A DNA stretch of 33,053 bases, taken from assembly GCF_000313565.1 (NCBI RefSeq), contig NZ_HE578927.1, positions 1-33,053 on the forward strand, written 5' to 3'. The position numbers and the translations under genes were made by a program. The notes under the pieces were generated by a model that saw only the letters and a list, made by a program, of their open reading frames with translations, had not been told where the DNA came from and did no database searches. The DNA is from Dielma fastidiosa (GTDB lineage Bacteria; Bacillota_I; Bacilli_A; Erysipelotrichales; Erysipelotrichaceae). Positions 1-33,053 of the stretch are shown one piece after another. How positions within the stretch are numbered: the stretch's first letter is position 1; each line of letters opens with the position of its first letter.

Positions 1-143
1 CCGTAAAAGCTTATAATTCAGGGGTTATTTGCTGATTAATAATTATCTTATTATGAATCTTTCATTAAAATAATCTTTCTTACTTAAAATCTTTATTTAA
101 TAAATGATAAAGGATTCCGCTTCAGAGTATCTTTCATAAAAAA

Positions 144-164
144 AAGAGATAATGATTATCTCTT
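144..164 (-). terminator. Intrinsic terminator of spx
   Basis: A perfect 9-bp inverted repeat (AAGAGATAA / TTATCTCTT) with a 3-nt loop overlaps the spx stop codon. Read on the minus strand it runs straight into a U-tract, given by the plus-strand A-run at about 138-145. Confidence 0.85.
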
Positions 165-594
165 AAGCTTCTTTACGGCATGCACCGCAGATTTCATAAT
201 TCTGACATGTTTCATTGCATGTCTTGGATACAAGGTTGCGCAGTTCACTAGGCACAAAGGATGTAATTTCATCATCATCATAGCCTACAACTAAATTCTT
301 TTCATTTAAGATGATCGGTCTTTTTAATATTGAAGGATTCTCACGGATAAACTTAACTAATTCATTCAGTGATAAATCATCTAAATCAACATTCATTTCC
401 TGAAAAACCTTTGATCGGGTCGAAATGATATCTTCAGTACCATTTTCTGTTCTTTTTAATAAGTATTTAATTTCATCCTCTTTCAACAATGTTGTGAAGA
501 TGTTCTTTTCCACAAACGGCAAATTATTATCTTTTAACCATTGTTTAGCCTTACGACAAGAAGCACAGCCCGGAGATGTATATAATAGTATCAT
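163..594 (-). CDS. spx: Spx/ArsC-family redox-responsive regulator with a cysteine-rich tail
   Basis: Spx proteins bind the RNA polymerase alpha C-terminal domain and switch on thiol-stress genes; they have an arsenate-reductase/thioredoxin-like fold. Visible here are the N-terminal CxxC redox switch (C10-A-S-C13), Gly52, and the RPII segment with Arg92, all at the expected positions. The protein has 143 residues against about 131 for B. subtilis Spx. The extra length is a tail with four cysteines (C126, C130, C136, C139; pattern CX3CX5CX2C) that classical Spx lacks. The start is ATG at 594, with GGAGG seven bases upstream and a good promoter. The gene is monocistronic. The Spx/MgsR family is clear; whether it works as global Spx or as an MgsR-like paralogue cannot be decided from sequence alone. 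Confidence 0.88.
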   Translation of the reverse strand: MILLYTSPGCASCRKAKQWLKDNNLPFVEKNIFTTLLKEDEIKYLLKRTENGTEDIISTRSKVFQEMNVDLDDLSLNELVKFIRENPSILKRPIILNEKNLVVGYDDDEITSFVPSELRNLVSKTCNETCQNYEICGACRKEA

Positions 595-628
595 AATGCA
601 GCCTCCATTCTCTTGATATCTATATAAT

Positions 629-657
629 ATTATAGACTAATTCTGCTGTCACTGCAA
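629..657 (-). promoter_or_regulatory. Sigma-A promoter of spx
   Basis: On the minus strand, -35 TTGCAG (652-657), a 17-nt spacer and -10 TATAAT (629-634) lie about 35 bp upstream of the spx start codon. Confidence 0.75.
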
Positions 658-711
658 ACTATTCTCAAACAGTTATGCAATTTGCGGAATCGATTTCTTA
701 ATATTTCTTCC

Positions 712-740
712 TTGTGTTTTTAATTAAACTGGTGTACGAT
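712..740 (+). promoter_or_regulatory. Possible promoter of the trpS T-box leader
   Basis: TTGTGT (712-717), a 17-nt spacer and TACGAT (735-740) form a moderate sigma-A-like promoter just before the T-box stem I. GATAAT at 738-743 is an alternative -10. The position fits; the match to consensus is only fair. Confidence 0.4.
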
Positions 741-744
741 AATA

Positions 745-964
745 CTGACAAGCGATGATAAAGTGAAGTAGATTAACGATCACCTTCAAAGAGAGCTGAC
801 GGCCGGTGTGAGTCAGCAGTGATTTTTAATTGAATTGGGACTTTTGAGCTGATGCAGGCATGAGTCTGTAGCCGGTGAGCACCGTTATATGCGAGCGACT
901 ATATTATTATAGTAAGCTGGGTGGTACCGCGTACTTTACGTCCCTGCATGGGGGCGTTTTTTTT
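745..964 (+). promoter_or_regulatory. T-box riboswitch leader of trpS, tRNA(Trp)-responsive
   Basis: T-box leaders read the charging state of a tRNA and control transcription of the gene downstream. The near-invariant T-box sequence (AGCTGGGTGGTACCGCG) is at about 915-931. It is followed by a terminator hairpin whose arms are 938-945 and 950-957, with a U-run to 964. The upstream stem I region has the AGAGA/loop E-like segment near 790 and the apical stem GCTGAC...GTCAGC. A UGG triplet at 836-838, in the usual place on the 3' side of stem I, fits a tryptophan specifier. Uncharged tRNA(Trp) should pair with the T-box bulge, form the antiterminator and switch on trpS. The family call is firm; the exact specifier triplet is inferred. 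Confidence 0.92.
938..964 (+). terminator. Regulated terminator of the T-box leader
   Basis: An 8-bp stem (938-945 with 950-957, one G-U pair) closes a GCAT loop and is followed by eight T residues. It is mutually exclusive with the T-box antiterminator. Confidence 0.85.
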
Positions 965-987
965 ATTTAACAAGAAAGGAAACTATT

Positions 988-1980
988 ATGAAAACTATGT
1001 TAAGCGGCATTAAGCCGACCGGAAAGCTGACACTGGGAAATTATATCGGTGCAATCCGTCAATTTGCCAAGTATCAGGATGAATATGAAATGTATATCTT
1101 TATTGCGAATCTGCATGCTATTACGATTCAGGTTGATCCTAAGGAATTAAAGAAAAATACCCGCGATTTAGTCGCGTTATATCTGGCATGCGGCCTTGAC
1201 CCGAAGAAGACAACTGTCTTTTTACAGTCTGATGTGCATGAGCATGCCGAGCTTGGCTGGATTTTAACATGTCATTCTTACATGGGTGAGCTTCAGCGTA
1301 TGACCCAGTATAAGGATAAAACAGCAAAGGGTGAAACGAATATCACCGCTGGTTTATTTACTTATCCATCTTTAATGGCTGCTGATATTCTTTTATATGA
1401 TGCCGATTATGTACCGGTAGGCATTGATCAGAAGCAGCATGTTGAATTGGCCCGCAATATCGCTGAGCGTTTCAACAATCGTTACGGTGAAACATTTACC
1501 GTGCCTGAACCGCTTGTGGAAGAAGTCGGAGCCAAGGTTATGTCACTGACTGAACCGACCAAGAAGATGTCAAAATCAGGCGATGATGAAAAATGTGTCA
1601 TTTATCTCTTAGACGATCCTAAAGCTGCCAGAAAGAAAATCATGTCAGCCGTTACCGATTCAATCGGCATCATTCAATACGATGTTGAAAATCAGCCGGG
1701 TATCGCCAATCTGTTAACGATCCATTCTACACTGACTGGTGAATCAATTGACAGCATTGTTGAACGGTTTAAAGGCAAGGGCTACGGCGATCTGAAGAAA
1801 GAAATCGGTGACAATATCGAGAAATTCTTGACTGAACTGCAAGGACGCTACAATGAGATTATAAACAGCGGCATCTGTGAACAGGTATTGGAAGAAGGCC
1901 GTCTGAAAGCAGGCAAGCTGGCGCATAAGAAATTAATGAAAGTTAAAAAACGTGTCGGTTTTCAAATTTTCAATCATTAA
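988..1980 (+). CDS. trpS: Tryptophanyl-tRNA synthetase
   Basis: This class Ic aminoacyl-tRNA synthetase charges tRNA(Trp) with tryptophan in the cytoplasm. At 330 residues it has the normal bacterial TrpRS size. The HIGH-equivalent signature PTGKLTLGNYIG sits at residues 10-21 and the second signature KMSKS at 193-197. The GxDQ-type motif GIDQKQHVELAR of the tryptophan/tyrosine-enzyme active site is also present. The start is ATG at 988, with AAGGA seven bases upstream. Control is by the T-box leader directly in front, so expression should rise on tryptophan starvation. It is a single-gene unit, closed by a hairpin shared with the convergent pirin gene. Confidence 0.97.
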   Translation: MKTMLSGIKPTGKLTLGNYIGAIRQFAKYQDEYEMYIFIANLHAITIQVDPKELKKNTRDLVALYLACGLDPKKTTVFLQSDVHEHAELGWILTCHSYMGELQRMTQYKDKTAKGETNITAGLFTYPSLMAADILLYDADYVPVGIDQKQHVELARNIAERFNNRYGETFTVPEPLVEEVGAKVMSLTEPTKKMSKSGDDEKCVIYLLDDPKAARKKIMSAVTDSIGIIQYDVENQPGIANLLTIHSTLTGESIDSIVERFKGKGYGDLKKEIGDNIEKFLTELQGRYNEIINSGICEQVLEEGRLKAGKLAHKKLMKVKKRVGFQIFNH

Positions 1981-1987
1981 TTAAACC

Positions 1988-2020
1988 AAAACAAGTGAGA
2001 TCTTCACTTGTTTTCTTTTT
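1988..2020 (+). terminator. Terminator of trpS, possibly bidirectional
   Basis: An 11-bp perfect stem (AAAACAAGTGA at 1988-1998 with TCACTTGTTTT at 2004-2014) has a 5-nt loop and a downstream T-run on the plus strand. The convergent pirin gene ends at 2019, so the hairpin may also stop minus-strand transcription, although the A-run on that side is short. Confidence 0.88.
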
Positions 2021-2708
2021 ATAGCTTAGCCATTTCAAACATCAATACATGGGCCCAGCTGGCCGCCTTCAGTCTTGTACTTTCATCGATTCCAGCACCA
2101 TCATGGGCATCAAAGAGCATATCCTCAATTCGCACCCGGCCTTCAAGCACTACTAGGTAAACCTGCCGAAGCGGCATTACCTTTAATTCTATTTCTGCCG
2201 CGTCGCTTAATTCACAGGCATAAATATTCATATCCTGATGAAGATGAAGCGGTGCTTCATCTCTTTGAGAAGCTAAAAGCAGCCAGCGGTTATACCGCTC
2301 ATGCCATGGCAGTGCTGCCAGCTGATAATCAGGTGTCAGATCTAATTCATTAGGATAAATCCAAATCTGAATCATTCTCAGCAGTGAATCCTGCATATTC
2401 ACTTCACTGTGCGCAATACCTGTACCAGCACTCATCAGCTGCATCATTCCCCGTTTTAACGTCTGTTCGCGGTCATTGTCACGATGGGTACATTCTCCTT
2501 GTACGACATAGGTTAAGATTTCCATATTCTTATGACTATGTAAATCAAACCCGCTGAGCGGCTGAATCGTATCATCATTAACCACCCTCAGCATGCCATA
2601 GTGCATTTTCTCAGCGTCATAATAATCACCAAAGGAAAAATGATAATAAGTATTCAGCCAGCTGTTATGAAATCTTCCCATCAGCTGATGATCGATTTTT
2701 TTAATCAT
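2019..2708 (-). CDS. Pirin family bicupin protein
   Basis: Pirins are iron-binding double-cupin proteins; bacterial members include quercetinase-like enzymes and redox-linked regulators, with mostly undefined substrates. The N-terminal cupin keeps the full metal set: H57-x-H59 in FDLHSH and H100-x-E102 in GIAHSE. The length (229 residues) is typical of the YhaK/YhhW type. An in-frame TTG at 2711 is possible, but ATG at 2708 has better spacing from GGGTGG, so I chose it. The start overlaps the stop of the preceding 42-residue ORF by one base (TGATG), so translation is probably coupled. The physiological role is not visible from sequence. Confidence 0.88.
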   Translation of the reverse strand: MIKKIDHQLMGRFHNSWLNTYYHFSFGDYYDAEKMHYGMLRVVNDDTIQPLSGFDLHSHKNMEILTYVVQGECTHRDNDREQTLKRGMMQLMSAGTGIAHSEVNMQDSLLRMIQIWIYPNELDLTPDYQLAALPWHERYNRWLLLASQRDEAPLHLHQDMNIYACELSDAAEIELKVMPLRQVYLVVLEGRVRIEDMLFDAHDGAGIDESTRLKAASWAHVLMFEMAKL

Positions 2709-2836
2709 CAATTACCACCCGGGCCATCCTGACGGGGACGTTTATCCGGATAATATTTCAGATTATTATTCGTCCACTGATTATTGCCGGCATCCTTTTC
2801 TGCAGGCTCTGATGTTTTTTTCTTCTTGTCTTCCAT
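2708..2836 (-). CDS. 42-residue hydrophilic small protein, coupled to pirin
   Basis: I do not recognise this ORF. It has a near-perfect ribosome site (GGAGGTG, about five bases before ATG 2836). It begins MEDKKKK and is then polar and Asn-rich (NNQWTNNN). It ends in a Lys/Arg-Pro-Gly-rich tail (KRPRQDGPGGN). There is no signal peptide, membrane segment or cysteine, so a small cytosolic, probably unstructured protein is expected. The TGA stop overlaps the pirin ATG as TGATG, which argues that it is really translated and that the two proteins are made together. It might be a standalone small protein or mainly a translational coupler for pirin. Confidence 0.6.
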   Translation of the reverse strand: MEDKKKKTSEPAEKDAGNNQWTNNNLKYYPDKRPRQDGPGGN

Positions 2837-2890
2837 AAGCCACCTCCGCCCTTAGTGTGTGCGCGGCCTGCATGGCTATGCAAAGGCAGT

Positions 2891-3026
2891 TTAAAACAAA
2901 ACCAGTAAAAATTGCAGGAGGGTTATGGCAATCATCCACGGCAGAATACCAATTTTAGAATCAGTATTCTTTAGTTCTTTAGTATAAGTGCTTATACAGA
3001 GCGATGAATATTGATTTATTAGTCAT
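2891..3026 (-). pseudogene. Small membrane-protein ORF, apparently frameshifted
   Basis: A strong ribosome site (GGAGG, five A, then ATG at 3026) opens an ORF of only 15 codons (MTNKSIFIALYKHLY, stop at 2979-2981). In the next frame the sequence continues open to TAA at 2891 and encodes a polar stretch (TKELKNTDSKIG) followed by a convincing transmembrane helix (ILPWMIAITLLQFLLVLF). No usable start exists in that second frame. One explanation is a roughly 45-residue single-pass membrane protein broken by a one-base change. A real 15-residue peptide or a sequencing error are alternatives. A 7-bp-arm palindrome sits at the break (2982-2997). Confidence 0.35.
2982..2997. repeat. Palindrome GTATAAG-TG-CTTATAC
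   Basis: Two perfect 7-bp arms are separated by 2 bp, with no U-run on either side. It lies inside the short ORF just described. It could be an operator or an RNA hairpin; function is unknown. Confidence 0.5.
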
Positions 3027-3057
3027 TTTTTCCTCCGCTTTTGTTTAATTAATCCAT

Positions 3058-3096
3058 AGAAAAAGAGTATTCATCATCAAAATGACAAATACTCTT
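3058..3096 (-). terminator. Terminator of the nrdG-nrdD operon
   Basis: A 9-bp stem (AAGAGTATT at 3063-3071 with AATACTCTT at 3088-3096) has a 16-nt loop. Read on the minus strand it is followed by UUUUUC. It lies just past the nrdD stop codon. Confidence 0.8.
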
Positions 3097-3102
3097 ATAA
3101 AA

Positions 3103-5469
3103 TTACTGCTGATGATTCATTTCCGCAAATTCGCGGATTTTCCATGCATTGCCGATCTTCTCGAAGCCATCTTCTTTTACTACCACCAAGGTTGGTACCT
3201 GCATAATACCATACTGTCTTGCCAATGCCTCCTGCTCCTCAGCATCAACCTTCTCATAGCTCAGCTTTGATTGTTCCAATGACTGATAAGCAGCCTTACA
3301 GTTCGGACAAGTCTTAGTCGTAAACAGCAGCAGCTTGCCTTCCGCTTTTTCACATGGCGTCTGAACATCACTCAATGCCTGTTTCCCCTTTAACACAGAG
3401 TGACCGATATCATATACCTTACGTTCGCTGAATTCCTGTGTCTTGCCCTCATTCCAGTTTTGTACCGGCCGGTAATATCCGGTAATACGGCTGTAAACCT
3501 CCGTCTTTTCACCGCAGTGCGGACATTCATAAACCTCACCGCTGATATAGCCGTGATTGCGGCAGATTGAATAAGTTGGCGAAATAGTATAATAAGGCAG
3601 TTTATAATTCTCTGAAATCTTGCGCACCAAGGCCGCCGCAGCCTTCCAATCCGGCAGCTTTTCACCTAGGAACGCATGGAAAACAGTGCCTGATGTATAC
3701 AGTGTCTGCAGCTCGTCCTGAATATCCAGCGCTTCAAAAATATCCTCTGTATAACCAACCGGCAGATGTGAGCTATTGGTATAATAAGGCTTCGCGTCAT
3801 TTTCAGTAGCCGTGATAATATCCGGATATAATTCTTTATCATGCTTCGCTAAACGATACGTTGTTGATTCTGCCGGTGTTGCCTCAAGGTTGTATAAATC
3901 GCCGTATTCTTCCTGATAAATAACCAGACGCTCACGCATGTGATTTAAAACCTCCTGCGCAAATTTCTGTGTCTTCGGATGGGTTAAATCCGCACGCAGC
4001 CAGTTCGCATTTAAGCCCACCTCATTCATGCCGATTAAACCGATCGTCGAGAAATGGTTCTCAAAGCTTCCCAAATAGCGCTTCGTATACGGATATAAGC
4101 CTTCATTCAGCAATTTGGTAATGATTGTACGCTTTACGCTCAGTGAGCGGGCGGCAATATCCATCAAATGATCCAAACGTTTATAGAAATCATTTTCATC
4201 CTTAGCCAGATAAGCGATACGCGGCATATTGATCGTTACCACACCGACAGAACCGGTACTTTCACCGCTGCCGAAGAAGCCGCCGGATTTACGGCGCAGT
4301 TCTCTTAAATCAAGACGCAGACGGCAGCACATACTGCGCACATCGCTTGGTTCCATATCACTGTTTACATAATTGGAGAAATAAGGTGTCCCGTATTTTG
4401 ATGTCATTTCAAATAACAGCTTGTTGTTTTCTGTCTCTGACCAGTCAAAATCACGAGTGATTGAATAAGTTGGAATCGGATATTGGAAGCCGCGGCCATT
4501 CGCATCACCCTCAATCATGATTTCAATGAATGCCTTATTAATCATATCCATTTCTTTCTGACAATCTTTATATTTAAAATCCATTTCCTTGCCGCCGATC
4601 AAGGCTTGCTGTTCAGCAAGATCCTTTGGTACTGTCCAGTCCAAGGTAATATTAGAGAATGGTGCCTGAGTTCCCCAGCGGCTTGGTGTATTTACCCCAT
4701 AAACAAATGATTCAATACATTTCTTTACATTCTCATAGCTCAAATCATCAACTTTTACATACGGTGCTAAATAAGTATCAAAGGATGAGAAAGCCTGTGC
4801 GCCTGCCCATTCATTCTGCATAATGCCCAAAAAATTAACCATCTGATTGCATAAGGAAGCCAGATGTCTTGCCGGCTTTGATGTGATTTTACCGGTAACG
4901 CCGCCCAGTCCTTCACAGATCAATTGACGCAGTGACCAGCCTGCGCAGTAGCCTGTCAGCATCGATAAATCATGGAGATGCATCTCACCGCTGCGATGCG
5001 CATTGGCAATCTCCTCATCATAGATTTCTGAAAGCCAATAGTTAGCGGTAATCGCGCCGGAATTGCTTAAGATCAAACCGCCGACGGAATAAGTGACCGT
5101 TGAATTTTCCTTAACCCGCCAGTCTGAAACCTTCACATAGCTGTCTACTAATTCCTTATAGTCAAGAATCGTTGATTTCATGTTGCGGATTTTCTGACGC
5201 TGTTTACGATAAAGAATATAAGCCTTTGCTACATCGGCATAACCCGCCTGAATCAAAACCGCCTCAACGCTGTCCTGAATCGCTTCTACCTGAATCTTAT
5301 CATCAACGATCTTATCTTCAAAATCGGCCGCTACATGCAGTGCCAGCATTTCGATGACACTTGGATGATACTGTTTTTTCTGTGCGTCAAACGCCTTTGT
5401 GATGGCAGCACAAATCTTCTTTAAATCAAACTCCGCAATACTGCCGTCCCTCTTAATTACCTGATACAT
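3103..5469 (-). CDS. nrdD: Class III (anaerobic) ribonucleotide reductase with fused redoxin domain
   Basis: This oxygen-sensitive glycyl-radical enzyme makes deoxyribonucleotides for DNA synthesis without oxygen. Order of parts in 788 residues: ATP-cone at about 1-90; catalytic barrel with cysteines C175 (GYCAGW) and C381/C382; zinc site C636-x2-H639 and C649-x2-C652; glycyl-radical motif RITGYY with G664; then a C-terminal glutaredoxin/thioredoxin-like domain (711-788) with active site C721-P-N-C724. The fused redoxin suggests reduction by a thiol system rather than formate, as known for redoxin-dependent NrdD subgroups. I start it at ATG 5469 (MYQVIKRDG), because the longer open frame upstream overlaps the preceding gene and lacks the family sequence. 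It follows the nrdG fusion gene by 25 bp in one operon. Confidence 0.95.
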   Translation of the reverse strand: MYQVIKRDGSIAEFDLKKICAAITKAFDAQKKQYHPSVIEMLALHVAADFEDKIVDDKIQVEAIQDSVEAVLIQAGYADVAKAYILYRKQRQKIRNMKSTILDYKELVDSYVKVSDWRVKENSTVTYSVGGLILSNSGAITANYWLSEIYDEEIANAHRSGEMHLHDLSMLTGYCAGWSLRQLICEGLGGVTGKITSKPARHLASLCNQMVNFLGIMQNEWAGAQAFSSFDTYLAPYVKVDDLSYENVKKCIESFVYGVNTPSRWGTQAPFSNITLDWTVPKDLAEQQALIGGKEMDFKYKDCQKEMDMINKAFIEIMIEGDANGRGFQYPIPTYSITRDFDWSETENNKLLFEMTSKYGTPYFSNYVNSDMEPSDVRSMCCRLRLDLRELRRKSGGFFGSGESTGSVGVVTINMPRIAYLAKDENDFYKRLDHLMDIAARSLSVKRTIITKLLNEGLYPYTKRYLGSFENHFSTIGLIGMNEVGLNANWLRADLTHPKTQKFAQEVLNHMRERLVIYQEEYGDLYNLEATPAESTTYRLAKHDKELYPDIITATENDAKPYYTNSSHLPVGYTEDIFEALDIQDELQTLYTSGTVFHAFLGEKLPDWKAAAALVRKISENYKLPYYTISPTYSICRNHGYISGEVYECPHCGEKTEVYSRITGYYRPVQNWNEGKTQEFSERKVYDIGHSVLKGKQALSDVQTPCEKAEGKLLLFTTKTCPNCKAAYQSLEQSKLSYEKVDAEEQEALARQYGIMQVPTLVVVKEDGFEKIGNAWKIREFAEMNHQQ

Positions 5470-5494
5470 AGTTATTTCCCTTTCCTTTCCGCTT

Positions 5495-6628
5495 CTATAA
5501 CCCACGCACCTGCGTGTTAGGTACAAATTTTCTGGCTGCTTCACACAGCTTCTGCATTTCATCAGCATCATATCCCTGCAAACCCTTTTGAATGACGCAT
5601 TCACTGTCTACAAAGGCTTGCAGATAATACGCTTTAGCGCCCTTCAGCCATTCTGCCGCGGCGCTGATTTCCTTTTCACTGTGAAAATCCCTGACCACCG
5701 TAGTTCTGAATTCATAATCAAGATCACCGTGAAGCAAAAAGTCAACGCTTTCCTCAATCGGTGATAAATCAAAGCTTTCAAGACCAATCGTCTTCGCGTA
5801 ATGAGCTTTGTCATTTTTTATATCCATCGCAACATAGTCAATTAAGCCAGCCGCTGCATATTTCTTTAAAAGCTTAGGATAGCTCCCGTTGGTGTCTAAT
5901 TTAACCTTATATCCTAACCCCTTCAATTTATATAAGAAAGGCTCCAGCTCTTCATGCAGCAACGGCTCGCCGCCGCTGATACAGATGCCGTCCAACGTTT
6001 TCTGCCGCTGTTTCAAAAAGCTTTCTAAATCATCACTGTTGATTTCAGAAAGATCCTCCGGCAGAAAAACCAGATCCGCGTTCTGACAGAAAGGACAGCG
6101 GAAGTTGCAGCCGCCGGTAAACAGCGTTGATGCCAGCTTAGAGGGATAATCCAATAAGGTAAGCTTCTGCATGCCGAAGATTTTCAGCTGATTGGTTGGC
6201 TGAGTGAGAGCCGACGCGTTGGCAATCAGCTTTGCCTGTACGTTCTCTGCCAGCTGCAGCTCTTCTTCACTTAAGCCTTGGGTTATTTTCTCCCACCATT
6301 CCTGACGAACGAGATAGATTTCCGGAATGATTTTCTTCGTCTTATCACACGTATATAAATGTTTAATGCGCTTATCTTTTTCATTTGCCGCGGTTGTGAT
6401 ATAGCCTTCCGCCTCTAAGCGCTGAATGCCCTTGGTAACCGTTCCTTTATCAAAGCCGCCCATCAAAGACAGATCAGACATTGTAATGCCTTCATGTTCA
6501 TAAATCAGAATCAAAAACTGAAGCTGACCGGCGCCAATTTGATAGAGATCTAAATTTTTATCATAATATTTCTGTGTATACCGATATAAAATCGAGGTAT
6601 TCATCAGCAGACTATTGCGTTTTTCCAT
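5495..6628 (-). CDS. MarR-type regulator fused to NrdG-type radical SAM activase
   Basis: The 377 residues hold two proteins in one. Residues 1 to about 140 form a MarR-family winged helix (recognition region about 50-75; wing with the conserved DxR, D85-x-R87). Residues about 150-377 match the NrdG2-type activase, with the opening QKLTLLDYPSKLASTLFTGG, the radical SAM cluster C174-x3-C178-x2-C181 and the GGE motif at 219-221. The activase half should use a 4Fe-4S cluster and S-adenosylmethionine to put the glycyl radical on NrdD, encoded 25 bp downstream. The DNA-binding half plausibly controls its own operon, since two MarR-like operators flank the promoter. Codons are open throughout, with no frameshift at the joint. 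Start ATG 6628 has GGAGG four bases upstream. Confidence 0.9.
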   Translation of the reverse strand: MEKRNSLLMNTSILYRYTQKYYDKNLDLYQIGAGQLQFLILIYEHEGITMSDLSLMGGFDKGTVTKGIQRLEAEGYITTAANEKDKRIKHLYTCDKTKKIIPEIYLVRQEWWEKITQGLSEEELQLAENVQAKLIANASALTQPTNQLKIFGMQKLTLLDYPSKLASTLFTGGCNFRCPFCQNADLVFLPEDLSEINSDDLESFLKQRQKTLDGICISGGEPLLHEELEPFLYKLKGLGYKVKLDTNGSYPKLLKKYAAAGLIDYVAMDIKNDKAHYAKTIGLESFDLSPIEESVDFLLHGDLDYEFRTTVVRDFHSEKEISAAAEWLKGAKAYYLQAFVDSECVIQKGLQGYDADEMQKLCEAARKFVPNTQVRGL

Positions 6629-6645
6629 ACAGCCTCCAAAAATGG

Positions 6646-6657
6646 TTGGATATTCAA
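6646..6657. promoter_or_regulatory. Candidate MarR operator O2, at the transcription start
   Basis: Read on the minus strand this is TTGAATATCCAA, an imperfect palindrome closely related to O1. It lies just downstream of the -10 box, around the expected transcription start, where binding would block initiation. Confidence 0.55.
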
Positions 6658-6665
6658 CTAGATTT

Positions 6666-6694
6666 ATAATAGCACCAACCTATTGAACTTTCAA
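6666..6694 (-). promoter_or_regulatory. Promoter of the marR-nrdG/nrdD operon
   Basis: On the minus strand, -35 TTGAAA (6689-6694), exactly 17 nt, then -10 TATTAT (6666-6671). Close to sigma-A consensus, about 40 bp upstream of the start codon. Confidence 0.8.
6683..6694. promoter_or_regulatory. Candidate MarR operator O1, over the -35 box
   Basis: TTGAA-CT-TTCAA is a perfect inverted repeat covering the whole -35 hexamer. The arm sequence and 12-bp size are typical of MarR-family operators. A related site (O2) lies one promoter length downstream. Confidence 0.6.
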
Positions 6695-6756
6695 CCAATC
6701 GAATTAATGATATGAAATGAAAAAAACCGGCTTTTTCTTTCACATTTTCAACACAT

Positions 6757-6801
6757 AAAAAAAGCTGGAGTTACTGCGTTAAACACAATACTCACAGCTT
6801 T
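6757..6801 (-). terminator. Terminator of the lipoprotein/kinase/GntR operon
   Basis: On the minus strand, an AAAGCTGTGAGT...ACTCCAGCTTT stem with one mismatch and an 18-nt loop is followed by seven U residues (plus-strand A-run 6757-6763). It lies just past the GntR stop codon. Confidence 0.8.
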
Positions 6802-6810
6802 CTGATAAAA

Positions 6811-8262
6811 TTATTGCCACAGCTTTGCGGCATCATAGTAATTCATAGCCGCCTCTAAATAATTGAGCTGGCTGCATTCCCGAATAATCTGCAGATGAAT
6901 CAACTGAAATAAATGAGCGGTTTGAACCGCAAATTGATCCCGTTCTCCTTTTTCCAACGCTGCTGACGCTTTCATACACAGCTTGTAGATTTCATACTCA
7001 GGCTGGCTTTTTTCTTTGCTGATAAAGCCCGGTAAACGTCTGCCGACAATGAAATTCTTACGAATCATCACATAGATCGTCTTCAGTGTTTCATATTGAA
7101 TATGATCGATAATAAATTGCAGCAGAATACCCGCGATAAAACGGTGATCAAAGGGATCATGCCAGGCTGTCTCCAATTCCCTCTGCAGCTTTAAACAATC
7201 GTCTGGCAGCACTGCTGAAACCACCGAAGCTGCCACCCCTTCTACACTCAGCGCCAGTAATTCTAAGCTGTCTAACAGCAGGCGGATATTGCCGGCAATT
7301 AATTCCGGTTTAATGGGGGCCTGTTTCAGTTCATCCAGATCCATCATCACTTCAATTCCTGAATGCGGGGCTGCCTTTAGTGCGCCTAAGACCTGCAGCT
7401 CTTTGATTGCCTTAAGTGTCGTATCGATACTGACCCCATAGATGCTCTGAAGCTCCTTATGTGAAGGCAGGCGGCTGCCCTTTGGATATTGTCCAATGGC
7501 AATTCGACCTAAAATATCGACGCAAATACTTGAATACCGTTCTTCGCTTTTGCGCACCTTCTGTTCCAAATCCGCGCAGCCGACACAAAAAATAGAATCC
7601 GGCTTTACTTGATAAGGTGGTACCTCAGCATCGTTATCCAAGCCGTAAACAGCAGACATATCATCAAATTTAACACTGGCCGGATCACCGCCGTTTTTGA
7701 CCGTTTTTAAGAACAGCGTTAACTGCCGGCGATAAGTTTCACGAATGGCAGCATCACTGTGCAGCGATTCCAGCTCTGAAAAGCCTAAGCTGTCAACAAC
7801 TCTCAGCATCAGCTCATTGCCGTTGCGGGCAATCAGATAACGCCAAAATTGATTAGACAGCTGCCAAAAACGCTCTTTTGAAACCGTCTCCATACTTACA
7901 ATGATGGTCCTTAAATACGCCCAGTCCGCATCCTGACATAGCTTTAGACCCTGATCAATCAACGGATAACAAAGCAGTACCCCTGTCCGTAAAGCGTCCA
8001 CAGCCGCGATAGCATCTGCCTGCTTTAAAGCCAGCTGCGATGTTTTCTGCATTGACTGATAGATGATGATCGGCCGTTTGCGCTTCTGAGTCGCGATCAG
8101 ACCTTCCTGAGCTAAAAGTTCCAGGGAACGCCGCACCGTCTTTTCAGAAGTGTTGAATTCCTCACACAGCTTAGCTCTTGAGGGCAGCTGACTGCCCGCC
8201 GGCAAGATACCGCAGATTATTTTATTTTTCAAATTCACATAAACCTTTTCATACAAGATCAT
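6811..8262 (-). CDS. Tandem GntR-like regulator (two winged-helix halves)
   Basis: The 483 residues look like two GntR-type proteins joined end to end. The first winged helix is at 3-68 (SQLPSRAKLCEEFNTSEKTV...LLAQEGLI) and the second at about 243-307 (SRLPSHKELQSIYGVSIDTT...LQVLGALK). Each is followed by roughly 165 residues of helical sequence that I cannot assign firmly; FCD-like is possible. One chain would therefore carry two DNA-binding heads. It is the last gene of a three-gene unit, starting 28 bp after the hybrid kinase stop. GAGGG lies about ten bases before ATG 8262. No receiver domain is present, so control by the upstream kinase would have to be indirect. Target and ligand are unknown. 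Confidence 0.85.
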   Translation of the reverse strand: MILYEKVYVNLKNKIICGILPAGSQLPSRAKLCEEFNTSEKTVRRSLELLAQEGLIATQKRKRPIIIYQSMQKTSQLALKQADAIAAVDALRTGVLLCYPLIDQGLKLCQDADWAYLRTIIVSMETVSKERFWQLSNQFWRYLIARNGNELMLRVVDSLGFSELESLHSDAAIRETYRRQLTLFLKTVKNGGDPASVKFDDMSAVYGLDNDAEVPPYQVKPDSIFCVGCADLEQKVRKSEERYSSICVDILGRIAIGQYPKGSRLPSHKELQSIYGVSIDTTLKAIKELQVLGALKAAPHSGIEVMMDLDELKQAPIKPELIAGNIRLLLDSLELLALSVEGVAASVVSAVLPDDCLKLQRELETAWHDPFDHRFIAGILLQFIIDHIQYETLKTIYVMIRKNFIVGRRLPGFISKEKSQPEYEIYKLCMKASAALEKGERDQFAVQTAHLFQLIHLQIIRECSQLNYLEAAMNYYDAAKLWQ

Positions 8263-8290
8263 TTGTCATAAACCCTCAGCTTTAAGAATA

Positions 8291-10825
8291 TTAGTGCCGA
8301 TGTTTTTGAACTTGCCCATACTGAGTGCAGATATCAGCTAATACAAAAGGCTTGCCGATATGCGCATCCATGCCGCAGTCCAAACATTTTTGAATATCCT
8401 CCTGGAAAGAATTAGCCGTCATCGCAATAATGATTACCTGTCCTGCATCGTGCCGATCTAACGCGCGAATCACTTCGGTTGCACTGCAGCCATCCATGAT
8501 CGGCATCTGAACATCCATCAGAATCAGATCATAATAACCCTCTTCTGATGCGGTAAAGCGTTCAACAGCGATCTGCCCGTTAGTCGCTGTATCAATAACC
8601 GCTCCTGCAAACCTCAGCAGTTCAACTGCAATTTCAAGATTAATTTCATTATCTTCAACAATCAAAACACGCTTACCGCTTAATATTGAGGCTGTCTCAC
8701 TGTCATCGGCTGGCTGAGCATCGGCTTGACCATCATCCAACAGCTGCACGATATCCTTAGTAAAAGCCGGCAAGAAAAGCACCTTGGCTATTTTTAATGC
8801 TGAAGCTCTGGCTTCCAATTCATCCTTATCATATCCCATTAAGATTAATTCAGGCATTCTTATTCTATCACTGTCATAAAGTAACTGCAACTTTTGCGTA
8901 AACTCATTGCTTTCTGCCAAGGATACAAAACACGCATCAACCGACGCCGCAGTATTGCAAAGCGCTAATGCCTGTTCGGCGGTTTTGGTTGCTACAGCTT
9001 CAAAGCCTAAGTGATGCAGCAGATCCGCGAGCGCTTGGCGCTGCGGCTGATAATCGTCTATGACTAAAACACGGCCGCTGAATGGCTGAGCCTGTTCCTC
9101 ACGCTCATAAGCAAACGGCAGATTAACCTTGAAGCAGCTTCCCTTGCCAACCTCACTATCTAAGGTGATGGTACCGCCCATCATCTGCACAAATTGCTTG
9201 GTAATCGGCAGACCTAAGCCAGTTCCCCCATACTGACGGGCAACGCCTGAGGTTTCCTGAATAAAGGCTTCAAAGATTTTATCAAAATTTTCCCTGGCGA
9301 TGCCGCAGCCTGTATCGCTGACCTTAAAAGTCAGCCAAAGACGATCATCATCACTTAATGACGTTTCAATACTTAAAACGATCGTACCGCCGGTCGGTGT
9401 GAATTTCAATGCGTTAGAAAGCAGATTATTTAAAATTTGATTCAGTCGCAAGGAATCTCCAATCAGCACTTCATTGACTGCCTGCGCGCAATAAGCATTA
9501 AAATGTATACCCTTTTCACATGCCTGAATATAGAACACGGTTGTAATTCCCTTCAGTAATTCTCTGAAATTAAACGCCGCCTGATGCAGTTCAATTTTAC
9601 CTCTTTCAATCTTAGACATATCCAAAATATCATTAATTAAAACTAACAGATGATTCGAAGAATAACTGATTTTATCAAGACAGTTTTTCATTCGTTCCGG
9701 CTGATCAATATAACGCTGTCCCACCTCGGTCATACCGATAATGCCGTTCAGCGGAGTACGAATCTCATGCGACATCTGAGAAAGAAAATCACTCTTTGCC
9801 TGATTCGCCTGTTCCGCCCGTTCCTTGGCTTCCATTAATAGCTGCTGATGGCGCTGTTCAATCTGCCGGTAAAGCATGAAAAATACAAAAATAATTATCA
9901 TGACCGTCACAAAAATGCCGGCAGCCGCAAACAGCATCAGAAGACTGAGCCGCGACACCTGCGAATTCACTGTCTCATAAGCCATACTGGTCATCATATA
10001 CCATTCGGTATCAGGAATTGGCGCATAATACAGATATTCATGTTCATCACCCAACCGTAAAGAAAGCATCCCGCTTTGACCGTTCTCAATCTGACTCTGC
10101 AGTGATGTCAGCTCATAGCCAGCATCAAATACTGCCTGCTGCTTAAAGATTGAAAACAGATTGCTGCCGCTTAAGAACGGATTCACATCCTCACCGCGGA
10201 TAATAAAATTACCTTCACGGTTAATTACATTGGTATAAGAATTAGTGCCTTTCTGATTCAGTGCCACCTTCTCACTGATTTTCATTGTATTAATTCCGAC
10301 AATGACGGCCACTAATTGTTCATTTTTATAGGCTTTGGGAACAATCGAAGTCCCCAGCAGAATCACATCATCATCCCAGATCGTTTCATCAATTGAAATA
10401 ATTTCCTTGCTGCCATTCAACAGTTCATTCAGCGCTCTGATTTTAGAAATCGCCGGCTGTGACCCCTGTGGTGTATAAGCCATCCCCTGTGAATTGATCA
10501 CCGCTACATAGGAAAAATCATTATCCGTCTGAATTTGTTTCAAAAACGACTTCAGCGCTTCCTCATCGCTTAATTCACTCATCGACAGCGCATTCGTCAT
10601 TGTCTTGATCTGTGCGAACTGACTTTTCATATTTGTATTAAAATGACTGCTGGTCTGTGAATTCATTTCCTGCAGATAAACCTCACTGATTTTTGACACC
10701 GTTTCCGATGCCGCTTCATTATAAGACTTTAAAGCAAATGAGCAAGCCAACACAATAAAGAGAATCAAAGTACAAATGACAAGAATAATAATCTGCTTCT
10801 CGCCCTTCATCTTATGCTTTTTCAT
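8291..10825 (-). CDS. Hybrid sensor histidine kinase with dCACHE-like sensor and two receiver domains
   Basis: A membrane signal-transduction kinase of 844 residues. Order: transmembrane helix about 10-32; extracytoplasmic sensor of about 250 residues, dCACHE-like; second transmembrane helix 293-317; short linker; HisKA with H353 in [10 protein letters not shown]; HATPase_c with [17 protein letters not shown] and GTGLGL boxes; first receiver about 586-705; second receiver about 718-840 with acidic pair ED and phospho-acceptor D771 (LILMDVQMP). In the first receiver the acceptor position is Ser (CFVSLAES) and the conserved Lys is Leu, so it is probably not phosphorylated. No HPt or output domain is present or encoded nearby. 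It starts 21 bp after the solute-binding lipoprotein gene, AAAGGGGG upstream, which suggests the lipoprotein presents the signal. Confidence 0.93.
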
Positions 10826-10846
10826 ACTATTCCCCCTTTATTTGAC

Positions 10847-12796
10847 TTAATCCGCATTCGCAAGATCAACGATCCTGCCTTCCAGCTCAATGATTTTCTC
10901 CTGTTCAGGATGATCGCGGGAATACTGCTTCACCATTTCCCGATAGCTCATGCCGCTTTCTTTAATCAGTGTCACATCACCCTTTGGGGTGTTTTCATCA
11001 TAGATATTCAGCATCGTATAGCCATCGCCGTTGCCCTCAAAATAACCGACCGCACCTGCCATATAATTATTTACCGCCAGCTGATAGTTCGCCTTTAAAT
11101 CAATCGGTGTACCATCCGGCAGGGAAACTGATACCATTCGGCTGCCCCGTGGTTTAGAGCTGTCAAACACATAATGCAGACCAGAAATCTGCAGGAAACG
11201 GCCATTAGGAAATTCATCATCACTATAGGTTACGCAGTTCTCCAGCATATCCCATATTGTTTGACCCGATGCTTCAATTACGATGACCTCATTTTCAAAC
11301 GGAAACAGCGCTTCTAAATCTTCGCAATATACATCACCGATATAGAGGCTGCTGCGGATATTGCCGCCGTTCACCACCGCAATCGGCGCCGCGGCCACAG
11401 AAGCGATGCAGTCAGCCAAAAAATTGCCAAGTTCGGTTTCGGTGCGCCGTACATTAAAGTTTTGAAACAGCAGATCCTGTTTCATAACGGTAAGCACGGA
11501 TAAATTATCAGCCATCGCCTGTGAACCCTCAAGATAATATTGATCCACCGCCTGCAGCAGCTCCTCATTCGTAAGTCTGCCAGCCATCCGCTGCTGAGCC
11601 GTGCTGCCCAGATACTGGACAACTCTTTCCGGAAAATTCAAATTATAAACATAACCGGAATCAATAAACGTTTCTACACCATTAGGAACCGATGTTTCAT
11701 TCGCAACATAACCACGCAGACTGGAAGCCCCCATCTGCAGATCCTTAATGATGGCATCCTGACCTTCCTGAGTAGATATCAGCGCTAAGATTCGCTTGCA
11801 TGCTTCCTGCTTTTCCTCGCTGATTGATGCATTGATGCCGACATAGCTTGACGGTGCATAAAGAATCCAAGATTCATTTCCCTCATCACTCATTAACGGC
11901 AGCATGCGGTATGAATACTGCATCGCTTTGCCTTCTTCAAAGGCTATTTGATTTTCACTCACACACTGCGCAAAAAGACTGGAATCGCCAAAAACGGCCG
12001 CCAGATTTCCCGACGCCATCCGCTCATGGGTAAGAATGCTGTTGCGCTGCTTGCTTAATGGCGCCGCATCTAAAACACCGCTGGCTACCAGCTCATCCGT
12101 CAAATCAAAGACATTATCCCAAACACCCGTTAAACGGCTGTTTTTCTCTTTGTAATCAGAAAGCCATTGAACACCCTCAACCGTACCTAAAAAATCAGGC
12201 ACCTCACCGCCGATTAAAAACAAGCCAAAATAAGTATTATAATCACTTTGAATGGCTATATTCTTATCATCATCTCCAAGACCATAGCCTTGCTGCTTTA
12301 ACTGAACAAGGGCTTCAATCAATGATTGATTGCTGTTAGGCAATTCAATGCCCGCCTGTTCAAACAAAGTCTCATTAATGATATAGCCATAATACTGCCC
12401 CGGCAGCGGCAGCTGATAATTTTTTCCTTCTACACGCAGACCCTTCATAATCGTACCATCATAGGCAGCGCTGGCGCTCAAATCGCTGATGTCAATAAGA
12501 TATTGACTGTTATCATCGGTATAAGCTTCTTTTGAGAGCACTAAATCAGGGCCATAGCCATTTTCTAAACGCCGTGATAATTCGCTTGTATACGGTGTGA
12601 TCTCACATTGCAGATCAATATCTGAATACGTTGATTCCACAAGCTCTTCCAATTGCGGAAATTTATTAGTATAAAGCACCGTTATGACGATTTTATCTGA
12701 TTTCTCCACAGTCTTTTGCTGACAGCCGCCAACCAGACAAAAACATAATAAAACCGCCAGCCCCTTCAAACATCTGTATCGATTTGATTCACGCAT
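10847..12796 (-). CDS. Lipoprotein: solute-binding domain fused to 5'-nucleotidase C-terminal domain
   Basis: A 649-residue exported lipoprotein: hydrophobic signal and lipobox VGGC with lipidated C25. Residues about 35-420 resemble an ABC family-1 solute-binding protein. Residues about 445-600 match the C-terminal domain of UshA-type 5'-nucleotidases: RRTETELGNFLAD, N475-GGNIRSS, the FPFENEV segment near 496, and GNGDGY near 590. In UshA this domain binds the nucleotide base between aromatic residues; the FPF phenylalanine and a Tyr near 575 could serve here. The catalytic metallophosphoesterase domain is absent, so binding rather than hydrolysis is expected. Start ATG 12796 is set by AAGGAGG eight bases upstream; an upstream in-frame GTG (12814) lies before that site. 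First gene of the unit, followed by the hybrid kinase. Confidence 0.9.
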   Translation of the reverse strand: MRESNRYRCLKGLAVLLCFCLVGGCQQKTVEKSDKIVITVLYTNKFPQLEELVESTYSDIDLQCEITPYTSELSRRLENGYGPDLVLSKEAYTDDNSQYLIDISDLSASAAYDGTIMKGLRVEGKNYQLPLPGQYYGYIINETLFEQAGIELPNSNQSLIEALVQLKQQGYGLGDDDKNIAIQSDYNTYFGLFLIGGEVPDFLGTVEGVQWLSDYKEKNSRLTGVWDNVFDLTDELVASGVLDAAPLSKQRNSILTHERMASGNLAAVFGDSSLFAQCVSENQIAFEEGKAMQYSYRMLPLMSDEGNESWILYAPSSYVGINASISEEKQEACKRILALISTQEGQDAIIKDLQMGASSLRGYVANETSVPNGVETFIDSGYVYNLNFPERVVQYLGSTAQQRMAGRLTNEELLQAVDQYYLEGSQAMADNLSVLTVMKQDLLFQNFNVRRTETELGNFLADCIASVAAAPIAVVNGGNIRSSLYIGDVYCEDLEALFPFENEVIVIEASGQTIWDMLENCVTYSDDEFPNGRFLQISGLHYVFDSSKPRGSRMVSVSLPDGTPIDLKANYQLAVNNYMAGAVGYFEGNGDGYTMLNIYDENTPKGDVTLIKESGMSYREMVKQYSRDHPEQEKIIELEGRIVDLANAD

Positions 12797-12809
12797 CTTG
12801 TTTTCCTCC

Positions 12810-12840
12810 TTCACTGCTTTTAAAGCAGCCAGGCAGTGAA
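12810..12840 (-). promoter_or_regulatory. Leader hairpins touching the ribosome site
   Basis: In the 5' leader, an 8-bp stem (TTCACTGC/GCAGTGAA) ends immediately before GGAGG of the lipoprotein gene. A second, mutually exclusive hairpin (CTGCTTT-T-AAAGCAG, 12814-12828) lies inside it. The alternative folds next to the Shine-Dalgarno could affect translation; this is inference. Confidence 0.45.
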
Positions 12841-12911
12841 ACAGGTACCGCTGGCGTAGGCTGTCAAAAGCATTAAATTTGATTAAAATTCTTGGTACTA
12901 ATGCCAGTTAA

Positions 12912-12940
12912 AGTATATCATCATAATTTATGGAAAGCAA
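12912..12940 (-). promoter_or_regulatory. Promoter of the lipoprotein/kinase/GntR operon
   Basis: On the minus strand, -35 TTGCTT (12935-12940), 17 nt, and -10 TATACT (12912-12917) with an extended TGA before it. The leader is about 110 nt. Confidence 0.75.
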
Positions 12941-12947
12941 TTGCTTT
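12934..12947. promoter_or_regulatory. Palindromic operator candidate over the -35 box
   Basis: AAAGCAATTGCTTT is a perfect 14-bp palindrome that contains the -35 hexamer. It is a natural binding site for a dimeric repressor; the tandem GntR protein of the same operon is one candidate. Confidence 0.5.
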
Positions 12948-12965
12948 AGCGGTATACAAGGCCAA

Positions 12966-12997
12966 GAAAAAAACCTTCTCATTAAAATGAAAAGGTT
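12966..12997 (-). terminator. Terminator after murD, end of the dcw cluster
   Basis: A stem of AACCTT-C-TCATT with AATGA-A-AAGGTT (one mismatch, 2-nt loop) is followed on the minus strand by a run of eight U. Confidence 0.85.
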
Positions 12998-13005
12998 CAA
13001 TTAGT

Positions 13006-14316
13006 TCATTCGTGAATTATTTTCAATACCGCTTCCTTAAACAAATCGCCGCGCTGTTCATAATTATCAAATTGATCATAGCTTGAACAAGCGGGGGAAA
13101 GCAGGATCACATCACCCGGCGCGCTCATCTGCCATGCCTCATTCAGCGCATCAAACATCGTTTCACATTGCTTTGAACGGGTAAATATCTCCGCAATTTT
13201 AGCTTTAGTTTCACCAAATGCCAGACAGCACTTGATTCGATCATCATAAGCGCGCATTTCTTCAAAAGGGATTCCCTTATCATGACCGCCGGCCAATAAC
13301 AGGATATTTTTAGGGAATGAGGCAATACCAATGGCAGCCGCCTGCGTATTGGTAGCCTTAGAATCATTGTAGAAGCTGACGCCATTTTTTTCACCGACAT
13401 ATTCAATGCGGTGTTCAATACCCTTAAATGAAGTTAATGCCTGTTCAACATCTTTAAAACTCACACCTAATTTAACTGCCATCGCACCGGCGATCATCGC
13501 GTTGCTGACATTATGCATACCGACTACCTTTAAATCATCAAGCTTAAACAGGCGCTTGTCAAACAGCCATGCACAGCCGTCTTTAATGCAAAGCGGCGTA
13601 TCGGTTCGAAGCAATGAGAAATCGATGATTTTACACTTGAGATCACGCGCATACTGCATCACGATCGGATCATCCACATTGCGCAAAAACCAGTCATCAC
13701 CACGCTGATTCATGGCGATTCTAAACTTTGACGCGTAATATTCTTCAACACTGTTCATATAATCAAGATGATCCGGCGCCAGGTTACAGACAACCGCTGC
13801 CTCAGGATGAAAGCTTTCTATCCCTAACAGCTGAAAATTAGATAATTCAAGCGCGATATCTTTTTCTTCATTACCATATTTTAATGCCAGCTCACTAAGC
13901 GGTGTACCGATATTACCGGCTGCCTCACAGCGGCCATTCGCCTTTAAGCACTCATAAAGCATGCTTGTAATCGTCGTCTTGCCATTGGTGCCAGTCACCG
14001 CGCCGTAATGAAACTTCTCTGCATACCAGCTGGCAATTTCAATTTCCGTATAGATTTTTACTTGATGCTCAACAAAATAGCGGATAATCGGCACTGAATA
14101 TTTTATACCGGGATTCTTTACGATAAACGCATAGTCATCGTTGAAGAGGAAGTCCGGATGCCCCTCATCCACAACTCGGATGCCCAATGTTTCAAGCTCC
14201 TCCTTATCCGGAATACGCTGCATATCCGTTAAAGTGACCGTATAACCCTTTTGATTCAATAACCGGGCGGCTGCATTGCCGCTTTTCGCATTGCCGATAA
14301 CCAGACACGTTGCCAT
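13006..14316 (-). CDS. murD: UDP-N-acetylmuramoyl-L-alanine:D-glutamate ligase
   Basis: MurD adds D-glutamate to UDP-MurNAc-L-alanine with ATP in cytoplasmic peptidoglycan precursor synthesis. The 436-residue length is normal. Seen: an N-terminal Rossmann-like domain (LVIGNAKSGNAAARLL), the ATP loop GTNGKTT at 109-115, the NLAPDHLDYM segment, and NDSKATN plus LLLAGGHDKG of the C-terminal ligase domain. The start codon directly follows the mraY stop (TAA-ATG), with a GGGGGT ribosome site inside mraY, so the two are translationally linked. It is the last gene of the cluster; a terminator follows. Confidence 0.97.
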   Translation of the reverse strand: MATCLVIGNAKSGNAAARLLNQKGYTVTLTDMQRIPDKEELETLGIRVVDEGHPDFLFNDDYAFIVKNPGIKYSVPIIRYFVEHQVKIYTEIEIASWYAEKFHYGAVTGTNGKTTITSMLYECLKANGRCEAAGNIGTPLSELALKYGNEEKDIALELSNFQLLGIESFHPEAAVVCNLAPDHLDYMNSVEEYYASKFRIAMNQRGDDWFLRNVDDPIVMQYARDLKCKIIDFSLLRTDTPLCIKDGCAWLFDKRLFKLDDLKVVGMHNVSNAMIAGAMAVKLGVSFKDVEQALTSFKGIEHRIEYVGEKNGVSFYNDSKATNTQAAAIGIASFPKNILLLAGGHDKGIPFEEMRAYDDRIKCCLAFGETKAKIAEIFTRSKQCETMFDALNEAWQMSAPGDVILLSPACSSYDQFDNYEQRGDLFKEAVLKIIHE

Positions 14317-15276
14317 TTACATTACCCCCAGAAAATAACCTAAGATTGCAAAACCTAAGGAAATCATCCAAAACATTACTACGACCTGCGTTTCCTTAAA
14401 GCCGCTTAATTCGAAATGATGATGCAGCGGCGCCATTTTAAAGACCCGCTTGCCGGTAGCCTTAAAGCTCGTTACCTGAATGACTACTGACATCAATTCC
14501 ATGACAAAGATGCCGCCGATGATGACCAACAGCAATTCCTGCTTCAATACCATTGCTGTGGCAGCTAAAAGACCGCCCAGCGCCAATGAACCAGTATCAC
14601 CCATGAAGATTTTGGCGGGATGCAGATTAAATTTAAGATAACCAAGCAAAGACGCGATCACCGCCAGCAGGAATAAAGCTAAATCGCTTTTACTCTGATG
14701 TATGGAAAGCAGAACAAAGGGTGAAAGAGCAATAATCACACAGCCTGCCGATAAACCATCTAGGCCATCAGTCAAATTTACCGCATTGCTTTCCGCCGTA
14801 AACATGATAAAGATCAGCAGGAAATACAGCCAGCCTAATTCAATTTCCATATTCAGAACTGGCACATTGATGGTTGTCGGGGCAATTCTTTGATAAAGAT
14901 AAAAGAACAGTACCGCTAACACACTCTGCATCAGAAATTTCATCTTCGGTGATAAGCCGCGGTTATTCTTTTGAACCACGATGATAAAATCATCAATAAA
15001 GCCAATCATCGCATAACCGACATAAGCCAGCACGACAATCTGCATTTCCGGATTCATGAAAGCCGGCGCATCCAAAATCAGCAGCACCAGAATCGGTACC
15101 AGAATAAAAACAATGCCGCCCATCGTCGGCGTACCGTTTTTGGCTTTATGGGAAGCCGGTCCCTCTTCACGCTCGCTCTGTCCGAATTTAACTTTATGTA
15201 AAATCGGAATCAGGATCGGCATCACAGCCAGCGTGATGCACAATCCCAGACCGACAGCTAATAAATATTGATTCAT
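14317..15276 (-). CDS. mraY: Phospho-MurNAc-pentapeptide transferase
   Basis: MraY joins UDP-MurNAc-pentapeptide to undecaprenyl phosphate at the membrane, giving lipid I. The 319-residue protein is a multi-pass membrane protein (about ten hydrophobic segments). It carries the family motifs: the aspartates in GFIDDFIIVVQKNNRGLSPKMKF, NLTDGLDGL, and the histidine motif APLHHHFEL near the end. Its ATG overlaps the murE stop by four bases (ATGA) and its stop abuts murD, so murE-mraY-murD are closely coupled. Confidence 0.97.
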   Translation of the reverse strand: MNQYLLAVGLGLCITLAVMPILIPILHKVKFGQSEREEGPASHKAKNGTPTMGGIVFILVPILVLLILDAPAFMNPEMQIVVLAYVGYAMIGFIDDFIIVVQKNNRGLSPKMKFLMQSVLAVLFFYLYQRIAPTTINVPVLNMEIELGWLYFLLIFIMFTAESNAVNLTDGLDGLSAGCVIIALSPFVLLSIHQSKSDLALFLLAVIASLLGYLKFNLHPAKIFMGDTGSLALGGLLAATAMVLKQELLLVIIGGIFVMELMSVVIQVTSFKATGKRVFKMAPLHHHFELSGFKETQVVVMFWMISLGFAILGYFLGVM

Positions 15277-16685
15277 AGAGGTTCCTCCTCGGTAAGTTTT
15301 AGTATAAACGCCTTATCATTATAAGGAATTTTAACCTCTTTGACAATCAAAAATTGTTCATTTCCCTTACCGGCGATTATTATTATATCACTTTTCATAC
15401 TGATTGACAGTGCGAATGCGATTGCCTTTTGCCGATCAATCAAAACACTCACATTATCCAGTACATTGACCGACATCTGTTTGATGATTTCAGCCGGATC
15501 TTCCCCGCGTGAGTTATCCTCTGTGAAAATCGCCCGATAGCTCAGCGTTGAAGCAATCGTACCCATCTGATGCCGCTTATCCTGATCCCGTTCGCCGCCG
15601 CAGCCCAGCACCGTGATGATTCTGCCGATACAGACCTGATTGGCAAATTCCAGCAAGCGCCGCAGCGCATCAGGCGTATGCGCATAATCAATCCAGATCG
15701 TATGATTCTTCAGCTTCAAGACCTCCATGCGGCCCGCCGGCGCTTCGATGCGGGATACAACCTCACACAGTTCATGAGAATGAATGCCCAAGCTTTTAAA
15801 CAAAGCGATGCAGGCAGCTAAATTATAAACATTATTCATACTTAACAAGCATGTCTCAAAATGCAGCTGACCAATATCAAAGCTGGAACCGCTGCTTCTC
15901 AGTTCAACATTGCTGATCTGTACATGCGATGGCTTAAGGCCATAAGTAATAATGCCCTTGGTACGCAGATGCAGCATTTCCATCAACTCATCACGATCCT
16001 GATTTAACAGAATCCGTCCATTCTCCTTCAGATAGAGCCGAGCCTTAAATTTGGTGTACTGATAATGAGTAAAGGTTAAATGATAATCGAGATGATCCTG
16101 AGTGATATTCGTATAAATCAGCCGGTCAAAGCGGATAAAACCCAATCTTCCCTCATCAATCGCGTGTGAGGAAACCTCCATCATCACCGTGTGGATTCCC
16201 CTTCGTATCGCTTCCAAAAAGACGCGCAGGCATACCATCATGCCGGGCGTTGTATTTTGCGTCGCATAACAATAACCGTCAAGCTGGATGCCATTAGTGC
16301 CGATGACCACATTGCGCTGTCCAAATTCAGTAAACATCTGCGACAGAAAGGAACAGACGCTCGTCTTGCCGTTGGTGCCTGTCACACCGATAATTGTCAG
16401 CTTATCACTGGGTGAATCGTAATAATCGTTAATCAGCGTCACAAGCGCCGCTTGAGGATCAGACACTTCGTAACAGTCCGGATGCGGGTGCGATGTGATG
16501 ACGATGCCGCCCTTCTCCCTTACCTCATCAATAAAATCATCGCCGTTATGCGACATTCCCTGAAGACTGACAAACAGCCAGTCCTGCTTCACTTCTCTTG
16601 AATCACAGGTTATTCCTTGAATGATTGTTGAATCATCACAGGATATGCCGATTAAAGCCAGTAACTGCCGGCATTCTTTAGCCAA
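15273..16685 (-). CDS. murE: UDP-MurNAc-tripeptide ligase
   Basis: MurE adds the third stem-peptide residue (diaminopimelate, lysine or another diamino acid) to UDP-MurNAc-dipeptide. The ATP loop GTNGKTS is at 103-109, followed by NTTPG and HAIDEGRLG. The amino-acid specificity motif, DNPR in diaminopimelate enzymes, reads D390-N-S-R393 here; the arginine that contacts diaminopimelate is kept but Pro is replaced by Ser, so the substrate is uncertain. The 470-residue protein appears to start at TTG 16685, overlapping the PBP stop by eight bases; AGGTG lies about ten bases upstream inside the PBP gene. No other suitable start is near. It overlaps mraY by four bases. Confidence 0.95.
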   Translation of the reverse strand: MAKECRQLLALIGISCDDSTIIQGITCDSREVKQDWLFVSLQGMSHNGDDFIDEVREKGGIVITSHPHPDCYEVSDPQAALVTLINDYYDSPSDKLTIIGVTGTNGKTSVCSFLSQMFTEFGQRNVVIGTNGIQLDGYCYATQNTTPGMMVCLRVFLEAIRRGIHTVMMEVSSHAIDEGRLGFIRFDRLIYTNITQDHLDYHLTFTHYQYTKFKARLYLKENGRILLNQDRDELMEMLHLRTKGIITYGLKPSHVQISNVELRSSGSSFDIGQLHFETCLLSMNNVYNLAACIALFKSLGIHSHELCEVVSRIEAPAGRMEVLKLKNHTIWIDYAHTPDALRRLLEFANQVCIGRIITVLGCGGERDQDKRHQMGTIASTLSYRAIFTEDNSRGEDPAEIIKQMSVNVLDNVSVLIDRQKAIAFALSISMKSDIIIIAGKGNEQFLIVKEVKIPYNDKAFILKLTEEEPL

Positions 16686-18576
16686 GGGTAATCATCACCT
16701 TTCCGCCCTCAAGCAATACCTCGCCAGCCTTTGGCAGCTGGTCGATCACAACCTCCCCCTCATTCACAAATTCAAAGGTTAAGCCTTCCATCTTACATTC
16801 ATTCTTTTGCTTGCCGATCAAATCCGGGACAATGATTTCAATCGGATCAAGCCATGTTGTCTTTTTAGGCAGCTGTTCCTCTACCTTTTCCACATTCAGA
16901 TACGGCAGAATATCCTCATAGCATTTTCTGACTACCGGCGCGACAACGGTACCGCCATACTGCACATCATTTTGCGGTGAATCAGCCGCTACATAAATCA
17001 CAATCTGCGGATCATCCATCGGCGCCGCCGATAAAAACGACAGAATATATTCATTGCTTAAGTAAACGCCATCCACGGCCTTCTGGGCGGTTCCTGTCTT
17101 ACCGCCGATCTTATAGCCTTTAATATATGAATTCTTGCCGCCGCCGTTGGCAACTACACTCTCCAGCGCCACGTGCATCAAATCACTGGTTTCTTTAGAG
17201 ATGATCTGTCCCTGCGGTGTCGGTTCAAATTCTTGTACGATATCCTTGCTGATCGGATCAACCAGCTGCTTCACAATCATTGGTTTATACAGCGTACCGC
17301 CGTTTACCACCGCGCTGAAAGCTCTCACCAGCTGAATCGGTGTAACTGATAACCCCTGACCGAATGCCACGGTTGCCTGTTCCACCGGCCCCATCGCTTC
17401 CTTTTTAAACATGATGCCTGTACTCTCACCCGGTAATTCAATGCCTGTCTTGCTGCCAAAGCCAAAATCCGTCACATACTGATAAAGACGATCCAAACCA
17501 AGCCGCCGGCCAATTTCCACAAAGCCTGGATTACTTGAATTCTCCAGCACCTGCAAGAACGTCTGCAAGCCATGACCGCCAGCCCGCCATGATTTAATTC
17601 TGGCCCCCTCAACCATTTCATAGCCGCGGTCATAGTACGTATCGGTATACATATTGAAGCATTTCTCCTCAAGGGCTGAAGCAAAGACAATCGATTTAAA
17701 CGTTGATCCCGGCTCAAAGCTCATCCAAATCGGCAGATTTCGGTTAATGATTTCAGAGGTTGAATCCTGATAATGATTGGGATCAAAGTCCGGTTTGGAT
17801 ACCATTGCTAAAACTTCCCCAGTTTTAGGATTCATTGCCAAGGCTAAGGCACTTTTTGGTTTATACCGTTCCATCAGATTATTCATTTCTCTTTCAATAA
17901 TATCCTGAATCGTCGAATCAATCGTCAGTACCATATCCATGCCCTGTCCTTGATTGATCACCTCTTCATTAATTGACAGCTGATTTCCCTTCGCATCAAA
18001 GGGCAGCTTCAAGTCACCGTTCTTAGCACTCAAATACTCGTCGTATTCAAGTTCAAGACCCGCCAAGCCCTGATTGTCGATACCGGTAAAGCCCAGCACC
18101 TGTGCCAGATAATTGCCGTTGGGATAATAACGCTTGGAATCCTGAACAAGCACGACGCCTTTAATATTCGCATCCTGAATGGCCAGCGCCTGTTCATCAC
18201 TGATATTTCTGCCCTCCGGCTGCAGCTTCTGCGTTGAGACATGATTCGTCAGCTTTTTATAAAGCGCGTCACGGTCAGTATTCAATATCTGACTCAAAAC
18301 GTCAGCCGCATGCTCAGGCTCCTCAATCATTGCCGGTACGACAATAATTGAAGTTGACGGTACATCCACCGCCAATTCACGGCCGTCACTTGAATAAATC
18401 GTGCCCCGATTGCCGGCCAGCTTAAAATCACGCTGCCACAGATCCTTGGCCTTATCAACGATTGAGCCTTGATTAATGATCTGCTCATAACCAAGTTTGC
18501 TCAAAATACAGCCAAACAAAACCAAAGCGCCGATAAAAATCGCATTAATTCTTTTCTTATTGCGGACATGAAGCAT
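16678..18576 (-). CDS. Class B penicillin-binding protein, SpoVD/FtsI-like, one PASTA domain
   Basis: A division-type transpeptidase of 632 residues that cross-links septal peptidoglycan outside the membrane. It has a short cytoplasmic N-terminus, one anchor helix (about 11-28), a dimerisation domain, and a transpeptidase domain with S291-TFK294, S347-SN349 and K493-TGT496. It ends in one C-terminal PASTA repeat (about 579-632). Its place before murE and the single PASTA resemble SpoVD of Bacillus, but whether it is vegetative or developmental cannot be told. Ribosome site GAGGTGA precedes ATG 18576. It lies about 30 bp past an intrinsic terminator that follows the upstream PBP gene. Confidence 0.93.
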   Translation of the reverse strand: MLHVRNKKRINAIFIGALVLFGCILSKLGYEQIINQGSIVDKAKDLWQRDFKLAGNRGTIYSSDGRELAVDVPSTSIIVVPAMIEEPEHAADVLSQILNTDRDALYKKLTNHVSTQKLQPEGRNISDEQALAIQDANIKGVVLVQDSKRYYPNGNYLAQVLGFTGIDNQGLAGLELEYDEYLSAKNGDLKLPFDAKGNQLSINEEVINQGQGMDMVLTIDSTIQDIIEREMNNLMERYKPKSALALAMNPKTGEVLAMVSKPDFDPNHYQDSTSEIINRNLPIWMSFEPGSTFKSIVFASALEEKCFNMYTDTYYDRGYEMVEGARIKSWRAGGHGLQTFLQVLENSSNPGFVEIGRRLGLDRLYQYVTDFGFGSKTGIELPGESTGIMFKKEAMGPVEQATVAFGQGLSVTPIQLVRAFSAVVNGGTLYKPMIVKQLVDPISKDIVQEFEPTPQGQIISKETSDLMHVALESVVANGGGKNSYIKGYKIGGKTGTAQKAVDGVYLSNEYILSFLSAAPMDDPQIVIYVAADSPQNDVQYGGTVVAPVVRKCYEDILPYLNVEKVEEQLPKKTTWLDPIEIIVPDLIGKQKNECKMEGLTFEFVNEGEVVIDQLPKAGEVLLEGGKVMITLG

Positions 18577-18608
18577 GAACTCACCTCAAAACATCTTATT
18601 CCAGCACA

Positions 18609-18632
18609 TAAAAAAATAGCACCGAAGTGCTA
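18609..18632 (-). terminator. UUCG-loop terminator between the two PBP genes
   Basis: On the minus strand TAGCAC-TTCG-GTGCTA, a 6-bp perfect stem with the very stable UUCG tetraloop, is followed by eight U residues. The hairpin includes the stop codon of the upstream PBP gene. It lies inside an otherwise continuous gene cluster, so it probably reduces rather than abolishes downstream transcription. Confidence 0.8.
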
Positions 18633-20864
18633 GTCTAATGTAACTTTAATTTCTGTATCAGAGAAAATGCTCGTTCCGGCATCAAGATTCTGCCAGACAA
18701 CAACACCCTGACCCGTCATCTCAATCGACATGCCGCTTAATTCCTTAAAAATCTGCACATCCTTATATGCCCAGCCAGTCATATCCGGCATCGTATAATT
18801 GATACCATCGGTCTTCACAAAGGCATGCTGCTTGGTACCAATTGTTGTTCCCATTTTCGGATATTGTGAAACAACCTGATTGCCATCACCGATGATGATG
18901 CGGTCGACATCCATCTCATCCAGCTTCCAATTGGCATACTGAAGTGTATGATTCACTAAAGTCGGCATTGTATATTCCTGATAAGTGCTGCCATAGCTGT
19001 TATCATAGGCAACCGCCTTTAATGGCTGCGCGTTGTTGATTGACGCCGCATCAAGCGCGGTCATGAACGCGTTTTTAAAATAATCAGCTGAATAATAAAG
19101 ATAGTTGCTGCTCTCAAACGCATAATACATCATAATTTTTGGATCATCAGCCGGTGATGCCGCCATGATGCTTGATGTATAAACCGTATCCCCGTAGCTG
19201 CCATCCTTCGCAATCTCACCGGTACCGGTTTTAGCCACCATCGATACACCGTCAATCTTATACTTATGCGCCGTCCCCTTTTCAGGATCTTCAACAATCT
19301 GTTCCATCAGCTTCAAAATCTTCTCAGTGGTTTCCTTTTTCAGCACTGGCACCGGCTGACCCTGTTCATCCGTATAAACATATTGGGTTTTTCCGCTTTC
19401 AATAATTTCATTGGTATTTGGATTTACGATCTTATCAATATAATAAGGACGCACCATGATGCCGTCATTAAAGATTGCCGTATAAGCCTGCATCAGCTGC
19501 AGTGTTGTAACCGCGGAACCCTGACCGAAGCCAGCAGCCACACGGTCAAGCGGCGTTTTATCATTCTTGATACCGAATTCCTCACTCTGTGACAAGCCTT
19601 CAATACCGGTTTGTTTAAAGAAGCCGAATTTATCCAGATAGTCCCAGAACACATCGGTTGACAGATAATCGGTCAGCAAAGTCGCGATACATGTATTTGA
19701 GGAACGAATTAAACCGTCATCAAAACTGATCGTACCCCAGCCGGCACGTTCAGCGTCATTGATATTGCCGTTTTCTTCACATGGACCGCTAGTCCGATAT
19801 AAACCGCCGTTTTCATCATAAGCAATACAGAAGCGGCCGGTAAATACCGTATCATCGCCTTTATAAACACCGGCATCCATCGCCGCCGCATAGGCAAACG
19901 GCTTCATAACGGAGCCTGGTTCAAACACATACATACTCGGCAGATCTACATAGCTTTCAATATTACGCTTATTTAAATCAAAGGTCGGATAACCGGCCCA
20001 AGCTAAAATCTTACCAGTTTCAACCTCCATGATAACACCCCAGGCACGTTCAGCACCATTGGCCTCCATCGTACTCTGCAGCGCTACTTCTAACGCGCTT
20101 TGCACATCCTTATCTAAAGTCAGATAGACATCATTGCCGTTAACCGCTGCTTTTTCCGTCTTTTCCGTACCCGGCAGCTTATAGCCAAGCGCGTCTTTCT
20201 GATAAGTAACCAAGCCGTCGCTGCCCTTCAGCACCGCGTCCTGAAAAGCCTCGATACCGATCTGTCCGACGATTCGCTGCTGCTCCTCATCATAATTCGC
20301 AAAGCCTAAAAGATTTGACGCGAATTTACCCGGTGAATAAAAACGGGTCGTTGTCTTATCAAATTCAATCCCCGGCAAGCCCGGATATTTCTTATTTGGA
20401 TCAGGCGTATATTCAATCGCTTCAATCGCTTCCTTTTGTTCGATTGTCAGCCCTTTGCCCTTTTCACCAAGCAAAGTCTCATAGACACCCTGATCCTGAA
20501 GATTCAGATAATTCATGATATCTTCTTCGCTCATACCTAAAATAGGAGCCAGGGCTGCAGCCGTAAACTCCTTGTTGTCAACATAAGCATAAGCACCTGT
20601 ACGATCTTTAGAAAGTACAGCTTTAATTGTATATGTATCTTGATCCTGAGCGATGATACTGCCATTGCGGTCACGAATATATCCGCGTCTGGCCGGCAAA
20701 GTCTCCTGCCGTTCCTGACTGCCTTCCTTGCTCGCCAAAATATTGGTGCCCGAACGCATATGGACACCGCCGATCGTTACCACAAAAACATTGATGACGA
20801 CCACTAACGACAATACGGCAATGACGGTAAAAATCCCAGCGATTCTAAGATTTGATCTCTTCAT
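18630..20864 (-). CDS. Class B penicillin-binding protein, PBP2B-like, two PASTA domains
   Basis: A 744-residue division transpeptidase, the first of two class B PBPs side by side. Signal-anchor helix about 8-29; dimerisation domain; transpeptidase domain with S318-VMK321 (EPGSVMKPFAYAA), an RSSN motif, and K545-TGT548; two C-terminal PASTA repeats from about 630 on. Gene order after ftsL and two PASTA repeats match PBP2B/PbpB of other Bacillota. It starts 17 bp after the ftsL stop with only a weak ribosome site (GAGTGAG about nine bases upstream). The stop codon is buried in a terminator hairpin. Confidence 0.94.
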   Translation of the reverse strand: MKRSNLRIAGIFTVIAVLSLVVVINVFVVTIGGVHMRSGTNILASKEGSQERQETLPARRGYIRDRNGSIIAQDQDTYTIKAVLSKDRTGAYAYVDNKEFTAAALAPILGMSEEDIMNYLNLQDQGVYETLLGEKGKGLTIEQKEAIEAIEYTPDPNKKYPGLPGIEFDKTTTRFYSPGKFASNLLGFANYDEEQQRIVGQIGIEAFQDAVLKGSDGLVTYQKDALGYKLPGTEKTEKAAVNGNDVYLTLDKDVQSALEVALQSTMEANGAERAWGVIMEVETGKILAWAGYPTFDLNKRNIESYVDLPSMYVFEPGSVMKPFAYAAAMDAGVYKGDDTVFTGRFCIAYDENGGLYRTSGPCEENGNINDAERAGWGTISFDDGLIRSSNTCIATLLTDYLSTDVFWDYLDKFGFFKQTGIEGLSQSEEFGIKNDKTPLDRVAAGFGQGSAVTTLQLMQAYTAIFNDGIMVRPYYIDKIVNPNTNEIIESGKTQYVYTDEQGQPVPVLKKETTEKILKLMEQIVEDPEKGTAHKYKIDGVSMVAKTGTGEIAKDGSYGDTVYTSSIMAASPADDPKIMMYYAFESSNYLYYSADYFKNAFMTALDAASINNAQPLKAVAYDNSYGSTYQEYTMPTLVNHTLQYANWKLDEMDVDRIIIGDGNQVVSQYPKMGTTIGTKQHAFVKTDGINYTMPDMTGWAYKDVQIFKELSGMSIEMTGQGVVVWQNLDAGTSIFSDTEIKVTLD

Positions 20865-20881
20865 TCTACCAGCTCACTCTT

Positions 20882-21190
20882 CTATTTGTCTTCATTGCTG
20901 ATATACACGATATTTTTTTGATCGAGTTTCAGATTTCCCCCGTTTTCATTACTGATAGTCATCAGATATTCTCTTTCTGTAAACTGCGCTACCTCTAGCT
21001 TTAACGTCTCTAATCGCTTATTAGCATCTTCAATTTCAATCTGCTGGGCAGTCAGCTTATAGTTTAAAGCTACATTATGCGAATGCAAAAAAGTCACGGA
21101 ACAAATATAGACAATAAATGATAAGCTGAAAATCACATTCACAAAAGTCCCAAATTTAAATCTTCTCTTCCTTTTCACAATCTTAGCCAT
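20882..21190 (-). CDS. ftsL: FtsL-like septum protein
   Basis: A small single-pass divisome protein of 102 residues. It has a basic cytoplasmic N-terminus (KIVKRKRRFK), a transmembrane helix at about 15-34, and an extracellular coiled coil at about 40-75 (QQIEIEDANKRLETLKLEVAQ). FtsL-family sequences diverge strongly, so the call rests on size, topology and position between rsmH and the PBP gene. It should bind a DivIC-type partner and stabilise the septal PBP complex. It starts 3 bp after the rsmH stop, with AAGGGTGA eight bases upstream. Confidence 0.85.
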   Translation of the reverse strand: MAKIVKRKRRFKFGTFVNVIFSLSFIVYICSVTFLHSHNVALNYKLTAQQIEIEDANKRLETLKLEVAQFTEREYLMTISNENGGNLKLDQKNIVYISNEDK

Positions 21191-21193
21191 AAA

Positions 21194-22129
21194 CTATTTC
21201 ACCCTTTCTATCACTCTGAGTTTGGCCGAATGAGATCGGTTATTTTCTTTTAACTCTGCTTCCCCTGCCAGAATCGGCTTTTTAGTAACCAGCCGATAAG
21301 GCGCTTCTTCCAACTGACCCGGCAAAAGCGGTATGCGTTTATCAATCTTAGGCTGACTGCTCATCCGTACAAAGGTTTCCTTTACGATGCGGTCCTCCAG
21401 CGAATGAAAGCTGATCACCGCGACACGGCCGCCGATCTTAAGCATTGCCAGTGCATCCTCAAGCACCGTTTCCAGTTCAGATAACTCGTCATTAACCTCG
21501 ATGCGGATGGCCTGAAAAATCTTCTTGGCCGGATGTCCCTTGCTGTTAAGCACCTTAGCCGGATAAGCCGACTTGATGATATCCACCAGCTCAAACGTCG
21601 TTTCAATTGGTTTTACGCTGCGGGCCTGTTCAATTTTGCGGGCTACCTGTTTGGCGAAGCTGTCTTCACCATAACGGTAAAATATACGCATCAGTTCATT
21701 AAATTCATATGTATTCACTACTTCATAAGCGCTGAGCGGCTGGCTTTGATCCATGCGCATATCCAGCGGCGCGTCATAGCGGTAGCTGAAACCGCGGCTG
21801 GCTTCATCAAACTGCGGTGAAGAAACACCTAAATCAAGAAGCAGACCGTCAATTTCATCTACACCCCGATTTTGAAGCTCGCTCTTCAGATTTTTAAAGC
21901 CGGCATGGATAATTGTAAAATTACTGCCAATTGCCGCCAATCTGCCTTCTGATTCCAAAATTGCCTGTTGATCTTTATCAAAGCAATAAAGATGACCATT
22001 TGGAATCCTTTTTAAAATTTCACTGCTGTGACCGGCTCTTCCCAATGTACCGTCCACATAAATACCATTTGGTTTAATAACTAAAGAATCAATGCATTCC
22101 TGCAAAAGTACGCTTGTATGTTTCATCAT
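21194..22129 (-). CDS. rsmH: 16S rRNA (cytosine-1402 N4) methyltransferase
   Basis: RsmH (MraW) methylates N4 of C1402 in the ribosomal decoding centre using S-adenosylmethionine. The 311-residue length is normal. Seen: the N-terminal HTSVLLQECID, the SAM motif DGTLGRAGHSSEIL, LLLDLGVSSPQFDE, RGFSYRYDAPLDMRMD, and VISFHSLEDRIVK. ATGATG gives two adjacent starts at 22129 and 22126. The gene overlaps the mraZ stop by four bases (ATGA) and has little Shine-Dalgarno of its own, so it is probably translated by coupling to mraZ. Confidence 0.97.
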   Translation of the reverse strand: MMKHTSVLLQECIDSLVIKPNGIYVDGTLGRAGHSSEILKRIPNGHLYCFDKDQQAILESEGRLAAIGSNFTIIHAGFKNLKSELQNRGVDEIDGLLLDLGVSSPQFDEASRGFSYRYDAPLDMRMDQSQPLSAYEVVNTYEFNELMRIFYRYGEDSFAKQVARKIEQARSVKPIETTFELVDIIKSAYPAKVLNSKGHPAKKIFQAIRIEVNDELSELETVLEDALAMLKIGGRVAVISFHSLEDRIVKETFVRMSSQPKIDKRIPLLPGQLEEAPYRLVTKKPILAGEAELKENNRSHSAKLRVIERVK

Positions 22130-22557
22130 ATAATAAAATCCGTGATACTCTCGGCAATGCTTTCAAATTCATCATCAGCACTGTCAGAATATGCTTCCCA
22201 TCTTTCTTTTGACCAAATCTCAACCTTATCAGCGACACCGACAATCACACATTCCTTAACGATTGCGGCTTCTTTGATCAGAATTGAGGGAATCAGGATT
22301 CTGCCCTGATTATCCAACTCCACTTCACTGGCCTTGGAAGTCAGTGTACGAACATACATCCGCACTTCTTTTTTAGTCGTAGGCAAAGCGAGGAGCTGAG
22401 CATAAATCTTATCCCATGCTTCCTTTGTATAGAGTGAGAGACAGCCGTCAAGACCGCGGGTAACGATCATGGCAGAACCCAATTCATTTCTGAATTTAGC
22501 AGGAACGATCAGACGCCCCTTCGCATCAATATTGTGCGCGAATTCGCCCATGAACAT
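22126..22557 (-). CDS. mraZ: MraZ, DNA-binding regulator of the division cluster
   Basis: MraZ forms rings, binds short direct repeats upstream of its own gene and controls the dcw cluster. The 143 residues contain two SpoVT/AbrB-like halves, each with a DxxGR motif: FAHNIDAKGRLIVPAKFR and VELDNQGRILIPSILI. I start it at ATG 22557 (MFMGEF), which matches the family N-terminus, not at the in-frame GTG 22566. It leads the cluster, and four 10-nt repeats lie directly before it, so autoregulation is expected. Confidence 0.96.
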   Translation of the reverse strand: MFMGEFAHNIDAKGRLIVPAKFRNELGSAMIVTRGLDGCLSLYTKEAWDKIYAQLLALPTTKKEVRMYVRTLTSKASEVELDNQGRILIPSILIKEAAIVKECVIVGVADKVEIWSKERWEAYSDSADDEFESIAESITDFII

Positions 22558-22560
22558 CAC

Positions 22561-22600
22561 AATCACCCACTTTCTTCCACTTTTACCTACTTCTTACCAC
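22561..22600 (-). promoter_or_regulatory. MraZ operator: four 10-nt direct repeats
   Basis: Read on the minus strand the 40 bp between the -10 box and the start codon divide exactly into GTGGTAAGAA, GTAGGTAAAA, GTGGAAGAAA and GTGGGTGATT. Helix-turn-spaced GTGG repeats are the known type of MraZ site. The last repeat also serves as the ribosome site. Confidence 0.8.
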
Positions 22601-22601
22601 C

Positions 22602-22630
22602 ATTATAGACTAAATCGTGTTTTTTGTATA
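22602..22630 (-). promoter_or_regulatory. Promoter of the mraZ-led cluster
   Basis: On the minus strand, -35 TATACA (22625-22630), 17 nt, then -10 TATAAT (22602-22607). The perfect -10 sits right before the MraZ repeats. Confidence 0.7.
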
Positions 22631-22781
22631 GATGAAATCCATCGAGAATTGATTTTTTTATAAGTTAAAAAATGTCAAAGTCCTTTCCTTCAAACGGCTT
22701 TACCGCCCCTTAAAACAAATTCACCCTTTTTAAAACAATTTTAGTTATTATTTGCATATTTTCGCTAAACACATTAACAGC

Positions 22782-22814
22782 AAAAAAAGAACTGATCAGA
22801 TTCACTGTCAGTTC
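22782..22814 (-). terminator. Terminator of murT-gatD
   Basis: A 7-bp perfect stem (GAACTGA at 22789-22795 with TCAGTTC at 22808-22814) is followed on the minus strand by seven U. Confidence 0.85.
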
Positions 22815-22837
22815 CGCATTATTTTAAATCAGCTATT

Positions 22838-23566
22838 TTATAAACCAAGCCTTTTCAGCATAACTTCCTTTGCCTTATGTTCAAGCATGTCATTGAGCGG
22901 TTCCAAAGTGCATTCACCATGCCGCTTAGCCAATGCCTTGCGCAGAATAAAGTCGGCGATTTCAGGATTTTTAGGCAGCAGGGGGCCATGCATATAAGTC
23001 CCCAATACCTGTCCGTTATAAAAGCCCTCAAAGGCACTTTGATATGTATTGCCATGGCCTTTCAGCACTTTTCCGAAGGGCTGATTCACACCCTTTGTCT
23101 GACCGCCGTGATTCTCAAAACCGACCGCGATGATCCGCTCATTATCTAAAGCTGCTTCCACCGCGATATTACCGATGCAGCGATCACTTCGGGAAGCGGC
23201 TTCCGTATAATAATCAAAGAATTTTAAGCCTTCGATTTTCTGACCGTCGCCGTCTAAGTAATATTGGCCAAACAGCTGATAACCGCCGCAGATCAGCAGG
23301 ATAAATGAACCCTGATCCATCGCTTCTTGAATCGCGTCACGCCGCTTAAGCAGATCATTTACCAAAAGTCCCTGCTCACGATCCGCACCGCCGCCGATAA
23401 ACAGCAAATCATAATCCGCCAATGTCTTTTCTTCATCCAGCGTACATGTGTCGACAACACATTCAATGCCGCGCTTTTCACAGCGGGTTTTCAGCACCTG
23501 GATATTCCCTTTATCGCCATACAGATCCATCAGATCATGATACATCCAGCAGATTTTCAGCTTCAT
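22838..23566 (-). CDS. gatD: Glutamine amidotransferase subunit of lipid II isoglutaminyl synthase
   Basis: GatD takes ammonia from glutamine and passes it to MurT, which amidates the D-glutamate of lipid II. The 242-residue protein has the CobB/CobQ-like glutamine amidotransferase fold, with nucleophile C93 (LLICGGYQLFG) and catalytic H193 (YMHGPLLPKNPE). The start is ATG 23566, with AAGGAGG in front; the longer open frame upstream is inside murT. It overlaps the murT stop by four bases (ATGA), the usual murT-gatD arrangement, and the pair has its own promoter and terminator. Confidence 0.94.
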   Translation of the reverse strand: MKLKICWMYHDLMDLYGDKGNIQVLKTRCEKRGIECVVDTCTLDEEKTLADYDLLFIGGGADREQGLLVNDLLKRRDAIQEAMDQGSFILLICGGYQLFGQYYLDGDGQKIEGLKFFDYYTEAASRSDRCIGNIAVEAALDNERIIAVGFENHGGQTKGVNQPFGKVLKGHGNTYQSAFEGFYNGQVLGTYMHGPLLPKNPEIADFILRKALAKRHGECTLEPLNDMLEHKAKEVMLKRLGL

Positions 23567-24870
23567 GAAACCTTCCTCCTTAAGATTGAACGGCATTGCT
23601 GCAGCGCCGTATATGTTGAAATAACCATATGCGTACCCGGACATTCACAAAGCTTATCAATCGCCTGTGATAGATTTTCCTCCACCTGAAGGCCGACATT
23701 ATAACCCTCATACTTCAGCCGCAGCGCCATGTCATAGGCACGGGTACCGGAACAGACAATGCATTCAGTCAATGGATCAATCAGCAGATCAAAATGCGCG
23801 TCCCAGATCCATGATACATCTCTGCCATCCTGATCATTATCATTAAGCACGATCAGCACAGAACGCTTCTGTTCATCATGAGCAATCATCTTCATGACCT
23901 CATTGGCACCGGTAGGATTTTTAATCAGATTCAAAACACATTTCTCATGGTTGATCATAAATGTCTCATTGCGCCCATCATTCAGCTCAAACTCGGCAAA
24001 CACCCTTGCCGCATATTCCCAGCTGATGTCCATGGCCTTTAAAAGCGTCAGTACCGCCGCACAGTTATAAACCGCGTAGATTGCGTTTTGAAACATCGGC
24101 AGCGTCTGAGCGTTTACCACCATCGTCTGCATGTTAAAATCGATACTTTCCACACAAACCGCCGTCTCATGCCTGCCAAAGCCATCGCGCGGACAGCTGA
24201 ACTGACCGATATGTGAATATTGATAATAATCATAATGCAGCTCACCGCCGCAGCGCGGACAGAATTTACCCTCACTCGCTTCATGGCTGTCAGAAAGTGA
24301 AACCGCACATTGCTTCACATCAAAATAAAGCACTTCGGCCTGTTTGGCACAATCCGCCAGCCGCACGACATTGGGATCATTGCCATTCAAAATCAGCTTG
24401 CCGTGATAGTCAGGCAGCACCGATTCGATTTTACGCACGATCGTCTCCATCTCCCCGGCCCGATCCAATTGATCACGGAAGAAATTATTAACCACAAAGG
24501 CACTCACTGACAGCTGATCAAACACCCTCGGTATCGTTAATTCATCAACTTCAAGCACAACCGCATCCGCCTTGACACGATAATGCAGATCACTGTTTGC
24601 GCACAGCAATGTGGCAATCCCTTCACGAAGATTATCGCCGCGGCGATTGCCGATCACCTTCATCCCCGATGCCAGCAAGCTTTCAACAATCAGATTGCTT
24701 GTCGTCGTCTTGCCGTTGGTTCCGGTTACCAAAATCACATGCTTTGGCATTTTGAATCGACTCAGCAGCTGTGAATCCATCTTTAATCCGATATTGCCCG
24801 GCAGCGATCCGCCCCGGCCCAGCTTTACTAACAGCCAGCGAATTATTTTAACTATCATTAAACGCAGCAT
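23563..24870 (-). CDS. murT: Mur-ligase-like subunit of lipid II isoglutaminyl synthase
   Basis: MurT activates the alpha-carboxyl of the stem-peptide glutamate with ATP and accepts ammonia from GatD. It has a hydrophobic N-terminus, the ATP loop G50-TNGKTT56, a zinc-ribbon insert, and the C-terminal DUF1727 region ending near the stop. The ribbon reads C204-x2-C207 and C226-x2-D229: the fourth ligand, usually Cys, is Asp. Start ATG 24870 is supported by GAGGAG about eight bases upstream; in-frame GTG and TTG codons just before it are too close to that site. 435 residues. Confidence 0.93.
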   Translation of the reverse strand: MLRLMIVKIIRWLLVKLGRGGSLPGNIGLKMDSQLLSRFKMPKHVILVTGTNGKTTTSNLIVESLLASGMKVIGNRRGDNLREGIATLLCANSDLHYRVKADAVVLEVDELTIPRVFDQLSVSAFVVNNFFRDQLDRAGEMETIVRKIESVLPDYHGKLILNGNDPNVVRLADCAKQAEVLYFDVKQCAVSLSDSHEASEGKFCPRCGGELHYDYYQYSHIGQFSCPRDGFGRHETAVCVESIDFNMQTMVVNAQTLPMFQNAIYAVYNCAAVLTLLKAMDISWEYAARVFAEFELNDGRNETFMINHEKCVLNLIKNPTGANEVMKMIAHDEQKRSVLIVLNDNDQDGRDVSWIWDAHFDLLIDPLTECIVCSGTRAYDMALRLKYEGYNVGLQVEENLSQAIDKLCECPGTHMVISTYTALQQCRSILRRKVS

Positions 24871-24898
24871 AACCAACACTCCTCACATTCCTTCTATT

Positions 24899-24928
24899 AG
24901 TATAGCATGCTTAAACAAACCATGCATA
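24899..24928 (-). promoter_or_regulatory. Extended -10 promoter of murT-gatD
   Basis: On the minus strand the -10 TATACT (24899-24904) is preceded by TGC, giving an extended -10. The -35 region is weak (TATGCA at 24923-24928, 18-nt spacing). Confidence 0.5.
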
Positions 24929-24941
24929 CTTATCAGAAAAC

Positions 24942-24969
24942 AAAATAAAAACCCACGAAAACTCATGGG
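24942..24969 (-). terminator. Terminator of yceD-rpmF
   Basis: On the minus strand CCCATG-AGTTTT-CGTGGG (6 bp, one G-U) is followed by UUUUUAUUUU. Confidence 0.75.
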
Positions 24970-24988
24970 CCTCTATTAGCGTTTTAAA

Positions 24989-25156
24989 CTAAGCAACTTT
25001 TACTCCGTTGTAAAAACCACATTCTCCGCATACTCTGTGTTGTCTCTTTAAAGCTCCACATTGAGGGCATTTAACTAATGCCGGTGCAGTCAGTTTGTAG
25101 TGTGTTCTACGTTTTGCAGTTCTAGTTTTTGAATTACGTCTTTGTTGAACAGCCAT
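24989..25156 (-). CDS. rpmF: 50S ribosomal protein L32, zinc-binding form
   Basis: L32 is a small protein of the large ribosomal subunit. The 55-residue product begins MAVQQRRNSKTRTAKRRTH, the family signature, and has a zinc ribbon with four cysteines (C30-x2-C33 and C43-x2-C46), so it is the zinc (C+) form. Ribosome site GGGAGGT precedes ATG 25156. It follows the yceD-like gene by 16 bp, the usual yceD-rpmF pair. Confidence 0.97.
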   Translation of the reverse strand: MAVQQRRNSKTRTAKRRTHYKLTAPALVKCPQCGALKRQHRVCGECGFYNGVKVA

Positions 25157-25172
25157 GTCGGTACCTCCCTAC

Positions 25173-25685
25173 TTATTTTTCGATCTTAAAATCTCTTAAT
25201 TTTGCTAACCGAGGATCAATCGCCTTCTCTTTTGAAGCAATTAAATCTTCCTCCCTGACGACTTCCCACCCTTTTCCTTTCGGATAATCAGTGAGCCCCT
25301 CTTTCACGACCTTATATGGAATTTCCATCATAATCAGCTGAAAGAGAACTGGGTACAACTCTACGATATCACCTTTAGCTTCATGCATCTCATCTTCTTC
25401 ACTTACCTTATGAAAGGCATAGACTTCCGTTGAATTTACATGAAACGGATACTCCACATCTTCCAGTGTAATTGAACATGGAAGAACCATACAGCCGTCG
25501 ATATCAAGGTTGGCAATTGCCAAATCACTAGTCGAATCGTAATGGATGTTTCCGGATACCGTAACATTCTGTAATTTTCTTAAATGATGGATGCGAGCTA
25601 TTGCTTCTTCCTCAAATGCGATTGATTCATCAAATTCAATTGTGCAATCTCTGGCCTGCAGCAATTCACTTTTGGTCCACTTCAA
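25173..25685 (-). CDS. YceD family protein (DUF177)
   Basis: YceD/DUF177 proteins are conserved next to rpmF; they are linked to 23S rRNA handling in plants and bacteria, but the mechanism is not settled. Seen: LKWTKSELLQ at the start, the central VSGNIHYDSTSDLAIANLDIDGCMVLPC-type region, and the acidic segment EEDEMHEAKGDIVELYPVLFQLIMMEIP. I choose TTG 25685 as start, since GAGGTGA lies about six bases upstream and the preceding open frame is promoter sequence. Only one Cys (in GCMVLPC two) is near the usual metal-like site. It is co-transcribed with rpmF from a strong promoter. Confidence 0.9.
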   Translation of the reverse strand: MKWTKSELLQARDCTIEFDESIAFEEEAIARIHHLRKLQNVTVSGNIHYDSTSDLAIANLDIDGCMVLPCSITLEDVEYPFHVNSTEVYAFHKVSEEDEMHEAKGDIVELYPVLFQLIMMEIPYKVVKEGLTDYPKGKGWEVVREEDLIASKEKAIDPRLAKLRDFKIEK

Positions 25686-25713
25686 AAAAATCACCTCGTC
25701 GCTTAACGTACTT

Positions 25714-25742
25714 ATTATAAGGAATTTGTACTCCAAAGTCAA
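25714..25742 (-). promoter_or_regulatory. Strong sigma-A promoter of yceD-rpmF
   Basis: On the minus strand TTGACT (25737-25742), 17 nt, TATAAT (25714-25719): eleven of twelve consensus bases. Confidence 0.88.
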
Positions 25743-25768
25743 CTATATTAGTATAACTTATTCAATCC

Positions 25769-25794
25769 TGTGATGCAAGTATAATCCGTTCACA
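25769..25794 (+). promoter_or_regulatory. TGTGA-N6-TATAAT-N4-TCACA element, copy 1
   Basis: An inverted repeat TGTGA/TCACA (CTGTGA/TCACAG with flanks) separated by 16 bp encloses a perfect TATAAT on the plus strand (25780-25785). The same layout occurs at 28188-28213. No plus-strand gene follows; transcription from it would run antisense to the membrane methyltransferase gene. No good -35 is visible. Confidence 0.4.
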
Positions 25795-25839
25795 GCCGAT
25801 ATAATTCATGGTTAATCAAACCCACGCATACACTATGAT

Positions 25840-26358
25840 TTAAAAATAGCGCCTGACTTTTTTCATATAATCAAGATACTTGCTGCCAAAGCGCTGTATG
25901 CACCAGTTTTCTTCCGCAAGGATGATCCGATGCGCAGCCAACTGAAAAAGCAGTACCGCAGCCAGCAGCAGCCGTGAATGAAGCAGCACCGCGCAGCCGA
26001 TAAAGAAGATAAAATAGGCAGCATACATCGGATTGCGTGAAAATCGATAGACACCGCTGCAATTAAACCCTGTATTATCACATGAGGCAAAGCTGATGAT
26101 CGATGCCGTTAAAGCCAGCAAGCCAAAAAGGTAAACCAGCAAGCCCATATAATAGATTGAAGAAGGCGAACGCTTTATCGGCAGTACGAGAATCAAAATA
26201 AAAATCATGATATTGGTGACCTGATAAAGCCAATAAAAACCTTTTTCCGTTTTAGGCATCGGTGCAAAATGAGCAGCCCGCCCCAGCGCCTGCTGATCTA
26301 GCCTTGATAAAAGCAGGAAACGAATCAAGAAAAACGGCAGCAGCAATAAAAAGCCCAT
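25840..26358 (-). CDS. Membrane methyltransferase homologue (ICMT/PEMT-like)
   Basis: A 172-residue integral membrane protein with four or five hydrophobic segments. The C-terminal half carries the signature of isoprenylcysteine carboxyl methyltransferase and phospholipid methyltransferase families: GVYRFSRNPMYAAY, then AEENWCIQRFGSKYLDYMKKVRRYF. These use S-adenosylmethionine at the membrane. Bacterial members have mostly unknown substrates, so I name only the family. Start ATG 26358 has GAGGTG seven bases upstream, better than the longer frame. It lies behind the C39 lipoprotein gene, separated by a hairpin; no clear promoter of its own is visible, so it may depend on readthrough. Confidence 0.85.
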   Translation of the reverse strand: MGFLLLLPFFLIRFLLLSRLDQQALGRAAHFAPMPKTEKGFYWLYQVTNIMIFILILVLPIKRSPSSIYYMGLLVYLFGLLALTASIISFASCDNTGFNCSGVYRFSRNPMYAAYFIFFIGCAVLLHSRLLLAAVLLFQLAAHRIILAEENWCIQRFGSKYLDYMKKVRRYF

Positions 26359-26393
26359 TTCATCACACCTCTCTGTGCCTGACATTAAACATA

Positions 26394-26427
26394 AAAGCCT
26401 GCCTGCTCAAGCAGTAAAGCAGGCTTT
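26394..26427 (-). terminator. Hairpin after the C39 lipoprotein gene
   Basis: A stem of AAAGCCTGC with GCAGGCTTT (9 bp), with a further inner CTGCT/AGCAG pairing. Only UUUUAUG follows on the minus strand, so termination is likely incomplete and the downstream gene may receive readthrough. Confidence 0.65.
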
Positions 26428-26446
26428 AAAACAATCAGCAATTTGA

Positions 26447-27214
26447 TTATTCAATCGGACGAGCGGCAATAAAAAGCATATCATTCAGTTCTTCTTCCGG
26501 AAAGAAGTCATACATCGTGAAATTGTAATAGAACCGTTCAGCCGGATAAATGACATAACCATCCTGATTGTGATCCGTTGTATCATATGGATCAGCCATG
26601 ATCAAGACATCATCCTGCTCCGTATCTGTCCCCATTGTATCATAACCGATGATTACCTGCCAGTGACCGCCCCAATCATTCCATGCCACCATTACCGGTA
26701 TGCCTACTTTCAAATAATCTTGAATGGTCGATAAGGTAAATGCTTCCGCAAGCTCATCACCGTAATCAAAGGTTGTCGCTAATTCAAAGCCGCCGACACC
26801 TTCAAAAATCTCCATTGCCTGACGCAGTGTGGTCGCTTCCGGTGTCAAGCCATTGGAGCGCAGCTGAGCCAAAGAATATTCATCATGATCCCCCAGTTTA
26901 TCATAATAAGCCAGAACCATCATCGCGCTGGCAACGCCGCAGCTCCATTCTGAGCTTTGCTGGATCGTCTTGAAATGCGGAAGAATCGTCAAAGTATCAG
27001 TTGATTCCATGTTATAAAAATCAAGCTGTGTAAAATACGGAGAAGCTTTATGATCTCCCAAACGTTCAACGGCATCCGCACCGTCCTCTAAAGAAATATC
27101 CTGCCCATAGGCAAGCTTCATCTCATCTGTAAAATTACTCTGTGGTTCGGCATTCGCCTTTACACAGGCAGTTAGTGTCATCAAACAACATAAAATAGCA
27201 ATCAGTTTTTTCAT
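26447..27214 (-). CDS. Lipoprotein with C39-like peptidase domain
   Basis: A 255-residue exported lipoprotein: signal MKKLIAILCCLMTLTAC with lipidated C17. The mature part from about 78 on matches C39-like papain-fold domains: oxyanion Gln (Q85/Q86), catalytic C92 in EWSCGVASAMMVLAYY, H184 in WGGHWQVIIGYD, and D208 in ADPYDTTDHNQDGY. All triad residues are present, so it is probably an active cysteine peptidase on the outer face of the membrane. No bacteriocin precursor or ABC exporter is nearby, so it is not a lantibiotic-type C39 transporter. AAAGGGAAA precedes ATG 27214; a long 5' leader and a sigma-A promoter lie upstream. Confidence 0.88.
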   Translation of the reverse strand: MKKLIAILCCLMTLTACVKANAEPQSNFTDEMKLAYGQDISLEDGADAVERLGDHKASPYFTQLDFYNMESTDTLTILPHFKTIQQSSEWSCGVASAMMVLAYYDKLGDHDEYSLAQLRSNGLTPEATTLRQAMEIFEGVGGFELATTFDYGDELAEAFTLSTIQDYLKVGIPVMVAWNDWGGHWQVIIGYDTMGTDTEQDDVLIMADPYDTTDHNQDGYVIYPAERFYYNFTMYDFFPEEELNDMLFIAARPIE

Positions 27215-27403
27215 TTTAACATTTCCCTTTCTGAAAAATTTAAAAACAGGTTGTACTTGCTGACAAACATCAACTTTCTTTATTTATTATTCCCAAGGAT
27301 TTTATTTATGATAAGCTGGCAATCTGCATAAAACACAGGTGTCCCTGACAAGTACCTCATCGTTAATCGCTGAAATCATCACCCCGCTTTTCACATGCTT
27401 TTT

Positions 27404-27431
27404 ATTATACATAGAACAAAGCTGATTTCAA
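27404..27431 (-). promoter_or_regulatory. Promoter of the C39 lipoprotein gene
   Basis: On the minus strand TTGAAA (27426-27431), 16 nt, TATAAT (27404-27409). It predicts a leader of about 180 nt. Confidence 0.7.
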
Positions 27432-27460
27432 GCCAAAAGTTTAATAAATTATAATTTTTT

Positions 27461-27477
27461 GTTTAGTATTATTAAAC
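27461..27477. repeat. GTTTA palindrome, copy 1
   Basis: GTTTAGTATTATTAAAC is a near-perfect palindrome (one mismatched pair), about 30 bp upstream of the -35 box of the lipoprotein promoter. It matches copy 2 at 14 of 17 bases. Confidence 0.5.
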
Positions 27478-27531
27478 AAGAGTGACAATTCAGAAGCCAT
27501 TCATTATCGCTGACATTCTCTTCAAAACATC

Positions 27532-27559
27532 AAAAAACTCTCACCGGCGGCAAGAGTTT
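27532..27559 (-). terminator. Terminator of the DUF4230 gene
   Basis: A stem of AAACTCT with AGAGTTT, extended by CCG/CGG inside, is followed on the minus strand by UUUUUUG. Confidence 0.78.
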
Positions 27560-27572
27560 AACATTACTAAAC
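27556..27572. repeat. GTTTA palindrome, copy 2
   Basis: GTTTAACATTACTAAAC matches copy 1 at 27461 (14 of 17 bases). It lies between the DUF4230 stop and its terminator. A further short GTTTAT-TC-ATAAAC palindrome begins at 27578. Confidence 0.45.
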
Positions 27573-27579
27573 AAATAGT

Positions 27580-28173
27580 TTATTCATAAACGATTTCATA
27601 AACCTCACCGCTTTGTTCAAGCAGTGCCTGTATCACAGTTTTAGCCTTATCCATCGCTTCCGTCAGCAAACCGTTCGCAATGGCTTCACTTTCTACCTTG
27701 GCTTTCTGATCCTTGGAGAAATTAGTATAATCAGTAATTTTTATCTGATTAAAGATATTTCTCGTTTCATCAAATACCTCAATGCTGTCTTCATCAATTT
27801 CATGCGAAATAATTTTAGCTTCCGGCAGATGCACCGTTACCTTATTGCCATCAACTTGTATTTCCGCTTCTGAAAGATCAACCCCCGCCAGAATCACACC
27901 GTCATAGGAAATAATAAATGACTTTGTCATAAAAGGTACCGTCCAGCCATAAAAATCGGTGGCTTGTTCGAATTTACCCATATTTGTATATTTATAGCGA
28001 AGCGTTGCTAAATCGCTGACATTCTGCAATTTAGTCGTCAGCAGGTCAGAGGTGATAAGCGGTGCCTTAGCACTCGGTGAGAAAAAGCGGCCGCCGGCAA
28101 AAGCAATCAATGCGACTAAAGCTAGGATTGCAATGCCTTTTAAAACATCTTTAGCCTTCTTAATATTTTCCAT
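27580..28173 (-). CDS. DUF4230 membrane-anchored protein
   Basis: A 197-residue protein with a short cytoplasmic N-terminus, one transmembrane helix (about 12-30) and an extracytoplasmic domain of the DUF4230 type (LRYKYTNMGKFEQ, ISYDGVILAGVDLSEAEIQVDGNKVTVHLPEAKIISHEID). The domain has no known biochemical function. Start ATG 28173 has AGGGGG eight bases upstream; the in-frame TTG two codons earlier is too close to it. The gene has its own promoter, whose -10 lies inside an inverted repeat, which suggests repression. Confidence 0.82.
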   Translation of the reverse strand: MENIKKAKDVLKGIAILALVALIAFAGGRFFSPSAKAPLITSDLLTTKLQNVSDLATLRYKYTNMGKFEQATDFYGWTVPFMTKSFIISYDGVILAGVDLSEAEIQVDGNKVTVHLPEAKIISHEIDEDSIEVFDETRNIFNQIKITDYTNFSKDQKAKVESEAIANGLLTEAMDKAKTVIQALLEQSGEVYEIVYE

Positions 28174-28185
28174 ACACAAGCCCCC

Positions 28186-28215
28186 TTTGTGAATCCATTA
28201 TACCTGATTCACAAA
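28186..28215 (-). promoter_or_regulatory. DUF4230 promoter inside a 9-bp-arm inverted repeat (TGTGA-N6-TATAAT-N4-TCACA, copy 2)
   Basis: Arms TTTGTGAAT (28186-28194) and ATTCACAAA (28207-28215) are perfect complements separated by 12 bp. That gap contains -10 TATAAT on the minus strand (28197-28202). TCGAAA 16 nt upstream may be the -35. No U-run follows, so I read it as a repressor operator over the -10 box rather than a terminator. The core repeats the layout at 25769-25794 exactly. Confidence 0.6.
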
Positions 28216-28248
28216 ATATTTCGAGGATTATGACGAAATTGTAGGAAT

Positions 28249-29178
28249 TTATTTCTGAATTGCCTTTTCAATAAATGCCAGCATATCACTGCGCACTTCA
28301 TTTTTACTTAAATCATTCAAGATTTCATGACGTACATTCGGATATATTTTATTCGAGATATTCTCATATCCAACCTGACACATAAAATTAACGCTTGCTT
28401 TGAACTGTTCCATATCCACCGCGCATGGATCATCGCTGCCGATGATAAAAAGGATTGGTACATAGCGATTCTTCATCTGCCAGTAATTCTTAGAATATGT
28501 CTTCTCCATCAAATTTAATACATTCATAAACCCATTCAGTGTAAATGTAAAGCCGCATTTCTCACTGGCATCATATGCTCTCACAACCTCTGGGTCAGAA
28601 CAGATCCAAGCATTTTCTGACTTTTCCTGACTGAAGCGCTTATTATAAGCACCAAAGGATAATTTATTGATAAAAGCGGAACGATAACGTTCACCCTTAA
28701 GCTTGATCATCAGCTGAATGAACAGCTTCTCAGCCGGCAGGGTTGTCCGTTTACTTGGTGATCCGCAGACAATTAAGCCATTGATTTTATCATCATATCT
28801 TTTCATATAAGCACGAACGATCAGACTGCCCATCGAATGACCAAACAGAATGAGCGGCAGGCCCGGATAACGCGCTTTAAGCATATCGGTTATCAACGCT
28901 ACATCATCAACAACGGCATCGCCATTAATATCATTAAAATAGCCATAATCATCCTGTGAAGCTACACTGTCGCCATGGCCGCGATGATCATGCATCACGC
29001 AGACAAAACCATGATCCGCGAAATATTCCATGGTTTCAAGATACCGTTCTTTATGCTCTGCCATACCGTGAACCATCTGAATGATTCCTTTGATTTCACC
29101 TTCCGGCTCAACACTTAGCAAAGCCAGCTGAGTTTGATCATAAGCCGATGTGATTGTTTCATTTTTTATTTTTGACAT
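28249..29178 (-). CDS. Alpha/beta hydrolase, monoacylglycerol-lipase-like
   Basis: A 309-residue cytoplasmic serine hydrolase of the Hydrolase_4 (serine aminopeptidase S33-like) group. It has oxyanion region MVHGMAEH, the MHDHRGHGDS segment, nucleophile S115 in GHSMGS, Asp250 in GSDDP and His284 in NVRHEIL. The resemblance is to bacterial monoacylglycerol lipases and lysophospholipases; the substrate is not decided by sequence. Start ATG 29178 has GAGGTGG close upstream, preferred over the longer frame. It is divergent from tmcAL and has no obvious terminator before the DUF4230 promoter. Confidence 0.9.
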   Translation of the reverse strand: MSKIKNETITSAYDQTQLALLSVEPEGEIKGIIQMVHGMAEHKERYLETMEYFADHGFVCVMHDHRGHGDSVASQDDYGYFNDINGDAVVDDVALITDMLKARYPGLPLILFGHSMGSLIVRAYMKRYDDKINGLIVCGSPSKRTTLPAEKLFIQLMIKLKGERYRSAFINKLSFGAYNKRFSQEKSENAWICSDPEVVRAYDASEKCGFTFTLNGFMNVLNLMEKTYSKNYWQMKNRYVPILFIIGSDDPCAVDMEQFKASVNFMCQVGYENISNKIYPNVRHEILNDLSKNEVRSDMLAFIEKAIQK

Positions 29179-29195
29179 ACTTCCACCTCTTATCC

Positions 29196-29224
29196 AGTAT
29201 AGCACACTTGCTTCACTCTGACAC
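29196..29224 (-). promoter_or_regulatory. Promoter of the alpha/beta hydrolase gene
   Basis: On the minus strand GTGTCA (29219-29224), 17 nt, and extended -10 TGC-TATACT (29196-29201). Confidence 0.6.
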
Positions 29225-29246
29225 GGCTTTGAATTTTTTTCGCATA

Positions 29247-29275
29247 TGGAAACCTGACCATTTCTATGCTATCAT
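29247..29275 (+). promoter_or_regulatory. Possible promoter of tmcAL-ydcF
   Basis: TGGAAA (29247-29252), 17 nt, and extended -10 TGC-TATCAT (29270-29275). The start would leave a very short leader before the GAGAGGG ribosome site. Confidence 0.4.
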
Positions 29276-29296
29276 TATTGCGAGAGGGATTTTTTA

Positions 29297-30385
29297 ATGA
29301 AAATAACAGGCATCATCGCTGAATATAATCCGTTTCATAACGGTCATATTCATCATATAAATAAAACAAAAGAAATTACCGGCTGTGATCTTTTAATTTG
29401 TACCATGTCCGGTCATTTTGTGCAGCGCGGCGAACCGGCAATCACTACTAAGTGGGAGCGGGCTAAAACAGCAGTTGAAAATGGCGTAGATTTAGTCCTT
29501 GAGCTGCCCTTTGTCTATGCAGCGCAAAGTGCCGCCTATTTTGCGAAAGGCGCGGTTGACGTATTAAAATTAGCAGGTGTTGACAGTATCTGCTTTGGCA
29601 GTGAATCAAACAATCTTGAAATATTGGAACAATTGGCTGAGCTTGATGTCAATCTGAGTGATGCCATGAAAGGCGGTCTTTCACCAGTACAGGCCTATGA
29701 GATCTTATATGGCTCACTCAATGCCAATGATATTCTAGCTTTAAACTATATCCGCGCCCTGCAAGGCAGCGGTATCCGGCCTTATTCCATACAGCGAACG
29801 AATCATTATCATGAATTGGATACCAGCAAGCAGATTGCTTCCGCGACAGCCATTCGCTATGCAATAAAAAATCAGCTTGATATTAAGCATGCGACATGCA
29901 TGGAAATTACTGATCCTATCTTTCTTGAGGATTATTACCGATATTTTCAAACGGTTTTATTAACTATGGATTCATCAGCACTGCCGTCATATTTCATGAT
30001 GGATGAGGGCATTGAAAATCTATTAATCAAACATGCCAGACTGCCTGAATTTGAAGATTTTATCAGTGCCGTCACATCAAGGCGCTATACACGTTCAAAA
30101 ATTCAGCGTACTATGCTGCACCTGATGATGCAGACAAAGAAAGCGGACATTGACAATTTACCGCCGCTGAATTATCTGCGGGTACTGGCATGCAATGAAA
30201 AAGGACGCGCGCATTTAAAAGCATTAAAGGAACAAGGCGTACTGATTGCTTCTAAATTCACACAGATACCAGAAGCATACCGAACTATTGAATACAAAAG
30301 CAGTGTGCTCTACGGTTATCCATGCAGTGATGAAAAACGTCAGCAGATCCTTGAACGTGAATTGAAAGCACCGGTGATTCTTTAA
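29297..30385 (+). CDS. tmcAL: tRNA(Met) cytidine acetate ligase
   Basis: TmcAL (YlbM) uses acetate and ATP to make N4-acetylcytidine at the wobble position of elongator tRNA(Met). The N-terminal nucleotidyltransferase domain has GIIAEYNPFHNGHIHHI with the HxGH motif, then MSGHFVQRGEPA and SICFGSES. A helical tRNA-binding C-terminal part follows. At 362 residues it is somewhat shorter than the B. subtilis protein (about 415), mainly at the C-terminal side. GAGAGGG lies eight bases before ATG 29297. Its stop overlaps the next start as TAATG. Confidence 0.92.
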   Translation: MKITGIIAEYNPFHNGHIHHINKTKEITGCDLLICTMSGHFVQRGEPAITTKWERAKTAVENGVDLVLELPFVYAAQSAAYFAKGAVDVLKLAGVDSICFGSESNNLEILEQLAELDVNLSDAMKGGLSPVQAYEILYGSLNANDILALNYIRALQGSGIRPYSIQRTNHYHELDTSKQIASATAIRYAIKNQLDIKHATCMEITDPIFLEDYYRYFQTVLLTMDSSALPSYFMMDEGIENLLIKHARLPEFEDFISAVTSRRYTRSKIQRTMLHLMMQTKKADIDNLPPLNYLRVLACNEKGRAHLKALKEQGVLIASKFTQIPEAYRTIEYKSSVLYGYPCSDEKRQQILERELKAPVIL

Positions 30386-30954
30386 TGATTTACTTAATTC
30401 TGTTAATGCTTGTGCTGCTGCCGATCTTTATCTATTTTCCCAAACCTAAGCAAAACATGGATCATGCCGATTGCATCCTTGTATTAGGCTGTCCGACGCA
30501 TGAAGACGGAAGTCTTTGTCAAACCCAAATCAGACGCTGTAAGAAAGCCATTGATTTATGGTCTAAACAAAAGGCTCCCTTAATCATGATCAGCGGCGGT
30601 AAAGCACATAACGCTATATGTGAAGCCGAAGCAATGGCGAAATACATTCATCAAAGTGATCCGCAGATACCAATATTGATGGAAACTAGAGCCATGAATA
30701 CCTATGATAATTTTAAGTATTCCAAACAGCTTTGTGACCAGCATCAGATACATTCCATCATCGTAGTTACCAGCACCTCACATTGCCGGCGGTCTGCCTA
30801 CTTTGCCCGCAAGTTCTTTGATGAATTTGCCATGATTGGTGATGATGAACCCTTTTCATTAAAGAAGCGAACAAGGGAATTTTTTGCGAAGTACAATACC
30901 TTGTACTGTGAGATTAAAATAAAATTAAAGAAAAATCGTGGAAGTCAGCATTAA
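30385..30954 (+). CDS. YdcF/SanA family protein (DUF218)
   Basis: A 189-residue protein with an N-terminal transmembrane segment (about 2-18) and a DUF218 domain. The family motifs are present: ADCILVLGCPTHEDGSLCQTQIRRCKKAIDLW, LIMISGGKAHN..CEAEAMAKYI, ETRAMNTYDN and VVTSTSHCRRSAYFARK. Relatives (SanA, ElyC, YdcF) act in envelope integrity, but the reaction is unknown. It is translationally coupled to tmcAL (TAATG) and ends in a terminator shared with the convergent surface-protein gene. Confidence 0.87.
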   Translation: MIYLILLMLVLLPIFIYFPKPKQNMDHADCILVLGCPTHEDGSLCQTQIRRCKKAIDLWSKQKAPLIMISGGKAHNAICEAEAMAKYIHQSDPQIPILMETRAMNTYDNFKYSKQLCDQHQIHSIIVVTSTSHCRRSAYFARKFFDEFAMIGDDEPFSLKKRTREFFAKYNTLYCEIKIKLKKNRGSQH

Positions 30955-30975
30955 GCTAAGCTTTCACGATTTTAT
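30932..30975 (+). terminator. Terminator between ydcF-like gene and surface-protein gene, probably bidirectional
   Basis: A 13-bp stem (AAAATCGTGGAAG at 30932-30944 with CTTTCACGATTTT at 30961-30973, one G-U pair) has T-rich sequence after it on the plus strand and A-rich sequence before it for the minus-strand gene that ends at 30980. Confidence 0.82.
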
Positions 30976-30979
30976 TCAT

Positions 30980-33053
30980 TTAATCTTCAATAGAATTTAT
31001 AATGTTCCCAGATTCATCTGTTATTACGTTACCATTAATCTTTAAATTCAGCACTTTTCCAGTAGTACATTCAATGAAACCTAATAGCTGTTCACTGTCA
31101 TCAGCAACAAAATTTACAAGTCCTGCACCATTTGTAAACTTTAATGTGCCGTTAAATTTGGTAACATCATAGCCTATCGTATTCATTTCTATATTTTCCA
31201 AATCAATATCACCGGAAATATTTATGGTCTTACCATTTAAATCAATATTCTTATCATTGACTAAATAAGACAGACCAGAAAGCTCTTCAGGTGTATTGAT
31301 CGTAAATTCTGAATCATTTTCATTATACCAGGAAGCATCGGTATAATAAAACCAATGATCATCTGTCTGCACTTCACTTCCATTAACACTCACTGAATTA
31401 TTACATTTCTTAGGAGCTTGTACCAGTATCCAATAAGAACCTTCATTTATAAATTTTGTATTTATAAATTTAACATTATTTTCATTTGCCCCATATTGAA
31501 GTGATAACACTTTTTGCGGTTGTGAACCTGGGTCAATATTCGCCTCAATTGTACTGTCAATAAATGTTAATTTATTTTTCTGACCCAAAGTACCAGGAAT
31601 ATAATTAATATAATAATCATTACCGCTATAATAACCATGTTTTCCACTAATCACGATAGTTGAATAAGCATTTCCATATCCTCTATGAATATTAGTACCT
31701 ACTAAATAACTTCTTTCAATAGTGAAATCTGAGTTATTTGAAAAAGACCTTATTGCTGCCCAGCCTTCAATGTGTGAATCAGTTATATCTACAGTCATAT
31801 CAGAAGCATCATCAAAGATATTTAATGTATAAGAAGAAGCAAATATTGAAGTATTATCAATAATTAAGTGCGTACCTTTTACATTGCAAATGTATATTCC
31901 TGATTCCATATTCAGTTTATCTGTAGGTTTTAAAGTTATATCATACAAGCCAACAGTCCCATTATTTAATTCAGTAGAATTATCATCACCCATACTAATC
32001 ACACTATTATTACTATTAGATATAATGGCATGATCATCACCGAAAATATTAACTGATGTTGAAACTTGAACTTTTGCGTTAACTTGAATATCGTTTTTTA
32101 AAACAATATTGCCGCCTTTTGCCGCTGCTGCTTTTAATGTATCTTCATTATCAACCAAAACACCAAACTGCGCTGTTAATACAAGATTTTCTTTCACTGG
32201 TTTTGTCAGATCATATCTTTTATCACCTTTAAACCATGCCGCAAATACCATCCCATCAGGAGCCACAGCAACAGGTGCAGTTACTAATTTACCTTGTTCT
32301 ACTGTTTGAGTGTCAATAGTATTACCATCCATGTCTTTAAACGTAACAGTATAATAAGTGATTGATGGCTCGCTGCCACTGCCACCCGATGATCCGCCAG
32401 TTGAAGGTTTGTTTACTTCTGGTGCTTGCTCAACATCTTTGCCTGTTTCTACATCTTTGATTACTGTATCCTTGCCTGCTTCTACACCGTCAACATTAGC
32501 TTCAACTTTGTTAATTGTACCTTTACCGTCAATACTTACTGGTGCGTCGGCTGTCAATGTGCCTACCGTACTGCCTTTTGATACTTCTACCTTCGTATCT
32601 TTTGCACTTTCGGTTACCACCACATTCTTAACATCGGCATTTACCTTGATTTGAGTGTCTGTCTTTACTTCAAGACTTTCTACCGGCGCCTGAATATCCA
32701 CACTTGCATATGTCCGTGTACTTACTTCCTGTGCTGGTACTTCGATAACTACTTCTCCCTTTGTTGTTGACTGTACTTCAATCTTCTCTACTTCACCTTT
32801 GAAGTTCTTGTCTGGTGTTACCACAGCTGTCTCTTCCAATACGATTGTCTTAATTTCTGTTTCGCCGCTTAATACGACTTCTGTATTTCTTGTCTGCGTA
32901 CTGATTGCTTCAATCTTTGAATCAGTGATCGTTAACTTGCCGGCTGTTTGATTGTCACCAATAACAACCAATTTGCCTTTTACAGTTACACCTTTTAATT
33001 CTAACGCTTTGGCCGTTGTCACATCAACATACAGGTTACCTTCAATGACTTCG
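30980..33053 (-). CDS. Large surface protein, 3' part only (beta-repeat, InlB-like repeat, beta-helix)
   Basis: The open frame runs to the window edge, so the N-terminus and any signal peptide are outside; about 690 codons are visible. From the edge: an N-terminal-side region of short beta-type repeats rich in Val, Thr, Lys and Glu (LELKGVTVKGKLVVIGDN, TKVEVSKGSTVGTL); a Gly/Ser linker near 32380-32415; an InlB/Listeria-Bacteroides type repeat near 32165-32370 (YTVTFKDMDG...LTAQF); and a region resembling a right-handed beta-helix (LIIDNTSIF, MTVDITDSHIEG, KLTFIDSTIEANID). The C-terminus (NSIED) has no LPxTG motif, so attachment must be elsewhere. An adhesin or carbohydrate-binding role is a guess. 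The 3' half is more AT-rich than the neighbours. Confidence 0.82.
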   Translation of the reverse strand, partial: EVIEGNLYVDVTTAKALELKGVTVKGKLVVIGDNQTAGKLTITDSKIEAISTQTRNTEVVLSGETEIKTIVLEETAVVTPDKNFKGEVEKIEVQSTTKGEVVIEVPAQEVSTRTYASVDIQAPVESLEVKTDTQIKVNADVKNVVVTESAKDTKVEVSKGSTVGTLTADAPVSIDGKGTINKVEANVDGVEAGKDTVIKDVETGKDVEQAPEVNKPSTGGSSGGSGSEPSITYYTVTFKDMDGNTIDTQTVEQGKLVTAPVAVAPDGMVFAAWFKGDKRYDLTKPVKENLVLTAQFGVLVDNEDTLKAAAAKGGNIVLKNDIQVNAKVQVSTSVNIFGDDHAIISNSNNSVISMGDDNSTELNNGTVGLYDITLKPTDKLNMESGIYICNVKGTHLIIDNTSIFASSYTLNIFDDASDMTVDITDSHIEGWAAIRSFSNNSDFTIERSYLVGTNIHRGYGNAYSTIVISGKHGYYSGNDYYINYIPGTLGQKNKLTFIDSTIEANIDPGSQPQKVLSLQYGANENNVKFINTKFINEGSYWILVQAPKKCNNSVSVNGSEVQTDDHWFYYTDASWYNENDSEFTINTPEELSGLSYLVNDKNIDLNGKTINISGDIDLENIEMNTIGYDVTKFNGTLKFTNGAGLVNFVADDSEQLLGFIECTTGKVLNLKINGNVITDESGNIINSIED

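Follow-up and report, generated by a model that had tools for sequence, protein, structure and literature searches.

The described systems that come nearest to the locus reported here couple an exported solute-binding protein (SBP) to a sensor kinase. CuaDSR of Ruminiclostridium cellulolyticum is composed of an SBP lipoprotein, a sensor kinase and a response regulator, with the operon-encoded lipoprotein dedicated to the kinase (PMC10384115). In the XylFII-LytS xylose sensor, for which the same article cites a structure of the complex, an extracellular SBP-kinase complex acts as the switch, and for AgtS and AruS of Pseudomonas aeruginosa an SBP gene lies near its sensor kinase gene (PMC11113362). 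A second point of reference is the nucleoside pocket of CD73, in which the adenine ring is stacked between F417 and F500 while the ribose and phosphate are held by R395, D506 and N390 (PMC7508162, PMC12586806).

The locus studied here lies in a 33,053-nt stretch of Dielma fastidiosa DNA (the window) and comprises three co-directional genes on the minus strand, which run from 12796 to 6811 in the order lipoprotein, hybrid kinase, tandem GntR regulator. The features are as follows.

12971 to 12998, minus strand: intrinsic terminator of the upstream murD/dcw transcript, with a 12-bp stem and a T run (z -2.95)
12912 to 12940, minus strand: putative promoter read from the sequence, TTGCTT, 17 nt, TATACT, with a weak -35
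10847 to 12796, minus strand: lipoprotein of 649 aa with a lipobox, an SBP-like region (about residues 30-390) and a 5'-nucleotidase C-terminal domain (445-585)
11042 to 11464, minus strand: 5_nucleotid_C domain of the lipoprotein (Pfam), retaining N476, R481, F500 and Y578, with D591 just past the Pfam match
8291 to 10825, minus strand: hybrid histidine kinase of 844 aa with TM, dCache, TM, HisKA (H353), HATPase_c, a degenerate receiver and an intact receiver (D771)
8324 to 8668, minus strand: C-terminal intact receiver of the kinase (Response_reg)
6811 to 8262, minus strand: tandem GntR regulator of 483 aa with wHTH1, a degenerate FCD-like region, wHTH2 and an FCD-like helical domain
6759 to 6803, minus strand: intrinsic terminator at the operon end (MFE -21.5 kcal/mol, z -4.65)

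The intergenic gaps measure 21 nt (lipoprotein/kinase) and 28 nt (kinase/GntR), and the ORF coordinates thus match exactly the spacing given in an earlier note on this DNA. Intrinsic terminators flank the three genes on both sides and make them one isolated unit, the murD/dcw terminator insulating the operon from the upstream transcript. The single promoter and single terminator proposed earlier fared unequally: the terminator was found, just outside the range noted, while the putative promoter, a TATACT -10 with a 3/6 -35 about 120 nt 5' of the lipoprotein ATG, is weak by consensus and was not picked up by a consensus promoter scan. The most likely start codon of the lipoprotein is ATG 12796, preceded by AAGGAGG, and not the GTG at 12814 further upstream. 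The remark that the three genes are accompanied by neither a transporter nor an enzyme nor a response regulator with an output domain holds for the window.

The cassette recurs outside D. fastidiosa. A scan of species genomes identified Hungatella hathewayi (L001) and Blautia schinkii (L002), in which the lipoprotein is 54% identical and the three genes follow one another as in the window, and with L041, L042 and L043 the lipoprotein-kinase-GntR order is found in five Lachnospiraceae loci. The neighbourhood search for co-occurrence, which had been set as the refutation test for the module, therefore brought no refutation. Other arrangements exist as well: L044 to L049/L050 contain the lipoprotein-kinase pair only, and L058, L088, L089 and L090 have the order REC-HD-GGDEF, GntR, dCache kinase, lipoprotein, second kinase. 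Carriers make up 10 of the 299 genomes in a sample of the Hungatella family, and apart from the window's own genome neither the class sample (395 genomes, 193 genera) yielded a full-length match nor the phylum sample (392 genomes) a full-length relative. This distribution is the basis for suggesting that the cassette probably spread horizontally. A compositional signature of such transfer was rejected, as the GC content of the operon (44% versus 42% in the rest of the window) shows no anomaly.

The most constant element is the association of the first two genes. A dCache hybrid kinase adjoins the SBP-5'-nucleotidase C (5'NC) gene in 16 of 16 cases found, and the locus thus shares with SBP-dependent three-component systems the neighbouring genes for an exported SBP and a sensor kinase. 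The identity matrices of the three proteins covary (r 0.94-0.96; Mantel p 0.0005 for lipoprotein versus kinase). Of the 12 close SBP-5'NC/kinase pairs, no more than 6 are accompanied by a GntR gene, and the pair therefore works without it. The lipoprotein-kinase side of the proposed pathway is well supported. SBPs usually serve ABC transporters, and on this general ground the lipoprotein could bind and scavenge a solute for a transporter not linked to the locus, with the kinase and the GntR gene merely on its transcript; this is very unlikely given the invariant kinase adjacency and the lack of any transporter as a constant neighbour.

The lipoprotein carries a VGGC lipobox (Cys25) and a 5_nucleotid_C domain recognised by Pfam with E 7e-35. 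Pfam searches at E up to 1 gave only this domain; the metallophosphatase (Metallophos) catalytic domain is absent, and the SBP part of the window protein has no Pfam match. The SBP assignment is based on a phmmer match of residues 64-419 to PDB 3quf (SBP family 1, E 4.5e-6) and on the relative in L089, in which SBP_bac_8/SBP_bac_1 score above cut-off. Alignment equates N390, R395, F417, F500 and D506 of CD73 with N476, R481, F500, Y578 and D591 of the lipoprotein. All 12 members of the window clade keep these positions, with an aromatic residue (F/Y) at 500, while none of the four members of the L058/L088-L090 clade retains the pocket Asn, Arg and Asp. Because the pocket residues are kept without the catalytic half, a nucleoside-type ligand is predicted for the window-clade lipoprotein, with the reservation that an insertion of 7 residues lies between Y578, the second stacking residue, and the pocket D591. 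A structure model of the lipoprotein was discarded, its three-sequence alignment having given a pLDDT of 33.

Strong Pfam matches to HisKA, HATPase_c and Response_reg all fall on the one kinase chain, and its dCache_1 match (E 1.4e-9) lies below the Pfam cut-off. Alignment with the L001 and L002 kinases revealed other residues at the phospho-Asp position of receiver 1 and an intact receiver 2 with D771. No cognate response regulator with an output domain is encoded in the window; some relatives have a REC-HD-GGDEF protein instead. Such REC-HD-GYP-GGDEF proteins, with intact HHExxDGxGYP and GGDEF motifs, are found in L041, L058 and L088-L090, and GGDEF and GGDEF-EAL genes in L081 and L084-L086; c-di-GMP genes are absent from the window's operon and also from L042 and L043. 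The window's genome contains one detectable HPt, 47 receiver matches and 35 GGDEF matches. With REC-HD-GYP-GGDEF enzymes encoded in the operons of relatives, the signal more probably ends in c-di-GMP than at the GntR protein, and a trans-acting c-di-GMP enzyme would be the likeliest target of the kinase.

The third protein matches the GntR wHTH profile (PF00392) in two stretches (E 3.8e-24) and does not match the FCD profile (PF07729) at E up to 1. Its two halves are homologous over 200 columns (99.3%). In a structure model both halves match FCD-type GntRs (NanR, McbR, TM0439, DhdR), and the match list consists entirely of FCD-type or other GntRs. Residues 322-466 align with the TM0439 FCD, McbR and DhdR with an rmsd of 2.5-3.1 over 132-139 residues and Z of about 13-14, but the pLDDT of the model is 69, and Z scores of this size also arise by chance between helical bundles. 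The likeliest reading of the protein is a FadR-like dimer fused into one chain (pseudo-dimer), whose halves have diverged. As the earlier note had observed of the window protein, no receiver is present: Pfam profiles found neither a receiver nor an HPt in the tandem GntR proteins, and the positions conserved in at least 80% of the family include no His. A hidden HPt in the helical domains was rejected for the same lack of a conserved His and because the fold search returns GntRs. No common operator was found in the upstream regions of the 18 clade members, which have neither inverted repeats nor the window's TGGCATTAGTACCA element in common.

The neighbourhood survey covered 59 distinct tandem GntR genes, taken from the window's genome and a second genome of its family, and from Lachnospiraceae; 20 single-GntR genes of the loci retrieved and 292 random genes served as controls. 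The genomes are few and related, gene calling was mechanical and the domain models were built from the surveyed loci. A histidine kinase, receiver, GGDEF, EAL or HD gene directly adjoins 48 of the 59, compared with 1/20 single GntRs (p 1e-9) and 28/292 random genes. Part of the set was found via the window protein, and after clustering at 45% identity, which handles relatedness only in part, 12 of 19 clusters keep the signalling association (p 1.4e-4). Hybrid kinases are the direct neighbours of 26/59 tandem GntRs versus 0/292 random genes, and GGDEF/EAL/HD genes of 25/59 versus 0/20 single GntRs and 2/292 random genes. In the window's genome, the two other tandem GntRs are both neighbours of GGDEF-EAL genes.

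The kinase counts, together with the tight gene spacing and co-inheritance, favour a direct role of the tandem GntR as kinase output, in which, for example, the FCD-like domains bind the phosphorylated C-terminal receiver and the pathway is complete without a classical response regulator; the presence of several hybrid kinases and one detectable HPt in the genome, which makes classical relay partners scarce, adds to this. It is nevertheless quite an unlikely reading. The tandem GntR proteins lack a receiver, an HPt and a conserved His, and six lipoprotein-kinase pairs have no GntR. Moreover, the tandem GntRs of L051, L151, L152, L156, L158 and L081 adjoin GGDEF-EAL genes and lack a kinase within a distance of three genes, which makes kinase-to-GntR phosphotransfer unlikely as the common function of the family. 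The GntR-kinase congruence (r 0.94) was left out as contact evidence, since co-inheritance alone gives the same value.

The association with c-di-GMP genes would fit a c-di-GMP effector: the kinase, via REC-HD-GYP-GGDEF or other trans enzymes, would change c-di-GMP, which would bind the FCD-like domains, alter DNA binding and close the pathway. The 35 GGDEF matches noted above are in line with this proposal, yet no binding motif was identified in tandem GntRs, many of them adjoin hybrid kinases only, and no open-licence paper was found that combines GntR, c-di-GMP and the FCD domain; we regard it as unlikely.

The geometry of the genes points elsewhere. Tandem GntR paralogues are divergent (head-to-head) from the signalling gene in 25 of 41 cases, with gaps mostly of 50-350 nt, and the window-clade GntR genes are inside the operon in 15 of 18. 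Local transcriptional regulators are as a rule encoded in this way, divergently from the gene that they control. The tandem GntR is thus probably a local transcriptional regulator of neighbouring signalling genes, a role that the divergent geometry supports and does not prove. The idea of one complete signal pathway, with which the analysis started, consequently stands as a conserved unit, on the five loci, the covarying matrices and the invariant lipoprotein-kinase adjacency, and is not supported for the GntR as kinase output, in view of the c-di-GMP neighbours and the divergent paralogues.

From the observed gene order, domains, conservation, residue retention and family-wide neighbourhood bias we infer docking, ligand class, c-di-GMP output and autoregulation as parts of one mechanism. 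The operon would be an SBP-dependent sensor operon in which the lipoprotein switches the kinase, the output is c-di-GMP and the GntR is a local regulator, and we lean towards this account as a whole, at slightly better than even confidence. Briefly, the lipoprotein would serve as an extracellular ligand receptor in which an SBP domain replaces the nucleotidase catalytic half and the nucleoside-holding half is retained. By analogy with CuaD-CuaS and XylFII-LytS, the lipoprotein with its ligand bound would switch the hybrid kinase of the operon by docking on the dCache domain of that kinase. Phosphate would pass from His353 to Asp771 of the kinase and on to a partner encoded elsewhere, and the output would probably be the c-di-GMP level, as related operons co-encode a REC-HD-GYP-GGDEF receiver protein. 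The tandem GntR, rather than acting as phospho-acceptor of the kinase, would set expression of the sensor operon in response to an intracellular ligand of its own.

Gut Firmicutes possess many hybrid kinases and c-di-GMP enzymes that lack known inputs and outputs. The operon offers a concrete prediction of a nucleoside-type ligand, based on the retained pocket, and a concrete receptor-kinase pair, and the tandem GntR family is tied by neighbourhood to such circuits, so that both ends of such pathways become directly testable. A bolder and rather improbable generalisation makes tandem (fused-dimer) GntRs a transcription factor family dedicated to hybrid-kinase and c-di-GMP circuits of Lachnospiraceae and their relatives. 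They would directly sense c-di-GMP or a phospho-receiver, and in this operon they would complete an extracellular nucleoside-sensing pathway that has a repurposed nucleotidase domain as its receptor. The open-licence literature searched gave no paper on 5'NC-SBP sensors, nothing on tandem or double GntR and only unrelated papers for GntR, hybrid kinase and c-di-GMP together; no description of the link between the tandem GntR family and hybrid kinases or c-di-GMP enzymes was found there.

Set against the known systems, SBP-dependent sensing as in CuaD-CuaS is the familiar element and the receptor architecture (SBP plus 5'NC) the new one. The dedication of the lipoprotein to its kinase, described for CuaDSR, is here predicted from the genes; CuaS/CuaR are a classical kinase/response regulator pair, whereas this operon encodes a dCache hybrid kinase, no response regulator and an SBP fused to a 5'-nucleotidase C domain. 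XylFII-LytS, whose SBP-kinase switch is likewise proposed here from gene content, belongs to other SBP and kinase families and has neither a 5'NC domain nor a GntR. The SBPs of AgtS and AruS are of other families, and neither a 5'NC fusion nor a tandem GntR is reported for them (PMC11113362). With UshA and CD73 the lipoprotein shares the C-terminal substrate-binding domain and its Asn-Arg-aromatic-aromatic-Asp pocket, and differs in having an SBP domain instead of the catalytic metallophosphatase and an insertion before the pocket Asp. The regulator, finally, resembles the FadR-type (FCD) GntRs NanR, McbR, DhdR and TM0439 in its modelled combination of a wHTH and an all-helical effector domain per half, and departs from them in carrying two complete, diverged halves in one chain, with the FCD Pfam profile unmatched and no conserved His.

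The SBP-5'NC lipoproteins of four loci (L058, L088, L089 and L090), which also encode a REC-HD-GGDEF protein and a second kinase, form a second clade in which the nucleoside-pocket Asn, Arg and Asp have been lost. These proteins retain their kinase and GntR neighbours, and the residue changes suggest an altered ligand for this clade.

Downstream of the cassette, the loci of Hungatella hathewayi (L001), Blautia schinkii (L002) and a Lachnospiraceae member (L041) keep as a pair two genes that are absent from the window, one for a second hybrid kinase of 709-733 aa, the other for a ~300-aa protein that has a hydrophobic N-terminal stretch and no Pfam match:

L001 13999-17039, second hybrid kinase and ~300-aa protein
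L002 14089-17096, the same pair
L041 13392-16510, the same pair

REC and HD-GGDEF domains occupy one 693-aa protein in L041, whereas L001 carries them in separate ORFs (5876-6421 and 6548-7915), probably reflecting a frameshift or split gene.

Ahead of the window's cassette, just 3' of the putative -10 element, lies a possible GntR operator:

12893-12906, minus strand, imperfect palindrome TGGCATTAGTACCA with half-sites TGGYAYT

Comparison of the upstream regions of 18 clade members revealed no counterpart in relatives.

The single detectable HPt in the window's genome is a 147-aa ORF within locus L092 (G000:C9:95000-114999), where its neighbours are a hybrid kinase of 1202 aa and a multi-domain protein of the REC-GGDEF type, yet this genome encodes several further hybrid kinases.

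Elsewhere in the window, one ORF overlaps and lies directly upstream of the anaerobic ribonucleotide reductase gene (3103-5604):

5495-6628, minus strand, MarR-type DNA-binding domain and NrdG-like radical-SAM domain in a single ORF

Such a regulator-activase fusion looks unusual.

Follow-up and report, generated by a model that had tools for sequence, protein, structure and literature searches.

A solute-binding lipoprotein with a 5'-nucleotidase C-terminal domain as a candidate co-receptor of an adjacent dCache hybrid kinase

Introduction

Nucleotidases such as UshA, CD73 and CpdB combine a metallophosphoesterase domain (PF00149) with a C-terminal domain (PF02872, 5NTC). The isolated C domain of CpdB is catalytically inactive, yet it contains the substrate-binding site that sets specificity (PMC7922932). 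In the window, by which we mean the whole stretch of 33,053 nucleotides from Dielma fastidiosa analysed here, a predicted lipoprotein differs from these enzymes in having no PF00149 domain, and a solute-binding protein (SBP) half stands in the N-terminal place. What could a bacterium do with the specificity domain of a nucleotidase without its enzyme? A reading made from the sequence alone had proposed a binding and sensing protein for nucleotides or nucleosides. Here we examine both halves, the nucleotide pocket, the origin of the fusion and the genes next to which such lipoproteins are encoded.

Results

Two folded halves and no catalytic domain

Features of the locus are collected in Table 1, and residue numbers throughout follow the 655-aa reading from GTG. 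The shorter reading is the better one: the ATG at 12796, already chosen in the sequence-only reading, has a perfect AGGAGG 8 nt upstream. The lipobox that it had recognised, LVGGC with Cys31, is also borne out, and 51 relatives have the same cysteine. The closest relatives of the window protein that we found are in Hungatella and Blautia, where the same architecture occurs at ~54% identity. The architecture of the window protein is thus not a chance product, and the whereabouts of its nearest relatives make horizontal transfer of the gene possible.

Table 1. Features of the lipoprotein locus, with positions in the window.
Feature	Position	Strand	Details
SBP-5NTC lipoprotein gene	10847..12796	-	649 aa from ATG; 655 aa if read from GTG 12814 (longest reading, 10847-12814)
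Lipobox LVGGC, lipidated Cys31	12722..12736	-	Sequence motif; cysteine unchanged in 51 family members
Family-1 solute-binding half, residues 40-433	11516..12697	-	3quf profile match; VIA-align Z 34.2 to 4rk9
5'-nucleotidase C-terminal domain PF02872 (5NTC), residues 451-591	11042..11464	-	E 7.5e-35; Z 23.8 to 2z1a, domain folded alone
NGGNIRSS (residues 482-489) with N482 and R487 of the pocket	11348..11371	-	Both invariant in 15 orthologs
Y584-D597 stretch: second aromatic for base stacking, seven residues more than in CD73, GNGDGY	11024..11065	-	Loop pLDDT low
Hybrid histidine kinase (HK), 844 aa: two TM helices around extracellular dCache, HisKA, HATPase_c, two REC	8291..10825	-	Domain search
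dCache_1 ectodomain of HK, residues 47-277, proposed docking site	9995..10687	-	PF02743 2.2e-10
Double-GntR regulator, 483 aa, two PF00392 HTH domains, third gene of the likely operon	6811..8262	-	Domain search; recurs in L021, L022, L097, L098, L099
Terminator-like hairpin after murD, upstream of the likely operon	12971..12998	-	12 pairs and T run; consensus match only
Terminator-like hairpin, end of double-GntR gene	6815..6832	-	7 pairs; consensus match only

The N-terminal half had been described as a family-1 solute-binding-like region, and several methods agree with this. With phmmer, residues 70-425 matched the family-1 SBP 3quf at 4.5e-6; a family profile of 11 orthologs reached the same protein at 4.5e-14, and the Hungatella and Blautia orthologs match PF13416 directly (~1e-10 and ~1e-8). 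An AlphaFold2 model of the whole protein, computed from a 51-sequence family alignment, had a pLDDT of 85.9 and a pTM of 0.82, and its residues 42-431 superimposed on the oligosaccharide-binding SBP 4rk9 with a Z of 34.2 (rmsd 3.4, 368 residues). The check suggested earlier, that PF01547 or PF13416 and PF02872 be sought in one protein, came out well for the relatives, where both kinds occur; in the window copy PF02872 was found, but no Pfam SBP model matched at E 0.1. Among the 51 family members scanned, PF02872 was detected in 36, PF13416 in 33 and PF01547 in 29.

SBPs took up the result rows of a structure search with the full model, which led us to model and search the C domain separately. 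Folded in this way (pLDDT 81), it matched the Thermus 5'-nucleotidase 2z1a (Z 23.8, rmsd 2.6, 200 residues), adenosine-bound CD73 4h2f (Z 22.1) and UshA (Z about 20). Both halves of the protein therefore fold in the model that had been called for, and the C-terminal part was not reassigned to another family, in agreement with its earlier description as UshA-type. The fold extends to about residue 650, beyond the PF02872 match. It is also the fold of SoxB (Z 17-18), and hence the fold alone is no proof of nucleotide binding.

The reported lack of a catalytic domain is likewise upheld: the window protein showed no Pfam Metallophos (PF00149) match and neither a DxH nor a GNH[DE] motif. True nucleotidases do score PF00149, as two candidates (L095 and L108) illustrate, which were rejected as family relatives on this ground. 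We also looked for a direct fusion of lipoprotein and kinase. All 15 long PF02872 ORFs (927-3370 aa) carried GNH[EDS], none had a kinase core or an SBP profile, and they look like ordinary nucleotidases.

The nucleotide pocket is conserved in one clade

In CD73, Phe417 and Phe500 sandwich the base, which Asn390 also contacts, the ribose is held by Asp506, and two arginines, Arg354 and Arg395, shift when substrate binds (PMC8677862). The stacking pair of UshA is Phe429 and Phe498 (PMC7922932), while CpdB uses two tyrosines (PMC8071527). By motif alignment, R456, N482, R487, F506, Y584 and D597 of the window protein fall on nucleotide-pocket positions, from which we infer a residue-by-residue match to the CD73 numbers. 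Across 15 orthologs including the window protein, seven positions (R456, E459, N464, N482, R487, Y584 and D597) are invariant, position 506 is F or Y, and position 508 is N or D. In this clade the loop from Y584 to D597 is longer than in CD73 by seven residues as counted by alignment, and its model confidence is low.

Intact pocket residues are confined to this one clade, made up of the window protein and the 14 orthologs that were checked. Some 45 paralogs have the 5NTC domain but have lost the NGGxxR and GDG motifs, and most of them retain the sensor partner described below, so the general function does not depend on the pocket. This observation lends support to an alternative in which every member uses its 5NTC domain solely for structure or docking, the single ligand goes to the SBP half, and the window clade carries its motifs as remnants of the fold; the reuse of the fold by SoxB points the same way. 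The same paralogs also argue against it. Because they hold the fold without the pocket motifs, seven invariant positions among orthologs with 34-55% overall identity to the window protein amount to more conservation than upkeep of the fold needs. We regard the purely structural explanation as rather unlikely. Binding of a nucleoside or nucleotide, as first proposed, stays plausible since the pocket residues are conserved in the window clade; it does not hold as a general role of the C domain, whose motifs are gone in most of the family. A nucleoside or nucleotide is the probable ligand of the C domain in the window clade, and elsewhere the domain is probably structural.

A FastTree phylogeny of the SBP halves (384 columns) placed 62/62 SBP+5NTC proteins together with L151 in a single clade (0.993) that excludes the other SBP-only proteins. 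Within it, the pocket-intact proteins are monophyletic (1.0) and branch off first, and the unity of the remainder is weakly supported (0.28). The tree suggests a single fusion, after which the pocket was lost in other lineages. L151 (3769-5160), a 463-aa SBP with no detectable 5NTC domain that adjoins a hybrid kinase, may have lost its C domain.

Most family members adjoin a sensor gene

We searched 299 genomes of the family of Blautia, 391 of its class, 392 of the window's phylum and 195 of the window's family, and found many SBP+5NTC lipoproteins of ~590-670 aa. From the window's own family came a single further full-length ortholog (L197), along with several paralogs that had diverged. Overall, 48/57 SBP+5NTC genes had a co-directional hybrid HK within 250 nt, whereas among the SBP-only controls drawn from these searches a co-directional HK neighbour occurred in 1/23 (L151). 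The 57 genes, picked by sequence and not by neighbours, are a sample of best hits and not a census; the true nucleotidase L095 was removed from this count, and L108 never passed the SBP profile. A 49th gene (L107) has a dCache-GGDEF-EAL neighbour instead of the kinase, and some of the 9 genes without an adjacent kinase lie at contig ends or in tandem arrays. In the window and in 14/14 Clostridia orthologs the HK gene is immediately downstream. The idea of a binding and sensing protein is strengthened on the sensing side by these counts, although it had left out the neighbouring dCache sensor, which is the defining context of the family.

The neighbourhoods also bear on whether we are dealing with an ordinary ABC-transporter SBP that has gained a C-terminal extension and feeds a permease encoded elsewhere. 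The window SBP half does share the fold of family-1 transporter SBPs, close to that of oligosaccharide-binding proteins, and some SBP genes sit apart from their permeases. But permease-like genes, found beside most SBP-only controls, are rare near SBP+5NTC genes, and no ABC permease gene is among the neighbours in the window; moreover, the SBP halves form their separate clade and the pairing with a sensor is near constant. A transporter role is therefore very improbable.

A dCache_1 match was found in 33/54 partner ectodomains. In two loci, L107 (7431-9725) and L198 (6753-9065), dCache-GGDEF-EAL proteins with 46% mutual identity take the place of the kinase beside the SBP+5NTC lipoprotein, and the GGDEF-EAL partner ectodomain is homologous to that of the window kinase (21% identity over 317 residues, 2e-22). 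Here the ectodomain appears to have been kept while the output was swapped, which is more telling than the correlation of distances. For lipoprotein versus partner ectodomain the latter reached an r of 0.90, with a partial r of 0.70 given the kinase core, compared with 0.05 for lipoprotein versus core given the ectodomain. For representatives below 45% identity only, r fell to 0.33 and the partial correlation to 0.19 (permutation p 0.035, SBP half). Given this strong drop after redundancy removal, the mirror-tree signal provides mild support for coupling between lipoprotein and ectodomain. A scheme in which the lipoprotein collects nucleotides outside the cell, or offers them to a nucleotidase that is a separate protein, and the kinase does no more than regulate its gene would suit the conserved pocket residues and the adjacency expected of a regulator and its target gene, but we give it little credence, as PF02872 was found only once in this genome, the pocket-less paralogs show the same pairing, and two loci pair with GGDEF-EAL proteins rather than transcription regulators.

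Several loci are arranged differently. In L111, L112, L114 and L173, two or three diverged SBP+5NTC genes stand in tandem around one or two kinases, and such lipoproteins may share one kinase. In L169 (7411-10659) and L170 (1342-4596), hybrid kinases of ~1083 aa lie upstream of the SBP+5NTC gene; the L170 kinase carries family-3 SBP ectodomains, so that two SBP-type sensors occur in one locus.

A likely operon of three genes

The lipoprotein gene is followed after 21 nt by the HK gene and this, after 28 nt, by the double-GntR gene. Because the two terminator-like hairpins bracket them, the three genes likely form one operon and would be co-transcribed. The same order is found in the five loci listed in Table 1, at 50-55% identity to the window for lipoprotein and HK and 40-43% for the GntR protein; in more distant orthologs the lipoprotein-kinase pair is kept and the GntR gene is gone. 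The double-GntR protein has no REC match, so the locus has no response regulator of the REC plus DNA-binding kind alongside, and the HK has REC domains of its own. An inverted repeat, TTCACTGC-N15-GCAGTGAA, lies at 12810-12840 and abuts, on the upstream side, the ribosome-binding site of the lipoprotein gene. This repeat is the sole such site in the genome, is absent from the orthologous loci, and may serve the double-GntR protein as an operator. We rejected a hairpin covering the ribosome-binding site, as it was no better than in shuffled sequences (z -0.73). A double-GntR homolog in Blautia (L093, 7839-9311) adjoins a kinase next to a diverged SBP+5NTC gene.

Discussion

Taken together, we favour a reading that makes the window protein an extracellular co-receptor within a signalling system of three components, docking on dCache and reporting its ligand to the kinase; we would give this a probability of about 0.55. 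The lipoprotein would be tethered outside the cell, where its SBP half would close on a solute, a saccharide being the likeliest guess from the fold. The 5NTC half, having no catalytic partner, would hold a nucleoside or nucleotide uncut, at least in the window clade. From the near-constant pairing we infer docking of the lipoprotein on the dCache ectodomain of the hybrid kinase encoded next to it, whose phosphorelay it would alter in a ligand-dependent way. The double-GntR protein would probably be part of the output or of autoregulation.

Docking of SBPs on receptor ectodomains is a recognised mechanism, and the receptors include kinases and c-di-GMP enzymes (PMC9602780). As in the systems reviewed there, BctC-BctE among them, in which a ligand-loaded SBP acts on the ectodomain of a transmembrane receptor, the proposed partner here is an ectodomain; no 5NTC-fused member was found in that account, whereas here one fusion family has expanded with adjacent partners. 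A clostridial SBP that binds its kinase directly is known from CuaD-CuaS-CuaR of Ruminiclostridium cellulolyticum: a lipoprotein SBP gene lies beside that of a two-TM sensor kinase and is not a transporter's SBP, and CuaD binds the kinase CuaS and sharpens sensing (PMC10384115). In the window, too, the SBP gene adjoins a co-directional kinase gene and the lipoprotein falls outside the transporter-SBP clade. Differences are evident as well. CuaD is a 410-aa SBP alone, and the window SBP is joined to a 5NTC domain; CuaS contains HAMP but no predicted ectodomain and is accompanied by a YesN/AraC regulator, unlike the window kinase, a dCache hybrid with REC domains. With UshA, CD73 and CpdB the protein shares the C-domain fold and, in the window clade, also the base-stacking, Asn, Arg and Asp residues of the pocket. 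Neither half is thus new, and SBP-kinase pairing is known, but in the open-access literature we found no description of the SBP+5NTC fusion family, its near-constant dCache pairing or its partial pocket loss.

If the co-receptor reading is true, it would offer a testable mechanism for dozens of lipoproteins labelled only as 5'-nucleotidase C-terminal or solute-binding, and would account for the signals to which many hybrid kinases in Lachnospiraceae and related bacteria respond. The pocket-intact clade, if it binds nucleosides or nucleotides, would be a candidate receptor for extracellular purines or pyrimidines. An enzyme specificity domain has apparently been reused as part of a sensor, and the loss of the pocket in sister lineages provides a built-in comparison. 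In a broader picture, which we put forward only tentatively, Clostridia and Erysipelotrichia would possess a large class of extracellular sensors that originated with the capture of a nucleotidase specificity domain by an SBP. Members of one clade would still detect nucleosides, nucleotides or dinucleotides outside the cell, perhaps together with a second solute bound by the SBP half, and a common dCache dock would let the class act on hybrid kinases or on c-di-GMP enzymes.

Next to this locus, the window holds one ORF (5495-6628, minus strand) that combines a MarR-type HTH with a radical-SAM (anaerobic NrdG-like) domain. It adjoins an anaerobic ribonucleotide reductase gene (3103-5604) whose product has a C-terminal glutaredoxin-like domain.
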